Shown in pieces: positions 1 to 64,000 of a stretch of DNA of 64,000 nucleotides; the stretch's first letter is position 1; each line of letters opens with the position of its first letter. The stretch comes from Metallumcola ferriviriculae (GTDB lineage: Bacteria; Bacillota; JADQBR01). Below the pieces are notes generated by a model that worked only from the letters and a program-made list of their open reading frames with translations, was not told the origin of the DNA and searched no databases. Made by a program: the position numbers and the translations under genes. The stretch is taken from the NCBI RefSeq assembly GCF_035573695.1, contig NZ_CP121694.1:2394501-2458500 (forward strand). The letters run 5' to 3'.

Positions 1-507
1 TATCACCAAATCTCCGGGACCGTCTAAAACCCCGCCGTCATCAAAGTACTTTAAGAAGTTGCCGTCCCGGTCAAAGATGGATATATTGCCGCGGTACAAG
101 TCAGCCACATAAAGCTGTCCGTTACCATCACCGACAATACCGTACGGAAATTGAAGCTCTCCCTCGCCGTAACCCTGGGTACCAAAACGCTTAATAAAGT
201 TACCGTCGTAATCAAAAACCTGAATACGATGGTTGTTGCTGTCGCTGACATAAATCCGCTCGTTCATCACCGTTACATCCAACGGCTTTTTAAACTGTCC
301 CTCACCGAAGGTACCGTAAATCATAAACTGGGGTCTGGACCCTTGATCGACAGCACCGGTCAAAGGGGTTAAAAGTGATTCCGGTGACTTAAGAAATAAA
401 TATGAAAAAAGAAATAATGCCGTTCCCAACAAAAATATTAAAATCATAATCAAATGAACTAACCATCGCGGCACCCCGCGTACCTGCTGCACTGATGCAT
501 TTGCCAT
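1..507 (-). CDS. NHL-repeat membrane-anchored protein (partial, C-terminus outside window)
   Basis: The first 169 residues are visible. One hydrophobic segment at about residues 14-36 should anchor the protein, with the rest outside the cell. From about residue 65, beta-propeller NHL repeats follow, with blocks such as YVSDSNNHRIQVFD and LYVADLYRGNISIFD. NHL propellers usually bind partners or ligands. ATG at 505-507 is preceded by GAGGAGG. It lies 29 bp after a TPR gene and is the third gene of the operon begun by the 12-heme cytochrome, so a role around that cytochrome is likely but inferred. The protein runs off the window at position 1. Confidence 0.85.
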   Translation of the reverse strand, partial: MANASVQQVRGVPRWLVHLIMILIFLLGTALFLFSYLFLKSPESLLTPLTGAVDQGSRPQFMIYGTFGEGQFKKPLDVTVMNERIYVSDSNNHRIQVFDYDGNFIKRFGTQGYGEGELQFPYGIVGDGNGQLYVADLYRGNISIFDRDGNFLKYFDDGGVLDGPGDLVI

Positions 508-536
508 TTACCTGCGACCTCCTCGGGTTATCTGAA

Positions 537-1220
537 TTATTCTAAAGCTGCCAACGCTTCCTTTGCTTCCTGATAACTAGCATCATACTTTATCGCATTT
601 TGATATGCTTTTTTCGCACTTGCCGGGTCGTTCATAGCTTCGAACACTTTACCGGCCCAGAAATGAATTTCCGCCGCGCCTTCATTCAATATTTGGGCTT
701 GGGAAATAGAACCTATCGCCTGGTCGTACATTTCCAGATGGTAAAAAGCTATCCCTTGATTCAGATGAGCCCTATAATCGGTTGGGTTTAATTTTACACA
801 CTGCTGGAATGCTTCCAGAGCTGCATCATACTGCTTTGTTTCAACCATGAGGTATCCCTTGTTTAAATAAGCGGGATAAAAGTTAGGGTCAATTTCGATA
901 GCTGCATTATAACTTTTAAGAGCATCATCGTACTGCCTTAATTGATAATACGTAAAGCCCAGGTTTACTCGCTGTTGGGGATCATTAGGATTTTCCATAA
1001 CCATTTTCTCATAGTACTGCGCCTGCTCCTGAAAACGCGCAACATCTAAGCCGCTGGTCCAGAAAAATTTATAGCCAATGCCGATGCCGGCACCGAATAC
1101 CACTATAAAAGTTACCAGTACCATCGCGAAAGCAACCAGCCATGAATACTTCTTCTTGACCGTTCCAACCGCCGGGGCAGTAGACACCTCACTCTGCTGT
1201 ACAACATTATTGGTTTCCAA
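537..1220 (-). CDS. Membrane-anchored TPR protein
   Basis: 227 residues from a TTG start at 1218-1220, chosen because GAGAGGAG sits 8 bp upstream. Longer readings overlap the upstream cytochrome gene by over 100 bp and have no ribosome site. A short N-terminal tail, a transmembrane segment at about residues 26-50, then four TPR units (about 70-225) in the pattern Y..LRQYDDALKSYNAAIEIDPN. TPRs are protein-binding scaffolds. The gene lies 41 bp after the 12-heme cytochrome and 29 bp before the NHL gene. At 22589-23845 a related cytochrome carries TPRs as a C-terminal fusion, which strongly suggests this protein partners the cytochrome. Confidence 0.9.
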   Translation of the reverse strand: METNNVVQQSEVSTAPAVGTVKKKYSWLVAFAMVLVTFIVVFGAGIGIGYKFFWTSGLDVARFQEQAQYYEKMVMENPNDPQQRVNLGFTYYQLRQYDDALKSYNAAIEIDPNFYPAYLNKGYLMVETKQYDAALEAFQQCVKLNPTDYRAHLNQGIAFYHLEMYDQAIGSISQAQILNEGAAEIHFWAGKVFEAMNDPASAKKAYQNAIKYDASYQEAKEALAALE

Positions 1221-1261
1221 AGAACTCGCTCCTCTCTGATGAATAAAATAAGATTGCAAAA

Positions 1262-2488
1262 TTATTTTAATATAGCCGCTGTATGACAAGCCACGCAGTT
1301 TCTTTCGGAATGGCAAGACAAACATGTTTTGTTCGGGCCAGTAGTTACTTCTATCGGGTGGGGCCGCCGCCAACCCTCGCGATGTTTCATATAATGACAG
1401 CGATTACAGTTTGTCTTAGCCGCAGCCGGCGCCCCTTTCAACGGAGTATTGTCATGGCAAACAAAACAGCCATCCAGTTCCTTATCTCTTCCATGAACCA
1501 CTATCCATTCCTCTTTCATATGCGATGGTGGTTTAGATCCATGACAAGAGCGGCAAAATGGGTTGAAGCGGGCGTACTCCACCGCATTGCTTCTGGCTTT
1601 TTGGGGAATTACCGAAATCGGTTCATACCCGTGACAACTGTCGCATTCAGTAATATCTTTTCTGGCAATTTTGCCGTGTACCTGCAAAAAGTCATCCTGC
1701 CCGTGACTATCAGGCTTTACCGAATATTTATGGCAGGTTTCACACTCCTTGGAAATCTTGCGCCGTTCATGACAGTTCATACAAGTCCCCATATTGGGTT
1801 TGGTTGCATTGGGTGTCATTAACATTTCTACGGGCAGCTGACCAATATCGTTTTCTTTTTGAGAAACAGACCTGCCGGATACCGCACCATGCGCGACACC
1901 TTTATGGCAGGACACGCACCAGATCTTTTTATCCACATGCTTTTGATGGGGTACAATCAAGCCCCCGGCCGTTACCTGACGCGTCAAGCTATGACACTTC
2001 AAGCAAACTTCATCCTTTACAGGGGCTACTTTTTCATCTAATAAACTGGCTCCTTTATCAAAATCAAAGGCCAGAGCAAGCTGAACATCGCGTTGCTGAA
2101 GTTCCTGCTCAATTTTGTCAATCACTACTTTTGACCCAGCTGTAAATCCCACCTTGGCCGCACTGCCCAATGTCGCATACAAACCGTAATCCTCGTGACA
2201 AACTGCACAATCAAAACGATTATGAGATGATGCATCCCAGGTCTTTACTTCTGGTTCTACTACGTGACAACTATTACAGGTGTCAGCGCTTGAGAAGGAT
2301 TTCACACCATACGGCGTAGCAAACCAGATTAACAATAATATCACAGCAGCCGTCAGTGCCATAAAAAATAATTTTATCCTGCTCATGTGAACGATCCTGG
2401 TAAAGATGCTCACTCTCTTTTTCTTTGGCTTATTCGGCTCTACGCTGCCTTCCGAAGTACTTGATGTCGTCTGGTCGTGCTGCGTCAT
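1262..2488 (-). CDS. NapC/NirT-type 12-heme cytochrome c
   Basis: 408 residues. A cytoplasmic N-terminus is followed by a single membrane helix at about residues 38-57 and a large exported domain with twelve CXXCH motifs (CNSCH, CAVCH, CLKCH, CVSCH, CMNCH, CETCH, CDSCH, CRSCH, CFVCH, CNRCH, CLSCH, CVACH). The helix plus the first hemes resembles NapC/NirT, which take electrons from menaquinol. The later hemes form an extension with no assigned acceptor. ATG follows GGGAGGAAACATAG. It is first in a cytochrome-TPR-NHL operon. It shares layout with the 10-heme proteins at 22.6-25 kb but has two extra C-terminal hemes. Likely role: quinol oxidation and outward electron transfer; the acceptor is unknown. 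Confidence 0.9.
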   Translation of the reverse strand: MTQHDQTTSSTSEGSVEPNKPKKKRVSIFTRIVHMSRIKLFFMALTAAVILLLIWFATPYGVKSFSSADTCNSCHVVEPEVKTWDASSHNRFDCAVCHEDYGLYATLGSAAKVGFTAGSKVVIDKIEQELQQRDVQLALAFDFDKGASLLDEKVAPVKDEVCLKCHSLTRQVTAGGLIVPHQKHVDKKIWCVSCHKGVAHGAVSGRSVSQKENDIGQLPVEMLMTPNATKPNMGTCMNCHERRKISKECETCHKYSVKPDSHGQDDFLQVHGKIARKDITECDSCHGYEPISVIPQKARSNAVEYARFNPFCRSCHGSKPPSHMKEEWIVVHGRDKELDGCFVCHDNTPLKGAPAAAKTNCNRCHYMKHREGWRRPHPIEVTTGPNKTCLSCHSERNCVACHTAAILK

Positions 2489-2744
2489 CTATGTTTCCTC
2501 CCAAGATAACTCTATGTAAGAGGCCGTCCACTGACCATATATATTCAGCCCCACATAGACATATACAACAAATTCGCAGCAATTCCTCCTGTCAAATTAT
2601 TAATAAATTGTAACCTTTAAAAAGTGCAGCACCCTAATATTCTGTTGAGAAAGAATTTGTCCATTATTTCACATAGGATTGTATTCAACAAAGCGGAGTA
2701 AATTCCTTTTAATTTAGTGAAAAAAGATTATCTTTTTAAAGTAA
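2489..2744. other. Intergenic upstream region of the 12-heme cytochrome operon
   Basis: AT-rich stretch with no convincing gene. It must contain the promoter for the cytochrome operon. I see only a weak inverted repeat, TGTCC-N6-TCACA at 2658-2673, two mismatches from the perfect Crp-like site found at 42676-42691. Confidence 0.4.
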
Positions 2745-2769
2745 AAAATCCCCATTAAATGGGGATTTT
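2745..2769 (-). terminator. Terminator after ubiB-like gene
   Basis: Inverted repeat AAAATCCCC / GGGGATTTT with a 7-base loop, followed on the minus strand by a run of T. It lies 25 bp past the stop of the UbiB-like gene. Confidence 0.85.
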
Positions 2770-2793
2770 CACCTGGGTAAGGCATTTCTTCTA

Positions 2794-4455
2794 TTAATAC
2801 CTGCCGCTGCGATAAATGGTAAATATCAACCACAGGCCCATCAGTACCGCAATCACGAAACCCACTTCCACCACCGGATAGCGCATCAGCGCGGAGCTGA
2901 CGGTATTCTGGGCCATTAGAGACGAGCCCACAATGATACTGGCGATGATAATGCTGATGGAAATACGATTGCTGATAAGGTTTAGGATGTTAATGAATGT
3001 GCGGAAATTTTGCACATCTATCTGAGCCTTCAATCGTCCGCCTTCCAACATGGACAGGACGTTTTCCAACCTTGAAGGTAAATCAGTGAGCAGCCCGCCT
3101 AGTTCCAGCAGCTGCTCACTCGCCGCGCTGCCCAGCCTACGAGGGGAGAGGCGCTTTCGCAGTAGTTTTTTGCCGTAAGGTTCCGCTATATCTACGATGC
3201 TTAAATCCGGATCAAGCACTTGTACCAGTGCCTCCAGGGTGACCATTGACTTTATCAGCAGCGTTACCTCAGGCGGTATCCGTACCTGGTATGTATAAGT
3301 AAGCTCCAGCAGTTCCGTAAGCGTATCACCCAGCTTGATTTGGCTCATAGGTACACCGTAATATTTTCGCTGCAGCCGGGATACATCTTTCTTTAAGCCC
3401 TGTAGATTGATCCCCTTATGCACCACGCCGATTTTTAGTAAACTGCGCACAATCAAGTTGACATCCTGTCTTACCAGAGCCAAAATCAAATCAGAAAAGC
3501 GCTCTTGCAGCCAGCTGTCCACCCTTCCTACCTGACCGAAGTCCATAAATAATACCTTGCCTTCAGGCAGTACCGCCAAATTGCCCGGATGAGGGTCACC
3601 GTGAAAAAAGCCATCTTCAAACACCTGCTGCAGCATGGCATTGACCACAGTGGCAGCGATTTCCTTGCGGTTATAGCCTTCTCGGTCCAATTGCTCCAAG
3701 TTGGAAATTTTAATTCCCTGCATAAACTCAAGCACCAACACTCTTTTGCTGCTATGCTGCCAATGCACCCCGGGGATGACTACCCCATCATTGGTTTGGA
3801 AATTCTTTTTAAAGCGCTCGGCGTTACGGCCTTCCGCCAAATAATCCAATTCATTGCGGATGGATTGGGTAAACTCTTCGACTATATCTACCGGCTGGTA
3901 CAACTGCCCCCAGCCGGTGCGCCGCTCGGCAATTCGGGCAATATTAAATAATATTTCCAGATCCGTCTCAATCTTTCGAGCAATATTGGGGCGTTGTACC
4001 TTTACCACCACTGCTTCACCGCTATGCAGCACCGCTTTATGGACCTGTCCAATCGATGCCGAAGCCAAAGGAGTTTGGTCAAAAACGGCGAATAATTCCG
4101 CTGCCGGCTTGTTAAATTCATCCATAATTACCGGTTCTATCTCTTCAAAGGGCAGCGGCGGTACATCATCCTGTAATTTACTCAGCTGTTTAATATAAGG
4201 CTCAGGCAAAAGATCTGCCCTAGTACTCATGATCTGCCCCAGCTTTACAAATGTCGGGCCCAATTCCTCCAACACATGAAGCAGCCGCTCAGGCGCCCCT
4301 AATTTATCTTTATCCGCGGTCAGCCGCGTTCGCTTAGGCAGAAAATCTATCAAGCCGGTTTGATCGAGAATGTAGCCAAAACCGTGCTTGGCCAGCACAT
4401 TGGCGATTTCCCGATAGCGCCGGAAATGCCGCTGCCCTCTTCTAAACGGTGCCAC
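2794..4455 (-). CDS. ABC1/AarF/UbiB-family atypical kinase
   Basis: 553 residues from a GTG at 4453-4455, chosen because GAGGTGAT precedes it. UbiB-family signatures are present: the KxGQ motif (KLGQIMSTR, about residue 76), the Ala-rich loop variant SASIGQVH, the lysine motif VVVKVQRPNI, and the catalytic region HGDPHPGNL plus MDFGQ. Two hydrophobic helices at the C-terminus (about 490-545) match the family's membrane anchor. In proteobacteria and mitochondria these proteins support ubiquinone synthesis; in menaquinone-using Firmicutes the substrate is unknown. The next gene upstream encodes a small coiled-coil protein with the same unusual ribosome-site layout, probably co-transcribed. Confidence 0.9.
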   Translation of the reverse strand: MAPFRRGQRHFRRYREIANVLAKHGFGYILDQTGLIDFLPKRTRLTADKDKLGAPERLLHVLEELGPTFVKLGQIMSTRADLLPEPYIKQLSKLQDDVPPLPFEEIEPVIMDEFNKPAAELFAVFDQTPLASASIGQVHKAVLHSGEAVVVKVQRPNIARKIETDLEILFNIARIAERRTGWGQLYQPVDIVEEFTQSIRNELDYLAEGRNAERFKKNFQTNDGVVIPGVHWQHSSKRVLVLEFMQGIKISNLEQLDREGYNRKEIAATVVNAMLQQVFEDGFFHGDPHPGNLAVLPEGKVLFMDFGQVGRVDSWLQERFSDLILALVRQDVNLIVRSLLKIGVVHKGINLQGLKKDVSRLQRKYYGVPMSQIKLGDTLTELLELTYTYQVRIPPEVTLLIKSMVTLEALVQVLDPDLSIVDIAEPYGKKLLRKRLSPRRLGSAASEQLLELGGLLTDLPSRLENVLSMLEGGRLKAQIDVQNFRTFINILNLISNRISISIIIASIIVGSSLMAQNTVSSALMRYPVVEVGFVIAVLMGLWLIFTIYRSGRY

Positions 4456-4509
4456 ACCTATCACCTCATATACCAAATAACCTGTGGTTGGGCCACAGGT
4501 TAAGGTAAC

Positions 4510-4806
4510 TTATTCCTTTAACTTTTCCTCAATATTCTGTACTCTGCGTTCCAGTTGCTCAAACTCTTCCCGGCTTACAAACCGGAAGTCTTTACGAAGT
4601 TGGTCTAGTTCCTGTCGCACCGTCTCCCGCAGGTTTTTCCGTTCTTCTTCGCCGCGCTTGACCAGTTGGTCTGCTAACCCTTTAGCCTCCTCGGTGCTTA
4701 TCTCACCCTTTTTGACCAGCTCCTGCACCAGCTGCTCAGCCTTTTCCCTGGTGACGGATACGGCACCAATTCCCAGGTACAAACCTCTTTTAAGAAGCTC
4801 CAGCAC
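4510..4806 (-). CDS. Small phasin-like coiled-coil protein
   Basis: 98 residues from GTG at 4804-4806 with GGAGGTGAT just upstream. The sequence is charged and almost wholly helical, with a short hydrophobic N-terminus (VLELLKRGLYLGIGAVSV) and a long coiled coil to the C-terminus. It resembles proteins often annotated as phasin or polyhydroxyalkanoate-granule regulators that accompany AarF/UbiB kinases in Clostridia (recalled, not checked). No polyhydroxyalkanoate synthase is in the window, so a storage-granule role is unsupported. It ends 54 bp before the UbiB-like start, so the two are probably one transcript and may form a complex at the membrane. Confidence 0.8.
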   Translation of the reverse strand: MLELLKRGLYLGIGAVSVTREKAEQLVQELVKKGEISTEEAKGLADQLVKRGEEERKNLRETVRQELDQLRKDFRFVSREEFEQLERRVQNIEEKLKE

Positions 4807-4846
4807 ATCTATCACCTCCAATTTAAAGAGTTTAAGGTTTTACCTT

Positions 4847-5701
4847 CTATGGCAGACTGCAGAATGCCAGACCCATAGTTCCCGGTCCAACATGAGAACC
4901 TACAACCGGGCCGATATCGGCATATTCAAATTCCAAATGCGGATACTTAGCCTTTATCTGTTCGCCAAACTTTACTGCCTCATCTTGACAATCCACTAAC
5001 AGGACAGCCACCCTAGCCTTATTAATATCGCAAGTTTTTAAGAATTCATCCAGCTCTTCCACGACACGCCCCAAGGCCTTTTGACGGGTGCGCACTTTTT
5101 GAAATACATCAATTTTCCCCCGGATATAAAGAATGGGCTTAATCTTTAACAGTGTCCCGACCAACGCTTGGGCGCCGCCGATTCGCCCGCCCCTTTTTAA
5201 ATATTCGAAGGTATCCACCATAAACAGTGTGGACAGTGTGTCTCTCATGTGTTCAACGGTTGTGATAATCTCTTCTTTACCCTTTCCTTCCCGAGCCATG
5301 CTTGCCGCTTCCAGCACCATGAACGCCAAGCCCCCGGCAGTGGAATAAGAGTCAATAACAGTAACATCCGTCCCTTCCGCCAGTCCCGCACCGGTCTGAG
5401 CTGCCTGGACGGTTCCGCTGATACCCGAAGATATCAGAATGGCTACCACACTCTCCGCCTCTTTACTCAAAGTCTCATAGGCCTCTTTGAACTCTCCGGC
5501 AGCAGGCTGAGATGTGGTTGGGAATAGTTCTTTACTCTCCCGTAATTTATCGAAAAACTGGTGGTTGGTATATTTTTCTCCTTCTTTAAAGTTTTCATTC
5601 CCCAAGTTCACTGCCAGGGGAACCATAGTAATATCATATGCCGCCAATTGCTCTTTAGTCAGGTACGCAGTACTATCAGTGATAATTTTTACTTTCTGCA
5701 T
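4847..5701 (-). CDS. DegV family fatty-acid-binding protein
   Basis: 284 residues from ATG at 5699-5701, preceded by GGGGGAAAGAGA; a GTG 15 bp upstream is an alternative. DegV signatures are the N-terminal KIITDSTAYL, the TTSQPAAGEF motif (about residue 80) and the C-terminal HVGPGTMGLAF. DegV proteins bind fatty acids between two domains; in Firmicutes several act as FakB, presenting the fatty acid to the kinase FakA, which is not in this window. Full length for the family. It is upstream of the coiled-coil/UbiB pair with a 40 bp gap. Confidence 0.9.
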   Translation of the reverse strand: MQKVKIITDSTAYLTKEQLAAYDITMVPLAVNLGNENFKEGEKYTNHQFFDKLRESKELFPTTSQPAAGEFKEAYETLSKEAESVVAILISSGISGTVQAAQTGAGLAEGTDVTVIDSYSTAGGLAFMVLEAASMAREGKGKEEIITTVEHMRDTLSTLFMVDTFEYLKRGGRIGGAQALVGTLLKIKPILYIRGKIDVFQKVRTRQKALGRVVEELDEFLKTCDINKARVAVLLVDCQDEAVKFGEQIKAKYPHLEFEYADIGPVVGSHVGPGTMGLAFCSLP

Positions 5702-5854
5702 TTCTCTTTCCCCCACTTAAGTTATTTTCTTTATCATAAGTTAGCCTGGATATTATTGTCAACCTTTAAACAATATCTCGCGTCATTTAGAAAAATTATC
5801 GCAATTTCTTCCTAATAATAGGGATTGGTCAAAGGTTTTATATTGCTTATCTTT

Positions 5855-5883
5855 TTGACTTTATAATTTTTGTGTATTAAAAT
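5855..5883 (+). promoter_or_regulatory. Candidate sigma-A promoter for clc
   Basis: TTGACT and TAAAAT separated by 17 bp. An alternative TATAAT sits inside the spacer with a poorer -35. Either would give a leader of about 100 bases containing the 5915-5957 hairpin. Confidence 0.5.
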
Positions 5884-5914
5884 ATTTTAATAGAGCAACT
5901 TTAATTTAACAGGG

Positions 5915-5957
5915 TTTGTAAAACCTCTGTTTTTCCCCAAGGCAGGGGTTTTACAAA
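5915..5957 (+). promoter_or_regulatory. 15-bp hairpin in the clc 5' leader
   Basis: TTTGTAAAACCTCTG pairs with CAGGGGTTTTACAAA over 15 bp with one G-U pair. The loop is 13 bases. It lies between the candidate promoter and the clc start and has no T-run after it, so it is not an obvious terminator. I do not recognise a riboswitch class. Confidence 0.5.
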
Positions 5958-5996
5958 TTGCTGTATAAAAATCCATCTTAAGGAGATGAAACATTG

Positions 5997-8075
5997 ATGG
6001 GAGACAGCAAAGATAAAGCACAAGAACAAAACCCTTCAACTGACAGTTTCAATGAAACTGTAGTGGAGACCTCCCAAAACCTTTGGCATGCTTTCCAAAC
6101 AAAGCATCCCTTGGTCGAAACCTATACCATTGTCCTTTTTGCCATATTAATCGGTATCATCGGCGGACTTGGTGCCATTGTGTTTCGGTATTTAATTGAT
6201 TTTTTCAGGACTTTGTTTGGGCAAGGGTTAGGCAGCAGTTTTACCATCTTTGGCGCTTACGGCACTTATTTAAAGGCTCTTTTGCCCGCCATAGGCCTTG
6301 TATTGGTAGGAATTATCTCAAATTATTTTGCCAAAGAAGTAAAAGGGCATGGTGTACCGCAGATTTTGGAAGCATTGGCCTTACGCGGTGGAAAGATTAA
6401 ACCCAAAGTATCTTTCTTCGGCATTCTTGCTCCGGCAATTACCATCGGTTCCGGCGGTTCTGTGGGCCAAGAGGGTCCCATTGCGCTGATTGGTGCATCT
6501 TTTGGTTCCGTAATGGGGCAGGTATTAAAGCTCCCCGAAAAATATATCAGCCTGTTTCTAGCCTGTGGGGCTTCAGCGGGTATTGCAGCAACCTTTAACG
6601 CTCCCATCGCGGGTGCTTTTTTTGGTCTTGAAGTAGTATTGGGTACTTATTCATTAGGTTCTATCGTTCCCATCTTTATTGCATCAGTAACCGGTACGGT
6701 AATATTTCGTCAATTTATGGGCAGCGCCCCGGTGCTTGCTACTCCGGGATATACTGTCACTCACCCTACTGAAATACTGCTGATGATTCTTTTGGGTATT
6801 ATTGCCGGTTTTGTCGGTCTGGCATATACCAGGGGGCTGACATTTTCAGAAGATCTCTTTGATGACTGGGAGGTGCCATTTTGGCTTAAAGCAATAGTCG
6901 GCGGAATCGGCGTCGGTATCCTGGGTCTTTTGTTCCCGCAAGTTTTGGGTGTTGGCTATTCGACTATGGAAACAGCGGTGCTTGGTAATATTCCGCTTTT
7001 GAGCCTAATATTATTTTTCATCTTTAAATTCCTGGCAACAATGCTCACTATCGGTGCCGGCGGTTCCGGCGGCGTATTTGCCCCATCTCTTTATCTGGGT
7101 ATCATGCTCGGTGGAATATATGGCATCGCAGTAAGTAACTTATTTCCAAATTTAGTTTCTACTCCGTGGATATACACAGTAATCGGTATGGGGGCTATTT
7201 TTGCTGCTTCAGCTCAGGCGCCACTGACTGCAAGTACCATCATCCTGGAGATCACCGGCGATTTTCATATTGCGGTAGGAGTAATGGCAGCGACAGCACT
7301 CAGTTATCTAATTCATGGTTCTACGATTCGTGATTCCATGTATACAGTTAAACTTACTAAAAGAGGGATTGATATTTTACGTGGTACTGACGTCAGACCT
7401 ACTGAACGTATCCCGGTTAAGCTGGCCATGCGTCCGTTAGAGTACGCAGTTTATGCAGATGACAGTATTCATAAAGCTACGCGAGTATTACTACAGTATG
7501 AGGCGGATTTACTTGTGGTTTTAAACCGCAAAGAAGAATTGGTGGGTATTCTTACCCAGTCTAACGTGCGGGGAGCGACTGAGCTTCAAGATCAAAACAT
7601 CACTATTCGTGACATTGTCCAGGTTAACGTTAAAAGTATTGTTGCCAATGACAATTTGGAAGAAGCCATGCGGCTGTTCAGTTTCTTCCATGTCAAAACC
7701 CTGCCGGTAGTGGATCAAGACAATCATCGCAAGGTGGTGGGCATTCTCAAACATGCTGACGTAATAAATGCCTACAGTACGCGTATCCTACACAGCATGG
7801 AAGCTACAGCCAAAGTCACCAACTATACTGAGAACCGTGATGCTCAACAAAAAGGCGGCTTTAGAAGTTTCATCGTCTGCGAGTCATCACCGCTGGCCGA
7901 TAAATGTTTATGTGACATTACACTCCCCGAGGAAGTAGTAATTGTTTCCATAATGCGTAAGGGAGAGGTTATCATTCCCCATGGCTATACCATTATAAAA
8001 CCTTATGATACAGTACTTGTCTTTGCTGTACCGGCCAGAAAGCTGGCTGGATTGCATAAATTATTTGCTACGTAG
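5997..8075 (+). CDS. ClC-type chloride channel/transporter with CBS pair and TrkA-C domain
   Basis: About 692 residues; ATG 5997 or TTG 5994, after AGGAGATGA. The ClC membrane domain occupies about residues 45-455, with the gating motif GQEGP, FNAPIAG and the anion-binding GGVFAP. CBS domains lie at about 475-590 and a TrkA-C domain at about 610-692, the last usually a nucleotide or ion sensor. The first anion motif is GHGVP rather than GSGIP, and the residue matching the internal proton glutamate of E. coli ClC (E203) is Val, as in ClC channels. That suggests passive chloride flow rather than H+/Cl- exchange, an inference from alignment by eye. Monocistronic, ended by the hairpin at 8088. 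Confidence 0.9.
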   Translation: MGDSKDKAQEQNPSTDSFNETVVETSQNLWHAFQTKHPLVETYTIVLFAILIGIIGGLGAIVFRYLIDFFRTLFGQGLGSSFTIFGAYGTYLKALLPAIGLVLVGIISNYFAKEVKGHGVPQILEALALRGGKIKPKVSFFGILAPAITIGSGGSVGQEGPIALIGASFGSVMGQVLKLPEKYISLFLACGASAGIAATFNAPIAGAFFGLEVVLGTYSLGSIVPIFIASVTGTVIFRQFMGSAPVLATPGYTVTHPTEILLMILLGIIAGFVGLAYTRGLTFSEDLFDDWEVPFWLKAIVGGIGVGILGLLFPQVLGVGYSTMETAVLGNIPLLSLILFFIFKFLATMLTIGAGGSGGVFAPSLYLGIMLGGIYGIAVSNLFPNLVSTPWIYTVIGMGAIFAASAQAPLTASTIILEITGDFHIAVGVMAATALSYLIHGSTIRDSMYTVKLTKRGIDILRGTDVRPTERIPVKLAMRPLEYAVYADDSIHKATRVLLQYEADLLVVLNRKEELVGILTQSNVRGATELQDQNITIRDIVQVNVKSIVANDNLEEAMRLFSFFHVKTLPVVDQDNHRKVVGILKHADVINAYSTRILHSMEATAKVTNYTENRDAQQKGGFRSFIVCESSPLADKCLCDITLPEEVVIVSIMRKGEVIIPHGYTIIKPYDTVLVFAVPARKLAGLHKLFAT

Positions 8076-8087
8076 CAGTCATTATCT

Positions 8088-8115
8088 AACCTCCACAATT
8101 GTGGAGGTTATTTTT
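8088..8115 (+). terminator. Terminator after clc
   Basis: AACCTCCACAATTGTGGAGGTT, a perfect palindrome over 8088-8109, followed by a T-run, 12 bp past the clc stop. Confidence 0.9.
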
Positions 8116-8116
8116 A

Positions 8117-8415
8117 ATGTATAGGAAATTATGGGTTGTGGATAATTTCCTATACATGGGGGTTGTTAAGGGGGCATGCCCCCTTATGTTAAATGCAGGA
8201 GGGTCACAGCGAAGCGACCTAGGGCGAGTGGCGTCACGGATAAGTGACGCCAAGGTACGAGCGCCGCCGAGTCGGTGAGGCGGCCGGGTGCGTAGCACCC
8301 AGGGGTTCCCTGGGTAAGAATATAGAGAGACTTGGCAACTTGTTGCCTAGTCGATCTTAATGCCCTTGGGTGCAAAAGCATTACCTTTTGAGGCCGAAGG
8401 CATGAAATGCTTTTG
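8117..8415 (+). repeat. Modular string-of-hairpins repeat, copy A
   Basis: About 300 bases built almost entirely of back-to-back hairpins: 8117-8157 (16-bp stem), 8168-8185 (perfect palindrome round GCATGC), 8203-8220 (weak), 8230-8251 (8 bp), 8263-8284 (6 bp), 8286-8300 (6 bp), 8298-8314 (7 bp), 8329-8352 (10 of 11 bp) and 8373-8415 (10 bp, with a GCC-GAA-GGC inner hairpin). An inverted copy at 29606-29807 shares the first and last blocks almost base for base but lacks the modules at 8230-8297 and 8319-8370. Reading frames in it are chance. No transposase is nearby. Confidence 0.9.
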
Positions 8416-8440
8416 TTCTTGCAGATTATTGAATACTTAG

Positions 8441-8469
8441 TTGACTAAGGAGAAATAATTCGTTATAAT
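8441..8469 (+). promoter_or_regulatory. Sigma-A promoter for tRNA genes
   Basis: TTGACT and TATAAT separated by 17 bp. The -10 lies 19 bp before the first base of tRNA-Pro. Confidence 0.85.
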
Positions 8470-8488
8470 AGCATTTGTGACAATATCA

Positions 8489-8565
8489 CGGGGCGTAGCG
8501 CAGTTTGGTAGCGCACATGGTTTGGGACCATGGGGTCGAAGGTTCGAATCCTTTCGCCCCGACCA
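8489..8565 (+). tRNA. tRNA-Pro (TGG)
   Basis: Acceptor stem CGGGGCG / CGCCCCG, anticodon stem CATGG / CCATG with loop TTTGGGA (anticodon TGG), T arm with GGTTCGAATCC, and encoded CCA. Complete cloverleaf by eye. Confidence 0.97.
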
Positions 8566-8583
8566 TTTTGTCACTTTTTTAAT

Positions 8584-8610
8584 GCCGATTTTTAACAGTT
8601 ATAAATCGGC
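8584..8610 (+). other. Spacer hairpin between tRNA-Pro and tRNA-Gln
   Basis: GCCGATTT pairs with AAATCGGC. No clear T-run follows, so it may be an RNA processing signal or a weak terminator. No separate promoter is obvious for tRNA-Gln. Confidence 0.5.
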
Positions 8611-8643
8611 GCAATTTCTCAAAAGATAATAGTGTCCAATCAA

Positions 8644-8718
8644 TGGGGCGTAGCCAAGCGGTAAGGCAGCGGACTTTGACTCCGCCATGCGTAGGTTCAA
8701 ATCCTGCCGCCCCAGCCA
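8644..8718 (+). tRNA. tRNA-Gln (TTG)
   Basis: Acceptor stem TGGGGCG / CGCCCCA, anticodon stem GCGGA / TCCGC with loop CTTTGAC (anticodon TTG), T arm GGTTCAAATCC, encoded CCA. Confidence 0.97.
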
Positions 8719-8753
8719 AAGCTCCCGGCACTTTAAAGTGCCGGGAGCTTTTC
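8719..8753 (+). terminator. Terminator after tRNA-Gln
   Basis: AAGCTCCCGGCACTTT pairs perfectly with AAAGTGCCGGGAGCTT and is followed by T residues, immediately after the CCA end. Confidence 0.92.
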
Positions 8754-8820
8754 CTTGTATATAGTACTCGAATTTTGACAATAATAGCAAATGAATTAAA
8801 AATGGAGGTGCTGCTCTCTA

Positions 8821-8943
8821 ATGTCAGATGAAAACAAAAAAGACTGTCAAGTAAAGTCAGTAACGGAAGTCGAGGAACCCGATTATAGCCAATGTGAAGA
8901 CTGCGTTGAGGAGCAATGCCCGTTAATGGATGGGCTTTGCTAG
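8821..8943 (+). CDS. 40-residue Cys-rich protein, unknown function
   Basis: ATG 8821 follows GGAGGTGC. The 40 residues are acidic and contain five cysteines; the C-terminal part has the spacing C-x2-C-x4-C-x6-C (CEDC, EEQC, DGLC), which suggests metal binding or disulfides. I do not recognise a family. It sits 35 bp before a DUF1540 gene on the same strand and is probably co-transcribed with it. Too short for most gene finders. The good ribosome site and the Cys pattern are the support. Confidence 0.65.
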   Translation: MSDENKKDCQVKSVTEVEEPDYSQCEDCVEEQCPLMDGLC

Positions 8944-8978
8944 CTGGATAACAACCACGGAAGGAGGCTTATTAATTT

Positions 8979-9152
8979 ATGGGCAGAACTTCAATGACCG
9001 GTGACCCTATTTCTCGGGTCAAATGTGTCGTGAACGGTTGCGAATATTGGGGTAATGGCGATATGTGCAAAGCCAGCTCCATTGAAATTCAAACACCTAA
9101 GGCCAGCAACACCGAAGAAACTGATTGTGCCACCTTTGCACCAAAAGGATAA
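8979..9152 (+). CDS. DUF1540 small Cys protein (copy 1)
   Basis: 57 residues, ATG after AAGGAGG. It has the DUF1540 pattern: KCVVNGCEYW, a third Cys in MCKASSIEI, and a last Cys in DCATF. Four conserved cysteines suggest a zinc or other metal site. The family is common in sporulating Firmicutes and has no assigned function. Two more members occur at 37180 and 40102. It is followed by the strong hairpin at 9164. Confidence 0.88.
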   Translation: MGRTSMTGDPISRVKCVVNGCEYWGNGDMCKASSIEIQTPKASNTEETDCATFAPKG

Positions 9153-9163
9153 ATAATTCCACA

Positions 9164-9191
9164 AAAATACGGGCCACGTGGCCCGTATTTT
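9164..9191. terminator. Bidirectional terminator
   Basis: AAAATACGGGCCAC / GTGGCCCGTATTTT, a perfect 28-base palindrome flanked by A on the left and T on the right. It serves the DUF1540 gene (plus) and the ABC transporter operon (minus). Confidence 0.92.
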
Positions 9192-9196
9192 TTATT

Positions 9197-9985
9197 TTAC
9201 GTATTCATCGCCTTAATACTTTCTTCCCTGATCAATTCTACTGCCCGGCGCTTATATTCTAAGAACATATCATCGGTTTTAATATGGTAATCCCTGGGCC
9301 GGGGCAAATCAACATTGATTACTTCTTTCACCCTGCCGGGCCGGGAGGTCATCACCACTACCCTATCCGCCATAAAAATCGCCTCTTCTACGTCGTGGGT
9401 GACAAAAATAATGGTTTTCGGCGATTTTTCCCAGACATTCATTAATAGTTCCTGCATCAAACTGCGCGTCTGCGTGTCTAACGCACCGAAAGGCTCATCT
9501 AGTAATAAAAATTCCGGGTCGTTGGCCAAAGCCCGGGCGATAGCCACCCGTTGTTTCATGCCCCCGGACAACGCTTTGGGGAAACTGTTTTCGAAACCCA
9601 TTAAGCCTACCAAATCAATATATTTGGCAGCGGTTTCCTTTCGCTGTTCTGCAGGAACCCCTTTTTCCTTTAAGCCGAATTCTATGTTTTTCTCCACGGT
9701 AAGCCAGGGAAACAAGGTATAGGACTGGAAGACCATACCCCGGTCTGCCCCGGGTTCTTTAATTTCCCTGCCGCCCGCCATCACGGCACCGCTTGAGGGC
9801 TCCACCAAGCCGCCAATAATTCTCAGCAGCGTTGACTTGCCGCAGCCCGAAGGGCCTAGTATCGCCAGAAATTCTCGTTCACCCACAGAAAGATTGATTT
9901 CTTCTAAAGCACGTACCGCGTTATTATCCTGACCATATGTTTTTGTTACCCCTGATACCTGGAGACTGGTTTTTGTTAGTGCCAT
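9197..9985 (-). CDS. ABC transporter ATP-binding protein, nitrate/sulfonate/taurine type
   Basis: 262 residues. The start chosen is ATG 9983-9985 after GGTGA; an ATG 18 bp upstream lacks a ribosome site. Walker [11 protein letters not shown]-loop FQSYTLFPW, signature LSGGMKQRVAIARALA, Walker B LLLDEPFGALD and switch VTHDVEEA are complete. It closely resembles SsuB/TauB/NrtD subunits that drive import of sulfonates, nitrate or related small anions. It is the last gene of a binding protein-permease-ATPase operon. The substrate cannot be told from the ATPase. Confidence 0.92.
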   Translation of the reverse strand: MALTKTSLQVSGVTKTYGQDNNAVRALEEINLSVGEREFLAILGPSGCGKSTLLRIIGGLVEPSSGAVMAGGREIKEPGADRGMVFQSYTLFPWLTVEKNIEFGLKEKGVPAEQRKETAAKYIDLVGLMGFENSFPKALSGGMKQRVAIARALANDPEFLLLDEPFGALDTQTRSLMQELLMNVWEKSPKTIIFVTHDVEEAIFMADRVVVMTSRPGRVKEVINVDLPRPRDYHIKTDDMFLEYKRRAVELIREESIKAMNT

Positions 9986-10047
9986 CCGCTTCACCCATCC
10001 CATTACTTTTACAAAAGATTTTGCTACCTCAATATATCATCAATAAG

Positions 10048-10866
10048 TTACTCCGTCCAAGGAAAAAACACTCGATGCGCCCATTTAAAGCAGTAGTCAG
10101 ATATCAATCCCAAAATGCCGATGGTCAAAATACCTACTAAAATATTCGCTGTACGCAGCATCCGAGAGGATTGTAAAATCGTATGCCCGATACCCGCCGA
10201 TGCCCCAATCAACTCTGCCACAATTACATAGGTCCAGGCCCACCCCAATATCAATCTCAGCGAATCCATGATCGCCGGTAAGCTGGCCGGCAGCAGCACC
10301 CGCCACAGTACCGCCGAACGGGAAGTACCAAGAGTATAGGATACCTCCAACAGCTCTTGTTTGACGCTTTTTGTAGCCACTGCTACCATCAGTACCAATT
10401 GAAAGAAACTGCCAAACCATATTACCGCAATTTTTTCTGCCTCATTGACGCCAATCCAGAGGATAAAAAGGGGAATAAAGGCAGAAGCGGGCATATAGCG
10501 GATAAAGGCCATTAATGGTTCCACCATCGCCTCTACCGGTTTATATGTGCCCACAAGAATTCCCAGCGGTATGCCAATAATCGCCGCCGCAGCAAATCCT
10601 ACCATTACCCGCATAAAGGTCATCCAGACATCATGGAGAAAATTTAATTCAAATGTCAGCTTCATAGCAGACTCCATAATGGCAATGGGTGTCGGTAAAA
10701 ATAATGGATCGATAAAGCCGGTGTATGTGAGTGCCGACCAGGCCAAAAACAAAGTTACAAAAGTGGATACTGATAGAAATAGATAGTTACTCCGAGTAAT
10801 ATTACGACGGGGTTGGAATGCCGCTTGATATTTTCTAAATTTGGGGTCTAGCATCGGTCCTGCCAT
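10048..10866 (-). CDS. ABC transporter permease, SsuC/TauC/NrtB type
   Basis: 272 residues, ATG after AGGAGGG. About six membrane helices and the BPD_transp_1 EAA-type loop (LEVSYTLGTSRSAVLWRVLLPASLP). It belongs to the SsuC family of permeases for sulfonate, taurine, nitrate or thiamine-precursor uptake. It lies between the ATPase and binding-protein genes, with a stable hairpin (10893-10923) between it and the latter. Confidence 0.92.
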   Translation of the reverse strand: MAGPMLDPKFRKYQAAFQPRRNITRSNYLFLSVSTFVTLFLAWSALTYTGFIDPLFLPTPIAIMESAMKLTFELNFLHDVWMTFMRVMVGFAAAAIIGIPLGILVGTYKPVEAMVEPLMAFIRYMPASAFIPLFILWIGVNEAEKIAVIWFGSFFQLVLMVAVATKSVKQELLEVSYTLGTSRSAVLWRVLLPASLPAIMDSLRLILGWAWTYVIVAELIGASAGIGHTILQSSRMLRTANILVGILTIGILGLISDYCFKWAHRVFFPWTE

Positions 10867-10892
10867 AACCGTTTCCCTCCTAAAAACCTTTT

Positions 10893-10923
10893 GTAGGCGG
10901 AAGCACTAATCAGCCCCGCCTAC
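10893..10923 (-). other. Intercistronic hairpin between binding protein and permease
   Basis: GTAGGCGG pairs with CCGCCTAC. It has no T-run, so it more likely stabilises the upstream binding-protein mRNA than ends transcription. This is common where a binding protein is made in excess. Confidence 0.6.
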
Positions 10924-10942
10924 GTCTACTAGACTTTATATT

Positions 10943-11977
10943 CTATTTAACAAAGCTGCCGTCAATAATTTTAATCATTTCCGGCTTGTTATCGATCAGA
11001 CCTTCAGCTAACCAGAAGTCCGCTGCTTTTTCACTGACTTCCCACAACAAACCCGGGTCGTCCGGGGTTCCGAAATATTCTTGGTTCTCTGTCTGATCAT
11101 AGAATTTCACATCAGGCAGTGTGGCCTCAAATTCTTCGACTGTCTGGTCCATGGCCAGAGCCATAATTTGATTGGCTTCCCCGGGGTTTTCCGCGGCAAA
11201 GGCTAACGCATCAAACCATGCATCCACTATCCCTTGAACTGCTTCGGGGTTATCCTTGACAAAGTCTTCCCTTAAAGCCAAGGAATCCACGATTACACCA
11301 GGTGTTTCATCACTGGAAATCAAAACATGACCAAAATCCGTTTCCTCTGCTTTAGTTAACCAAGGCTGCCAGGTAATCGCTGCGTCTACTTTACCAGCGA
11401 CAAAAGCGTCTCCGGCATCACCGGCACTCATATCTAGCACATTTAAGTCGGAAAGCTTCATCCCTTCCCGGTCAAGCAGATACTGAGTCCAAAAGTAACT
11501 GGCGCCGCCGCCGGTATGAAGAGCCACCTTTTTCCCTTTTAAGTCCTGAATACTTTTGATATCTTCAGTGGCTACTATTCCGTCACCGCCAAAGGAAGTA
11601 TCAAGTCCTAATATTTGTACCACCGGAATGCCGGCAGCAGCAGTCATCACATGAGTATCAACAGTAGAAGCAAAACCCTGAATCCTATCAGCTGCTAATG
11701 CTGTTCTGCGGTCTGAAACACTTTCAATGACCTGCAGGTCCACATTAACGCCGTTCTCTTCAAAAAATCCTTTTTCAGCCGCAATATGTAACGGTGCATA
11801 GCCGATCCATGAAGAAACAGCTAAAGTTACCTCAGTGGGCTGCGGAGTGTTATTCTCATCAGCCGGCTGTTCCGCTTCCTGCTGATTTTCCCCACCCTCT
11901 GATGATTGTCCACCGCACCCAGCTACGGCAAAACTTACCACCAACATTACTACAAGCAACAACGATAATTTTTTCAT
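10943..11977 (-). CDS. ABC transporter substrate-binding lipoprotein, NMT1/SsuA type
   Basis: 344 residues; ATG after GAGGAGGTAGGGTGAA. Lipoprotein signal with lipobox AVAGC at about residue 20, then an acidic linker, then a periplasmic-binding fold with the NMT1/OpuAC-like start WIGYAPLHIAAEKGFF and the middle motif GGGASYFW. It delivers substrate to the permease/ATPase downstream. Relatives bind alkanesulfonates, taurine, nitrate or pyrimidine precursors, and I cannot choose among them. A clear promoter lies at 12037-12065. Confidence 0.92.
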   Translation of the reverse strand: MKKLSLLLVVMLVVSFAVAGCGGQSSEGGENQQEAEQPADENNTPQPTEVTLAVSSWIGYAPLHIAAEKGFFEENGVNVDLQVIESVSDRRTALAADRIQGFASTVDTHVMTAAAGIPVVQILGLDTSFGGDGIVATEDIKSIQDLKGKKVALHTGGGASYFWTQYLLDREGMKLSDLNVLDMSAGDAGDAFVAGKVDAAITWQPWLTKAEETDFGHVLISSDETPGVIVDSLALREDFVKDNPEAVQGIVDAWFDALAFAAENPGEANQIMALAMDQTVEEFEATLPDVKFYDQTENQEYFGTPDDPGLLWEVSEKAADFWLAEGLIDNKPEMIKIIDGSFVK

Positions 11978-12036
11978 TTCACCCTACCTCCTCTTTAACC
12001 ACTTAACCCTTTAATTAGTTAATGTGGTCAAGCACT

Positions 12037-12065
12037 AGTATAAATTAATTTATATTAGTGTGCAA
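12037..12065 (-). promoter_or_regulatory. Sigma-A promoter of the ABC transporter operon
   Basis: On the minus strand TTGCAC and TATACT are separated by exactly 17 bp, 60 bp upstream of the binding-protein start. Confidence 0.8.
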
Positions 12066-12175
12066 TGGATAGGATTTCCAGCTAAAGGATGCAAAAGGTG
12101 ACCCGGGAGATTTTCCAGGTACCCTTACCAGCCCAAATGGCCTATACTCTACCTTATGTAACTAATAAACTGAAA

Positions 12176-12215
12176 AAAAGAGTCCTATTGGTATTAAAAC
12201 CAACTAGACTCTTTT
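12176..12215 (-). terminator. Terminator after tRNA-Leu
   Basis: AAAAGAGTC / GACTCTTTT with an inner TTGGT / ACCAA stem, just downstream of tRNA-Leu on the minus strand; A-rich flank gives a T-run in the transcript. Confidence 0.85.
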
Positions 12216-12234
12216 AGCCTTGCTATTAAAAATC

Positions 12235-12322
12235 TGGTGCGGCAAAAAGGACTTGAACCTTCACGAGCATTGCGCCCACAAGAACCTGAATCTTGCGCGT
12301 CTGCCAATTCCGCCACTGCCGC
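12235..12322 (-). tRNA. tRNA-Leu (CAG)
   Basis: On the minus strand: acceptor GCGGCAG / TTGCCGC, anticodon stem CAAGA / TCTTG with loop TTCAGGT (anticodon CAG), a long variable arm as expected for leucine tRNA, T arm GGTTCAAGTCC and encoded CCA. Confidence 0.96.
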
Positions 12323-12464
12323 ACGTGTTTGGTTGACGAATTATATCTTAACAAAAAGCGGAGATAAAATCAAGTCCACTTGCCATGTTTATTGAAATAT
12401 TTCACGGTATTTTTTGCATTAACGGGAAGCAATTGGATTATGTCTTTATGCAGTACCTGTCTGC

Positions 12465-13109
12465 TTATTGATTCTTTTTATCCTTATCTGTATTGGTTTC
12501 GGGACTGGGCTTACCGCCATTTTCCGTTTCCGGATGGCCTTCCGGCATTTGCGGCGTTAATGCTTGATACAACTCATTGTAGTCTTTGGTCACAAAAAAG
12601 GACTGTGCTAACCAATCAAAGCCTTGGTCGTAGCGATAGTACGTTTCTTTATCTGCTGTAAATGCTAAATAATAGCGGATACCGGGATAGATATCAAAAA
12701 TAAATACCTTAGTACCCAAGCGAATACCTAAAGAATCGGTACTTTCAAAAATTAATTTATAGGAGCTTTCAGTAATAGCAGTTTGCTCTTCTGAAATAAC
12801 GTCTATATCCGTAAAGTTTTTGTTGTCTTCAAAAACCTTTATAACTTCGTCAGCCAGAGATTCCACGTTGTAAAAGCTCAACCCTCCAAATTCAGCCCGG
12901 GCATTAAAACCAATCCCAAGCTCAGAGTCCACGAAGCTTACTGCTTGTTCCGATTCATAAACCTTCTCCCATGTTGAGGGCAGCTGCACGGCAAACCCTG
13001 CGTCGGGATGGCGGTACATTTCCCGCTCCGGAAACTGGGCAGTCTCACTGCTGCATCCACTTACTAGAAAGATAACTACGATTATTGCTAATACCAGTTT
13101 TTTATGCAT
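12465..13109 (-). CDS. Predicted lipoprotein with PsbP-like domain
   Basis: 214 residues. Signal peptide with lipobox LVSGC at about residue 19. The mature part begins with YRHPDAGFAVQLPSTWEKV, the pattern of PsbP/DUF1795-like surface domains (a strand-rich fold), and ends in a Pro/Glu/Lys-rich tail from about residue 185. Function unknown. The gene stands alone, divergent from azlCD. I see no substrate-binding signature. Confidence 0.8.
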   Translation of the reverse strand: MHKKLVLAIIVVIFLVSGCSSETAQFPEREMYRHPDAGFAVQLPSTWEKVYESEQAVSFVDSELGIGFNARAEFGGLSFYNVESLADEVIKVFEDNKNFTDIDVISEEQTAITESSYKLIFESTDSLGIRLGTKVFIFDIYPGIRYYLAFTADKETYYRYDQGFDWLAQSFFVTKDYNELYQALTPQMPEGHPETENGGKPSPETNTDKDKKNQ

Positions 13110-13251
13110 CTAAAAACCCCTTTTTTACTGCAGCAATGTGTAATGTACTGCAGGGCCTCGTTTACCAGTGTAAGTGACAGTTTCGCCATAAAATCATAAA
13201 TTCCTGTGACCGGCTCCGGTCAATTTTAAAAACCGACCGCTGCCCTACTCG

Positions 13252-13280
13252 TTGACCGGTTTTTGCGGTTCTGCTATAAT
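13252..13280 (+). promoter_or_regulatory. Sigma-A promoter of azlCD
   Basis: TTGACC and TATAAT with a 17-bp spacer, about 30 bp before azlC. The -35 lies in the right arm of an imperfect hairpin (AAAACCG at 13229 with CGGTTTT at 13257), which could be an operator or the end of another transcript. Confidence 0.8.
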
Positions 13281-13309
13281 TTATGGGTAATTGAGAGGGG
13301 AAATCAACT

Positions 13310-13996
13310 ATGGCTCGCAATCGATTTTTAGCAGGGGTCAAAGCCGCATTACCGATAGTAATGGGCTATATGCCGTTGGGATTTGCCTATGGTGTTCTGG
13401 CCCGTGAAGCAGGTCTATCGCTTTTTCAAACCACTATGATGTCCGTACTGGTCTATGCCGGCTCCGGGCAGTTTATTGCGGTGGGTTTGATGGGAGCAGC
13501 AGTGTCCGCGGCAGCGGTAATATTTACCGTCTTTTTAGTAAACCTGCGCCATCTCTTGATGAGCGCTTCTCTTATCCCACACCTGAAGCACTACCCTGTG
13601 CCCCTGCTGGGCTTTGTGTCATATCAAATTACCGACGAAACATACGCAGTTGCCATATCCCACTTTCAAGAGGAAAAAGCCACAGAATCGTTTCATATGG
13701 GCCTCAATCTTACCGCCCACAGCGCCTGGGTCTTGGCCAGTTTCTTAGGAGGAGCTTTTGGTAATCTGATTAGAAATCCGGCCCAGTACGGCCTGAATTT
13801 CGCCCTGCCTGCCATGTTTATCGCCCTATTGATTATGCAGGTTAAGGATAAGGCCGCCATACTAGTGGGCTTGGCCGCAGCAATCATCTCTATCGCTATC
13901 AAGTACTATTCTGCCGGCAGTTGGAATATCATCCTGGCTACAATTGCCGCCGCCACATTGGGAGTGATTTTTGAATGGATTACATCTGGGCAATAA
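13310..13996 (+). CDS. azlC: AzlC family branched-chain amino acid exporter subunit
   Basis: 228 residues, ATG after GAGAGGGG. The AzlC N-terminal block is clear (LPIVMGYMPLGFAYGVLA and SVLVYAGSGQFIAVGL), with about five to six membrane helices. AzlC works with AzlD to export branched-chain amino acids and analogues in Bacillus and Corynebacterium (BrnFE). The gene overlaps azlD by 22 bp, so translation is probably coupled. Confidence 0.93.
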   Translation: MARNRFLAGVKAALPIVMGYMPLGFAYGVLAREAGLSLFQTTMMSVLVYAGSGQFIAVGLMGAAVSAAAVIFTVFLVNLRHLLMSASLIPHLKHYPVPLLGFVSYQITDETYAVAISHFQEEKATESFHMGLNLTAHSAWVLASFLGGAFGNLIRNPAQYGLNFALPAMFIALLIMQVKDKAAILVGLAAAIISIAIKYYSAGSWNIILATIAAATLGVIFEWITSGQ

Positions 13997-14292
13997 TTAT
14001 CGGTGCCGCTATAGTTACTTATATTCCTCGGGCATTACCGCTGGTTACCTTCAGCAAGAAAAACTTACCGCCTCTGGTGATACAGTGGCTGCGATTCATT
14101 CCCCCGGCTGTATTAGCTGCCCTGTTGGCTCCGGAATTATTTCTTAATCAGCGGCACTTTGATTTCTCGTTGCAAAATATTGGCTTATTAACGGCCATTC
14201 CTTGCTTTATTATCGCCGTTAAATCACGTAGTATGGTTGTTACCGTGGTATCAGGAATGATAATCTATATACTGCTTAATACTCTGCTTTAA
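13975..14292 (+). CDS. azlD: AzlD family branched-chain amino acid exporter small subunit
   Basis: 105 residues with about three membrane helices and the AzlD motif TYIPRALPLV near the N-terminus. Its start lies inside the end of azlC. It completes the two-part exporter. It converges with the small gene at 14298. Confidence 0.93.
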   Translation: MDYIWAIIIGAAIVTYIPRALPLVTFSKKNLPPLVIQWLRFIPPAVLAALLAPELFLNQRHFDFSLQNIGLLTAIPCFIIAVKSRSMVVTVVSGMIIYILLNTLL

Positions 14293-14297
14293 ACATC

Positions 14298-14561
14298 TCA
14301 CACGCTTCTAATCCTGCCTGGTGATTTTTTCCGCCAGGCATTCTCACCGTCCAGCTGACATCGTTCCACCCTTTCTTCTTCTAACATTCGGCTCAATACG
14401 CCGCCTACCAACATTAAAGGACTCATGTAAGTACTGCAGGTTGAAAAGTCATGCTGTTCCCGATAATCTTCCAATGCATCATTAAATTCCTCCGGGTACT
14501 CCATCTTTAACTCTTCTGAAATATGGTGTGTAGTTTTAAAATTGCCGTCTAAAACCTTCAT
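14298..14561 (-). CDS. Hypothetical protein, 87 residues
   Basis: Start chosen at ATG 14559-14561, with GGAG 9 bp upstream; a TTG at 14576 is possible. Acidic, soluble, no recognised domain. The first half is Glu/Asp-rich helix; the middle holds FSTCSTYMSPLMLVGGVL; the tail is basic. It converges with azlD (5 bp apart). Nothing in the context suggests a role. Confidence 0.6.
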   Translation of the reverse strand: MKVLDGNFKTTHHISEELKMEYPEEFNDALEDYREQHDFSTCSTYMSPLMLVGGVLSRMLEEERVERCQLDGENAWRKKSPGRIRSV

Positions 14562-14801
14562 TAACAATTTCTCCAAATCCGTTACCCCCCGGGATTAGTC
14601 TCATAAGTATAATTTTACCTGGGCTGGGACAGTTCCTGCAATAATAAGACAAAAAAATACCGGGAAACCTGTCTAAACGGGTTCCCGGCTTTCAAGGAGG
14701 TCTATGAAGAAGTGAGTGTGTATTCCTATTATTGCCGTGATTCTTAAAATTAAACATTATTTAATAAAATTTACATGGAATTTTCCTCAGAATTCTGACA
14801 G

Positions 14802-14839
14802 TAAGAAAACCGCTTCTTCTGAAACGGCGGTTTTCTTAA
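14802..14839 (-). terminator. Terminator of the heme operon
   Basis: AAGAAAACCG pairs with CGGTTTTCTT around a short loop, 15 bp after the hemL stop. A second GC-rich hairpin (ACCGGGAA / TTCCCGG, about 14659-14691) lies further on. Confidence 0.75.
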
Positions 14840-14853
14840 CTGCAAACATTTTT

Positions 14854-16146
14854 CTATGCGATTTCTGAGAAAGCCTTTTTAGCAGCAGCCACTGTCTTTT
14901 CAATATCTTCGTCAGTATGGGCAATTGACATGAAGCCCGCTTCATACTGCGACGGGGCCAAATAAATTCCTTCCTTGAGCATAATTTGGAAGAATTTCGT
15001 GAACTTATCCAAATCCGACGACGAAGCAGTATCAAAATCAACCACTTCTTTGCTCGTGAAAAATACTGACTGCATGGTACCCACCCGGTTAAATGCTGCG
15101 GTCAAACCGGTCTCCTTGGCTGCCTGCTGCAGTCCTTCAGAGAGCTTAGCCGCCTTGTTCTCAATTTCTGCAAAGACACCGGGAGCACTAAGTACCTTCA
15201 AAGTAGCAAGCCCTGCCGTCATGGCCAAGGGGTTACCCGACAAAGTGCCGGCCTGATAGACGGGCCCGGCAGGAGCTATTTGCTCCATAATCTTTTTCTT
15301 ACCGCCATACGCACCAACCGGTAAGCCGCCGCCGATGACCTTACCTAAGCAGGTAAGATCCGGGTCAATGTTATACACTCCCTGGGCGCCGTGTAGACCG
15401 GCCCGGAAACCGGACATTACTTCGTCAAAAATAAGCAGGCTGCCGTATTGACTGGTAACTTCCCGTAATCCTTCCAAGAACCCTGGCCTGGGCGGTATAC
15501 AGCCCATATTACCGGCCACCGGTTCTAAAATGACGGCGGCAATATTTTTCCCTTCCATTTCAAATATCTTTTTCACGGTGTCTAGGTCGTTATAGGGCGC
15601 AGTAATAGTATTTTGCGCAATACTCTGAGGTACACCGGGACTGGTAGGAACACCCAATGTCAACGCGCCGGAGCCCGCATCAATCAGTAGGTGATCGGCA
15701 TGACCGTGATAGTTCCCTTTAAATTTGACTATCTTATCCCTCTCAGTATAACCGCGGGCCAAACGCAAGGCACTCATGGTAGCCTCTGTTCCGGAGTTTA
15801 CCATCCGTACCATTTCCATGGAGGGTATCAAATCAATGGTCAGCTTAGCCAGTTCCGTTTCCAATGCCGTTGGTGCACCAAAGCTGGTACCTATCTCCAG
15901 GCACTCCTGCAGCGCTTCAACCACCTGAGGATGTCTATGCCCTAAAATTAAAGGCCCCCAAGATTGTACATAATCAATATATACATTACCATCCTCGTCA
16001 TAAAGTTTAGACCCATCACCCCGTACTATGAAAGGCGGATTCATACCCACTGATGAATAAGCACGTACAGGACTGTTTACCCCGCCGGGTATATACTGCT
16101 TCGCTTCCTCGAATAACTTCTCCGATTTCGATAAACCCTTAAACAC
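14854..16146 (-). CDS. hemL: Glutamate-1-semialdehyde 2,1-aminomutase
   Basis: 430 residues, GTG start after AAGGAGTG. This PLP enzyme converts glutamate-1-semialdehyde to 5-aminolevulinate, the second C5-pathway step. The PLP lysine is in the motif [17 protein letters not shown] (about residue 268); FDEVMSGFR and [10 protein letters not shown] are also typical. Last gene of the heme operon; separated from ahbD by a cluster of palindromic repeats (16172-16294), so it may be partly uncoupled from it. Confidence 0.97.
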
Positions 16147-16171
16147 AATATCACTCCTTATGTAACACCGC

Positions 16172-16294
16172 CGGTGTCAGGCACCATGGGTGTCACTTAT
16201 TTGTCACTTATGGTGTCAGGCACCATAAGTGACTTTGTCGAATTTCCCCAATAACTTGACAAAAAGGTGCCTGGCACGATTTTGTCAAGTTATT
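16172..16294. repeat. Cluster of three GGTGYCAGGCACC palindromes
   Basis: Three related units: a fragment (16173-16187), a palindrome with arms GTCACTTATGGTG / CACCATAAGTGAC (16204-16233), and a full unit AATAACTTGAC...GTCAAGTTATT (16250-16294). The last contains the ahbD stop codon (TTA at 16290-16292). The middle unit has different arms but the same core as the other family members. Confidence 0.9.
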
Positions 16295-17294
16295 TGCCTT
16301 CGCCGCCTTTGCGGCCGTGGTAGAGGCACCAGGGTTCTTCGGCCATGTAGTCGCCATCGTTGTAGAATGCTGCTCTGGCTCGGCAGCCGCCGCAAATCTT
16401 CTTGTATCCGCAAACTCCGCAGCCGCCTTTATATTCCATGGTACGCAGTTCCTTGAATGTGGGGCTGTCTGCCCACAGCTCGCTGAACTTTTCTTCTTTT
16501 ACGTTGCCAATATGGATATCCATGTAGGCACAGGGCTGTACATCACCGCGGGGGCCGATGATGCAGTAGCTGGTACCTGCCAGGCAGCCGCGACCGAAAC
16601 GCATATTCATGCCCATCTGTTTGGCAATACGCATAAACTGGGGCGCGCAGGTGGGTTTCAATTCGATGTCCACTTCCTGCTGTTTTTTAAGGATACGCTC
16701 CAGCAGTTCTTCATACTGTTCTGCGCGGAGGGATTCTTCTTCAATACTGACAGCACGGCCGGTAGGAACCAGGAAGAAGATGTGATGCGCTACGGCGCCC
16801 ATATCCACGGCAAAATCAGTCATATCGGTAACTTCATGGTCATTCCAGTCCATTACAGTAGTATGAATCTGGAAGGGCAAGCCCACTTCGCGGGAGTTCT
16901 TCATACCGCGCACCGCCTCGTCCCACGCACCTTTATATTTACGCAATTTATCGTGCTTTGCTTTGTCTAAGCTATCTAAACTGATACCGACACCCATAAC
17001 ACCCAAGTCTTTCAATTTTTGGGCCACCTCTTTAGTAATCAAGGTGCCGTTGGTACCAAAGACCACCCTCAGACCGCCTTTAATGCCGTGTTCTACCAAC
17101 TCAAAGATATCATCCCGCATAAAGGGTTCGCCGCCGGAAAAAATCATAATTTTAAAACCCGCTTTGATGATCTCGTCCAACAGTTGTTTGCCCTGCTCAG
17201 TACTCAGTTCCTCGTCAGATCTGGCCCCTGCGTCACGATAGCAGTGATCACAGTACATATTACATTGGTTGGTGGTATTCCAAGAAATTATCAT
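16290..17294 (-). CDS. ahbD: AhbD/NirJ2-type radical SAM heme synthase
   Basis: 334 residues, ATG after GGAGGTAGGAG. The radical SAM cluster motif CNMYCDHC lies at residues 11-18, SGGEP follows, and the C-terminus carries a SPASM-type auxiliary cluster region (CGVCGYKKICGGC). The start IISWNTTNQCNMYCDHC is typical of AhbD/NirJ2, which decarboxylates Fe-coproporphyrin III to heme b in the siroheme-dependent route. The partner AhbC (NirJ1) and AhbA/B are not in the window and must be elsewhere if the route works. The C-terminal lysine and the stop codon run into a palindromic repeat. Confidence 0.92.
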   Translation of the reverse strand: MIISWNTTNQCNMYCDHCYRDAGARSDEELSTEQGKQLLDEIIKAGFKIMIFSGGEPFMRDDIFELVEHGIKGGLRVVFGTNGTLITKEVAQKLKDLGVMGVGISLDSLDKAKHDKLRKYKGAWDEAVRGMKNSREVGLPFQIHTTVMDWNDHEVTDMTDFAVDMGAVAHHIFFLVPTGRAVSIEEESLRAEQYEELLERILKKQQEVDIELKPTCAPQFMRIAKQMGMNMRFGRGCLAGTSYCIIGPRGDVQPCAYMDIHIGNVKEEKFSELWADSPTFKELRTMEYKGGCGVCGYKKICGGCRARAAFYNDGDYMAEEPWCLYHGRKGGEGK

Positions 17295-17327
17295 GACTCC
17301 TACCTCCGTTTCTCTCCTTAGTTAGCA

Positions 17328-18305
17328 CTATCTATCCTTTAACCATTTGGCGGCATCCTTAGCAAAATAAGTAAGGATCAAATCTGCACCGGCTCTTTTC
17401 ATACCGGTGAGCATTTCCATTACCACTGCTTGTTCGTCTATCCATCCTTTTTCCGCCGCAGCTTTAATCATGGAATATTCACCGCTGACATTATAAGCTG
17501 CCACGGGATAAGTAAATTCGTCCTTCAATCGACGAATAATATCCATATAGGCAAGTGCCGGCTTAACCATCACAATATCCGCACCTTCTTCGATGTCAAG
17601 CAGAGTTTCCTTAATCGCTTCATCGCTATTGGGCGGGTCCATCTGGTAGCTGCGCCGATCGCCAAATTGCGGTGCAGATTCTGCCGCCTCGCGGAATGGT
17701 CCGTAAAAAGCGGACGAATATTTGGCAGAATAGGCCATGATGGGAATTTTGCTATAGCCATTATCATCAAGCTTTTCCCTGATTGCCCTCACTCGCCCGT
17801 CCATCATATCCGACGGCGCCACCATATCTGCACCCGCTTCAACATGAGACAGTGCGGTACGAGCTAGAAACTCCAGCGTAGGATCATTTAGTACGTCACC
17901 TTCGTGAACGATACCACAGTGTCCGTGACTGGTAAATTCACAGAGGCAAACATCGGTAATCACCAACAGGTCCGGATATTCTTTCTTAATAGCTCGAATG
18001 GCCTCCTGGACAATTCCATCGGCAGCATAGGCACCGGAACCCTTTTCATCCTTCACATCGGGTATACCAAAGAGAATAATGGCCGGAATACCCAGTTCAA
18101 CCACTTCTCCCACCGCCGGCAGCAGCTTGTCTACCGAATATTGGCAAACTCCGGGCATTGATGAAATCGGATTAGCTACTTCTTCACCGTAGATGACAAA
18201 CATAGGATAAATCAAATCGTCAACAGTTAATAAATTCTCTCGCACCATCCGGCGCAGCGTCTCACTGCCGCGCAAGCGGCGAGGACGCAGGGTTGGAAAA
18301 TACAA
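17328..18305 (-). CDS. hemB: Delta-aminolevulinic acid dehydratase (porphobilinogen synthase)
   Basis: 325 residues from TTG 18303-18305, chosen because GGAGGTGG lies 8 bp upstream and the protein then begins [12 protein letters not shown] as in relatives; an earlier TTG/ATG would overlap cobA-hemD. It joins two 5-aminolevulinates into porphobilinogen. The cysteine metal site [13 protein letters not shown] and the two active-site lysines ([15 protein letters not shown] and [12 protein letters not shown]) are present. Cys-rich site implies a zinc-type enzyme. Tight operon position. Confidence 0.97.
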
Positions 18306-18319
18306 ATTCTCCACCTCCA

Positions 18320-19828
18320 TCAAATATATTGTAAAATTGCAGCCAATAAACCGTCAATGGTATATTCTTCTGCCTCAATATGCACCGTCAGCCCCATTTT
18401 CCGGGCCGTTTCAGCGGTTATCGGTCCGATACAGGCGATAATCACATCTTTCAACAGCTCATCAGCGCGCTGTCGGGGCAATTTGCTCAGAAAGTTTCTT
18501 ACTGTAGAAGAACTGGTGAAAGTGACAACATGGAGCTTCCCTTGGGATAGGAGTTGCAGCAGTTTATCCGGGTCGCCGCTGCCGGTTACCGTCTCGTAGG
18601 CGGTAACTTCCTCTACCAGCGCACCCATCTCCATCAGTTTTTCCGGCAGTACCTGCCGGGCAATATCTGCCCGGGGCAGCAGCACCTTCATACCCTTCAA
18701 ACCATAGTCCTTCATTCCCTCAATGACAGCTTCCGCCACATATTCCTCCGGCATATAATCCACCAGTAATCCTTTTTTCTCCACCGCTGCCGCAGTCTTG
18801 GGACCGATTGCACAGATCTTCGCTTCGGCTAGGCAGCGTATGTCCTTCTTTTTCTCCCACATAGCCCGGAAAAAGTGGTTGACACCATTTACGCTGGTAA
18901 ATACCACCCAGTCGAACTGCTCCACTTTATCAATGGCGTTATCCAGTGGTGAGCTATCCGAGGGCTTCACAATATCTATTACAGGAAAAATATAGGGTTC
19001 TCCGCCCAGCGTTTCTATCATCTCGGCAAAACCCGCCGCCTGATGTACCGGGCGGGAAATAAGGATGCGTTTACCGAAAAGGGGCTTATCCTCTACCCAG
19101 CGCAGCTGTTCTCGCAAATTAGCAGTGTGGCCGATGACCGTCACCGCCGGATGCTTGATACCTGCCTGTCTCACCATTCCTGTTATGGATGCTAAAGTGC
19201 CGCTAACAGTTTTTTGTTCAGGGGTTGTCCCCTCTTGCACTACGGCAACCGGAGTTTCCGGGTCTTTGCCTGCACTAATCAACCGCAGGGTGATCTTCTC
19301 CAGGTTTTTTAGACCCATCATAAATACTAAAGTATTAATGTCAACCAGCTGTTCCCAGGGAATTTTGGATTTTTCCATATAGGGATCTTCTTCTCCGGTA
19401 ATTATAGTCACCGAAGAATTTATCGTGCCATCAGTTAACGGTATACCGGCATAGGCCGGTGCTGCCGCTGCTGCGGTGACACCGGGCACCACTTCACATG
19501 GTATCCCTTCCTCGGCCAATGCCAGTGCTTCTTCACTGCCCCGGCCAAAAGCGAAAGGATCGCCCGCATTCAGGCGGGTCACCGTTTTTCCCGCTTTGGC
19601 ATAATGTACCAAATTTGCATTAATATCGAATGCGTTCATGGCATCTTTCCCCGGGGCCTGACCCGCAGGTACCATCAAACAGTCAGCAGCGGCGTAATCC
19701 AGTAACCGAGGACTGACCGATTGGTGGTAAATAAGTACATCGGCGTCCTTGATACATCTCAATCCTTTAATTGTAATAAGGCCGGGATCCCCCGGCCCGG
19801 CACCTACAAGATAAACTTTTCCAATCAT
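18320..19828 (-). CDS. cobA-hemD: Uroporphyrinogen-III C-methyltransferase / uroporphyrinogen-III synthase fusion
   Basis: 502 residues. Residues 1-250 form a SUMT (CobA) domain that methylates uroporphyrinogen III to precorrin-2 ([28 protein letters not shown]). Residues 255-500 form HemD, which closes hydroxymethylbilane into uroporphyrinogen III. The fusion is usual in Clostridia. Two SUMT blocks deviate from the consensus: NAGDP where KGGDP is usual, and YHQSV where YDRLV is usual. Activity probably remains but was judged by eye. Starts 3 bp after hemC. Confidence 0.95.
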
Positions 19829-19831
19829 ACT

Positions 19832-20770
19832 TTAAGCTTCCTCCGTCTCTCGCCTTACGGCTTCGAGAATTTTTTTCGCACCTCGGGCAAGCAGCTTATC
19901 TGCCAACTGAATTCCCAATTGCTCCGCCTGATCGGCATCGCCGGCCACTTGATCCCGCAGCAGCTCTGTACCGTCTAGGCTCGCTACAAGGCCTTCCAGA
20001 GTAACAGTATCTCCCTCAACCAAAGCTAAGGCACCAATAGGTATCTGACAGCCGCCTTCGAGTTTTCTCAGCATCGCCCGTTCCGCCAAGATAGCCAACT
20101 GAGACTGCCGGTGGTTGATTGCAACAACTATCTGCTTCAATTCCACATCATTCCGGCGTAGTTCTATGCCAATAGAGCCCTGTCCTACCGCGGGAAGAAT
20201 AATATCATAAGCGATTTTTTCTTCAATTCTCTCCGCCCAACCCATTCGTTCTACTCCGGCGGCGGCTAGAATAAGAGCATCAAAATCCTGTTCTTCAAGC
20301 TTACGCATGCGTGTATTCAAATTTCCCCGAACATCCTCAATAGTCAAATCCGGCCGGTATTTCAAAAGTTGTGCCCGGCGGCGGAGACTGCTGGTAGCAA
20401 CTCTGGCTCCTTCTGGTAAATCGGCCAATTGATACCCTTTATGTGACACCACAACGTCCCGCGGATCAAACCGTTCACAAATGGCACCGATAGCCAATCC
20501 CTCGGGCAAAGCAGTGGGCAGGTCCTTCATACTGTGTACAGCCATATCAATCTCGCCGGCTAGCATGGCCACTTCAAGCTCTTTAGTAAAAAGACCCTTG
20601 TCACCGATTTTTGCCAGCGCTACATCCAGGATTTTGTCTCCCTGGGTTTTAACACTTTTGACACTAATTTTATAATCCGGGTAAAGACGCTGCAATTTAT
20701 CCTTTACCCAATTTGTCTGCCATAACGCTAAGGCACTGTCTCTTGTCCCGATGATAATTTCTCGTGTCAT
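19832..20770 (-). CDS. hemC: Hydroxymethylbilane synthase (porphobilinogen deaminase)
   Basis: 312 residues, ATG after GGGGGA. It polymerises four porphobilinogens into hydroxymethylbilane. N-terminal IIIGTRDSALALWQT, the catalytic-arginine block ATSSLRRRAQLL, and EGGCQIPIGA with the cysteine that carries the dipyrromethane cofactor are all present. Normal length. It lies 16 bp after hemA. Confidence 0.97.
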   Translation of the reverse strand: MTREIIIGTRDSALALWQTNWVKDKLQRLYPDYKISVKSVKTQGDKILDVALAKIGDKGLFTKELEVAMLAGEIDMAVHSMKDLPTALPEGLAIGAICERFDPRDVVVSHKGYQLADLPEGARVATSSLRRRAQLLKYRPDLTIEDVRGNLNTRMRKLEEQDFDALILAAAGVERMGWAERIEEKIAYDIILPAVGQGSIGIELRRNDVELKQIVVAINHRQSQLAILAERAMLRKLEGGCQIPIGALALVEGDTVTLEGLVASLDGTELLRDQVAGDADQAEQLGIQLADKLLARGAKKILEAVRRETEEA

Positions 20771-20786
20771 TGTTGTCCCCCAAACT

Positions 20787-22115
20787 TTATTTTTTACTGG
20801 AATGTATCGTTACCGGTTTCTGGCCAATGTCCTTTTTTTTCATCTTTTGCCCTTCTACTTCCAGGCCAAAAAGATTTTGTAATATTTCCGCATAGAGATG
20901 TCCCTGATGAGTGGTGGCATATTCCTTTAAATTAATAATCGGGTCATGCAGCAGTTGATTGGTAATGGAATTGGCTAGGGAACCAATAACCTTTTTCTCC
21001 CGCTCGCTAAGGGAACCAAGACGGTTAATGGCTCGTTCCAGTTCATTCTCTTTGATATTTTCTGCTTTTTGCCGCAGTGCCTTGATGGTAGGCACCACGA
21101 AAAGACTGCTCAGCCATTTGAAAAAACTAGCTATTTCCTCTTCAATAATCACTTCAGCATCTGCAGCTAACTTTTTTCTTTCCGCCAAATTTTTATCCAC
21201 CACATACTGCAGTTCATCGATATCCTTTAATTGCACACCATCTATCTCAGCAATTTCAGGGTCAATATCCCGGGGCACGGCAATATCAATCATAAACAAC
21301 GGCTTATGATAATCCCGTCTTACAGCAGCTGTCTTCTCCGCCGTAATTATGTAGCTACTGGCTGCGGTGCAGCTGATAATTACATCTGCTTGATTAAAAT
21401 AGTCAAATAAGTTTTCAAAACGAATGGCCCGGCCGCCGAATTCCTCCGCCATAGCCACTGCCTTATCATAAGAACGGTTGGCCACCAGTACGGAATTCAC
21501 TCCGTGAGAAACCAAATGCTTTGCCGTGAGGCCGCTCATTTTTCCAGCCCCGATAATTAACACCGATTTGCCTGTCAAATCATTAAATGTCTGCTTGGCC
21601 AATTCTACCGCCGCGTAGCTGATGGAAACAGCGTTTTGGTCAATCTTTGTCTCGGTACGCACCCGCTTACCCACGGTAATAGCTTGTTGGAATAAGGTAT
21701 TCAGCACGCCGTTGGTGGCACCTTGGTCTCTGGAAATTTCATAAGCTTCCCGAACTTGGCCCAGGACTTGCGTTTCACCCAGTATCATTGAATCCAATCC
21801 TGACGCAACACGGAAAATATGACGAACTGCATCGTACAAAGTATGCACATAGATAAAGTCCCTAATATCAGCCGTGGTGAGACCGCAGCTTTCTGCCAAA
21901 AATGCTTTGATACCCGCAAGTCCTGTATCAACATCGGTAACAGCGGCATAAACCTCGGTGCGATTACAAGTTGAAAGGATGGTACAACCGTGGACATGCT
22001 TTTTTTCTTTTAAGCGTGGAAAAGCCTCCTCGAGTTTTTCATAAGGAAAAGATAACTTTTCCCTAACCTCTACCGGTGCTGTTTTGTGATTAAGGCCTAC
22101 TGTGAGGATATACAT
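20787..22115 (-). CDS. hemA: Glutamyl-tRNA reductase
   Basis: 442 residues, ATG after AAGGAGCGG. It reduces glutamyl-tRNA to glutamate-1-semialdehyde, the committed step. The catalytic Cys is in ILSTCNRTEVYA (about residue 50), the NADPH fold in VLIIGAGKMSGLTAKHL, and a helical dimerisation domain ends the protein. First intact gene of the heme operon. Its first 19 bases overlap the end of the decayed precorrin-2 dehydrogenase frame. Confidence 0.97.
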   Translation of the reverse strand: MYILTVGLNHKTAPVEVREKLSFPYEKLEEAFPRLKEKKHVHGCTILSTCNRTEVYAAVTDVDTGLAGIKAFLAESCGLTTADIRDFIYVHTLYDAVRHIFRVASGLDSMILGETQVLGQVREAYEISRDQGATNGVLNTLFQQAITVGKRVRTETKIDQNAVSISYAAVELAKQTFNDLTGKSVLIIGAGKMSGLTAKHLVSHGVNSVLVANRSYDKAVAMAEEFGGRAIRFENLFDYFNQADVIISCTAASSYIITAEKTAAVRRDYHKPLFMIDIAVPRDIDPEIAEIDGVQLKDIDELQYVVDKNLAERKKLAADAEVIIEEEIASFFKWLSSLFVVPTIKALRQKAENIKENELERAINRLGSLSEREKKVIGSLANSITNQLLHDPIINLKEYATTHQGHLYAEILQNLFGLEVEGQKMKKKDIGQKPVTIHSSKK

Positions 22116-22390
22116 TGGTTGATCCGCTCCTTCACTTTTCTCTCGTCCCCAACTCGCACCAAATCCAGCAAGTCAGATTTACCAACGAAGTACAAATAGA
22201 CTGGTGTTATTCGGGGTCGGTATTTTTTAAATTATTTCATTGCGGTTACCCCAAGAGAAGCAAATAATCTTGATATTCAGTACAAACTCCTGCTCAAACT
22301 GCCGGCAAAGCTTAGCCGCAAATGTAGGACTGGTATCGTTAGTAAGCTGTAATGGTCAAATCACCTTGACGCATTTTCCACAGTAACTTC
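22097..22390 (-). pseudogene. Remnant of precorrin-2 dehydrogenase (CysG N-domain / SirC type)
   Basis: Three pieces in different frames line up, in order, with the C-terminal half of precorrin-2 dehydrogenases: MRQGDLTIT (22348-22374; family RRGDLTIAIST), LTNDTSPTFAAKLCRQFEQEF (family GKSPALARKIRQELEQEF) ending at a stop at 22227, and KSDLLDLVRVGDERKVKERI...CISS ending at a TAG at 22097 (family SDLLELLRRGDEEAVKERIE). The N-terminal NAD-binding half is missing. The last frame overlaps hemA by 19 bp, as an intact operon neighbour would. The enzyme makes sirohydrochlorin from precorrin-2, needed for siroheme and the Ahb route, so a working copy is expected elsewhere. Confidence 0.75.
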
Positions 22391-22531
22391 TTATTATTAT
22401 ACTATTCCCGTGTGAGTTTGAGAAATAATTAACAAACACATTAAACATTTCGTGATAAAGAGAATATTTCCTGCTAAAACATATGGTTTCCTAAAAAAAT
22501 TAGTTAAACACATTTACGCGACTCATTAAGC
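22391..22531. other. AT-rich spacer upstream of the heme operon
   Basis: No gene or repeat that I can support. It probably contains the heme operon promoter and any residue of the lost N-terminal half of the precorrin-2 dehydrogenase. Confidence 0.4.
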
Positions 22532-22560
22532 AATGCCTATTGTTTCCAAAAGTAGGCATT
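22532..22560 (-). terminator. Possible weak terminator after the cytochrome-TPR fusion
   Basis: AATGCCTA pairs with TAGGCATT, 29 bp past the stop of the cytochrome gene. No T-run follows on the minus strand. Confidence 0.4.
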
Positions 22561-22588
22561 TACAAGTTTAACTTATTCGAGTGCTACT

Positions 22589-23845
22589 CTAAAGCCTTAA
22601 CCGCTTTAGTGCCGCTTCGGCAGGAAGATAACCAGGTTTCTTTTCCAGGGCTTTTCGATAGTTTCTTACAGCTCGGTCTATTTGTCCCATTCGCTCAAAT
22701 GCAACCCCCGCCAGATAATATGCATTAGGTATACTAGAGTCAATTTCAATCGCACCGATTATTTCGTGTACGGCATCTTGATATCTTCCCTTTTCTATCA
22801 TTAATTCTGCAATGGTCAGCATAATTGCCGTATGTTTATGACATTGATTGCAATAGGCCTTTGCCGGAGCCGTAATCAAAGTTTTTGAAGTTGGCTTGCT
22901 AACATTGTGGCAAGCTAAGCATGGCTCAAAATCTTTAATTATCGCAAATGCATGACCAAAGGCCCATTCACCTTCGATGTGGCTAGACGGACGCTGCCCG
23001 TGGCAGTTAGCACAGAAAGAATTACGTTTGGCGTATTCCGCTGCCTTAGTCACATTTCCTAAAGAGGGATCTTTAAGATTTAAATCGACGTTACCATAGG
23101 AATGGCATTTGATGCATCCATCCAAACTAGCAATGGCCTGCTTACCATGAATTTGTTTCCAATTATCCGCTTTATGAGATTCCGGATCAATAACATCAGT
23201 ATGACATGTCTCGCACTCCATCGGTGCCTTGCGTGCTTTATGGCAGGTCATACAGGTCTTCATTTTGGGCTCTATGTTTGCCTGAATCATTTGCGTTTTA
23301 CCCGTTATGTAGGTCCAGCTGGCATAATTGTCATTGGCAGTAAGACCACGTTCCATAATACTACCGTGGGAAATTCCATCATGGCACCGGGTACATTCCA
23401 CAGCCAGTTCATCCACATGCATAGCATGAGGCACTCTGATGTCTGCGGATGGAGTCACCACTCGCTGCACAGTATGGCATTTAAGGCAGATATTATTATC
23501 CAATTCCCCTTTCATGACAATGGGAGTATTATAGTTATCGGTAAAATGGGAATATACTTCATCCATTGCGTTGAATTTTCCCTTGATAAAATTACCAAGG
23601 CCGGTGCCTTCGTGGCACCTGACACATTGCACCTTGCTGTGGGGGGATGCCTTCCATGTGACATATTCAGGCTGTAGTTCGTGGCAGGAGCTACAAAACC
23701 TGGGGTCAGATGTAACCCGGGAACCAACGACCAGTCCGGTCAAAGCAAATAATGATAGACATGTAATGGCTATCACTAACTTCAATCGGCCTAATTTAGT
23801 ATCCCAAAATATCTTTTTGAACCATACAAATGGTTTGCCAAGCAT
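22589..23845 (-). CDS. NapC/NirT-type 10-heme cytochrome c with C-terminal TPR domain
   Basis: 418 residues from ATG 23843-23845 (GGGAGGG just upstream; an in-frame TTG 36 bp earlier lacks one). One membrane helix at about residues 19-42, then ten CXXCH motifs (CSSCH, CVRCH, CLKCH, CTRCH, CMTCH, CETCH, CIKCH, CANCH, CLACH, CNQCH). About residues 345-418 are two TPR-like repeats (ERMGQIDRAVRNYRKALEKKP). The cytochrome probably takes electrons from menaquinol; the TPRs probably bind a partner. In the 1.2-2.5 kb operon the same two activities are separate genes. A terminator separates it from the next cytochrome upstream. Confidence 0.9.
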   Translation of the reverse strand: MLGKPFVWFKKIFWDTKLGRLKLVIAITCLSLFALTGLVVGSRVTSDPRFCSSCHELQPEYVTWKASPHSKVQCVRCHEGTGLGNFIKGKFNAMDEVYSHFTDNYNTPIVMKGELDNNICLKCHTVQRVVTPSADIRVPHAMHVDELAVECTRCHDGISHGSIMERGLTANDNYASWTYITGKTQMIQANIEPKMKTCMTCHKARKAPMECETCHTDVIDPESHKADNWKQIHGKQAIASLDGCIKCHSYGNVDLNLKDPSLGNVTKAAEYAKRNSFCANCHGQRPSSHIEGEWAFGHAFAIIKDFEPCLACHNVSKPTSKTLITAPAKAYCNQCHKHTAIMLTIAELMIEKGRYQDAVHEIIGAIEIDSSIPNAYYLAGVAFERMGQIDRAVRNYRKALEKKPGYLPAEAALKRLRL

Positions 23846-23915
23846 ACATTTCCCTCCCGGGCGGGAGAAAGACCCCTCCAAAAAATTAACACAAAATTTA
23901 CAACTGACAAGGTGT

Positions 23916-23949
23916 AAAAAGGCCGGGCAGTAACCGGTACTGCCCGGCC
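23916..23949 (-). terminator. Terminator between the two 10-heme cytochromes
   Basis: GGCCGGGCAGTA pairs with TACTGCCCGGCC, followed by a T-run on the minus strand. It ends the transcript of the upstream cytochrome before the TPR-fused one. Confidence 0.88.
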
Positions 23950-24027
23950 GATATTTACCTTTATCAAGAGATTCTTAGATACGGCTACCAAATAACGCCC
24001 CGGATATTCTGCCCTCGATACTGAGCG

Positions 24028-25047
24028 CTATATCTGCTTATTCTCCGGGAACCAATGGCATAGGTTGCAATAAGTGTTGGTAACATTCTCTTCAGCTGCC
24101 GATTTATTAACATCATGGCAGACAAAACAATTATCTTTCCCTTTAGTCACAGCCGTCTTTCCGTGTTCCGGCCGCCAATTTTTATTTTCGTGATTTGCCG
24201 GCTTGGTCAGGTGACAGCTATAGCAGAAATCAGTCTGTCTAGCTATTTTCACTACAGTATCAGTCGAATTAGCCGGTAGATAGCTGTCTGAAGCATGGCA
24301 CTGCATGCATTCGACATACCCTTCACTCCTAGCAGTTAAGCCGTGGGTACTCTTCCACTGACCCTGCTGGTGACTATCAGGAAGTCGAATTACTTTATGG
24401 CATGCGGCACACTCCGTAGTAACACCTCGTTCCTCATGACAGGCCATACAGGTGCCCATAGGCGGGCGCACATATTTGGACTTTGTCTGTTCCTGAGCAA
24501 CTGCCGGCGTCCAATCATCATAAGGAATTTCCTTTGTTAATTCACGCTCGGCAAGCACCCCGTGGGCCACCCCTTTGTGACATGTGACGCACTCTATCTC
24601 TTGTTCTAAATGTCGATTGTGCGGTATTACTATGTCTCCTGACGCATTGACCAAGCGGTTTTGAGAGTGACATTGTTCACAAACATAATTCTCAATAGGA
24701 TGCGGCATCTCTATCGGATTAGGCACCTGGTCAGTCACATGTTGATAAAGCTGCTTCATTGCAGAAATCTTATGTTTTACCAGACTGTCTAACCCGGGCG
24801 GAATATGACACTTGACGCAATCAATTTGGTTGTGTGATGTAGCCTGCCAGGTAACAAATTCCGGCTGCATCTCGTGGCATGACGAACAAAACTGCGGCGT
24901 AGAAGTAACCTTAAGCATCCCCACCGAAGCAACACCGATAAAGATTAACAGCCCATTCGCCAGGATAAACAGCTTTAATTTATCTTCCGGCTTTGACAAA
25001 TCAAATTTAGGTATAATCTTTAAAAGAAACTTAAATATCTTTCTCAC
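24028..25047 (-). CDS. NapC/NirT-type 10-heme cytochrome c
   Basis: 339 residues, GTG start after AAGGAGGGG. Membrane helix at about residues 24-45, then ten CXXCH motifs (CSSCH, CVKCH, CEQCH, CVTCH, CMACH, CAACH, CMQCH, CYSCH, CFVCH, CNLCH). It is a close paralogue of the heme part of the 22589-23845 protein, with the same spacing of landmarks (FCSSCHEMQPEFVTWQATSH; GVAHG), but without TPRs. Likely a membrane-anchored menaquinol-oxidising electron carrier; acceptor unknown. It lies downstream of the polyprenyl synthase gene. Confidence 0.9.
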   Translation of the reverse strand: MRKIFKFLLKIIPKFDLSKPEDKLKLFILANGLLIFIGVASVGMLKVTSTPQFCSSCHEMQPEFVTWQATSHNQIDCVKCHIPPGLDSLVKHKISAMKQLYQHVTDQVPNPIEMPHPIENYVCEQCHSQNRLVNASGDIVIPHNRHLEQEIECVTCHKGVAHGVLAERELTKEIPYDDWTPAVAQEQTKSKYVRPPMGTCMACHEERGVTTECAACHKVIRLPDSHQQGQWKSTHGLTARSEGYVECMQCHASDSYLPANSTDTVVKIARQTDFCYSCHLTKPANHENKNWRPEHGKTAVTKGKDNCFVCHDVNKSAAEENVTNTYCNLCHWFPENKQI

Positions 25048-25148
25048 TTTTGCCCCTCCTTGTCGGAATGGCCGGGAACATTGTGAGTTTAGAATTATGT
25101 CTACCTTCCCAACCCCATCAGAAGGGAAGCCAAACTACTCTAATCTCT

Positions 25149-26117
25149 CTAATATCTTCTTATGTTTATAAAGTCCGCTATTTTCCCCAGAGTTTTTTTG
25201 GTACCTACGTTAGGCAGCAGGGCCAACTGACCTTTGGCCTTTTCCAAATATTTGCGGGAGATGGAAAAGGCATAATCAATACCGCCGCTTTCCTTCACGA
25301 GCTCTATGGCTTCTAGCACCTCCCCCTCACCTTTATCCTGATGCGAAATTATCTTAATCAGCACATCCCGGTGTTCGCTGTTTTTCTCAGCATATATCAC
25401 CGGCAGTGTGATAATCCCCTGTCTTAAGTCACTACCCACGGGCTTACCCAGCACCCTTTCATCAGCCACCAAATCAAGGATATCATCGGTTACTTGAAAA
25501 GCCATACCGAGATAATAGCCGTACAATGTCAGCGCCCTGATAACGTGGTCCGGTGCCCCGGACACCACGCCGCCAAGCTGGCAGCTGGCAGAAATGAGCA
25601 GTGCCGTCTTTCTTTTGATGCGATAAAAATAATCCCTGATATCTTGATGCGGCTGAAAAGCAGTGGCAATCTGCTGAATTTCTCCCTGGCACATCTGTAC
25701 ACTTACCCGGGACAAAACTTGCGCCACCCGAGGATCTTGATAGTGAGAAATTAAAATCAAAGATTTCGCGAACAGATAATCCCCCGTATGGATACTTACC
25801 CGATTGCCCCACTGAGCCCTCACTGTGGGTCTTCCCCGCCGGGTTAATGAAGCATCCACCACATCATCGTGTACTAAGCTGGCCATATGAATCAGCTCTA
25901 AGGCAACGGCTAAAGGCATCAGCTCATCCAGTGAATAGTCATGGAATTTTCCAGCTAACAAAGCAAAAGCAGGCCGCAATCTTTTACCCCCTGCTTGTAA
26001 TAAATGTGCTGAAGTTTCCGCCAACATTTCATTTGGCGCTTCTACATACTTGTTTAGCTCCTTTTCCACCTGCTTTAAATCTTTCCTTATTTCCCGAAAA
26101 AGTGTATGTTCAAACAT
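25149..26117 (-). CDS. hepT: Polyprenyl (heptaprenyl-type) diphosphate synthase
   Basis: 322 residues, ATG after AAGGAGCG. The two aspartate-rich motifs of trans-prenyl synthases are DDVVD (about residue 83) and DDILD (about 210), with GGKRLRP upstream. It extends isoprenoid chains for the menaquinone side chain. Chain length cannot be read with confidence; relatives are heptaprenyl synthase component II, whose small partner HepS is not seen here. Its neighbours are quinone-using enzymes (cytochromes and Sdh), supporting a menaquinone role. Confidence 0.9.
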   Translation of the reverse strand: MFEHTLFREIRKDLKQVEKELNKYVEAPNEMLAETSAHLLQAGGKRLRPAFALLAGKFHDYSLDELMPLAVALELIHMASLVHDDVVDASLTRRGRPTVRAQWGNRVSIHTGDYLFAKSLILISHYQDPRVAQVLSRVSVQMCQGEIQQIATAFQPHQDIRDYFYRIKRKTALLISASCQLGGVVSGAPDHVIRALTLYGYYLGMAFQVTDDILDLVADERVLGKPVGSDLRQGIITLPVIYAEKNSEHRDVLIKIISHQDKGEGEVLEAIELVKESGGIDYAFSISRKYLEKAKGQLALLPNVGTKKTLGKIADFINIRRY

Positions 26118-26241
26118 TGATTTCGCTCCTTAAATGCCGCAATTCGGGTCAATATATGTATATTCGTGGCGCCCATTTAAATTCCTGCCACGCTTGTAAA
26201 AATATGCACATGCTTTATTCAAAAAGATTTTAAAAAAAATA

Positions 26242-26290
26242 CCAATAACTTGACAAAATGGTGTCAGGCACCTTTTTGTCAAGTTATTGG
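26242..26290. repeat. GGTGYCAGGCACC palindrome, downstream of sdhB
   Basis: Near-perfect 49-base palindrome, CCAATAACTTGACAAAATGG at the left and CTTTTTGTCAAGTTATTGG at the right, 18 bp after the sdhB stop. Possibly acts as the operon terminator. Confidence 0.92.
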
Positions 26291-26307
26291 CTGGTGTTTT
26301 TAAAACC

Positions 26308-27060
26308 TTACTTGTTCAAGAAGCGTTTTATACCGTGAATAGTGGTATCTTTATTCAGATCAGCAATCGAAGTGGTCAGAGGAATGTCTTTTGGGCAGAC
26401 CTGGACACAGTTCTGCGAGTTGCCGCAGTCGGTAATACCGCCTACGCCCATGATGGAGTCCAGACGCTTTTCCTTATCCATACTACCCAACCCGTGGACA
26501 TTAAACAACCGGACCTGATTCAAAGCTGCCGGCCCAATAAAGGGTGACTTGCTGCTGACATTGGGGCAGGCTTCCATACAGCAGCCGCAGGTCATACAGC
26601 GGGAAAGATGATAGGCCCAAACCCGAGTCTTTTCTGCAAAACGCGGCCCCCGGCCGAGGTCCCAGCTGCCGTCTACATTGACCCAAGCCATTACCTTACG
26701 CAAATTATCAAACATTATCTGACGGTCAATCATCAAGTCCCTGATTACCGGAAATTTGGATAAGGGTTCAAGCATTATGGGACTCTGGTCTATCTTGTCT
26801 ATCAGTGCGGAGCAGGCCTGACGCGGCTTGCCGTTGACGCGCATTGAGCAGGCGCCGCATACTTCCTCGAGACAGTTGCACTCCCATACTACCGGACTAA
26901 CCTTTTGACCATTGGCATTAACAGGATTTTTCCTTACTTCCATTAATACGGAGACTACGTTCATATTGGGCTTGTAAGGAATCTTGAATTCTTCCCAATA
27001 GGATTGGGAATTAGCATCATCCTGGCGTTTGACTTTTAAATGAATAAATTCCCTACTCAT
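26308..27060 (-). CDS. sdhB: Succinate dehydrogenase/fumarate reductase iron-sulfur subunit
   Basis: 250 residues from ATG 27058-27060 (AAGGAGG 12 bp upstream; overlaps the sdhA end by 8 bp). The N-terminal plant-type [2Fe-2S] site is CNCLEEVCGAC plus a later Cys (PRQAC). The C-terminal domain has CMTCGCCMEACP for [4Fe-4S] and CGNSQNCVQVCP for [3Fe-4S]. It carries electrons between the flavin subunit and the membrane heme subunit. Last gene of sdhCAB. Confidence 0.95.
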   Translation of the reverse strand: MSREFIHLKVKRQDDANSQSYWEEFKIPYKPNMNVVSVLMEVRKNPVNANGQKVSPVVWECNCLEEVCGACSMRVNGKPRQACSALIDKIDQSPIMLEPLSKFPVIRDLMIDRQIMFDNLRKVMAWVNVDGSWDLGRGPRFAEKTRVWAYHLSRCMTCGCCMEACPNVSSKSPFIGPAALNQVRLFNVHGLGSMDKEKRLDSIMGVGGITDCGNSQNCVQVCPKDIPLTTSIADLNKDTTIHGIKRFLNK

Positions 27061-28819
27061 CTTTCTTTGTCGCCTCCTTATCAACGTCATACTTCCGTGG
27101 ACGAGGCTTGATTAATGAAGTATCTATATCTTCATATTCAAACACCGGCCCATCAGGGCTAAACTTGGCCTTAGTGGTCTTCATCCAATTTGCATCATCG
27201 CGGTCCGGAAAATCGGGCTTAAAGTGCGCACCGCGGCTTTCATTACGGTTATAAGCACCGAGAGTAATTACCCGGGCCAACTGCATCATATTCCACAACT
27301 GCTTAGTGAACATGACACCCTGGTTGCCCCACTTGGCTGCATCTTCAATGTTAATATTCTGCCAGCGCTGCTGCAGTTTCTGAAGCTCTTCGTCGGTATC
27401 CTTCAATTTATCGTTATATCTAACTACGGTAACGTTGGTAGTCATCACGTCACCCATTTCTTCATGTAGTTTGTAGGGATTTTCCGTGCCCTTCATCTGA
27501 TAAATATTTTTGTCCCAATCCTGCTGCCGCTTCAGCTCCCGGTCAAAGACGCCGGAGTTAACGTCAAGCGTGGATTTACCCAGACCGTTGATATATTCCA
27601 CCATCGCCGGTCCGGAGACGGTACCACTGTAAAGCGCGGACAGTAAAGAGTTGGCTCCAAGACGGTTGGCACCGTGATACATATAATCGCATTCGCCCGA
27701 AGCAAATAATCCGGGAATTGCAGTTTGGTGTTTCCAGTCTACATGTATCCCGCCCATGAAATAATGAACAGATGGGAAAATCTTCATCGGTACCTTCTTG
27801 GGGTCGTCGCCATGGAACTTTTGATAGATTTCCATAATCCCGCCCAGACGTAATTCAAGGAAGTCTGGATCTTTATGAGACAAATCCAGATAAACTTGAT
27901 TTTTTCCATCCACACCAAGGCCCATTTCGTTACAAACCTTAAAGATGGCGCGAGCGGCGATATCCCTGGGGACAAGGTTACCATAGGCAGGGTACCACTC
28001 TTCTAGGAAGTACCAGGGCTTACCGTCTTTATATGTCCATACCCGGCCGCCTTCACCTCTGGCAGATTCGGACATCAGTCGATTCTTATCGTCACCTGGC
28101 ATAGCCGTGGGGTGAATCTGGACAAACTCACCATTAGCATAGTATACACCCTGCTGGTACACTGCTCCGGCAGCACTACCTGTATTAATCACCGAGTTGG
28201 TGCTTCTGCCATAAATCATTCCGGCACCGCCGGTAGCTAAAAGTACCGCATCCGCTTTGAAGGCATGGATTTCCATGGTGGACAGGTTCTGAGCAATCAT
28301 GCCGCGGCAAACTCCGTCATCATCAATAACCGCAGACAGGAACTCCCATCCTTCAAACTTTTTCACCATGCCTTTATCTTCCCACTTACGTACCTGCTCA
28401 TCACAAGCATATAAAAGCTGCTGCCCGGTGGTTGCTCCGGCAAAAGCGGTACGCGGCTTCTTAACACCGCCAAAAAAGCGCAGGTCTAACAATCCTTCAG
28501 GAGTACGACTAAACATTACTCCCATGCGGTCCATGGTATGGATCAGTCCCGGCGCCGCGTCACACATGTCCTTCACCGGCGGTTGGTTGGCCAAAAAGTC
28601 ACCACCGTACACAGTATCATCAAGATGCTCCCAAGTATTATCATCATAGCCCTTTGTATCCAGTGCAGCGTTAATACCGCCCTGGGCGCAGCAGGAATGA
28701 GATCGTTTAACCGGGCACAGGGAGAACAAATCAACTTTGACACCCTGTTCTGCAGCTTTCATGGTGGCCATTAAGCCGGACAAACCACCACCTACAACAA
28801 TAATCCTTTTCTCAGCCAT
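27053..28819 (-). CDS. sdhA: Succinate dehydrogenase/fumarate reductase flavoprotein subunit
   Basis: 588 residues. N-terminal FAD fold VVGGGLSGLMA; SHSCCAQGGIN carries the histidine that binds FAD covalently in the family; active-site blocks HPTAMPG and ARGEGGRVW; C-terminal HGANRLGANSLLSALYSG. It interconverts succinate and fumarate on the cytoplasmic side. Sequence does not decide the physiological direction; with menaquinone and an anaerobic setting, either fumarate reduction or driven succinate oxidation is possible. Confidence 0.96.
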   Translation of the reverse strand: MAEKRIIVVGGGLSGLMATMKAAEQGVKVDLFSLCPVKRSHSCCAQGGINAALDTKGYDDNTWEHLDDTVYGGDFLANQPPVKDMCDAAPGLIHTMDRMGVMFSRTPEGLLDLRFFGGVKKPRTAFAGATTGQQLLYACDEQVRKWEDKGMVKKFEGWEFLSAVIDDDGVCRGMIAQNLSTMEIHAFKADAVLLATGGAGMIYGRSTNSVINTGSAAGAVYQQGVYYANGEFVQIHPTAMPGDDKNRLMSESARGEGGRVWTYKDGKPWYFLEEWYPAYGNLVPRDIAARAIFKVCNEMGLGVDGKNQVYLDLSHKDPDFLELRLGGIMEIYQKFHGDDPKKVPMKIFPSVHYFMGGIHVDWKHQTAIPGLFASGECDYMYHGANRLGANSLLSALYSGTVSGPAMVEYINGLGKSTLDVNSGVFDRELKRQQDWDKNIYQMKGTENPYKLHEEMGDVMTTNVTVVRYNDKLKDTDEELQKLQQRWQNINIEDAAKWGNQGVMFTKQLWNMMQLARVITLGAYNRNESRGAHFKPDFPDRDDANWMKTTKAKFSPDGPVFEYEDIDTSLIKPRPRKYDVDKEATKKDE

Positions 28820-28836
28820 TTATCCTGGTCCCTCCT

Positions 28837-29457
28837 TTATGCAACAAATGCAAACAAAGCTTGTAATCCCATCACAGTAAGCACCACGAAAATAAACGCG
28901 GAAACATAGGCACTGATGCGCTGAGCTTTGGGTCCGATGGTGATGCCCCAACTAACCAGAAATGCCCATAATCCATTGGCAAAGTGATAAGTTGCCGCGG
29001 TCAAACCAATTACGTAAAAAGCAAACATTAGCGGATTAGCCAAGTGCTGGGTCATTACCGCAAAGGTGACTTCGTGACCGGTTAAAAATGCGGATATTCT
29101 TAATACCCACAAATGGTAAACCACAAAAACCAGTGTGATCAGCGCGCTGATTCTCTGGAGATAAAATGCCCAGTTGCGATAATAAGTGTACTTCAATATA
29201 TTATTCTTTGCCACGTAGACAATATATAATCCATATAACGCGTGAAATAAGATCGGTAATAAGATAAGGAATAGCTCAATGTACAGTACGTAACTAAGAC
29301 TTTGTAAAAATTCCACCTTGGAGTTAAATGCTTCAGCTCCCTGGGTTGCAAATGAGTTGGTGTAAAGGTGTTCCAGCAGGAAAAGCCCGATGGGAATCAC
29401 ACCAAACAATGAGTGCAGTTTACGGACAAGAAAATGGTTTTTCTCCAAAACGCTCAT
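28837..29457 (-). CDS. sdhC: Succinate dehydrogenase cytochrome b558 subunit
   Basis: 206 residues, five membrane helices. Histidines at 15, 30, 72, 115 and 158 fall where the B. subtilis b558 subunit has its heme and quinone-site histidines, so a diheme anchor is likely. It transfers electrons between the FeS subunit and menaquinone. First gene of sdhCAB, 17 bp before sdhA. Confidence 0.94.
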   Translation of the reverse strand: MSVLEKNHFLVRKLHSLFGVIPIGLFLLEHLYTNSFATQGAEAFNSKVEFLQSLSYVLYIELFLILLPILFHALYGLYIVYVAKNNILKYTYYRNWAFYLQRISALITLVFVVYHLWVLRISAFLTGHEVTFAVMTQHLANPLMFAFYVIGLTAATYHFANGLWAFLVSWGITIGPKAQRISAYVSAFIFVVLTVMGLQALFAFVA

Positions 29458-29605
29458 ATCTTAACCCCTTTCTGTAAGCAAAATCGGTGTCCAAGTTCTT
29501 ACGGCTGCTTCAATGCTGACGGTGACTTGACCAAAACCCCTGTTCTAGCCGCTGCCATGATTAAACCTTAATGCTTTACCTCCCTCCTCTGGCAATAAAA
29601 ATTCT
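29458..29605 (-). other. sdh leader with a possible 19-codon reading frame
   Basis: Upstream of sdhC on the minus strand, GGAGGGAGGT is followed 19 bases later by an ATG opening a 19-codon frame (29499-29558). AAGG lies 7 bases before this ATG. It may be a leader peptide or chance. Confidence 0.3.
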
Positions 29606-29807
29606 ACCGCATGAAACTGCCTGCGGTAAAGAACAAAAGCATTTCATGCCTTCGGCCTTAAAAGGTAATGCTTTTGTTCTTACCCAGGGAACCCCTGGTT
29701 CCCTAGGTCGCTTCGCTGTGACCCTCCTGCATTTAACATAAGGGGGCATGCCCCCTTAACAACCCCCATGTATAGGAAATTATCCACAACCCATAATTTC
29801 CTATACA
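29606..29807 (-). repeat. Modular string-of-hairpins repeat, copy B (inverted)
   Basis: Reverse complement of copy A (8117-8415). Read on the minus strand, 29807 to about 29701 matches the first 107 bases of copy A. A short variant module follows (AGGGAACC / GGTTCCCT), then the AAAAGCATT...AATGCTTTT hairpin, extended here to a 15-bp stem, and a terminal ACCGCA / TGCGGT hairpin (29606-29627) not in copy A. It lies between sdhC and a possible RNA gene. Confidence 0.9.
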
Positions 29808-30067
29808 TAAATAAACAAAATAATTCTACAACTTATGATGCAATTTACATGCCAGACCTCAAAAGTCATTTGCCGCAGGACCCATGCCCCGCCAACACCT
29901 TTTTCAGAAAACAAGCCAACACCGCACAAGCCCTCTATTCAAGGACTTATGCATCTGTTACCTGCCGATAAGTTTATCCTTTTCCGCAAGATAGAAAAAT
30001 ACCCATTTAATCTTAGCGGCTTACCCCTGCAGCATAATTCTACATTTTAGAAGCTCGTTAAATGACT
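29808..30067 (+). ncRNA. Possible structured RNA or decayed gene (unidentified)
   Basis: 260 bases with no convincing protein gene, lying before a plus-strand terminator at 30068-30115 that no recognised plus-strand gene explains. AGTCATTT (29862-29869) pairs with AAATGACT (30059-30066) and GCAGG with CCTGC inside it, which could close a 200-base fold. A TTCTACA motif recurs near both ends (29823 and 30041). It does not match 6S, tmRNA, RNase P or SRP RNA by eye. Low confidence. Confidence 0.3.
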
Positions 30068-30115
30068 AGGAGGCCGCGTAAACTACTGCCACAAACAGCA
30101 TTCGGCCTCCTTTTT
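30068..30115 (+). terminator. Plus-strand terminator with no assigned gene
   Basis: AGGAGGCCG pairs with CGGCCTCCT, followed by TTTTT on the plus strand. The flanking genes sdhC and phoU are both on the minus strand. Confidence 0.75.
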
Positions 30116-30207
30116 CCGTGTTGCAGTCTTTCTTTTAAAAATTATAACATTTCTAAATACTATAATCAATAACAGTTCTATCTACTGCTAAATTACCATT
30201 TTTAAAT

Positions 30208-30870
30208 TTAATCGTTTAAATCTTGTCTTTTGCCGGTAACCATGTAGATCACCCTTTCACCAATGTTGGTGGCATGGTCGGCTATTCGTTCCAGATAACG
30301 GCTGACAAAAGTCAGATGCGTAGCCTGATGAATGGTTTTCGGATCTTCCATCATATAGGTCAACAGTTCCCGCAGCACTTGAGAGTGCAGGCTGTCTACC
30401 TCATCGTCAGCTGCCGCCAATGACTCTGCCAATTGTACATCTTCATTGACGTAACTGTCAAGACTGTCCTTCACCATCTTTTGCGTCAATTTGGCCATTC
30501 GCGGAATGTCTATCAACGGCTTAATCAGAGGTTCTTTACTAATCTTGATTGTCGACTTGGCTATATCCGAAGCATAATCTGCCATCCGCTCCAAATCGGT
30601 GATAATTTTAAAGGCCACACTGATTTTTCGCAAATCCTTGGCCATGGGCTGCTGAGTGGCAATCAACTTGACGCAGCGGTCTTCGATTTCCAGTTCCATA
30701 TCATCAATTGCCTCATCACCCGCTCTTACCTGCAGGGCCAATTGGGCATCTTGATTTTTCAGAGAGGTTACGGCCCTGTCAATGGCCTCCTCCACCATAC
30801 TGCCCATTCTTAATATTTCCTGCTGTAGTCCCTTCAACTCACCGTGAAAAGTTCTAATATCATCGCTCAC
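30208..30870 (-). CDS. phoU: Phosphate transport system regulator PhoU
   Basis: 220 residues, GTG start 6 bp after GGGAGGG. Two PhoU three-helix repeats with the metal-binding-type motifs DLERMADYASDIA and YLERIADHATNIGE. It links PstSCAB activity to the PhoR kinase and limits phosphate uptake. Last gene of the pst operon. Confidence 0.96.
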   Translation of the reverse strand: MSDDIRTFHGELKGLQQEILRMGSMVEEAIDRAVTSLKNQDAQLALQVRAGDEAIDDMELEIEDRCVKLIATQQPMAKDLRKISVAFKIITDLERMADYASDIAKSTIKISKEPLIKPLIDIPRMAKLTQKMVKDSLDSYVNEDVQLAESLAAADDEVDSLHSQVLRELLTYMMEDPKTIHQATHLTFVSRYLERIADHATNIGERVIYMVTGKRQDLND

Positions 30871-30894
30871 CTTTAACCCTCCCGCAATTACTTT

Positions 30895-31656
30895 TTAACC
30901 AAAGCGTCCGGTAATGTAATCTTCGGTACGCTGATCAGTTGGATTGGTAAACATCGTATCGGTGTTGTTAAATTCTATCACTTCACCATTAAGAAAAAAA
31001 GCGGTTTTGTCACTAATTCGTGCTGCCTGCTGCATATTATGAGTTACTATAACTATAGTATACCTTTCTTTTAAATCCTGCACCAATTCTTCAATTTTCA
31101 TAGTGGATACCGGGTCCAATGCCGAGGTAGGTTCGTCCATCAGCAACACCTCAGGTCCAACTGCCAAAAGCCGAGCGATAGATAATCGCTGCTGCTGTCC
31201 GCCGGATAATCCCAGCGCAGCTCTCTGCAGCCGGTCCTTCACTTCCTCCCACAGAGCAGCCTGTCTGAGACTTTTTTCTACAAGTTGGTCAATCTTTTTC
31301 CTGTCCCTCATCCCGTGAATACGCGGTCCATAGGCCACATTATCATAAATAGACTTCGGAAAGGGGTTGGGCTTTTGGAACACCATACCTACCCGTTTAC
31401 GCAGATTAACTACATCCACCTTGGCGCTATAAATGTCATCGCCGTCAATATAGACTGTTCCTTCCACACGAGTATTAATGATTAATTCATTCATTCGATT
31501 CAGAACTCGCAGAAAAGTTGATTTACCGCAACCCGATGGGCCGATCAAGGCGGTAATTTCTTTTTCCTTTATGGATAGATTGATATCTTGTAGTGCCTGA
31601 ATGTCTCCGTAGTACATGGAAAGGTGCTTCGTAAATATTTTTTCCGCTTTATTCAA
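30895..31656 (-). CDS. pstB: Phosphate ABC transporter ATP-binding protein
   Basis: 253 residues from TTG 31654-31656 after GAGGTGA. Walker [10 protein letters not shown], PstB-specific [11 protein letters not shown], signature [16 protein letters not shown], Walker [14 protein letters not shown], and switch VTHNMQQA are complete. It powers phosphate import through PstA/PstC. 17 bp after pstA. Confidence 0.97.
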
Positions 31657-31673
31657 ATATATCACCTCTTAAC

Positions 31674-32528
31674 CTATCGCACCGCTTTACGGCGGTAGTA
31701 TGATCGAAGCATAACAGCAATCATGTTCATTGAGAATACTAATGCAATTAGAACCAGCGCAGTACCATAAGCCAACGGTCTAACCTGCTGGACTGATTGG
31801 TGCTGAGTAGCCATAATATATAGGTGATAAGGGAGAGCCATAAACTGACTAAACCAAGAGTTAGGTAAAAATGGTAAATAGAACGCAACACCGGTAAAAA
31901 GTATTGGTGCCGTTTCTCCGGCAGCCCTGGCCAATCCTAAGATAACCCCAGTCAAAATACCGGGCACTGCTGCCGGCAGCACATTAGTCTTAATTGCCTG
32001 CCAACGTGTCGCACCCAAAGCCAGCGCACCTTCGCGGTAAGAATTGGGCACTGTTTTTAAAGCCTCCTCACTGGCAGTAATAATAACCGGCAGGGTCAAA
32101 AGCCCCAATGTCATTCCCGCGGCCAAGAGGGACGCTCCGAAGCCGAACAGACGGACAAAAAGAGCCACGCCAAACAAACCAAAAACGACGGACGGGACTC
32201 CTGCCAAATTACGAATGGACAAACGAATGAGCCGGGTTATTTTCGTTTTCTTGGCATATTCATTTAAATATATGGCCGCAAATATCCCCAAAGGAACCGC
32301 CAGAACAGCAGTAATCACCGTCACAAAAAAAGTACCGATAATTGCCGGCAGGATGCCGCCTTCAGTCATACCATTTTTTGGAGGCTGGGTAAGGAATTCC
32401 CAGGAAATGGAGCCTGCCCCCTTGATAATTATGTCTCCTAGAATAATTACCAAAATAGCTAGCACTACCACAGCTGCCGTTCTCAACAGGGCAAATCCCA
32501 TCTTTTCGTGTCTCTGCTTATCTGTCAT
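31674..32528 (-). CDS. pstA: Phosphate ABC transporter permease PstA
   Basis: 284 residues, ATG after AGGAGGTGG. Six membrane helices and the permease loop EGALALGATRWQAIKTNVLP. It forms the phosphate channel with PstC. Its start overlaps the pstC stop by 4 bp (ATGA), indicating coupled translation. Confidence 0.96.
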   Translation of the reverse strand: MTDKQRHEKMGFALLRTAAVVVLAILVIILGDIIIKGAGSISWEFLTQPPKNGMTEGGILPAIIGTFFVTVITAVLAVPLGIFAAIYLNEYAKKTKITRLIRLSIRNLAGVPSVVFGLFGVALFVRLFGFGASLLAAGMTLGLLTLPVIITASEEALKTVPNSYREGALALGATRWQAIKTNVLPAAVPGILTGVILGLARAAGETAPILFTGVAFYLPFLPNSWFSQFMALPYHLYIMATQHQSVQQVRPLAYGTALVLIALVFSMNMIAVMLRSYYRRKAVR

Positions 32529-33403
32529 CGTTCCACCTCCTGATACCGTTCCAATATCAAATCAGAAGCCAGATTAATCAAGAAAGTCATGATAAACAAT
32601 ACTAGTCCCACGGCAAAGAGCACAAAATAATGGGTAGTATTATGGGGAACTTCACCCAATTCGATGGCGATGGTGGCAGTCATGGTACGTACAGAACTAA
32701 GGATAGAATCCGGCATGGCCGGAGCATTGCCGGTAGCCATCAGCACTGTCATGGTTTCACCGATAGCCCTGCCCATGCCCAGCATGATGGCAGCAATAAT
32801 CCCAGATAAGGCAGCCGGCAGAACCACTCTGATTAAGGTTTCCCAGCGGCTGGCACCCAAAGCCAAGGATGCCTGACGGTAATCATCGGGAACTGCAGTG
32901 ATGGCATCCTCTGCTAGTGAGGTAATGGTGGGCAAAGCCATGACGCCCAAAAGAATAGAGCCGTTTACCGCATTTAGCCCATTAGATAAGTGAAATATCC
33001 TGGCAATGATGGGCCCCAATACCACGATGCCAAAAAAACCCACCACCACCGAGGGAATCCCCGCAAGTATCTCCACCACCGGTTTGATAATTTCCCTTTC
33101 CTTGGGCGTTGCTATTTCGGCAATGTATAAGGCAGTGAGCACTCCCAGCGGCACCGCAAACAGCATCGAACCCACTGTCACAACCACGGTGCTCACCAAT
33201 AGAGGGACGATGCCAAAGGAATCATTTTCAAACCCGGCCGGGTTCCACTGCAACCCGGTAAAAAATTCAGTGAGACTGATCTTTAAAAATGCCGGATAAC
33301 TGTTAAATACCAATAGCAGTAATATGCCCAGCAGTACGGCAATTACCGTAAAAGCGTTGGCAAAGAAGAAATATTCGTAGAGGGTCTCCTTCCGATTATG
33401 CAT
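32525..33403 (-). CDS. pstC: Phosphate ABC transporter permease PstC
   Basis: 292 residues from ATG 33401-33403, with AAGGAGG 5 bp upstream; a frame extending 48 bp further has no ribosome site. Six membrane helices and the loop QASLALGASRWETLIRVVLP. Partner of PstA. Confidence 0.95.
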   Translation of the reverse strand: MHNRKETLYEYFFFANAFTVIAVLLGILLLLVFNSYPAFLKISLTEFFTGLQWNPAGFENDSFGIVPLLVSTVVVTVGSMLFAVPLGVLTALYIAEIATPKEREIIKPVVEILAGIPSVVVGFFGIVVLGPIIARIFHLSNGLNAVNGSILLGVMALPTITSLAEDAITAVPDDYRQASLALGASRWETLIRVVLPAALSGIIAAIMLGMGRAIGETMTVLMATGNAPAMPDSILSSVRTMTATIAIELGEVPHNTTHYFVLFAVGLVLFIMTFLINLASDLILERYQEVER

Positions 33404-33439
33404 GTCAACCTCCTTAACACAACAAATAAAAACGAGCGT

Positions 33440-33476
33440 AAGGGGTACCAAATGGTTTAGCCCATTTCGTCCCCTT
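33440..33476 (-). other. Hairpin between pstS and pstC
   Basis: AAGGGG pairs with CCCCTT around an inner AAATGG / CCATTT stem, 30 bp after the pstS stop. No T-run follows. Probably an attenuator or mRNA-stability element that lets PstS be made in excess. Confidence 0.65.
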
Positions 33477-33505
33477 AAATTAACTATTTAATTTAACTGT
33501 TTTAT

Positions 33506-34417
33506 TTAGTCGCCCAGGTTGGCATTATTCTGCTGCTGCAGATTTTGCGGAACCGGGAAAAAACCTTCCTTGGTGGCGATATTTTGACCGGTTTCGCTAA
33601 GCTCAAACTTAATAAAGTTTAACAAGGAGCCTTCGGGCTTACCGTTTGTATATTGATACAGCGGGCGCGCTACCGGGTAGTTACCGTTTAATACCTCTTC
33701 ACGGTTGAGCGGACTTATATAAGGAGAATTTTCGTCTTTCGCCACTTTCAGTACCTTGAGACCGCCAACCTGATTGCCATTTTCATCAACCACATAACCA
33801 ATACCAACATAACCTATTCCAGCCGTGTCTGCCTTAACCCCCTCCACAATCTGGGCATTACCGTTCATGCGCTTCATATCCGCACTGTAATCACCCTGTA
33901 ACACATGTTCACGAAAGAAGACGAATGTTCCGGAATTATTCTGCCTGCCATAGAGAGATATGGCCTGGTCATTTCCGCCAACTTCCTGCCAGTTGGTTAT
34001 TTCACCGCGATAAATGGCACCTATTTGGTCCATTGTCAGCTGTTCCACAGGGTTATCAGCGTTGACAATTACCGAAACCCCATCCATAGCAACTACAAAT
34101 TCCATCGGATTTACGTTATTATCTTGCGCCTGGGAGATTTCTTTATCCTCCATGGGCCGGGATGCGTTAGCCATATCAATCTCACCATTGATTAATGATG
34201 CTATACCAGTCCCGGACCCGCCGCCGGTAACCGCAATCTTGGCTTGGTTATTTTCCATAAATTTTTCGCTTAATTTTTGTACCAAACTCAGTTCTGTATC
34301 CGAACCTCTTACCTGCAGCACAGCATTACTGCCACCGCCGCCTCCTTTGGCGCAGCCTGCAAAAACTAACGCAGCAAACATCAGTACAAATACAATTCCA
34401 AAACTTGTCCGTCTCAT
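33506..34417 (-). CDS. pstS: Phosphate-binding lipoprotein PstS
   Basis: 303 residues. Lipoprotein signal with lipobox VFAGC (about residue 21) and a Gly-rich linker. Phosphate-site blocks are VRGSDTELSL, TGGGSGTGIASLINGEIDMANASR and GRQNNSGTFVFF. It captures phosphate outside the membrane and passes it to PstCA. It is preceded by a Pho box and -10 at 34461-34514. Confidence 0.96.
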   Translation of the reverse strand: MRRTSFGIVFVLMFAALVFAGCAKGGGGGSNAVLQVRGSDTELSLVQKLSEKFMENNQAKIAVTGGGSGTGIASLINGEIDMANASRPMEDKEISQAQDNNVNPMEFVVAMDGVSVIVNADNPVEQLTMDQIGAIYRGEITNWQEVGGNDQAISLYGRQNNSGTFVFFREHVLQGDYSADMKRMNGNAQIVEGVKADTAGIGYVGIGYVVDENGNQVGGLKVLKVAKDENSPYISPLNREEVLNGNYPVARPLYQYTNGKPEGSLLNFIKFELSETGQNIATKEGFFPVPQNLQQQNNANLGD

Positions 34418-34460
34418 TCTGATTCCCCTTTCCGAATATTTATCTGTGTTCTACAGTGCA

Positions 34461-34514
34461 ATTATAGTATTTGTGTATTAAGTTATCTTTAGGCAAATAT
34501 TAAGTAATTGTTAA
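34461..34514 (-). promoter_or_regulatory. Pho box and -10 of the pst operon
   Basis: On the minus strand four consecutive 11-bp units start TTAACA, TTAATA, CTAAAG and TTAATA (34514 down to 34471), the TT(A/T)ACA-with-5-bp-spacer arrangement bound by PhoP in Firmicutes. A consensus TATAAT follows at 34461-34466, so PhoP would sit over the -35 region and activate. Confidence 0.85.
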
Positions 34515-34525
34515 GAAATTAAAAA

Positions 34526-34574
34526 CCAATAACTTGACAAAATGGTGCCAGGCACCATTTTGTCAAGTTATTGG
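34526..34574. repeat. GGTGCCAGGCACC palindrome between phoR and pstS
   Basis: Perfect 49-base palindrome from CCAATAACTTGAC to GTCAAGTTATTGG. It lies 86 bp after the phoR stop and 11 bp upstream of the Pho box, so it may insulate pst from phoPR readthrough. Confidence 0.93.
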
Positions 34575-34660
34575 TCAAGGGCAATCTCAATAGTATTACA
34601 CATTCCAATACCTCAATAAAAGCGGCTCCTCTTTCCCGCCGGGGAATGAAGTCGTTTTGG

Positions 34661-36412
34661 TCATGCTTTATTAAATTTCAAACTAAAAACTGTCCCGACG
34701 CCCGGTGTACTATCCACTTTAATACGCGCCTGATGGTTTTCCATAATATGCTTGACTATGGCTAATCCTAAGCCCGTGCCGCCAAGCTTTCGGGAACGGG
34801 CCTTATCCACCCGATAGAACCTCTCAAAAATCCGCTCCACTTCTTCTAGCGGGATGCCAACGCCTGTATCACGAAAATCTATTATCACATCACCGAACGT
34901 GGTGTGGCCATGAACATCAATACTGCCGCCCGCAGGGGTATATTTTATGGCATTGTCCAACAGGTTTATCGCCACCTGTGCTAAACCACTGACACTTCCT
35001 TGAACATCAAGGCCCTCTGTTAGGGAAAGATTTAGCGATAGTCCTTTTTCTTCTGCTCGAGGCCGCATTTCTTCCGTTACCTCCCGAAGGATTTCACCTA
35101 AATCCACTGTGTCTTGCTCATTATAGACTCTACCCGACTCAATCCTGGATAATTCCAGTAGATCTTCAATTAAGGTATCTAACCGTGATGTTTCTTTGGC
35201 CATTATCCGCAAAAACTTTTCCCGCGTCTTCACATCCATCTCCGTTTCGTCCAACATGGTCTCAACAAAACCGCTGATGGAAGTAAGCGGAGTCTTCAAC
35301 TCATGGGATACATTAGCGACAAAATCTTTACGCATCTGTTCCAGCTGCCGCAGCTGGGTAATATCATGGAAGACAGCTATAATCCCATCAGTATGCTCTG
35401 CTGCAGAAATCACCGCCAGGTGGACCAGAAAAACCTTCTTTCTGCCGTGAAGCAGGTTCATTTCAAAACTACTTACCTGCCCCGAATGAAGTACCTGTTT
35501 TATCTGATCATTTAATTTATGATTTCGAATTACTTCTAAGTTATGGCGCCCTAATATGGGCTGCTCTAATTCTAGCTCCTTTTGGGCTGCCAGATTAATT
35601 ATCTCGATTTCACCTTTACCGTTAAGAACAGTTACGCCGCTGACCATATTATCCAATACTGCCGCTAGGCGTGACCGGTGACGCTCAATTTCATTCACCT
35701 TACCTTCCAATATCTCTGCCATAGAATTTATCGTCTTACCCAGTACGGCAATCTCATCATCCGTGCGCGGCGAAAATCTTTCCCGAAATCTACCTTCAGC
35801 AATTTTTCCCGCAACCTGGGTAATTTCTTCCACCGGTTGAGTAAGGGTAGCAGACAGTTTAAAGCTGACCAGCAAACCCACGAGGGCTGCAGCCAGTATG
35901 GCTAAACCAAGTATCTCCTTGATTTGGTCAAATATCGCTGACACATCGGACACAGGAATGGCGATTCTTGATACACCGATGATTTCGCCCTGCCTTGTTA
36001 CTGGCAGGGCCACATATTTCAGGCGGCGGTTTGTGGTGGTGCTGAAGCGCGTAGCTCGGCCTGTCCCGCCTGCCAGGGCCGTGGCAATTTCTGGCCGGTG
36101 CCGGTGGTTTTCCATCTTCGCGGGGTCTTCATCAGAATCAGCAAACACTGCCCCCCCGGCATCCACCACGGTGATACGCAGAGCGATATCCTCCGCCCAT
36201 TTATCCACCTGCTGCTGCAGGTCAGCATTTAATTCCGGGGAATTTAACACTAACTGCCGCACTAACTGCGCCTGAGAAGTCAAATTACGTTCGAAAAAAG
36301 TGAGGTAGTACTGCTGCATAGGAAAAATAAAGGCCAAAGTGAGCACCACTATGGTCAAACTCAACAGTAATAAATATGTTGCGGTCAATTTCCAGCGAAT
36401 GCTTTTAAACAT
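34661..36412 (-). CDS. phoR: Phosphate regulon sensor histidine kinase PhoR
   Basis: 583 residues. Two membrane helices (about 9-30 and 167-188) flank an extracytoplasmic sensor domain; then HAMP, a PAS domain (about 250-350), HisKA with ANVSHELKTPLTS (His near 370), and HATPase with GLAIVKHIMENH. It phosphorylates PhoP when phosphate is scarce. It starts 2 bp after phoP. Confidence 0.94.
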   Translation of the reverse strand: MFKSIRWKLTATYLLLLSLTIVVLTLAFIFPMQQYYLTFFERNLTSQAQLVRQLVLNSPELNADLQQQVDKWAEDIALRITVVDAGGAVFADSDEDPAKMENHRHRPEIATALAGGTGRATRFSTTTNRRLKYVALPVTRQGEIIGVSRIAIPVSDVSAIFDQIKEILGLAILAAALVGLLVSFKLSATLTQPVEEITQVAGKIAEGRFRERFSPRTDDEIAVLGKTINSMAEILEGKVNEIERHRSRLAAVLDNMVSGVTVLNGKGEIEIINLAAQKELELEQPILGRHNLEVIRNHKLNDQIKQVLHSGQVSSFEMNLLHGRKKVFLVHLAVISAAEHTDGIIAVFHDITQLRQLEQMRKDFVANVSHELKTPLTSISGFVETMLDETEMDVKTREKFLRIMAKETSRLDTLIEDLLELSRIESGRVYNEQDTVDLGEILREVTEEMRPRAEEKGLSLNLSLTEGLDVQGSVSGLAQVAINLLDNAIKYTPAGGSIDVHGHTTFGDVIIDFRDTGVGIPLEEVERIFERFYRVDKARSRKLGGTGLGLAIVKHIMENHQARIKVDSTPGVGTVFSLKFNKA

Positions 36413-36414
36413 AA

Positions 36415-37101
36415 TTAGTTCTCCCCAAATTTATAGCCAACGCCCCAAACCGTCACTATTGACTTCGGTCGGGAAGGGTCACTTTCAACCTTCTGACGCA
36501 GGTGCCTGATATGCACATCAATAGTACGATAATCACCGAAATATTCTTCGCCCCATAGCATTTGCAACAGCTTCTCCCTGCTAAAGACCCGGCCGGGACT
36601 GCGCATAAGTAATTCCAATAGGTCAAACTCCCTGCTGGTAAGTTCTACGGTTTCCCCCGCAACGGTTACCAGCCTTTTATCCAAATCCAGACTGATATCA
36701 TTTAGCATCAAGGCATGCCCCTGCCTTGCCGCAGACTTTTTGGTACGGCGAAGGATTGCCTTTACTCTGGCTACCAATTCCCTGGGGCTAAATGGCTTGA
36801 CGAGGTAATCATCCGCGCCCATTTCCAATCCCAGTATCCGGTCAATTTCATCTTTTTTAGCCGTCAGCATTAGGATAGGTACATCCTCATCCACCCGACG
36901 TACATTACGGCACACTTCAAGTCCGTCTCTGCCGGGCAGCATTACATCAAGTACTATCAAGTCCGGATGCTCCGCTAAAGCCTTCTTTTCCCCAGCTAAC
37001 CCATCAGCAGCAGTAATAACTTCATATCCTGCATTTTTTAAATTGTAGGATACCAGTTCAATAATTGAGTCCTCATCATCAACCACTAAAATTCTGGCCA
37101 A
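36415..37101 (-). CDS. phoP: OmpR-family response regulator PhoP
   Basis: 228 residues, TTG start after GGGAG. Receiver domain with the acidic pair VVDDED, phospho-Asp in IVLDVMLPG, and KPFSPRE; C-terminal winged helix with TSREFDLLELL and VWGVGYKF. It binds Pho boxes such as the one at 34471-34514. It forms an operon with phoR and is divergent from the DUF1540 gene at 37180. Confidence 0.95.
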   Translation of the reverse strand: MARILVVDDEDSIIELVSYNLKNAGYEVITAADGLAGEKKALAEHPDLIVLDVMLPGRDGLEVCRNVRRVDEDVPILMLTAKKDEIDRILGLEMGADDYLVKPFSPRELVARVKAILRRTKKSAARQGHALMLNDISLDLDKRLVTVAGETVELTSREFDLLELLMRSPGRVFSREKLLQMLWGEEYFGDYRTIDVHIRHLRQKVESDPSRPKSIVTVWGVGYKFGEN

Positions 37102-37179
37102 ACTGCATCACTCCCATCAGCGTTAATACATATTTTTTATCCGCCACAGGCAAGCTATCCTTAAAAAGGGGGTGACAAT

Positions 37180-37335
37180 ATGTCCATTAAATGCCAAGTG
37201 GAAGAATGCCACTTTAATGACAAGTCGCAGCAGTTGTGTCAAGCAGATGCCATTCAAGTTCGCTCCAGCGGCACCATGAGCGTCGCAGATTCCGAAAATA
37301 CTGCTTGCGACACGTTTAAACCGAAAAATAAATAA
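37180..37335 (+). CDS. DUF1540 small Cys protein (copy 2)
   Basis: 51 residues, ATG after AAAAAGGGGGTGA. Cys pattern as in copy 1: KCQVEECHF, a third Cys in LCQADAIQV, and ACDTF at the end. Likely metal-binding; function unknown. Divergent from phoP and ended by the hairpin at 37339. Confidence 0.88.
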   Translation: MSIKCQVEECHFNDKSQQLCQADAIQVRSSGTMSVADSENTACDTFKPKNK

Positions 37336-37338
37336 TTT

Positions 37339-37367
37339 AAAGAGAGTGCAGGAACTGCACTCTCTTT
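37339..37367. terminator. Bidirectional terminator
   Basis: AAAGAGAGTGCAG / CTGCACTCTCTTT, 13 bp perfect with a 3-base loop, between converging genes (DUF1540 and an 80-residue membrane protein). Confidence 0.9.
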
Positions 37368-37377
37368 CTAGTCTTGC

Positions 37378-37620
37378 CTACATCAATGACAACATACCGC
37401 CTAGATACTGACCTAAAACGGCAATACCAATGGTAACCGGTATCCAAGCAATGGGCACACCGGTTCTTATCCTTAAATAAATAATCAACGGCACGGACAA
37501 ATGTACCGCTAAAAACCACCAAAAAGAAAACTTTTTCACTTTGCAACGCCATACACCCAGCGGAATGTTGACAAATAGTGCAATTGCAGTTACCAAACCT
37601 ATTTTTAATACGTGCGGCAT
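37378..37620 (-). CDS. Small membrane protein, unknown function
   Basis: 80 residues, ATG after GGTGGTGGG. Two to three membrane helices (about 5-23, 32-50 and 57-76). I recognise no family. It lies 34 bp after the DUF1294 gene, probably in the same transcript. Confidence 0.7.
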   Translation of the reverse strand: MPHVLKIGLVTAIALFVNIPLGVWRCKVKKFSFWWFLAVHLSVPLIIYLRIRTGVPIAWIPVTIGIAVLGQYLGGMLSLM

Positions 37621-37654
37621 TGTCCCACCACCTATGTTTTATCGCAATTTAATG

Positions 37655-37966
37655 CTACCATTGAACAGGAAAACTGTCCAGTACATTTATGAGCCACACA
37701 AAAAGACATATTTGTACTATAATAATCGCTGGTATGCCCCACGTAAAAAGCCGCCGTCGGGTCTTATGCCGAAAAAAATACATGGCAGCAGATATTCCCA
37801 CTGCTCCTCCGGCGAGCGCAGTTATCAAGAGCTTTGTTTCGGCAACTCTCCACCTTCCCTTCACCGCACAGCGTTTGTCCCAGCCCATCAGCATAAAGCT
37901 ATAAATATTGACTAATATTAAAAAATATAATATTAAACGAAGAATTATTGACAAAAGATACCACAT
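37655..37966 (-). CDS. DUF1294 membrane protein
   Basis: 103 residues. The DUF1294 signature is clear: GWDKRCAVKGRWRVAE in the first third and FFRHKTRRR in the middle, with three to four membrane helices. Function unknown. No good ribosome site is visible, because a palindromic repeat ends 11 bp upstream of the ATG. The repeat may have replaced the original leader, so expression is uncertain. Confidence 0.82.
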   Translation of the reverse strand: MWYLLSIILRLILYFLILVNIYSFMLMGWDKRCAVKGRWRVAETKLLITALAGGAVGISAAMYFFRHKTRRRLFTWGIPAIIIVQICLFVWLINVLDSFPVQW

Positions 37967-37976
37967 CTTTTTGTTT

Positions 37977-38023
37977 CAATAACTTGACAAAATGGTGTCA
38001 GGCACCATTTTGTCAAGTTATTG
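37977..38023. repeat. GGTGTCAGGCACC palindrome between kinase and DUF1294
   Basis: 47-base palindrome CAATAACTTGAC...GTCAAGTTATTG, 78 bp after the sensor-kinase stop and 10 bp before the DUF1294 start. Confidence 0.93.
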
Positions 38024-38101
38024 TTTTTTGAACACCCGTTTTTACTAACGATGAATATAAGATTCTCCATATATATTCTGTTTCCTCTCCATAATCAGCT
38101 A

Positions 38102-40039
38102 TTATCCACCAAGTCTTTCAGGAAGCACTACAGTAAACACCGTGCCCAAGCCGGGTCGGGACGTTACCTCCATATATCCGTTCATCTGATTTATAAGGTT
38201 CTTGGTTAATGTAAGACCCAGGCCGGTACCGCCTTCTTTGGTGGTGAAAAAGGGCCGACCGATAGTTTCCAGGGTCTCACTGTCCATACCCGTACCGTTG
38301 TCCGCCACTTCTATTTTTACGCTGCCCTTAGTAGTACTCCCTTGTAACTTAAGGGACAAATCCCCCCCATCCGGCATAGCCTCAAATGCATTGCGCATAA
38401 GATTAAGTAATATTTGCTTGACCTTCTTTTCATCCCAGCATACGGTTACCTCTGCCAAATCCGTGCTAATACTAACATTTTTACTTTTGGCTTCACCGGT
38501 CAACAGGGAGACCATCTCATTAACTAAATAATCCGCCCTTAATTCATAATATGTCAAGCTTTCACTGCGATTAAGGTCGCGAAACTGATTTACCAATTCT
38601 AAAGTACGATCCAGTTCTTTAACCAGTAGGTTATAATGCGCCTCGGGAAGCTGCTCGCCGTCCACCGCAGCCATTTGCAGGAACCCCCTGACAGTGGTAA
38701 GGGGATTTTTAATTTCATGGGCCAGCCCCGCAGCTACTTCACGCATCATATTACCCATATCGGTATTGCCCTCCAATTCGGCCAATTTCTTTCTGGCGTT
38801 GATATCCTTCAGAGTACAAAGAACACCAATATTACGGCCGTTCCAGTTGACCAGCATACGGGTATTACAAAGATAATTTTTACTTTCTTCATCTCTGGGA
38901 ATATTAATTTCTATATCTGTAAATTCCGTGCCCGTTTGCAGCGTTGTTAATAACAAAGAGCGGCTCTCATCGACACTAATAACATTTCGGAAAAAGTCCC
39001 GGTAATCGCTGCCTATCAACTGCTGCCTATGCGCCCTAAATATTTTTTCCGCCTCTTTGTTGCAGGATGTTATCAAGCCTTCGCGGTCAGTGGTTATAAC
39101 TCCCGTATCTACCGTTTCCAAAGCTACTTGGGTAAGAGAACGGTTGTTGGCCAGATTGATGGCCAGTTTTTGCAGTTCCTTAAGAATTTCGCCTATTTTT
39201 CCGCCGGCTTTAGGAATTACTACCCCGGGATTGTGATTTAATTGGCGAATAGCACTAAGAATCTGTCCACTAAACCTGTCTAATGAGAAAATTAGATATA
39301 CTCCGCTGCCTAATGCCAGCAGCAGACTAATTGCCAATATCAGAACGAGGTAACTTCTAAGGTACTGAAGATAGCCATTTTCAAGGAACTCTATGGACTG
39401 CATCGCGTTAACCACACCTGCTACCTCATTGTCAATCCTGATAGGATAACTATATATTGCGTAAGTGCCGCGTCGAATATCTATTATCTTAAATACCGGT
39501 TGGCCGGTTTCCATCGCTTGTTTTGCCGGCGAGTCAGAAGAAATTATTGGTGCCCCCACCCATTGACCCGCAACTGCTTCAGGGCAATTCACCACCAAGG
39601 CACCTAATTCTAGCCAATAGATGCTCAGCCCATGATCAGAGTTTGGGTCTGAAAACCTTTTACCAACCTCAATTAGCGTGTTGTTGAGAAGTTTAATCTT
39701 CGCTTGCCGCTCGGACCGGCGCTCCAGAACGGCCAGAACATCGGTGGCCTCCATTTTTTGTTCTACATTATCCGCAGCCGCATGGGCTATAAAAAGCAGC
39801 TTTTCCTTTTGTTGCGAAAGAATTAAACGGCTGGAGTGAGCATATAACATATAGCCAAATAACAGACTGGGAACAATGCCGATGAATAATAAAATAAGAA
39901 AAATTTTTAACCTGATGTCCACCTCATCAGTTCTCCCCAACGTTGCCGCCCTCCCTTGTCTAGACTCTTGCCCATACACCTTCAATTTCCCTATAGTTAA
40001 GTTTTTTCCTGCAATAAGACCGAAAAATTTCCAAATCAT
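38102..40039 (-). CDS. Membrane sensor histidine kinase with PAS domain
   Basis: 645 residues from ATG 40037-40039, the first with a plausible ribosome site (AGGGAG). A membrane helix at about 47-66, an extracytoplasmic Cache-like domain, a second helix (about 230-252), a PAS domain (about 300-410), HisKA with GLAHEIKNPLTTVRGF, and HATPase with GTGLGLTLTKNLINQ. The NPLT H-box is NtrB/KinB-like. No response regulator is next to it, so it is an orphan kinase; in spore formers such kinases often feed Spo0F. Signal unknown. Confidence 0.88.
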   Translation of the reverse strand: MIWKFFGLIAGKNLTIGKLKVYGQESRQGRAATLGRTDEVDIRLKIFLILLFIGIVPSLLFGYMLYAHSSRLILSQQKEKLLFIAHAAADNVEQKMEATDVLAVLERRSERQAKIKLLNNTLIEVGKRFSDPNSDHGLSIYWLELGALVVNCPEAVAGQWVGAPIISSDSPAKQAMETGQPVFKIIDIRRGTYAIYSYPIRIDNEVAGVVNAMQSIEFLENGYLQYLRSYLVLILAISLLLALGSGVYLIFSLDRFSGQILSAIRQLNHNPGVVIPKAGGKIGEILKELQKLAINLANNRSLTQVALETVDTGVITTDREGLITSCNKEAEKIFRAHRQQLIGSDYRDFFRNVISVDESRSLLLTTLQTGTEFTDIEINIPRDEESKNYLCNTRMLVNWNGRNIGVLCTLKDINARKKLAELEGNTDMGNMMREVAAGLAHEIKNPLTTVRGFLQMAAVDGEQLPEAHYNLLVKELDRTLELVNQFRDLNRSESLTYYELRADYLVNEMVSLLTGEAKSKNVSISTDLAEVTVCWDEKKVKQILLNLMRNAFEAMPDGGDLSLKLQGSTTKGSVKIEVADNGTGMDSETLETIGRPFFTTKEGGTGLGLTLTKNLINQMNGYMEVTSRPGLGTVFTVVLPERLGG

Positions 40040-40101
40040 GCCTGCATAACTCCCTAGTTTATGGTTAATACTAGGAAAAAATGTAAAGGAGGAAATAATC
40101 A

Positions 40102-40254
40102 ATGCCAGATAAAATCAAGTGCACAGTTTCTAACTGTTCTTATTGGGAAAGCCAGCTTTGTAAGGCTTCAGCCATTGAAGTAAATGTTGACGGCGGTGGA
40201 AATTCCGCACCGGACCCACAGAAAACCCAATGCCATACTTTTCAAGAAAAATAA
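40102..40254 (+). CDS. DUF1540 small Cys protein (copy 3)
   Basis: 50 residues, ATG after AAAGGAGG. Cys pattern KCTVSNCSYW, LCKASAIEV, QCHTF. Closest to copy 1 (shared YW and CKASxIEV). Divergent from the sensor kinase; followed by a 17-bp terminator. Confidence 0.9.
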   Translation: MPDKIKCTVSNCSYWESQLCKASAIEVNVDGGGNSAPDPQKTQCHTFQEK

Positions 40255-40352
40255 TCGCAGACCAAAGGAAAAGCGATTCATTGCCGTCGGCCATGGATCA
40301 CTGTTTCTACTCCTGATAAAGAAGCAGCGTCTTTGTGAACATACAAATGCAT

Positions 40353-40388
40353 AAAATAGAAATCCCGGCCAGCCGGGATTTCTATTTT
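40353..40388 (+). terminator. Terminator after DUF1540 copy 3
   Basis: AAAATAGAAATCCCGGC / GCCGGGATTTCTATTTT, 17 bp perfect, with a T-rich tail on the plus strand. Confidence 0.9.
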
Positions 40389-40508
40389 CTTTTTTATTTT
40401 TAGCAACTTGTACAATATCTCTATCATTATTTGTCTCGGCAAACATATATTTTGAATGAATGGTTTTGGCATTTTGTAGCCATTTTTTGAGAAAGGACGG
40501 TGACCGCC

Positions 40509-41624
40509 GTGACAAAAACAACCGGAAGCGGCATTATTCTTCTAACTATTTTCCTTCTGGCGGCCTTAGTAGTGGCATTAAACCTGCCCCAGCTGCCGCA
40601 GGCACTATCTCAAATCAAGATATCCTACGATGGTTTAGATTCTGAGAAAGTAATTTCTAACTCCGAACAACTAAAAATATTTACTGATCTCCTTAATGAC
40701 AAATTTAAAGATTCCCCCTATTATTGGTATGGCCGGCGTCAAGTGACCTTTATGCTGGGAGCAAAGGAAACGAGCTACCTGTTTGACGGATCATATCTCT
40801 ATGATAACGACAATAAGGCCCGGCTGAAACTTGAAGACCGGGCTCTAACCATTCTCGAAAACAACTTTAACTCCTTGAGCAGTGAAACCTTCGCACCCCT
40901 GACTCCTTGGTCCAAAGCAGAAAAGATTTTCAGCCGTAAGGCAAAAGCCAAAATTACCGACCTCGAAACCGGCCTATCATTCTGGGTGCAGCGCCGGGGC
41001 GGCACTTACCATGCCGATGTACAGCCCCTCACTAAAGAAGATACCATCATTATGAAAAATATCTTTCATAGCCGTTGGACTTGGAAAAGGCGGGCAATTA
41101 TCGTAGAAGCAGGCAGCCAAAAAATGGCCGCTTCCATGAACGGTATGCCTCATGGCCAAGGGGCAATTAATCAGAATAATTTCCCCGGCCATTTTTGCAT
41201 TCATTTTTACAATAGTCTCACCCATGGCAGCCGCAGCCGTGACCCTGCCCATCATGTAATGATGCTGAAGGCAGCCGGAAAAATCGAAGAACATCTACGC
41301 AGCGCCACACCTGCTGAAACAGCTAATGTTTTCTGGCTGGCGGTGGAACAGCAGGACCAATATCTTTTGAAACTAACTGCCAAAATTACCGACAAAGTAC
41401 AATTAAAGCTGATAGAACGCTTGGACGACTGGGATGATATCAATTTCACCCTGCCGGAAAGCGAATATGATGCAAAAACTGATAACTTTTTCCTGATACC
41501 TACTGAATTATCACTGCTGCCACCTAAAGGCGACAGAAGAATCCCCCGACAAACAGGATTAGTATTGTCGAGGGAACACTTCCGTGCACCGTGGCAGGTA
41601 AATTTAGACCTATTCAATTATTAA
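40509..41624 (+). CDS. Membrane-anchored protein with conserved GHFCIHF domain, unknown function
   Basis: 371 residues from GTG 40509 (a GTG 9 bp upstream is too close to the ribosome site). One N-terminal membrane helix (about 8-27), then a protease-inhibitor/copper-amine-oxidase-N-like stretch, then a block with WKRRAIIVEAG, AASMNGMPHG, FPGHFCIHFYNS and THG. I recall this His/Cys block from many Peptococcaceae surface proteins, sometimes beside LysM or SH3 domains, but know no function. The Ser-Met-Asn-Gly...His...Cys...His...His set looks catalytic or metal-binding (inference). It converges, overlapping by 4 bp, with the polyferredoxin gene. Confidence 0.82.
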   Translation: MTKTTGSGIILLTIFLLAALVVALNLPQLPQALSQIKISYDGLDSEKVISNSEQLKIFTDLLNDKFKDSPYYWYGRRQVTFMLGAKETSYLFDGSYLYDNDNKARLKLEDRALTILENNFNSLSSETFAPLTPWSKAEKIFSRKAKAKITDLETGLSFWVQRRGGTYHADVQPLTKEDTIIMKNIFHSRWTWKRRAIIVEAGSQKMAASMNGMPHGQGAINQNNFPGHFCIHFYNSLTHGSRSRDPAHHVMMLKAAGKIEEHLRSATPAETANVFWLAVEQQDQYLLKLTAKITDKVQLKLIERLDDWDDINFTLPESEYDAKTDNFFLIPTELSLLPPKGDRRIPRQTGLVLSREHFRAPWQVNLDLFNY

Positions 41625-42616
41625 AAATGATTTAGGTAATCACTCATCGGAATCAATTTGGCAAACTCCTGTAAACTAATGGAAGTGTGCCAGTGGCCGC
41701 TAACCTTGGCCCAAAAAATAATGCCGAAAAACACTGCCATCAGTGCCACAGCATAATACCTGCCGGATATAACTCGGGGGCCCGCCTTAATGGTGAGGGC
41801 CTCTTTTTTCGGGCAGGCATCCACACAGTTCATGCAGCCAACACATTCTGGTGAATATACTCGATTCATTTGGGAAACACGAAGGTCACTGGGACACACT
41901 TTATCGCATTTTTTACAATCAATACAGTGACTTTCTTCCCTTTTTACCGCTACCGGGCTTAGCAGTCCGAGAATACCCATCAATGCACCGTATGGACACA
42001 AGTAACGACACCAAAAATGACGAAAAACCACTGACAGTCCCGCCAACACCAGCAGCACAATCACGGCGATAGAGCTGAGGTTTAAGAAAAAATTCAGCAT
42101 CTTTACATCTGCCACTTTGTTGTAATCGTTAACCAAGAAGTACTGGACAGCCACCACCGGCATATCAATAAAAATTACTTTAGCAAAGAAACCCAGCACA
42201 AGATACTTAAGGGATTTTAATAGTATATCCAGCACCTTGGGCATCCTCACTTGTATTCCCCATCGTTTACCCAATAGGCCCAAGGCCTCTGACAGCGAAC
42301 CCACCGGACAGAGCCAACCGCAAAAGCCCTTACGCAGCAACAAGGCCGTAGCTAAAATGGCCAAAAAAATGGCCAAGCCCGCTGGATGTACTTTGTCAAA
42401 AACTCCCGTGGTAAGCCATACCCGAAAAGACATCAATGCGCTGATGGGCAGGAAACTCTCTACGGCAGGTGGGCGCGGCACCGGACTCCCCCCCTGTCCC
42501 CCGCTAAAAAATAAGACAAACTGATAAAACCGCCAGCCCAAATAAAGTAAAAATACCGCCAAGCCAATTTGAATTCCATGGCGGATATTTTTTAATGTCA
42601 GCTTCTCCACACACAC
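41621..42616 (-). CDS. NapH/CcoG-type membrane polyferredoxin
   Basis: 331 residues, GTG after AAGGAG. About five to six membrane helices, two CxxxCP motifs facing the cytoplasm (FCGWLCPVG and WCRYLCPYG) and two [4Fe-4S] ferredoxin motifs (CIDCKKCDKVCP and CVGCMNCVDACP). The layout is that of NapH/NosR-C/CcoG proteins, which move electrons at the membrane or help assemble metalloenzymes. Its partner is not adjacent. A perfect Crp-like site lies 60 bp upstream of the start, so it may be switched on with anaerobic or carbon status. Confidence 0.88.
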   Translation of the reverse strand: MCVEKLTLKNIRHGIQIGLAVFLLYLGWRFYQFVLFFSGGQGGSPVPRPPAVESFLPISALMSFRVWLTTGVFDKVHPAGLAIFLAILATALLLRKGFCGWLCPVGSLSEALGLLGKRWGIQVRMPKVLDILLKSLKYLVLGFFAKVIFIDMPVVAVQYFLVNDYNKVADVKMLNFFLNLSSIAVIVLLVLAGLSVVFRHFWCRYLCPYGALMGILGLLSPVAVKREESHCIDCKKCDKVCPSDLRVSQMNRVYSPECVGCMNCVDACPKKEALTIKAGPRVISGRYYAVALMAVFFGIIFWAKVSGHWHTSISLQEFAKLIPMSDYLNHF

Positions 42617-42675
42617 CCACTCCTTCTTTTCGTTATCTGTTTTTAAAATTATAGCATTGTGCCGGCCGGAGATGT

Positions 42676-42691
42676 TGTGATAGTTATCACA
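42676..42691. promoter_or_regulatory. Perfect Crp/Fnr-type operator
   Basis: TGTGATAGTTATCACA is a 7-2-7 palindrome that fits the Crp consensus TGTGA-N6-TCACA exactly. It lies between the divergent polyferredoxin (start 42616) and M23 peptidase (start 42812) genes. A Crp-family regulator is encoded at 46399-47082. Confidence 0.7.
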
Positions 42692-42811
42692 TATTCACTG
42701 TGGAATTTTTTTCTACATATTTTTTGGTAGAATCAGCCCATTTTTACAAGGATTTTCCCTGCTCTTGTCGAATATCTTCCAATAGTAAGATAAGAGAGGG
42801 GTACATAAATT

Positions 42812-43960
42812 ATGTCGTCGAAACACCTGCGCTTACTTTTATCCACTTTGTTGATTACTGTCTTTGTTATTATTTCTTTTCTTCCAGCAAGCGCGTCCCA
42901 ACTTGATAATCTGCAGGATAAACAAAAGCAGCTTGGTGAGGACATGAAAAAACAGCAGCAGGCACTAGACGAGAAAAAGCGTCAGGAACAATCCACTCTG
43001 GGAGAATTAGAAACTCTTGCCGGGCAACTGGAAAACCTAGACCGGGAAATTACTCGCTTGGAAAATGAGTTAGCTCAGGCAGAGGAGAATGTTGCTGAGG
43101 CACAGAAAGCACTGGATGAAAAGATTGCTCAACAGGAAGAAAGACAAGGAATCTTCCGCCAGCGGGTGGTAAGCATATACGAGAACGGCGCAGTGGATTA
43201 TACCGAGGTGCTGCTTAATGCCACCAGTCTGACAGATTTCCTTACTCGTTTGGAGTATCTCAAGACCATTGCAGCCAACGATGTTCGACTGCTGGATGAA
43301 ATTGAAGCCGAAAGAATAGACATCGAAAAACAAAAGGCCCAACTAGAACTGAGACGTGACCAAATTGCTGCGTTAAAGGGCAAACGTGAACAGCGCCAAC
43401 AGGAATTAAACCGCCAAAGGGCACAGGAACAAACCTTATTGTCCGCCATTAAGACACAGAAAAAAGAATTTATCCGGATGCTGGACAAGATGGATGAAGA
43501 GTCAAACCGAGTAGCTGCCGAAATTCGCCGCCTGCAGGAGGCACAGCGTAACCGTACTCTTTCGCGAGGCGGCAAGATGCTCTGGCCTACTCCCGGCTAT
43601 TCACGGATAACATCAGATTACGGCATGCGTGTTCATCCAATTCTTAAAACAAAGCGGATGCATACCGGTATAGATATTGCCGCCCCCATGGGAGCCAAAG
43701 TGGTGGCAGCATTGGACGGCGGGGTAATCTACGTGGGCTGGAACGGCGCTTACGGCAGGACAGTAATAGTCGATCACGGCAGCGGCATTTCCACCATGTA
43801 CCCGCACCTTTCCAAAAGTCTGGTAAAAGTTGGCCAAGAAGTTCGTGCGGGTCAAAAGATTGCCGAAGTGGGCAGCACAGGCTGGAGCACCGGCCCCCAC
43901 ATTCACTTTGAAGTAAGAAAGAATGGTGACCCGATCAATCCTTGGCCCTATCTTAAATAA
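42812..43960 (+). CDS. EnvC-like murein hydrolase activator/M23 peptidase
   Basis: 382 residues, ATG after GAGAGGGG. Signal peptide ending near SASA-S (about residue 29), a long coiled coil (about 30-255), then a C-terminal M23 domain (about 265-382) with zinc-site motifs HPILKTKRMHTGIDIA and HIHFEV. This EnvC/PcsB-like layout works at division or spore septa, either cutting peptidoglycan or activating an amidase, usually with FtsEX, which is not in the window. HxxxD and HxH are intact, so catalysis is possible. The stop codon lies in the arm of a 25-bp terminator. Confidence 0.9.
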   Translation: MSSKHLRLLLSTLLITVFVIISFLPASASQLDNLQDKQKQLGEDMKKQQQALDEKKRQEQSTLGELETLAGQLENLDREITRLENELAQAEENVAEAQKALDEKIAQQEERQGIFRQRVVSIYENGAVDYTEVLLNATSLTDFLTRLEYLKTIAANDVRLLDEIEAERIDIEKQKAQLELRRDQIAALKGKREQRQQELNRQRAQEQTLLSAIKTQKKEFIRMLDKMDEESNRVAAEIRRLQEAQRNRTLSRGGKMLWPTPGYSRITSDYGMRVHPILKTKRMHTGIDIAAPMGAKVVAALDGGVIYVGWNGAYGRTVIVDHGSGISTMYPHLSKSLVKVGQEVRAGQKIAEVGSTGWSTGPHIHFEVRKNGDPINPWPYLK

Positions 43961-44012
43961 CACCAAAAAGCCCTCCGGGGGCGCGCTCCCGGAGGGCTTT
44001 TTGGTGTTATTT
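43955..44012 (+). terminator. 25-bp perfect terminator containing the M23 stop codon
   Basis: Arms 43955-43979 and 43988-44012 pair without a mismatch: AAATAACACC...CCGGG with CCCGG...GGTGTTATTT. The TAA at 43958 is the stop codon of the peptidase gene. A T-run is inside the right arm. Confidence 0.92.
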
Positions 44013-44014
44013 CG

Positions 44015-44059
44015 AATAACTTGACAAAATGGTGTCAGGCACCATTTTGTCAAGTTATT
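44015..44059. repeat. GGTGTCAGGCACC palindrome between M23 and chemoreceptor
   Basis: 45-base palindrome AATAACTTGAC...GTCAAGTTATT starting 2 bp after the 25-bp terminator, between converging genes. Confidence 0.93.
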
Positions 44060-44117
44060 AATTATTATTGATTATTCAATCCACAGCTTACACTATTTAC
44101 ATTCTGACTTTTCTATT

Positions 44118-46106
44118 CTAAATTTTGAAATCCTTAACTAACTTATTTAGACCTTCGGCCAAAGTTGCTAGTTCTTCACTGGTGCCGCTTAGTTGCTGCA
44201 TGGTGGCATTTTGTTGTTCTGTGCTGGAGGCGATATTACCCGTGCTAGAGGCAGCGTCGTTGGTAGTCCTAGTTATATCGTCTATTGCCGCGGCTACCTG
44301 TGTCACGGCGCCTGACTGCTGTTGGGCAGCAGCCGCTATGTTAGCCATAATCTCATCCACTTTACTAACTGCCCTTTCTATGGTACCAAGATTTCCTTTC
44401 ACCTCTTCCGAGAGCTTGGTACCCTGTTTGACTTTCGCCGCACCGGACTGCATCTTATCCACCGCTTGAGCCGTCCCTTCACTGATATTTTTCACCAGCA
44501 GGTTTATTTCATCTACGGCACTGCTGCTTTCTTCCGCAAGTTTTCGTACCTCATCAGCCACTACTGCAAACCCACGACCGTGCTCACCTGCGCGGGCCGC
44601 CTCAATAGCAGCATTTAACGCCAAGAGGTTTGTCTGTTCCGCAATACTATCAATTGTTTCAGTAATAATGCCTATCTTTTCAGAAGCAGCCTTAAGATTC
44701 TCGATGGCTTCGGCCACTTCATGGGTACTTATTTCTATACCCTTCATGGCCTCCAAATTCCTTGCCATATTCCTGCCGCCCTCTGCAGACAATTCTCGCG
44801 CCGACTTACTTTCCCGGGCCCCTTGTTCGGCCTGCTTTGCCACATCCTTGGCACTTTCTGCTACTTCGCTCACCGAAGCACTTGTTTCCTCTGTACTTGC
44901 AGCATTCTGCTCCATCCCCGCCGAAATCTGCTGTACAGAAGAACTGACCTCTTCCATACCCGCACTGGTCTCCTCAACTGAAGCGGAAAGTTCTTCTGAG
45001 GACGCGGACACATCTTCAGCAGATGCCAACACATTCTTAATTATCTTCCGCTGCTCGCTCATCATTATATTAAAGGTATTTCCCAATACCGAAATCTCAT
45101 CTTTGCCCTTAGTCGCAACCTTAGCGGTCAAATCCCCACCGGCGCCCTTTTCCATTTCAGTAACTAGAGCAGAGACGGGTTTCACTATCTGATTACTAAC
45201 CAGAAGAGCTATTAATAACGCAAGTAATAACCCACCCAAAGTAATACTTAAGGTAATATTTCGAATTTTTACTGCCGCTGCCAAAAACTCTTTATGAGGC
45301 AAGGTAATTCCGACGGCCCATTGGCCTGCCGGGCCGTAGGCCAACATCTTCTTCACACCCTCATAAGTATACTCATCCAACCCCGACTTACCCTGCACCA
45401 TCTGCTGGATAATCGCTTTTAACTCATCGCTGCCCGTTTGCAATAAATTCTCTTTCATAATTTTATCCTTAACCGGATGAGATAAAATTAGACCTTCGGC
45501 ATTAATCAGGTACGCATACCCGGTTTTGCCAATTGTCACTTCATCCACAATCTTGGCAAACAAATCAAATTTAACCACCGATGCCAGCACGGCTGAAACA
45601 TTACCCTGCTTGTCCTTTACCGGGGACGCAAATATCAAGGCGGGTTTGCCGGTGAGTTTTGATGTGAGGACATCACTCCAGGCTTCATTGCCTTTCAGCG
45701 ACTGTTGAAAGTAATCCCTGTCGGAGAGGTCCATACCCGCATAAGCGCCGTAACTGCCGTCAATCACTACTTTTCCTTCTTTAGATACAAGCAAAAAGTC
45801 CTCCACCATATCGTCCAAAGCATTTCTGCTGTTGCTTAAAATACCCAGGGCCTTAGCAAAATGTTCCGGTGATTCTTGTGCTTCGGTAACATCCTCCAAT
45901 TGGGTAAGCAATCTGGTATTAGTCTCGATTTCCGTTTTTTCCACTGTTATGTCGTGTTCCAAGCCCTTTAAGGCCGCATTTAATTGATTAGTCGCCTGTA
46001 CCCTAATCTCAGAAGCAGCATTAGAATAAGCGGAATAACCCAATGCCACCATAGGAATTGTGATTAAAATCACAAAAGCAGTAATTAATTTAGCTTTTAG
46101 TTTCAT
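44118..46106 (-). CDS. Methyl-accepting chemotaxis protein with dCache sensor
   Basis: 662 residues from ATG 46104-46106, with GAGGG upstream. Membrane helices at about 5-27 and 283-305 flank a double-Cache ligand domain. HAMP follows, then the MCP signalling coiled coil with the hairpin tip [19 protein letters not shown]. It senses an external small molecule and signals to CheA, which is not in the window. Single-gene transcript. Ligand unknown. Confidence 0.95.
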
Positions 46107-46337
46107 CCCCACACCCTCTTCTTAATTGTTGTAGACCACCAAAAATTACAAAAACAAACTACACCACAAATGCAATCATACGGCCTATTCATATGGCCGC
46201 ATATAGTATACACCTAATATCTACTATTGCATATTTGACAAATGTCATATTTTTTTACTAAATGTAACAAATTTCACCCTTTTCCCCAATTAACCACCAA
46301 AAATGCCAAATTTTAGCCAGCCCAAAATAATAAAAAA
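46107..46337. other. Chemoreceptor upstream region
   Basis: No gene. It contains a TGACAAATGTCA palindrome (46236-46247) and a degenerate Crp-like site TGTAA-N6-TCACC (46264-46279) that might control the chemoreceptor. Confidence 0.4.
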
Positions 46338-46379
46338 CGATAACCAATCCCCCATTGCCCCACAAGGGATTAGGTATCG
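46338..46379 (-). terminator. Terminator after the Crp-family gene
   Basis: Imperfect stem CGATA-CC-ATCCC / GGGAT-GG-TATCG with a T6 run on the minus strand, 20 bp after the stop. Confidence 0.65.
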
Positions 46380-46398
46380 CTTTCAAGGCAAGAATTTA

Positions 46399-47082
46399 CT
46401 ATTCCATCCACATTTTTAACTTTTCCATATTCTTAATTAAGATGCACTGCCGGTTAAAATCTATCACATTACTTTTTTTCAAATCGTTGAGACTACGGCT
46501 GACCGTTTCCCTTGAAGCACCGATCATATTAGCCAGTTCCTGCTGACTGAGAGAAATATCAATCAACAAACCCTCTTCCGTTTCCTTACCGTACTCGCCA
46601 GCTAACTTGACCAGCGTACTCATCAATCGGCCAAATGTGTCCTTCAAAGCCAGGTCGCGAATTTGCATTTGAGCTTTTCGTAGCCGCCGGCTCATCACCT
46701 TCAGAATTTTCAAACTGGTATCAGGATGGGTTCGTAAAAATATATCCAAATCCTTATTGCGGATAATGCCAATTGTGGCATCAGTCATCACTTCCGCCGT
46801 AGCAGGATAAGGGCCATCATCAAATAACAATACCTCAGCAAAAATCTGACCCTCGCCAACAAAGTGAAGGATATGCTCCCTACCGTCTGCCAACGTTTTG
46901 GATAATTTTATACGTCCCTGCTGGACAAAAAATAAAGCGTCCCCCGGTTCACTTTCCATAAAAATAAACATTCCTTTACGATAAGGCCGAAATAATACGA
47001 TTGCGGCAAGTTGGTCCAATTCCTCATCGTTAAGGCCGGCGAATACATGTATTTGCCTAAGTACCTGCTTGAAATCCTTCAT
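46399..47082 (-). CDS. Crp/Fnr-family transcription regulator
   Basis: 227 residues. N-terminal cyclic-nucleotide-binding fold (about 15-125; GDALFFVQQGRIKL) and C-terminal HTH_Crp domain (about 150-225) with recognition helix ASRETVSRSL. No Fnr-type N-terminal cysteines, so it does not hold an oxygen-sensing cluster; the effector is unknown. The helix ERETVSR-type sequence is compatible with TGTGA-N6-TCACA sites such as 42676-42691. Next gene upstream is a NarL-like protein 51 bp away. Confidence 0.9.
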   Translation of the reverse strand: MKDFKQVLRQIHVFAGLNDEELDQLAAIVLFRPYRKGMFIFMESEPGDALFFVQQGRIKLSKTLADGREHILHFVGEGQIFAEVLLFDDGPYPATAEVMTDATIGIIRNKDLDIFLRTHPDTSLKILKVMSRRLRKAQMQIRDLALKDTFGRLMSTLVKLAGEYGKETEEGLLIDISLSQQELANMIGASRETVSRSLNDLKKSNVIDFNRQCILIKNMEKLKMWME

Positions 47083-47133
47083 CAGATAATCCCCCCTAGG
47101 TGTGAAATACCCTCACTATGCAATAATATTCTA

Positions 47134-47856
47134 TCACCCACCTTCCGATTTGGAAAGCTGAGGACCAAAAAATCCGATTATTTTACTGTGTTTTAAAGCA
47201 TAAATAGTCGCAGCAGCTCGGCTTTTTAACCCCAATTTATGGAGAATGTTTGAAACATAGTTACGCACGGTACCGGAGCCTAAATACAGTTGCGCTGCTA
47301 TTTCTTTATTTGTCAAACCTTGCCCTAACAGTATTAATATATTTAGTTCTTGTTGGGTAAGATCTTCCAACCTTTCTTCATTTATATCCCTATCTTTTTG
47401 TTTTTCGTGAAATCCCAGTAGTATCTCAGCTACAAATGGGTCAACAAATCGTCCACCCTGAATAATTTTCGTAATTATGTAGTGTAATTCGTTAATATCT
47501 GTGTTTTCTTTGGATAGATATCCATCAACCCTGGCCTGATTGAAATAACGCATTACAAATTCCGGGTCATCTCTGGTAGAAAAGATGATTACTTTGGTAT
47601 CCGGGAAGTTCTCTTTTAATTGCTGACAAAGAGCCATCCCCTCATCCACAGTTATTGAAGAATTCATTATTACGATATCAGGCCCTTTATTTCTAACTTG
47701 ATTGATACAATTCCTTCCTTCAGATACCTCCCCGATAACTTCAATCTCATCAAATTGTTCTAAAGCAGTGCGGACGCTTTTCCTGGCAATGATAAAATTA
47801 TCCGCCAGCAAAACTCTGACATTCCTGCGCTGTTCTGGCTTCATCTCCCCACCCAT
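47134..47856 (-). CDS. NarL/LuxR-type regulator with degenerate receiver
   Basis: 240 residues from ATG 47854-47856 (GGGGGTGA 5 bp upstream). N-terminal receiver fold with LLADNF where a paired DD is usual, IVIMNSSI where the phosphorylated Asp should be (Asn here), and the conserved Lys in YLSKE. C-terminal GerE HTH LTQQELNILILLGQGLTNKEIAAQLYL. The missing Asp means it cannot take phosphate in the usual way; it is probably constitutive or responds to a ligand or partner. No kinase is adjacent. Possibly co-transcribed with the Crp-family gene. Confidence 0.9.
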   Translation of the reverse strand: MGGEMKPEQRRNVRVLLADNFIIARKSVRTALEQFDEIEVIGEVSEGRNCINQVRNKGPDIVIMNSSITVDEGMALCQQLKENFPDTKVIIFSTRDDPEFVMRYFNQARVDGYLSKENTDINELHYIITKIIQGGRFVDPFVAEILLGFHEKQKDRDINEERLEDLTQQELNILILLGQGLTNKEIAAQLYLGSGTVRNYVSNILHKLGLKSRAAATIYALKHSKIIGFFGPQLSKSEGG

Positions 47857-47989
47857 TACTTTCACCCCCATCAAAATCCATGTTCCCCAATGTACACCAA
47901 TGTTAATTATTGCTAATTGTTGTTAGCTCGTTTACTCTTCGATGATTTTATTCTAAAATCCTTCTTAATATTTCTGAAACCTACAATTA

Positions 47990-48018
47990 TTGACAAAAAC
48001 TATCAATCAGGATACCAT
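47990..48018 (+). promoter_or_regulatory. Candidate promoter of the HTH-MEDS gene
   Basis: TTGACA and TACCAT separated by 17 bp, about 50 bp before the start. Confidence 0.5.
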
Positions 48019-48066
48019 GATTTCGAGATGTAGATTTTGACACTCTTTATTTGGAGTTGATAAAGA

Positions 48067-48825
48067 TTGAAACCTTTACTCACCGTTCAGGAAGTATCCG
48101 AATTATTTAAGGTGCATTCCATGACTGTTTACCGTTGGATTAAGAACGGCAAACTAAGTGCTGTCAAGATCGGACGCGAATACCGTGTTGCTCAGGAAGT
48201 AGTTGAAAAACACTTTCATGCTGGGCCTGAATATAAAGAAACTGTTAACATCAACAAGCCTTTTACCCTATCTGCTGTTCTAAAAAAATCAGAACATATT
48301 ATGGCTCTGGTTACAGACAGCGAATCCTTGCTCCAGTTGGAATTAGATTTCATGGATACCGGGCTAGCAAAAGGAGCGCGGCTGTTTAAAAGCTGTTGGT
48401 GGCAGGATCCCGACGATTTTCGGTCCCTGGCATCGGCCCAATGGACAGATTTAGAGGCTTTAGAAGCAAAAGGCCAATTAGTGATCAAGGATTTGCGGCG
48501 TCTTTACCAAGAACGCGGCATCGCCGCGGCGGCACTCAGCTGGACTAAGGAACTATCCAACGCTTTTGATTTAGGGTTTTCACAATTGTGGGGAAGTGGT
48601 TCGCCTAACGCTTCTTGTTTTACAAATGGACTACCGGAATTGTTGGCATTCGAAAGTTATCTGAACAGCATATTGGCAGGGCAGCCGATTGTTGCCATCT
48701 GCCCCTATCTAGGTACGCTTTCTCGCGCAGAAGAACTGGAATTATCACGCCACCATACCGGGATATTGGTTTTTTCCGACCAAAAAAATAAGGCACTCTT
48801 TCGGTGCCAAAGTAGAATTGGTTAA
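48067..48825 (+). CDS. HTH-MEDS sensory regulator (DcmR-like)
   Basis: 252 residues, TTG start 10 bp after GGAG. Residues 1-55 are an excisionase/MerR-like HTH (TVQEVSELFKVHSMTVYRWIKNGKLSAVKIGREYRV). Residues about 75-245 resemble the MEDS domain, a RecA/KaiC-like sensory fold known from the dichloromethane regulator DcmR and methanogen regulators. It probably binds DNA in response to a small hydrocarbon-like or nucleotide ligand; the ligand is not known. It converges with the ArsM-like methyltransferase gene. Confidence 0.8.
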   Translation: MKPLLTVQEVSELFKVHSMTVYRWIKNGKLSAVKIGREYRVAQEVVEKHFHAGPEYKETVNINKPFTLSAVLKKSEHIMALVTDSESLLQLELDFMDTGLAKGARLFKSCWWQDPDDFRSLASAQWTDLEALEAKGQLVIKDLRRLYQERGIAAAALSWTKELSNAFDLGFSQLWGSGSPNASCFTNGLPELLAFESYLNSILAGQPIVAICPYLGTLSRAEELELSRHHTGILVFSDQKNKALFRCQSRIG

Positions 48826-48848
48826 GCTTACATTTAGTCTTACTGCTG

Positions 48849-49580
48849 TTAACGGCTATAGGCCTTTATTAAAACTGTCTCGAAGGTTATTTTCGTTTTA
48901 TCATCAATATCAACCGGATACTGTTGCAGGGTACGAATATCAAACTTTGTGAAATACCTTTTGAGCAGGCCTTCCCATTCTTTAATTGTAAGGCACCCGC
49001 CCACGCACCATGACCAAGCATCAGCGTCTTCTCGCAATTCCCGCGGCACCGGCTTTTTGCTGGTAACATCAGCAGCCACGAAATACCCGTTAGTCGTAAG
49101 CACTCTAGCAATCTCAGCCAGCACCCGTTCCTTATTAGACACCAAGCTAAGACCACAATTTATGGTAACCACATCCACGGAGCCGTTTTCCATCGGTATT
49201 TGTTCCATATCCCCATGCAGAAACTGCACATTTTTGATGTCTAATTGTCTGCGAAATTCAATTGCTTTACCTAACATTTCTTTGGTTAACTCTAACCCAT
49301 AAACTTTGCCATCATTTCCCACCGTGCCCGAGGCGATAAAACAATCCAGCCCAGCACCAGAGGCTAAGTCTAATAAAGTGTCACCTGGCAGCAGGTCAGC
49401 ATTTGCCATGGTATTGCCGCATGGGTGGGAAATTTTCAGCAGTTCTTTAGGCATGCCTCTTAATTGACGTTCAGTATAAATCTCGCCGGGTAAGGTGACT
49501 GAACCCGTTGAGCTTTTGCCTCCCGCAACGGCAGCATAGTTTTCCTGTATCGCCTTTTTTAGTACATCTGTTTTTATGAT
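48849..49580 (-). CDS. ArsM-like SAM-dependent methyltransferase with non-canonical start
   Basis: The frame is open from 49580 and gives about 243 residues. The segment before the first ATG (49452-49454) matches the family N-terminus (VLKKAIQENYAAVAGG and LPGEIYTERQLRGMP), so a start at that ATG would lose about 42 conserved residues. No ATG, GTG or TTG exists upstream; GGGAGG lies 5 bases before ATC (49578-49580), with ATA next. ATC may be a mutated ATG. SAM motif LLDLASGAGLDCFIAS and a Cys pair WCVGGC recall arsenite methyltransferases; arsenic is not proven. Neighbours: Zur-like gene upstream, HTH-MEDS convergent. Confidence 0.75.
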   Translation of the reverse strand: MIKTDVLKKAIQENYAAVAGGKSSTGSVTLPGEIYTERQLRGMPKELLKISHPCGNTMANADLLPGDTLLDLASGAGLDCFIASGTVGNDGKVYGLELTKEMLGKAIEFRRQLDIKNVQFLHGDMEQIPMENGSVDVVTINCGLSLVSNKERVLAEIARVLTTNGYFVAADVTSKKPVPRELREDADAWSWCVGGCLTIKEWEGLLKRYFTKFDIRTLQQYPVDIDDKTKITFETVLIKAYSR

Positions 49581-49595
49581 AAGGTCCTCCCTCTG

Positions 49596-50051
49596 TCAAA
49601 TGGTTTGAGCTGAATGCTGTTCATTATTTGTTTTTCTTCGTTGGCACCGCCGGCAGTAGCCAAAAACTTCAAATCGATGTTCCGTTGGTAAAAAACCCGC
49701 CCAAGTTTCCAACTGCATCTGGTCTAAGGGGCATCTGTCTATTAGTTGGGTTGCGCCGCATCCTTTACAAATCAAATGATGACCGTGATTGTAGTCCTTT
49801 ACCAAAACATAAGCACGACCGCCTTCCATCGGTATCACAGACAAAATACCCAGGTCCGCTAGCAATTCAAGATTACGATAAATGGTGGAAAAGTTGGTCC
49901 CGGGGCAAATATCTTTGGCCCGTTGATGAATGCCACGGGCAGTTAAGGCCGTATGCGTATCACTGCTGACTACGTCTAAAATGGCCCTGCGCTGTTTGGT
50001 CATCTTATAACCCCGAGATTGTAATTCTTCCTTGATATTTTGGTTAGCCAA
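49596..50051 (-). CDS. zur: Fur-family repressor, Zur-like
   Basis: 151 residues from TTG 50049-50051 (GGAGG 7 bp upstream), overlapping the permease end by 8 bp. Fur-fold HTH (MTKQRRAILDVV), sensor motif HGHHLICKGCG, and two CxxC pairs (CKGC and CRRC) that hold structural zinc. Position at the end of the znuACB operon points to a zinc-uptake repressor; a manganese or iron role is not excluded. A candidate operator lies at 52538-52552. Confidence 0.85.
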   Translation of the reverse strand: MANQNIKEELQSRGYKMTKQRRAILDVVSSDTHTALTARGIHQRAKDICPGTNFSTIYRNLELLADLGILSVIPMEGGRAYVLVKDYNHGHHLICKGCGATQLIDRCPLDQMQLETWAGFLPTEHRFEVFGYCRRCQRRKTNNEQHSAQTI

Positions 50052-50883
50052 CTTCATCCCTCCCAACCGCCCCGGTAGTTAGTTTAGCCCGGCCGCTTTT
50101 AAATAGAAGTACAATAATCAACATCAACACAGCTGTCATAATAACAGTACCACCTGGTGCAGCTGCCAGGTAGTAAGACGCGGTTAGACCCACCGCCATG
50201 GCGACTTCCCCAAATACCACCGCCAATATAACCGCCTGTCGAAAACTTTTGGCCACCTGAACGCTGGCCGCCGCCGGAATAACCATCAGTGACGATATTA
50301 ATAAGACTCCTACCACCCGCATAGTAATAGTCACAGTAGCGGCAGTGACCGCCATAAATATGAAATTTACTGCATTGGCGGGTATCCCGGCCAATTTGGC
50401 ACCTTGTTCATCATATGTAAGAAAAAACAATTCTTTATATAAAAGCACAACCAATATGATCACTACCAGTCCTAATAATGCAATCATCTTAACATCCATG
50501 AGTGTAATAGCGACAATGCTGCCAAACAAATAAGCAGTCAGCTGGCTGAGATCGCCGCTGCCAAATCCTATCAATATCACTGCCAAGCTTACTCCGGCGG
50601 AAAGCATGATAGCAATAGCCAGTTCTGCATAACGCTGGTACATTCGCCGTAAATATTCAATACTCATCGCTGCCGCCACCGTAAAGAACAGCGCACCAAG
50701 CATGGCATTAAATCCTGTCAGCAGACCCGCAGCCACACCGGCCATAGATACATGCGCCAATGTATCTCCTACCAACGACAACCGCTTCAACACCAGAAAT
50801 AGCCCAATCATCGGACACACCAACGCTACTATCCCGCCGGCAGCAAATGCTCTCTGCATAAAGTCATACTGCAGCATCCCCAT
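50044..50883 (-). CDS. znuB: Metal (zinc-type) ABC transporter permease
   Basis: 279 residues, ATG after GGAGGTGA. Eight or so membrane helices of the ABC-3 family, with LSLVGDTLAHVSMAGVA near the N-terminus. Imports Zn2+ or Mn2+. Start overlaps the ATPase gene stop (TAATG). Confidence 0.92.
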   Translation of the reverse strand: MGMLQYDFMQRAFAAGGIVALVCPMIGLFLVLKRLSLVGDTLAHVSMAGVAAGLLTGFNAMLGALFFTVAAAMSIEYLRRMYQRYAELAIAIMLSAGVSLAVILIGFGSGDLSQLTAYLFGSIVAITLMDVKMIALLGLVVIILVVLLYKELFFLTYDEQGAKLAGIPANAVNFIFMAVTAATVTITMRVVGVLLISSLMVIPAAASVQVAKSFRQAVILAVVFGEVAMAVGLTASYYLAAAPGGTVIMTAVLMLIIVLLFKSGRAKLTTGAVGRDEVG

Positions 50884-51596
50884 TACATCACCTCCGATGA
50901 GCTAAAGCTAGCTCCCTCTGATTCTACCGGCGGTAGTTTTAGCTTTCCCCCGGATAAGGAGTAAACTTGGTTCACCAATCCTGCCACATCTGCTAAATGA
51001 TGCGTGATGATAACCACCGCGGCATTTTGTTCCTGGTTTAGTTTTAATAACAGCTCCAACAACACCCGGCTGTTATCTTCATCAAGACCAGTGGTGGGTT
51101 CGTCAAGAATTAGTAATTGAGGCGATGTAACCAACATCCGGGCAATCAGCACGCGCTGCCTTTCTCCGCCGGAAAGATTACCCAGCAGCGACCGGGCCTT
51201 AGTTGAGAGCCCTACCTGTGCCAATACCGCTGATACCGCCCGTCTCTGGTCAGCATTGGGACCACGAAAAAGTCCTGTGGCTGCACAAAGTTGGCTGCTG
51301 ACCACTTCCGTTACGGTAGCGGGAAAGCCGAAATTAATCGCTTCACTATTTTGAGCTAGATAGCCGATTTGGTCCCACTTCTTAAAGCGATGGAGAAGTT
51401 GGCCAAACAAACGTACTTCGCCCCGGGAAAGGGGCAATAAACCCAAAGCTGCTTTTACTAAGGTGCTTTTGCCGGCACCGTTAGCGCCAATCAAGGCCGT
51501 GAAATCCCCAGGGAAGACCTGCCAATTAATACCTTTAAGGATTTCCCTGCCTCCCTGTGTTACTGAAAGTTCACTGGTTTGCAGCACCGGTTGCAT
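50883..51596 (-). CDS. znuC: Metal (zinc-type) ABC transporter ATP-binding protein
   Basis: 237 residues from ATG 51594-51596 after GAGGTGA. Walker A GANGAGKST, signature LSGGERQRVLIARML, Walker B LLILDEPTTGLD, switch ITHHLAD. Energises ZnuB. 27 bp after znuA. Confidence 0.92.
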   Translation of the reverse strand: MQPVLQTSELSVTQGGREILKGINWQVFPGDFTALIGANGAGKSTLVKAALGLLPLSRGEVRLFGQLLHRFKKWDQIGYLAQNSEAINFGFPATVTEVVSSQLCAATGLFRGPNADQRRAVSAVLAQVGLSTKARSLLGNLSGGERQRVLIARMLVTSPQLLILDEPTTGLDEDNSRVLLELLLKLNQEQNAAVVIITHHLADVAGLVNQVYSLSGGKLKLPPVESEGASFSSSEVM

Positions 51597-51623
51597 TTTT
51601 TTCACCTCAAGTTTTTCTGACAT

Positions 51624-52523
51624 TTAGCGGGACATACCCTGTTCCAACTGCTCTAAATTGAAGCGCATACGGCTAAAATAGTCTTCTCCTTCTATATCGT
51701 GTTCAATAGGATCCAAAGCCATCATATTTTTGCCTATCTCTTCAGCCAATGTCTCGGCAACCCGGCTGGATTCCCCACGGGCATAGTAAATTGTAGTAAC
51801 ACCCTTACTGCGGCAAAAGTCTACTAAATCCGCCATTTTAGCTGGATTCGGCATTTCATCAGCATTAGTGCCCAATACTGAAACTTGGGTCAAGTTATAC
51901 CGGGCAGCGAGATGAGCAAAGGCGCCATGTGAAACTACCAAATAGCGCTGGCCCAATTCTCGGGTAATTCTTTGGTAGTCCCCATCAAGCTGCTGCAGGC
52001 GGGCAATTAATGATTCTTCATTTTGCCTATAGGCGGCAGCGTTGGCTTTATCCGCCTCTGCCAGCGCTCGGGCTATATTTCGCACCATCGCCTCAGCCAG
52101 GATCGGGTCAAGCCAGATATGCGGATCTTCATTCCCCGTCACCGTCATACCTTTGCCGGCAAAAATATAACTGGGCCCGTCAACACTGCTCTTGATTTTA
52201 TCCAACCACGGTTCCATATTAAGGCCGTTGTAGATGAAAATTTCTGCTTTGGTCAAATCAGCCATATCCCTTGGAGATGGTTCCCAATGATGGGCATCTG
52301 CACCTGAGGGCACCAATGAATGTACCGTCACCAAATCCCCACCCAAAGATGCGGTAAATTCCGCCAGAGTCGCAAAACTTACAAATACCTGCATTTTACC
52401 ATCATTATTTCCCACCTGAGCCGTATCCCGTTGGCTGCAGCCTGATGCAACAAGGGACAGCAATAGCATCGGTATCAAAATCATAAGGACCCTCCGCCTT
52501 GCTTTATTTATCCTCACATTCAT
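51624..52523 (-). CDS. znuA: Metal-binding lipoprotein, ZnuA type
   Basis: 299 residues from ATG 52521-52523 after AAAGGAG. Lipobox VASGC (about residue 29). Metal ligands in ADAHHWEPSP, EDPHIWLDP and VSHGAFAHLA. The His-rich loop seen in many ZnuA proteins is absent, so zinc versus manganese is unsettled; the AAATCGT-type operator and the Zur-like repressor favour zinc. Confidence 0.9.
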   Translation of the reverse strand: MNVRINKARRRVLMILIPMLLLSLVASGCSQRDTAQVGNNDGKMQVFVSFATLAEFTASLGGDLVTVHSLVPSGADAHHWEPSPRDMADLTKAEIFIYNGLNMEPWLDKIKSSVDGPSYIFAGKGMTVTGNEDPHIWLDPILAEAMVRNIARALAEADKANAAAYRQNEESLIARLQQLDGDYQRITRELGQRYLVVSHGAFAHLAARYNLTQVSVLGTNADEMPNPAKMADLVDFCRSKGVTTIYYARGESSRVAETLAEEIGKNMMALDPIEHDIEGEDYFSRMRFNLEQLEQGMSR

Positions 52524-52537
52524 GATTATACTCCTTT

Positions 52538-52561
52538 TGCAAATCGTTTGCATTTAGTATA
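52538..52561 (-). promoter_or_regulatory. Candidate Zur operator and -10 of znuACB-zur
   Basis: TGCAAATCGTTTGCA (52538-52552) is a perfect 6-3-6 palindrome and contains AAATCGT, the half-site of the Bacillus Zur box. It sits between a TATACT -10 (52556-52561) and the ribosome site, where a bound repressor would block transcription. Confidence 0.65.
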
Positions 52562-52823
52562 GTTCTTTATAACCAATAATATTCCTGCCTGGGGATACAT
52601 TTTTTCAGCTCAGTTAGTTTTTCCCTCCTTAGGAAGCACTGTGCAGTATACTGACGTATTTAAAGTGTATATTAAGTTATTCTACAGGTATTTTCCTTTC
52701 ACAGTAAATAATCGTGCTATATAGTAACTTTTGCTTAATATCGACAAAATTTCTGTTGTCTATTTTACTTAGATGACGTAAAATATATCTTGCTAATTAA
52801 TTTTTTTCAAAGGAGAATAGTCA
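52562..52823. other. Divergent spacer between znuA and the ATP-grasp gene
   Basis: AT-rich, no gene. A possible plus-strand promoter is TTGTCT-N17-TAAAAT (52757-52785) for the ATP-grasp gene. Confidence 0.4.
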
Positions 52824-53855
52824 ATGAACGAAATACTTTTTCTTTATAACTGGGTCCCATTAACACAAAAAAGAGGGGCTTATGCCGAATGTGCCGGCAC
52901 CAACACGGTGAATGACATTAAAAAGGCACTGCATGCTTTAGGTCACTATGTAATTTGCGTTAATTTATTAAACCAAGAGCAATTAGAGCGATTGGTCAAT
53001 TATCATCATATCGGTCGGGCATTTGTTATTGCCGAAGGATACCTGGATTTTCCCGAGAGTTTGTACGACGGCAGCGGCGCCGCCTCTATTCGTCGGGTTT
53101 TGCAAAGTATGGGCGTGGTCAGCACCCATTCGGCAGCGGAAGTTATGGAACTGTGCCGTAACAAAGACTTGACCTATAAAGTCTTGCAGGAAGCCGAACT
53201 GCCCATACCACGTCATGTATGCTTTAACTTGGCAGACAATAATATCGCCGAACAAATTGCCACCGCCCAGTGGCAGGTCAATTATCCAATGTTCGTCAAG
53301 CCTACCGGCGGCGGTAACAGTATCGGTATTGATGAGAAATCGGTAATAAATAATGCGCAAGAACTCCGCACTGTGCTGGAAAGACTGGTTAACAGCTATG
53401 GCATTACCCATGCACTGGCAGAAAGTTATCTGCCCGGGCAGGAATTTACCGTAGGCGTCATGGGCCATCAGGAAAAGTATGTCCTGCCAATTTTGGGTTT
53501 TCCTGCTAACTTCCCGGTGCGCAGCAATGCTGTAAAGAAGATTGAAGCTGAACAGCGAGATAAGTTTCAAATCCTTTACCCCACTGATAGCCGTTATGCT
53601 CGGCTGCAGCATTTGGCGTTAAAAACATTTGAAGCGTTGGGAGCCAAGGGAGTTATCCGTATCGATATGAAGGAAGACATCGATGGTAACCCTTATATCA
53701 TTGATGTTAACGGTACACCATCCCTCTCTGCCAAAGGCTCTTTGGCCTTTATGTCGGAGCATAACGGAATGACCTTCCGTGATTTGATAGGCAGTGTGCT
53801 TAAGGAACAGCCCCTTTATCAGGGTGTAGTGGAAGAGGACGTGCTGATAGTTTGA
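52824..53855 (+). CDS. D-alanine-D-alanine ligase-like ATP-grasp enzyme
   Basis: 343 residues, ATG after AAAGGAG. ATP-grasp fold with NKDLTYKVLQEAELPIPRH, nucleotide lysine in MFVKPTGGGNSIGI, LPGQEFTVGVMG, and the metal site YIIDVNGTPSLS. These match the Ddl C-domain, but the N-terminus lacks the usual Ddl start, so it may join other amino acids or peptides. Single gene, ended by the shared terminator at 53933. A real Ddl is probably encoded elsewhere. Confidence 0.85.
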   Translation: MNEILFLYNWVPLTQKRGAYAECAGTNTVNDIKKALHALGHYVICVNLLNQEQLERLVNYHHIGRAFVIAEGYLDFPESLYDGSGAASIRRVLQSMGVVSTHSAAEVMELCRNKDLTYKVLQEAELPIPRHVCFNLADNNIAEQIATAQWQVNYPMFVKPTGGGNSIGIDEKSVINNAQELRTVLERLVNSYGITHALAESYLPGQEFTVGVMGHQEKYVLPILGFPANFPVRSNAVKKIEAEQRDKFQILYPTDSRYARLQHLALKTFEALGAKGVIRIDMKEDIDGNPYIIDVNGTPSLSAKGSLAFMSEHNGMTFRDLIGSVLKEQPLYQGVVEEDVLIV

Positions 53856-53932
53856 TGGCGGTCACAATCGCCGCCTAAAATCTTTTGATAAGAAATCGCC
53901 TGGTGCCTAGAAGACTTGCGATGCTGACATGA

Positions 53933-53974
53933 AAAAACCTCAAGGTAAGTTATGAACTGTACCTTGAGGTTTTT
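53933..53974. terminator. Bidirectional terminator
   Basis: AAAAACCTCAAGGTA / TACCTTGAGGTTTTT, 15 bp perfect, between converging ATP-grasp and M23 genes. Confidence 0.93.
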
Positions 53975-53993
53975 ATAATTGTCGTATATTCAT

Positions 53994-55343
53994 TTACAGA
54001 TAGTTCCACGGGTTTCGTGTACTGCCGTTTTGACGCACTTCAAAGTGAAGATGTGATCCGGTACTGTTACCGGTAGAACCTACCGCCCCAATTTTCTCCC
54101 CTGTATCAACCCGTTCCCCAACTCGAACATTAATTTTAGACAGATGAGCATAACGAGTCTGAAGGCCATTACCGTGATCAATATAAATAACCCTACCATA
54201 ACCACCGCCCCAGCCGGCAAAGGTTACCTTCCCTTCAGCGTAGGCAAAGGCGCCTGTACCATACCTTGCGGCAATATCTAAACCATCATGAAAACTCCGC
54301 CGGCCGGTAATAGGATGAGTCCGCCAACCGTAACCGCTGGACACGCGTCGGCCCTGAACTACCCCGTAATTACGCTGACCGCCCCGGGAAACGGTCTGCT
54401 TAGTGCCTACCCGGACAATCCTGGTTACCGGTTCCTCTAAAACCTGCGTGTTCACTACATTCATTGTTGATTCCAAGCCGTTTAGCATGGCGATATCATA
54501 AGTCACGTTTTGCTTACCCTCGACACCGGGTTTTACCACTATCTTTTGACGCCGGTAAAGACTGTCGTCTTTACGATATTCGGTCTCAAAAGGTACTGGT
54601 TCTGAAATCGTATTTTCCAGGGTAACCACCACATCAAACTTGGGGTCAAACGGTTTCACCACCAATTTATCACCGGGAAATACCTTCTCAGGGTCAATAT
54701 CCGGGTTCAGCATTTCGAGCTCGTCCAAACCCATGTCATAACGCCTGGCGATTAACCAAAGGTTGTCTCCCTTGTCCACCTCGACAATGCGCGCTTCCCG
54801 TTCTTTCTCATAAATCAATTCTTTAATGCGGTCCCACTGCCAAATTTCAGCCGGTCTTACCAGTGCTTCTTCTATTTCCACCTTCTGCTTAAAATCAGTT
54901 GACTTGATTTCTGCATTTTCGTCAATTCCCGTCAGGTATTGGCTTTTATATTCCTCCAGCAGCTGCTCCATCTTTTCCTTATCACGAACTGCAAAGAGAC
55001 TTTTCCCATCAACCTTAAACCGATATCCCGGGGTTCCCAATTTTACAGATTTGACGATTACCTTATTGATATCATTTTCCAAGCGCTGCTTGTCCAACTT
55101 TGATTCGCGAACTTCGATTTTACCTATTTCTTTTACCGGATAGCCGGATTGTTTGCTTAGCTGCTCTTTATATTCTTCCAAAGCAGTTAAAAATTCCTCT
55201 CGTTCTTTCACCTGGGCCACAGGTTTGCCGTCAACAACAATTTCGTAGGCCTGCACTGCACTTTGATACCAAAAAAATGTGATTACCATCACCAACATAG
55301 ATGCTACTGCCATCAGTCGGCGATTGCGGTATTTTCTGCCCAT
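53994..55343 (-). CDS. LysM-G5-M23 cell-wall peptidase
   Basis: 449 residues from ATG 55341-55343 after AAAGGAG. An N-terminal membrane/signal helix (about 9-32), a helical region (about 40-180), LysM (about 190-238; VDKGDNLWLIARRYDM), G5 (about 240-315), and an M23 domain (about 345-449) with HDGLDIAA and HLHFEV. LysM and G5 bind cell wall; M23 cuts cross-links. It resembles sporulation-associated peptidases of Clostridia, but no sporulation link is shown here. Confidence 0.93.
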   Translation of the reverse strand: MGRKYRNRRLMAVASMLVMVITFFWYQSAVQAYEIVVDGKPVAQVKEREEFLTALEEYKEQLSKQSGYPVKEIGKIEVRESKLDKQRLENDINKVIVKSVKLGTPGYRFKVDGKSLFAVRDKEKMEQLLEEYKSQYLTGIDENAEIKSTDFKQKVEIEEALVRPAEIWQWDRIKELIYEKEREARIVEVDKGDNLWLIARRYDMGLDELEMLNPDIDPEKVFPGDKLVVKPFDPKFDVVVTLENTISEPVPFETEYRKDDSLYRRQKIVVKPGVEGKQNVTYDIAMLNGLESTMNVVNTQVLEEPVTRIVRVGTKQTVSRGGQRNYGVVQGRRVSSGYGWRTHPITGRRSFHDGLDIAARYGTGAFAYAEGKVTFAGWGGGYGRVIYIDHGNGLQTRYAHLSKINVRVGERVDTGEKIGAVGSTGNSTGSHLHFEVRQNGSTRNPWNYL

Positions 55344-55425
55344 CACTTCAGCTCCTTTATGCCACCAAAAAAATTATATGCTCATACATTTTAACCCAAA
55401 AACAGCTAATTTTCCAGAAAAAATA

Positions 55426-55614
55426 TCATTTTGAGGAATATTTACCCGTTCTTTTCTTATTCAACCAACGCATAAAACGGCGTGTAGTAAAACTCAGCCC
55501 CACTGCTCCAATGATAATCAATAAAATAGTTCCATACGGCTCAGGTACCCAATAGATGATGGCAAATATGTTGACGTGTAGTATTAATAGACCGACAAGG
55601 TATTTTATTTTCAC
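55426..55614 (-). CDS. Small two-helix membrane protein
   Basis: About 62 residues: two membrane helices (KYLVGLLILHVNIFAIIYWV and TILLIIIGAVGLSF) and a basic tail. The start is unclear: GTG 55614 follows GGAGG by only 2 bp, while the better spacing points to an ATA at 55608; longer upstream readings lack ribosome sites. No family recognised beyond LapA-like size and topology. Divergent from the DUF502 gene. Confidence 0.55.
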   Translation of the reverse strand: MKIKYLVGLLILHVNIFAIIYWVPEPYGTILLIIIGAVGLSFTTRRFMRWLNKKRTGKYSSK

Positions 55615-55736
55615 CACCTCCAGGAAGTTTTCCAATCTCCGGAATTTTCTCTCACCTGCTGGGTACTCTTTTAAGATAGTAAGCGGCACTAAATTATGGT
55701 AACATGGTAGTAAGTTTACGGACAAGGAGTTGTGTT

Positions 55737-56333
55737 ATGAAAAGAATAGCAAAGTATTTTATTAACGGCCTGATTACCCTGCTGCCTATCTTTCTCACCG
55801 TTTTTATAGTCGCCAAGGTATTTTCCTTCAGTGACAACCTGGTGGGTCAATTTCTGCGGCAGTATGGCGTAAACATGCCAGGATTAGGTCTACTAATTGC
55901 TCTGGCTGTGATTACCCTAGTAGGGTTTTTGGCTACCAGCTGGTTCAGCAATAAAATATTCAGCTGGATCGACAGTATCTTTAGTAGAACACCACTGGTA
56001 AAAACCATTTACACTATCTTAAAGGACACCATCTCGTCCTTCACCGGCGAAAAGAAAAGTTTTTCCAAGATGGCCATGATTAATCTAGGTAATGATTTAA
56101 AAGTATTGGGTTTTGTCACAGCCGAAGATTTAGAGCTATTTGGCCTTTCGGATCACGTGGCCATTTATGTACAGCAGTCCATGCAGTGGGCAGGTAATCT
56201 GGTATTGGTACCAAAAGACCGGGTTACTCTGTTGGACATACCCGTAGAAGACGGCATGAAATTTTTAGTGTCTGCCGGTATCGCAGGTAATGGTAATAAT
56301 AAAGTCAGTAATAAAGTTAAAGCCCGACAGTGA
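55737..56333 (+). CDS. DUF502 membrane protein
   Basis: 198 residues from ATG 55737, after AAGGAGTTGTG. Two membrane helices near the N-terminus (GLITLLPIFLTVFIVAKV and GLGLLIALAVITLVGFLATS), then the DUF502 core (TPLVKTIYTILKDTISSF, SAGI). Function unknown; plant relatives (COV) act in membrane traffic, which does not carry over. Single gene. Confidence 0.88.
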   Translation: MKRIAKYFINGLITLLPIFLTVFIVAKVFSFSDNLVGQFLRQYGVNMPGLGLLIALAVITLVGFLATSWFSNKIFSWIDSIFSRTPLVKTIYTILKDTISSFTGEKKSFSKMAMINLGNDLKVLGFVTAEDLELFGLSDHVAIYVQQSMQWAGNLVLVPKDRVTLLDIPVEDGMKFLVSAGIAGNGNNKVSNKVKARQ

Positions 56334-56413
56334 TAAATGTGTTTCCTAACAGATTTATTCTACATTAATCCTTTATATCCTACTATAATAAATTGCTAAC
56401 TGTTTCCACCAGA

Positions 56414-56434
56414 AACCCATAATTTCCTATACAT
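56414..56434 (-). repeat. Half-copy of the first hairpin module
   Basis: 21 bases ending CATAATTTCCTATACAT are identical to one arm and part of the loop of the hairpin at 29768-29807; the other arm is absent. Confidence 0.7.
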
Positions 56435-56439
56435 TAAAA

Positions 56440-56472
56440 AAAGCGACCTACAGCCCTACAGCAGGTCGCTTT
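56440..56472. terminator. Bidirectional terminator
   Basis: AAAGCGACCT / AGGTCGCTTT with A-run and T-run flanks, between DUF502 (plus) and ferredoxin (minus). Confidence 0.88.
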
Positions 56473-56494
56473 TCGCATTAAACTTTTTATATCG

Positions 56495-56671
56495 TTATTC
56501 GCCGGAAATAGCGCCAGTAGGGCACTCATCCACACAACTTTCACAATCAGTGCACTCATCGGCATCAACTGCTGCCACATCATCATCCTTCACTACAATT
56601 GCGCCGGTCGGACATACCTCTTCACACGAACCACAACCCGTACATTCATCACGATCAACTACAACAGCCAT
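56495..56671 (-). CDS. 2[4Fe-4S] ferredoxin
   Basis: 58 residues from ATG 56669-56671 after GGGAGGGG. Two cluster motifs, [12 protein letters not shown] and [12 protein letters not shown], in the classic clostridial fold; strongly acidic. Soluble low-potential electron carrier. Divergent from the coat-protein genes. Confidence 0.95.
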
Positions 56672-56846
56672 TAGTAAAACCCCTCCCTTTGGTGTATTTA
56701 ATTTCCATACAATGTATTCTGGCTTTGCCCAATTTATCCCTGCCAAATGAAGCAAAAATTCCCACATAAATGTCTGTATTAATCAAGAATTGTCGGCAAA
56801 ACTAAAACAAGGAAAAATTTGAATCCCCGAGCAAGGAGGTGTAACC

Positions 56847-57032
56847 ATGGCCAATCTTAATCAAATGGAATTACAAAGTCTACGCCACTTAGTTAGCGAT
56901 GAACAGCTCTGTGCCACTAAGTGCCAGACCTATGCCCAGCAGTCACAAGACCCCCAATTGCAGAAATATTTCAATACCGCGGCCAAGCAGGCGCAGCAAA
57001 ACGTCCAAACACTGCAGCAGTTTTTACAATAA
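56847..57032 (+). CDS. Small CotF-like spore coat protein
   Basis: 61 residues, ATG after AAGGAGGTGTAACC. Gln-rich helical protein (EQLCATKCQTYAQQSQDP) like the short partner of CotF in Clostridia. It pairs with the next gene, 26 bp away. Confidence 0.82.
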   Translation: MANLNQMELQSLRHLVSDEQLCATKCQTYAQQSQDPQLQKYFNTAAKQAQQNVQTLQQFLQ

Positions 57033-57058
57033 TCTATTATACAAGGAGGTAATTAATT

Positions 57059-57358
57059 ATGCTTCAAGATAAAGACATGGCCAGCGATGCTCTGGAAATG
57101 ACCAAAGTACATGCTGGTGAGTTAACCAAAGCAGCCAGTGAATGCTCCAACAAACAGTTAAAACAGTCTTTTATCCAAATGCGTAACCAGATGGAGCAAA
57201 ACCAGGAGCAGATCAGCCAGATAGCCACCCAAAAAGGCTGGTACATGCCCGCCGCCCCCGCAGACCAACAGGAAATCACCCGGGTAAAGACTTTCTTACA
57301 GCAGGGCACTGCTCCCCAACAACAAACAAATATGGGCCAAAGCAAAACCACAGTCTAA
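57059..57358 (+). CDS. CotF-family spore coat protein
   Basis: 99 residues, ATG after AAGGAGG. CotF-like ferritin-type helices with MTKVHAGELTKAASECSN and a Gln-rich tail. Presence of this pair suggests an endospore former. No sigma-E/K promoter was recognised by eye. Confidence 0.85.
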   Translation: MLQDKDMASDALEMTKVHAGELTKAASECSNKQLKQSFIQMRNQMEQNQEQISQIATQKGWYMPAAPADQQEITRVKTFLQQGTAPQQQTNMGQSKTTV

Positions 57359-57363
57359 ACATC

Positions 57364-57408
57364 AATAACTTGACAAAATGGTGCCAGGCACCATTTTGTC
57401 AAGTTATT
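57364..57408. repeat. GGTGCCAGGCACC palindrome after the coat genes
   Basis: 45-base perfect palindrome AATAACTTGAC...GTCAAGTTATT, 5 bp after the coat gene stop and followed by T residues, in a convergent position. It could end both transcripts. Confidence 0.94.
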
Positions 57409-57438
57409 TTCATTTCAAACATATTTTCTTCTGAAGCC

Positions 57439-58923
57439 CTAAGCCTCTCTTTTTATCTGATGTTTTAAAATTTTTCCTGAAGCATTTCTTGGAATAGCTT
57501 GGTCAAAGCGGAAAAATTTCGGTATCTTGAAATCCGCCAAATTTTTCTCACAAAAATGCTGTAATTCGCTGGGTTTTGGTGCCTCGCCTTTAGGTACTAT
57601 CACAGCCATGACAGTTTCTCCCCACTGGTCATGCGGTACCCCGACAACCGCCGCATCTGCTACCTGAGGGTGCTGCGCCAAAACGTCCTCAATCTCCTTG
57701 GGATAGACATTTACCCCGCCGGAAATAATAACGTCTTTTTTACGTCCCATTACCCAAATATAACCATCCTGGTCAATCTTTGCTACATCACCAGTCTTTA
57801 TCCAGCCGTCAGTCAACACTTCCTCGGTGGCTTCGGGTTTGTTATGATATTTAAGCATTACTGACGGCGATTTTAAGTAAATCTCACCTTCTTCACCGGC
57901 TTGAGCTGTTAAGCCGCTTTCGGCAACCACTTTTACTTCACAGTTTACCGCGCCGCGCCGCCCAATACTTCCACCGTGCTCATCATGTTCATCAGGAAAT
58001 AACGCCACCCCGTTAGGTCCACTTTCTGTTAATCCATAAACACTCATGAACTTGCCGGGAAACTTGCTTCTTACCAACTCTAAAGCCTCTTTACCCATGG
58101 GTGCCCCACCGTAGATCCAGCACTTAGCACTAGATAAGTCATACTCTGCAAATCCTTTCGCCTGCATAGCCAATAAGTATGCCACTGGCGCACCGAAAAA
58201 GTGAGTAGTCTTGGCTTGCTGGCAGGTATCTAGGATTGCCTGGGGGGTAAAGTTGCCCACCACACATACAGCCCCGGCGTACAAAGCACCAATCATAAAA
58301 AGGTTAAGCGGTGCTGAATGGGTCAGCGGCATTAATAACATCATTCTGTCTTGGTAACGAATATCTGCTTCATAAGCCATCATCGTCCCCACTTCGTATG
58401 CGCAGTTATGGGTAAGCACCACTCCCTTAGGCTTACCGGTGGTTCCGGATGTATAAATAATCTCCGCTACATCATCAACCGAAATATTTAGCGAGGGACT
58501 TAAGGCTTCACTATTAGTCAGTTCGCTCAGTTCCCAAACGTTGGTCAACGCGACACAATCTTCTGAAATTTCTTTGCCGATGACATCCAGCCCACCATCA
58601 TAAATTAGCATCTTAGCCTGACAGTCATTGACAATATACTCAATTTCCGGTTTGACTAGGCGTACATTCACAGGTACAACCACGCCGCCGGCCTTCAGAA
58701 TGCCAAAGAAAGCGGCCAGAAATTCCGGTCGGTTGGGGATTACTAACGCCACCCGCTCACCAGGCTCGAGCCCCGCACGCATCAGCGCAGCGGCCACACC
58801 GTTGGCCCGGCTGTTCAATTCGGCCCATGTCCACTCCTCACCATAATCCAGACTCATCACACCACATTCATCACTGTACTTACGCGCATTTCTTTCCAAA
58901 AGCTTATGCAATACCTCTCCCAT
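57439..58923 (-). CDS. AMP-dependent acyl-CoA synthetase
   Basis: 494 residues, ATG after AAAAGGAGGAGAGG. Adenylation motifs IIYTSGTTGKPKGVVLTH, YGLTESGP, GWIKTGDVAKID and the C-terminal catalytic Lys in NASGKILK. It activates a fatty or aromatic acid with CoA; substrate not readable. It probably forms a catabolic unit with the acyl-CoA dehydrogenase and TetR genes upstream, though a half palindrome lies between. Confidence 0.93.
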   Translation of the reverse strand: MGEVLHKLLERNARKYSDECGVMSLDYGEEWTWAELNSRANGVAAALMRAGLEPGERVALVIPNRPEFLAAFFGILKAGGVVVPVNVRLVKPEIEYIVNDCQAKMLIYDGGLDVIGKEISEDCVALTNVWELSELTNSEALSPSLNISVDDVAEIIYTSGTTGKPKGVVLTHNCAYEVGTMMAYEADIRYQDRMMLLMPLTHSAPLNLFMIGALYAGAVCVVGNFTPQAILDTCQQAKTTHFFGAPVAYLLAMQAKGFAEYDLSSAKCWIYGGAPMGKEALELVRSKFPGKFMSVYGLTESGPNGVALFPDEHDEHGGSIGRRGAVNCEVKVVAESGLTAQAGEEGEIYLKSPSVMLKYHNKPEATEEVLTDGWIKTGDVAKIDQDGYIWVMGRKKDVIISGGVNVYPKEIEDVLAQHPQVADAAVVGVPHDQWGETVMAVIVPKGEAPKPSELQHFCEKNLADFKIPKFFRFDQAIPRNASGKILKHQIKREA

Positions 58924-58949
58924 GCTTTCCTCTCCTCCTTTTAATATTT

Positions 58950-58980
58950 GGTGTCAGGCACCTTTTTGTCAAGTTATTGG
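58950..58980. repeat. Truncated palindrome (right arm only)
   Basis: GGTGTCAGGCACC plus the TTTTTGTCAAGTTATTGG arm; the left arm is missing. Upstream of the acyl-CoA synthetase start. Confidence 0.85.
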
Positions 58981-58982
58981 TT

Positions 58983-59049
58983 TTACTCTTATTCCCTTTT
59001 ACCTTTCACCCATATACCTTTTACTTGTTTTGCCCTTTACTCGTATACC
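58983..59049 (-). repeat. Purine-rich degenerate heptad tract
   Basis: On the minus strand, units such as GGTATAC, GGTATATG, GGTGAAA and GGTAAAA recur with about 7-base period. The first units encode the last residues (VYE) of the acyl-CoA dehydrogenase. Confidence 0.5.
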
Positions 59050-60272
59050 TTTTCCTCTACGGCGTCAGCATTAACGGCGTCGGCTTCCACATCACGGGTA
59101 GCGGGGCCGGCAGCGCCCATTTCTTTATAGTACTCACTCTGGATGATTAGATCCATAATTTCGTTAGTACCGGTCCAAATCATGATTAGACGGATATCAC
59201 GAAGCAAGCGCTCAATGGGGTATACATTGGTATAGCCGATGCCCCCCATGATTTGCATTGCGTGATTGACAATTTCCCAGGCGCTGTCTGTCGCGAACTT
59301 TTTCGCCTCAGATACCATTCGGCGGGCCACACCGGCGGGAGCACCATTATCTACGGCCTGGGCAGCGGCATGGACGATTGCTCGAGCTGCATCAAGTTTG
59401 GTAATACTGTCCGCAACTTTAAAGCTCACCGCTTCATACTTTCTAATCTTTTGCCCAAAAGCCTTACGACGATCACTGTACTTGGCCGCCACTTCCAGCG
59501 CAGCCCTAGCCATTCCTAGTGCCCCGGCGGCACTAGTCAGTCGCTCGGGAATCATCATTTGGTAAAAAATTCCCGCGGCACCATCTTTTTGACCTACCAG
59601 GTTTTCTGCCGGTACCTTAACGTCATCAAAAATCACCCGGCCGGCACCTCCTCCTCTGGTACCCATCAGACCATATAGATATTCCACCTTTACATCAGGT
59701 CCTCTTTCCACTAGAAACGTGCTGATACCCTTGTGGGCTGGAACTTCTTCGTTTGTCCTCGCATAAATTAGAAATAAATCCGCGCCTTCCGCTCCCACTA
59801 CAAATCGCTTCTGCCCGCGAATGATGTAATGATCACCCTCCCTGCGCGCCTTAGTAGTGGTACCAAAAAAGTCAGAGCCGCCTCGTGGTTCGGTAAGACC
59901 CTCGGCCACTGTTATTTCGCCGGAAATGATGCGTTTTAAGTACTTTTCCTGCTGTTCAGAGGTGCCAAACTTATCGATGGCTTCACCGATAATGCTGGGA
60001 AGAGAAAAGAGGCATCCCAATGAAGTACCTAATATCCCTACTTCCTCCAAGGCAATAATTTCTTCAGTCCAACTCAACCCTCTGCCTCCCAATTGTTTGG
60101 GAAAACGCAGGCCAATTAAATTCCTTTCTGCCAAACTTTCAATATATTCTCTGGGGTACTGAATCTTTTCTTCATCCATATCCATTAGCAGCTGCTTAGG
60201 CACTTGTCGGACAAAATCCCGTACCTCCTGCCTTAGTAGTTTCTGGTCCCCGGATAGCATAAAATCAAACAC
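59037..60272 (-). CDS. Acyl-CoA dehydrogenase
   Basis: 411 residues from GTG 60270-60272, 8 bp after AAAGGAG. Three-domain flavoprotein with [11 protein letters not shown] and the C-terminal QIMGGIGY. The usual catalytic Glu position (YEGTNEI) reads WTGTNEI, but the helix-G block [13 protein letters not shown] has the Glu used as base in isovaleryl- and long-chain acyl-CoA dehydrogenases, so it is probably active and of that type. It follows a TetR gene by 19 bp. Confidence 0.93.
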
Positions 60273-60291
60273 ATAAACCTCTCCTTTCACT

Positions 60292-60882
60292 TTACTTCTC
60301 CATAATTGCCTGATAAAGAATTTCCGTACACAAATCAAGGTCAATATTATCTTCATCAACTATTGACTGGATGCCTAGACCGAGACTAACACCTATCAAA
60401 ATCGCTGATACTGCATCGGTCTCCTTTTTCCCCACCTCCCTGTCGTTTTCATGAAAGACCCGTTCTAACGTATTGCTGCTGTAACTGCGCATGTTTTTAA
60501 AAAAGCGCCTCATCGCCATTTGCATCTTATCGTTATACAACACTTGGCCTAAATAGTTCATGGTAACAATATAAGTCAATCGGTCGCGCCGCACCAATTT
60601 TCCTACAAACTCCAGATAGGTTCCGAGTATTTCGTCGGGTTGAAGCTTTTCACCCACTGAATCGCGCACCGCTCCATCAGTACGAGAGAAAACTTCCTTG
60701 AGTACCTCCTGCATGATGTCATCTTTACTTTTAAAATAATGATATAGAATTCCTGTACTCACCCCCGCCTCTTCAGCAATATCCTTTACAGAAAAGTTTG
60801 CATAACCTCTTTCAACCAGACAGCAAATTGCAGCATCAATTACCTGTTTGCGACGATGGTCAGCGGACATATTCTTTGTCAT
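60292..60882 (-). CDS. TetR-family regulator of acyl-CoA genes
   Basis: 196 residues, ATG after GGAGG. N-terminal [23 protein letters not shown] and [14 protein letters not shown]-terminal ligand domain. First in an operon with acyl-CoA dehydrogenase, so an acyl-CoA-responsive repressor is likely (FadR-like role, inferred). A palindrome at 60908-60922 may be its operator. Confidence 0.9.
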
Positions 60883-60907
60883 TACTTACCTCCATTTGTA
60901 CTTATAT

Positions 60908-60922
60908 TGAACGCTCGTTATA
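60908..60922. promoter_or_regulatory. Candidate TetR operator
   Basis: TGAACGCTCGTTATA contains the palindrome AACG-CT-CGTT, 26 bp upstream of the TetR start. Confidence 0.45.
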
Positions 60923-61127
60923 TTTGAGTATAATTATATGCCTGCTATTGCTATATGTCAAATATTTCTGATAATTCCACATAAAAAAACGCCTTTATCA
61001 ATATAGGCGATTATACTTTCTGCTCCCCTTACCAAACCCCGGCGTATAGACTTCTTGTGCCTAAGGCGGAATAAAATTAGTATTCTATGGCAGAAATTAA
61101 CCATAACCCATAATGTCCTAACAAAAA

Positions 61128-61172
61128 AATAACTTGACAAAAAGGTGCCTGGCACCATTTTGTCAAGTTATT
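61128..61172. repeat. GGTGCCTGGCACC palindrome overlapping emrB-like stop
   Basis: 45-base palindrome; the TTA at 61168-61170 in its right arm is the TAA stop of the MFS gene. Core is in the opposite orientation to most copies. A degenerate ACCCATAATGTCCTA hairpin-module fragment lies just to the left (61105-61119). Confidence 0.93.
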
Positions 61173-62691
61173 TGACGCGTTTTAGAAATAATGATGGTAT
61201 TAAGCCGATAAGGCAGAATAATGCTGTCATTATAAACAGTTCATCTATACCCCGGACGAAGGCCTTTTGGGCTATTATTCCTTGGAGGGAGCCCATCAAT
61301 AATTGTTTGGTAGCACCTACTGCTTCACCGGCAGAGCCGAACTTTGCCATCAGCTGCTGCACGGCCTCAGACCATGGGTTTATTTCCGCACTGTACACGG
61401 TTCGATGAAAGGCCACCCGGCCGGTAAGATATGTGGTCAGCAGCGTTAGACCAAAGGAACTGCTCACCCGCTGAATGACGTTACTAATAGCGGATGCCTG
61501 GCCCACGTAGCGCTGGGGTATCACGGCCATTCCTGCTGTTTGCGCCGGCATCATCACCAGCCCCATGCCTATGCCCCGCAGCACCACCCATTTGATAATG
61601 GTGGTAGAAGCGGTGCCCACTGCCAAATTACTCAACAGAAAAGTGGTATAGCTGAGGACGATAATACCTGCTACAGTTAGTGGCAGCGCCCCTATCTTAT
61701 CGTAAATACGCCCGCTGATTGGCATCATCAAACCGGTGACCAGGGCACCGGGCATAAGCAGCAGCCCCGTCTCCATCGCACCAAGGCCGCGGATATTTTG
61801 TAGAAATAACGGCAGGTAAAATATCCCCACATACATGCTGACCATGGTAACCATCCCTACTACCTTACTGGCAGTAAACATGCCGTATTTAAAAATGCGC
61901 AGCTCCAACATTGGATGCTCGATGGTCAGTTCGTTATAGACGAAAATCCCTAAGCTTATTATGCTGGTATAGAATAAAAGCACCGTCGGCTGCGCGGTCC
62001 AACCCCATGCCTCTCCTTTGGAAAATGCCAGCAGCAGGGTAAATAGCCCTACCGATGAAGTTAGGAAACCGATAAAGTCAAAGGGTTGAGGATCCGGTGA
62101 ATCAAATTCGGGTAAGACGATTAAACAAAGGAAGAAACCTAAAATACCGATAGGAACATTAATATAGAAAATCAATCGCCAGTTAAGGTATTCCACCAGA
62201 TAACCGCCCAATGTAGGCCCAAGAGCAGGTGCCACCAACAGCGCCATCCCCCAGAAGCCCATAGCGGTGCCCAGGCGGTTTTTCGGTACAATACGAAAGA
62301 TAATGGACATAGTGGTGGGCATAATCATGCCCCCGCCCAAAGCTTGAATTACCCGGGCCGCTATCATCACATTTAAATTCCAGGCTAAGCCGCACAGTAT
62401 CGACCCTATGGTAAAAGTAACCAGTGAAAGAATATAAAGCTTTTTGTAGCCCCATTTATCTCCCAACCAGCCGCTGGTAGGCACCACCACCCCTAGGGTG
62501 AGCATATAAATAGTTACCACCCATTGAACCTCTTCGGTGCTAACTTCAAAAACGTGCATCAGCGTCGGGATAGCAATATTGATAATACTTGAATCAAGAA
62601 TTGCCATAAAAGCACCTACTATAATAACGAGCATGGAAATTACCCAATGCTGCTCCACATTATTAGTTAAAGTTCTTGCCTGCGCTGTCAT
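61168..62691 (-). CDS. EmrB/QacA-type (DHA2) multidrug efflux transporter
   Basis: 507 residues, ATG after GAAGGTGA. Fourteen membrane helices; motif A GWLGDKWGYKK and antiporter motif C LVAPALGPTLGGYLVE. Works with the HlyD-type protein upstream to export drugs or toxic organics by proton antiport. Its stop codon is provided by a palindromic repeat, so the native C-terminus may have been trimmed. Confidence 0.95.
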   Translation of the reverse strand: MTAQARTLTNNVEQHWVISMLVIIVGAFMAILDSSIINIAIPTLMHVFEVSTEEVQWVVTIYMLTLGVVVPTSGWLGDKWGYKKLYILSLVTFTIGSILCGLAWNLNVMIAARVIQALGGGMIMPTTMSIIFRIVPKNRLGTAMGFWGMALLVAPALGPTLGGYLVEYLNWRLIFYINVPIGILGFFLCLIVLPEFDSPDPQPFDFIGFLTSSVGLFTLLLAFSKGEAWGWTAQPTVLLFYTSIISLGIFVYNELTIEHPMLELRIFKYGMFTASKVVGMVTMVSMYVGIFYLPLFLQNIRGLGAMETGLLLMPGALVTGLMMPISGRIYDKIGALPLTVAGIIVLSYTTFLLSNLAVGTASTTIIKWVVLRGIGMGLVMMPAQTAGMAVIPQRYVGQASAISNVIQRVSSSFGLTLLTTYLTGRVAFHRTVYSAEINPWSEAVQQLMAKFGSAGEAVGATKQLLMGSLQGIIAQKAFVRGIDELFIMTALFCLIGLIPSLFLKRVK

Positions 62692-62728
62692 AATTCACCT
62701 TCTTCCGTTAGTAAACCTCGGCTCCAAA

Positions 62729-63424
62729 TTAGAGATGCACCTTCACTTTGGCATTCATGCCCGGAAGCACGCTCACGCCAGAATCGTCCGGCAAATTTAT
62801 CCGTACAGGAATGACCCGAGTAACCTTGGTGAAGCTGCCGCCGCTGTTAGTATCCGGAAGCAAAGAAAATATAGAAGTAGCAGCAAGGCCAATGGACTGT
62901 ACCTCCCCGTTCAAAACTACTCCGTCAGCTGCATCGAAGGTAACTTCTACCAGCTGACCCTTCGCTACTTCATTAATAAAAGTTTCCTTAATATTCGCTT
63001 CCACATAAAGATCATTCATATCCGTAAGCACCGCCAGCACCTGACCCGGTGCCACCGGTTTACCGACAGTGGCATCAGTCTTAATTACCGTGCCATCGGC
63101 CGGAGCCCGAAGGAGTTGAGTAACACTACTCCCCCCAGCGGTTACTTCGATACTGCCAATCACCTGGTTTTCCGTCACCTTTGAGCCGGTCTGCACCAGC
63201 CACTCATTAATCACGCCGGACCCGCCGGGAGCAATGTTTATCAATTCGCCGGTTACGTTGGCATTTTCCGTAACAATATAATGGCTGTTTTGGTAACTGT
63301 AATACCAAGCGATCCCTGCACCTCCCACTACTGCCAGCGCCAGGATAATACCGATAACCATCATCCTTTTGCCATTTCCCTTGCCCTTAATTTCCTGCGT
63401 CTTTTCCATCACTGTCTCAGCCAT
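62729..63424 (-). CDS. HlyD/EmrA-type efflux adaptor
   Basis: 231 residues from ATG 63422-63424 after AGAGGTGA. Membrane helix at about 20-42, split biotinyl-lipoyl domain (NVTGELINIAPGGSGVINEWLV and APADGTVIKTDATVGKPV) and a barrel domain. It lacks the long coiled coil of Gram-negative EmrA, as expected without an outer membrane. Operon with the MFS pump, 37 bp apart. Confidence 0.93.
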   Translation of the reverse strand: MAETVMEKTQEIKGKGNGKRMMVIGIILALAVVGGAGIAWYYSYQNSHYIVTENANVTGELINIAPGGSGVINEWLVQTGSKVTENQVIGSIEVTAGGSSVTQLLRAPADGTVIKTDATVGKPVAPGQVLAVLTDMNDLYVEANIKETFINEVAKGQLVEVTFDAADGVVLNGEVQSIGLAATSIFSLLPDTNSGGSFTKVTRVIPVRINLPDDSGVSVLPGMNAKVKVHL

Positions 63425-63429
63425 TGCTC

Positions 63430-63873
63430 TCACCTCTTGGGTTGAAGTTTTTGCGTAATAAATTCGAGATTTGCTGTTATTTCCTTTAATTTATCCGGTG
63501 ATATATCACCAAACACCAAGCTCAGTTCCCGAGCTAAAACCGTTTCAAATTCCTTTTTGACTTCGGCTGCTCCATCTTCCAACTGTACCAGTACGGCTCT
63601 CCGGTCATCAACGTGCCGCACCCTGCGAACCACGCCCTTAGCTTCCAGCCGATCTAAAATGCTGGTCATAGTGCTAGGGGGGATGCCCAACTTATCGCTG
63701 ATGTAGCTGGCCCTTGGCGATCCTTCTTCCTTCACCAATCGCACTACCATCATTTCCGTAACCGTAAGACTACCTTGTTGTTCCAGCCGAGGCTGTACCA
63801 AGCAGTGTAACCCCCGGTGAGCACGGCTAATCAACCTTGCCATTTGCAACAATTGCTCCTGATTAGTAGCCAA
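63430..63873 (-). CDS. MarR-family repressor of the efflux operon
   Basis: 147 residues from TTG 63871-63873 (AGGAGG 7 bp upstream); the longer frame runs through the operator and promoter. Winged helix with SYISDKLGIPPSTMTSILDRLEAKG and the wing DDRRA. It ends 5 bp before the adaptor gene and probably represses the operon until a drug binds. Confidence 0.93.
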   Translation of the reverse strand: MATNQEQLLQMARLISRAHRGLHCLVQPRLEQQGSLTVTEMMVVRLVKEEGSPRASYISDKLGIPPSTMTSILDRLEAKGVVRRVRHVDDRRAVLVQLEDGAAEVKKEFETVLARELSLVFGDISPDKLKEITANLEFITQKLQPKR

Positions 63874-63900
63874 AAACGTCCCTCCTAAAGTTCCATCTCG

Positions 63901-63960
63901 AATATTTCCATATCGAAATATTACTTTATCTATATTACCACTTGGTGTTCCTTGCGTCAA
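63901..63960 (-). promoter_or_regulatory. Promoter and MarR operator of the efflux operon
   Basis: On the minus strand TTGACG (63955-63960), 17 bp, TAATAT (63932-63937), then a perfect inverted repeat AATATTTC-N6-GAAATATT (63901-63922) over the expected transcription start. This is the usual arrangement for MarR autorepression. Confidence 0.82.
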
Positions 63961-64000
63961 CGAACAAAAAATAAGCAAAAATAAACACCTGCAGTGTGCC

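Follow-up and report, generated by a model that had tools for sequence, protein, structure and literature searches.

Where does translation begin in an ArsM-like methyltransferase gene whose reading frame offers no canonical start codon ahead of a conserved N-terminus? We examined this question in the window, that is, the whole stretch of 64,000 nucleotides that was analysed, and in the genome around it. The best overall explanation, to which we give a probability of about 0.6 on the evidence of sequence comparison, is that the gene uses a rare start codon, most likely ATA at 49577-49575.

The missing start codon and its surroundings

The features of the locus are collected in Table 1. Read 5' to 3' on the minus strand, the stop codon of the Fur-family gene (TGA, 49598-49596) is followed by CAG AGG GAG GAC CTT ATC ATA AAA ACA GAT GTA CTA. 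This TGA shares the frame of the methyltransferase, and 18 nt separate it from ATA. An earlier note on this DNA had claimed that no ATG, GTG or TTG is available after the upstream in-frame stop, and our reading of the sequence shows this to be true for the interval between the TGA and the Met at 49454; the absence of a canonical start is confirmed. The same note was also right in placing GGGAGG five bases before ATC, as the motif lies at 49591-49586, which leaves 5 nt to ATC and 8 nt to ATA. From there the frame is open down to its stop at 48849. The genes for the ZnuA-, ZnuC- and ZnuB-like proteins and the Fur-family regulator precede the methyltransferase on the same strand, almost without gaps, and the regulator, judged by its neighbourhood only, is probably Zur.

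Table 1. Features of the methyltransferase locus, in positions of the window
Feature	Coordinates	Strand	Remarks
ArsM-like SAM-dependent methyltransferase	48849..49577	minus	read from ATA, 242 residues plus stop
First in-frame ATG	49452..49454	minus	41 codons after ATA
ATA, most likely start codon	49575..49577	minus	GGAGG spacing 8; orthologue ATG at most 2 residues away
ATC, alternative start codon	49578..49580	minus	GGAGG spacing 5, less common here
Shine-Dalgarno GGGAGG	49586..49591	minus	read from sequence
Fur-family regulator	49596..50051	minus	PF01475, E 1.2e-20; likely TTG start, GGAGG at 7 nt
Metal ABC transporter permease, ZnuB-like	50044..50883	minus	PF00950, E 2.8e-66
ABC transporter ATPase, ZnuC-like by place	50883..51623	minus	PF00005, E 1.2e-28
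ZnuA-like metal-binding protein	51624..52553	minus	PF01297, E 7.8e-73

We then scanned the window together with 17 sampled 20-kb stretches (404,000 bases, about 11% of the genome) for similar cases; this sample comprises 302 non-overlapping ORFs with 150 codons or more. An ORF was retained when GGAGG stood 5-10 nt before ATA, ATC, ATT, CTG, ACG or GTC and no canonical start was present before this odd codon or in the next 15 codons. As a result, the methyltransferase ORF was the only one of the 302 retained in the 404-kb sample, where three of its codons were flagged: ATC, ATA and an ACG located 18 codons upstream of the internal ATG. We regard this pattern as more than chance. Across the genome, GGGAGG-N5-ATCATAAAA occurs once, and no plasmid match was found. 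Moreover, the two ArsM-like paralogues examined in the same genome both have ATG. Another ArsM-like gene of the host genome (L044, 708-2801), which starts with ATG, stands between a regulator of MarR type, as judged by eye, and a second, shorter methyltransferase close behind it.

The N-terminus in related proteins and the choice of codon

A first contig scan for relatives returned none, and a second returned three loci, namely two orthologues (L032 and L033, in the records JACDOG010000021.1 of a Thermoanaerobacteraceae MAG and JADQBR010000060.1 of the Bacillota MAG Soudan_17) and a Streptococcus match with 27% identity, which was left out of the comparisons. The closest orthologues found are G002 (54% identity) and G001 (50%). 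The 41 residues before the internal Met were aligned with the N-termini of these two proteins and scored 61 and 67.5, respectively, while shuffled controls had means of -0.5 and 0.0 with a standard deviation of 6.5 and none of 1000 shuffles reached the real score. Identity in this part is 14/40 with G002 and 17/39 with G001, compared with 109/201 and 96/201 in the rest of the protein. Homology was therefore found for the stretch that the earlier note had called a conserved N-terminus of about 42 codons, and the first ATG indeed lies 41-42 codons inside the conserved protein.

That note had also proposed a comparison of orthologues at this codon. Both of the closest ones carry an ATG at the upstream position, at most two residues from the ATA of the window, so that the odd codon is not conserved in them; an orthologue beginning at the internal Met, named there as evidence to the contrary, was not found in these two. 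We infer that their true start codons are the ATGs located 50 residues before the PCGN motif, although each has a second ATG close by, at a distance from the motif of 57 residues in G002 and 47 in G001. Among 41 distinct homologues taken from other genomes in a wider set, 39 show an in-frame canonical codon 44 or more residues ahead of the motif. This set was drawn from the best-scoring 60 loci among the matches listed (L002-L031 and L063-L092) by removing repeats; the window copies L002 and L065, which gave no match to the motif of the script, were left out, and a Shine-Dalgarno sequence was not required in the count.

The two exceptions among the 41 are L015 and L029. L015, a more distant homologue in genome G004, has no ATG, GTG or TTG at its N-terminus and carries CTG (1420-1422) 51 residues before the motif, at the same distance as the ATA of the window, and it may also use this non-canonical start; by eye, it sits behind the end of a dnaB-like gene. 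In L029, an ArsM homologue of genome G185, TAA is the 21st codon after the likely ATG, ahead of the conserved body, which means either a sequencing error or a broken gene.

Of the two codons that the earlier note had suggested, ATC or ATA, a non-canonical start as such holds as the best reading, and ATC is the less likely of the pair by its spacing. In the 404-kb sample, 118 ORFs have canonical starts led by GGAGG, and their commonest spacings are 7 (30/118) and 8 (27/118). A looser count in the window only gave 11/42 for spacing 8 and 1/42 for spacing 5. ATA is favoured because spacing 8 is the commoner, because it is one transition away from ATG and because AAA comes next. If AUC (49580-49578), three bases upstream, were the start instead, the mechanism would otherwise be unchanged. 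Spacing 5 does exist in this genome (9/118), and infC in Streptomyces is stated to begin with ATC (PMC5472188). However, spacing 8 is threefold commoner here, a transversion is needed to derive ATC from ATG, and ATC stands 52 residues ahead of the PCGN motif, where ATA stands 51 and the probable ATG of each orthologue 50. We regard AUC as improbable.

State of the gene and rival explanations

The protein gives a Methyltransf_31 match (E 3.4e-29), and solved ArsM structures are among its PDB matches. It resembles ArsM arsenite methyltransferases in belonging to the same family and in its cysteines: C54, C142 and C192 (numbered from ATC) align with positions 72, 174 and 224 of ArsM 4kw7, all of them cysteines, which we take to be those that bind arsenite. 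It differs from them in staying below the cut-off of the NCBIfam arsenite methyltransferase model NF008823 (E 4.7e-55, 187 of 263 bits), and no ars genes, which are usual for ArsM but not required, were found by Pfam among the nine neighbouring proteins examined. Arsenite is a putative substrate. A structure model built from a three-sequence alignment has a mean pLDDT of 59.9, with residues 1-54 below 50; neither this poor model nor RNA folding around the site lends support to the proposed start.

We further compared the neighbourhood with those of the orthologues. In both orthologous records, ORF reading gives the order M23 peptidase, methyltransferase, CRP-type regulator. The window has orthologues of both flanking genes (M23 at 53994-55346, 66% identity; CRP at 46399-47082, 76% identity), but M23 is separated from the methyltransferase by the znu-fur block and an ATP-grasp ligase gene, and the methyltransferase from CRP by two regulator genes. 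In the relatives, the matches of the Fur protein reach only 29-36% identity in G002 and 30-35% in G001, and the znu-fur block is therefore probably absent from the corresponding position there. In the comparison of these three genomes, the leader of the methyltransferase was probably replaced, and a change of the start codon is conceivable in such a setting. Elsewhere in the window genome (C1:2138205-2139260), four adjacent partial matches to the M23/LysM/G5 protein, three of them with internal stops, probably represent a decayed paralogue.

The main rival to an AUA start is early decay: the gene would have lost an ancestral ATG and would now yield hardly any protein or none. This has to be considered because the orthologues do not have the odd codon, both carrying ATG at this place, and because more family-typical residues are lost here. 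At 76 conserved columns, defined by agreement of at least 3/4 outgroups and a residue shared by at least 2/3 orthologues, the window copy departs 12 times, G001 seven times and G002 twice. Its identities with the orthologues are 47.1 and 51.0%, while the orthologue pair shares 57.7%, and this drop is larger than for the CRP or M23 genes; departures and drop are compatible with relaxed constraint on the window copy. The upstream genes are also arranged unlike those of the orthologues, and the leader may be new. On the other hand, the frame is fully open, a strong and well-spaced Shine-Dalgarno sequence is kept, low-level translation from AUA would be expected anyway, and the gene is not plainly dead, since all three arsenite-binding cysteine positions are retained. 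The earlier note had left the choice between a rare start and a failing gene; the former stands as the best reading, and for the latter the intact cysteines have to be set against the more numerous departures from family residues. We consider early decay unlikely, if slightly less so than a start at AUC.

The other explanations carry much less weight. A sequencing or assembly error that hides a canonical start would need one substitution only, and the third base of ATA begins a run of five A, a likelier site of error; but the genome is a single 3.72-Mb contig with a completeness rating of 100%, and an error in the length of the A run shifts the frame and by itself gives no canonical start, so that we hold such an error to be very improbable. 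More remote still is a start inside the gene, at ATG 49454 (giving 201 residues) or at another internal codon. This ATG is the first canonical start codon, and the ACG 18 codons before it has GGAGG at 10 nt in the scan listing. Nevertheless, either start loses conserved residues that are kept behind a canonical codon in 39 of the 41 homologues. The ATG was rejected both for this loss and because no Shine-Dalgarno word is suitably spaced from it (a GAGG stops 1 nt short of it), and the ACG was set aside for the dropped residues. Equally slight is the chance that the in-frame Fur TGA is read through to give a Fur-methyltransferase fusion. The two genes share one frame, and TGA followed by C, as at the Fur stop, is a leaky context; a shared frame is however expected by chance in one third of gene pairs, and a new Shine-Dalgarno sequence sits between the two genes. 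Recoding at this TGA was rejected, as RNA folding around the site is unremarkable (z 0.70) and no Rfam match was found in 46000-54500. Two further candidates were also discarded on reading the sequence: a start with frameshift at the TTG that overlaps the Fur stop, as this TTG lies in another frame, has no Shine-Dalgarno sequence and needs a +1 shift, and an out-of-frame ATG at CAGATGTAC, whose reading ends after two codons.

A possible mechanism and its precedents

Returning to the start at ATA, we infer that the methyltransferase is the last gene of one operon, the tightly packed run znuA-znuC-znuB-fur-methyltransferase, with AUA as the codon used, a low yield and a dependence on IF3. The AUA at 49577-49575 would be read by the ordinary initiator fMet-tRNA, and GGGAGG at a spacing of 8 nt would compensate for the weak codon, as perhaps would ribosomes that have just finished fur 18 nt upstream. 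By analogy, discrimination by IF3 would hold the output well below the AUG level, so that little of the enzyme would be made compared with the proteins encoded upstream. It is also conceivable, though improbable, that selection has made the AUA a throttle on translation. An ArsM-like enzyme recently added as the last gene of a zinc-uptake/Zur transcription unit would then be held at a low, IF3-dependent level, and the methylation of metalloids would be coupled to zinc status and to the supply of ribosomes.

Weak starts are documented as a means of limiting the amount of a protein, with precedents in Staphylococcus aureus, Streptomyces and the rpoS gene of Escherichia coli. PMC13009471 reports AUA starts for infC, ccpN and citZ of S. 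aureus and an AUU start for cvfC1; infC, cvfC1 and ccpN have extended Shine-Dalgarno motifs. The reporters of cvfC1, ccpN and citZ reached about 10% of the AUG value in poor medium, and that of ccpN up to 30% in rich medium. The methyltransferase is similar in having a probable AUA behind a strong Shine-Dalgarno sequence. However, the S. aureus starts were shown by ribosome profiling and, in three cases, by reporters, while the present one is a candidate from sequence, and the odd start of ccpN is common to S. aureus and B. subtilis, whereas the orthologues of the methyltransferase have ATG. According to PMC5472188, sigR of Streptomyces has a GTC start repressed by IF3, infC of E. coli has a start known to be IF3-sensitive, and infC of Streptomyces is said to begin with ATC. 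Like sigR as described there, the methyltransferase would have a non-canonical start outside infC that is missed by annotation based on ATG, GTG and TTG; its codon differs from GTC, and the effect of IF3 was demonstrated for sigR but is assumed here by analogy. For an E. coli isolate, PMC12864459 reports a change of the rpoS ATG to ATA and reduced RpoS.

The case would therefore be a further instance of an already documented kind, one more example without a new mechanistic principle, but a candidate non-AUG start outside the few species studied. Its practical consequence is that automated annotation would shorten the gene, since the ORF mechanically called from ATG, GTG or TTG has 201 residues and loses the conserved N-terminus. 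The host genome itself provides a built-in comparison in its infC (L035, 3195501-3196001, minus strand), which lacks a canonical start at its N-terminus. An ATT stands at TIGR00168 position 1, two codons after a stop (a position combined from two outputs) and at a spacing of 9 nt from GGAGG; the gene apparently starts with this codon, and starts of this kind are known to be IF3-sensitive in E. coli. Both genes thus show an AUH codon preceded by GGAGG and lack a canonical start in the vicinity; they differ in that infC of E. coli is an established case of autoregulation, while nothing is known to connect the methyltransferase with IF3.
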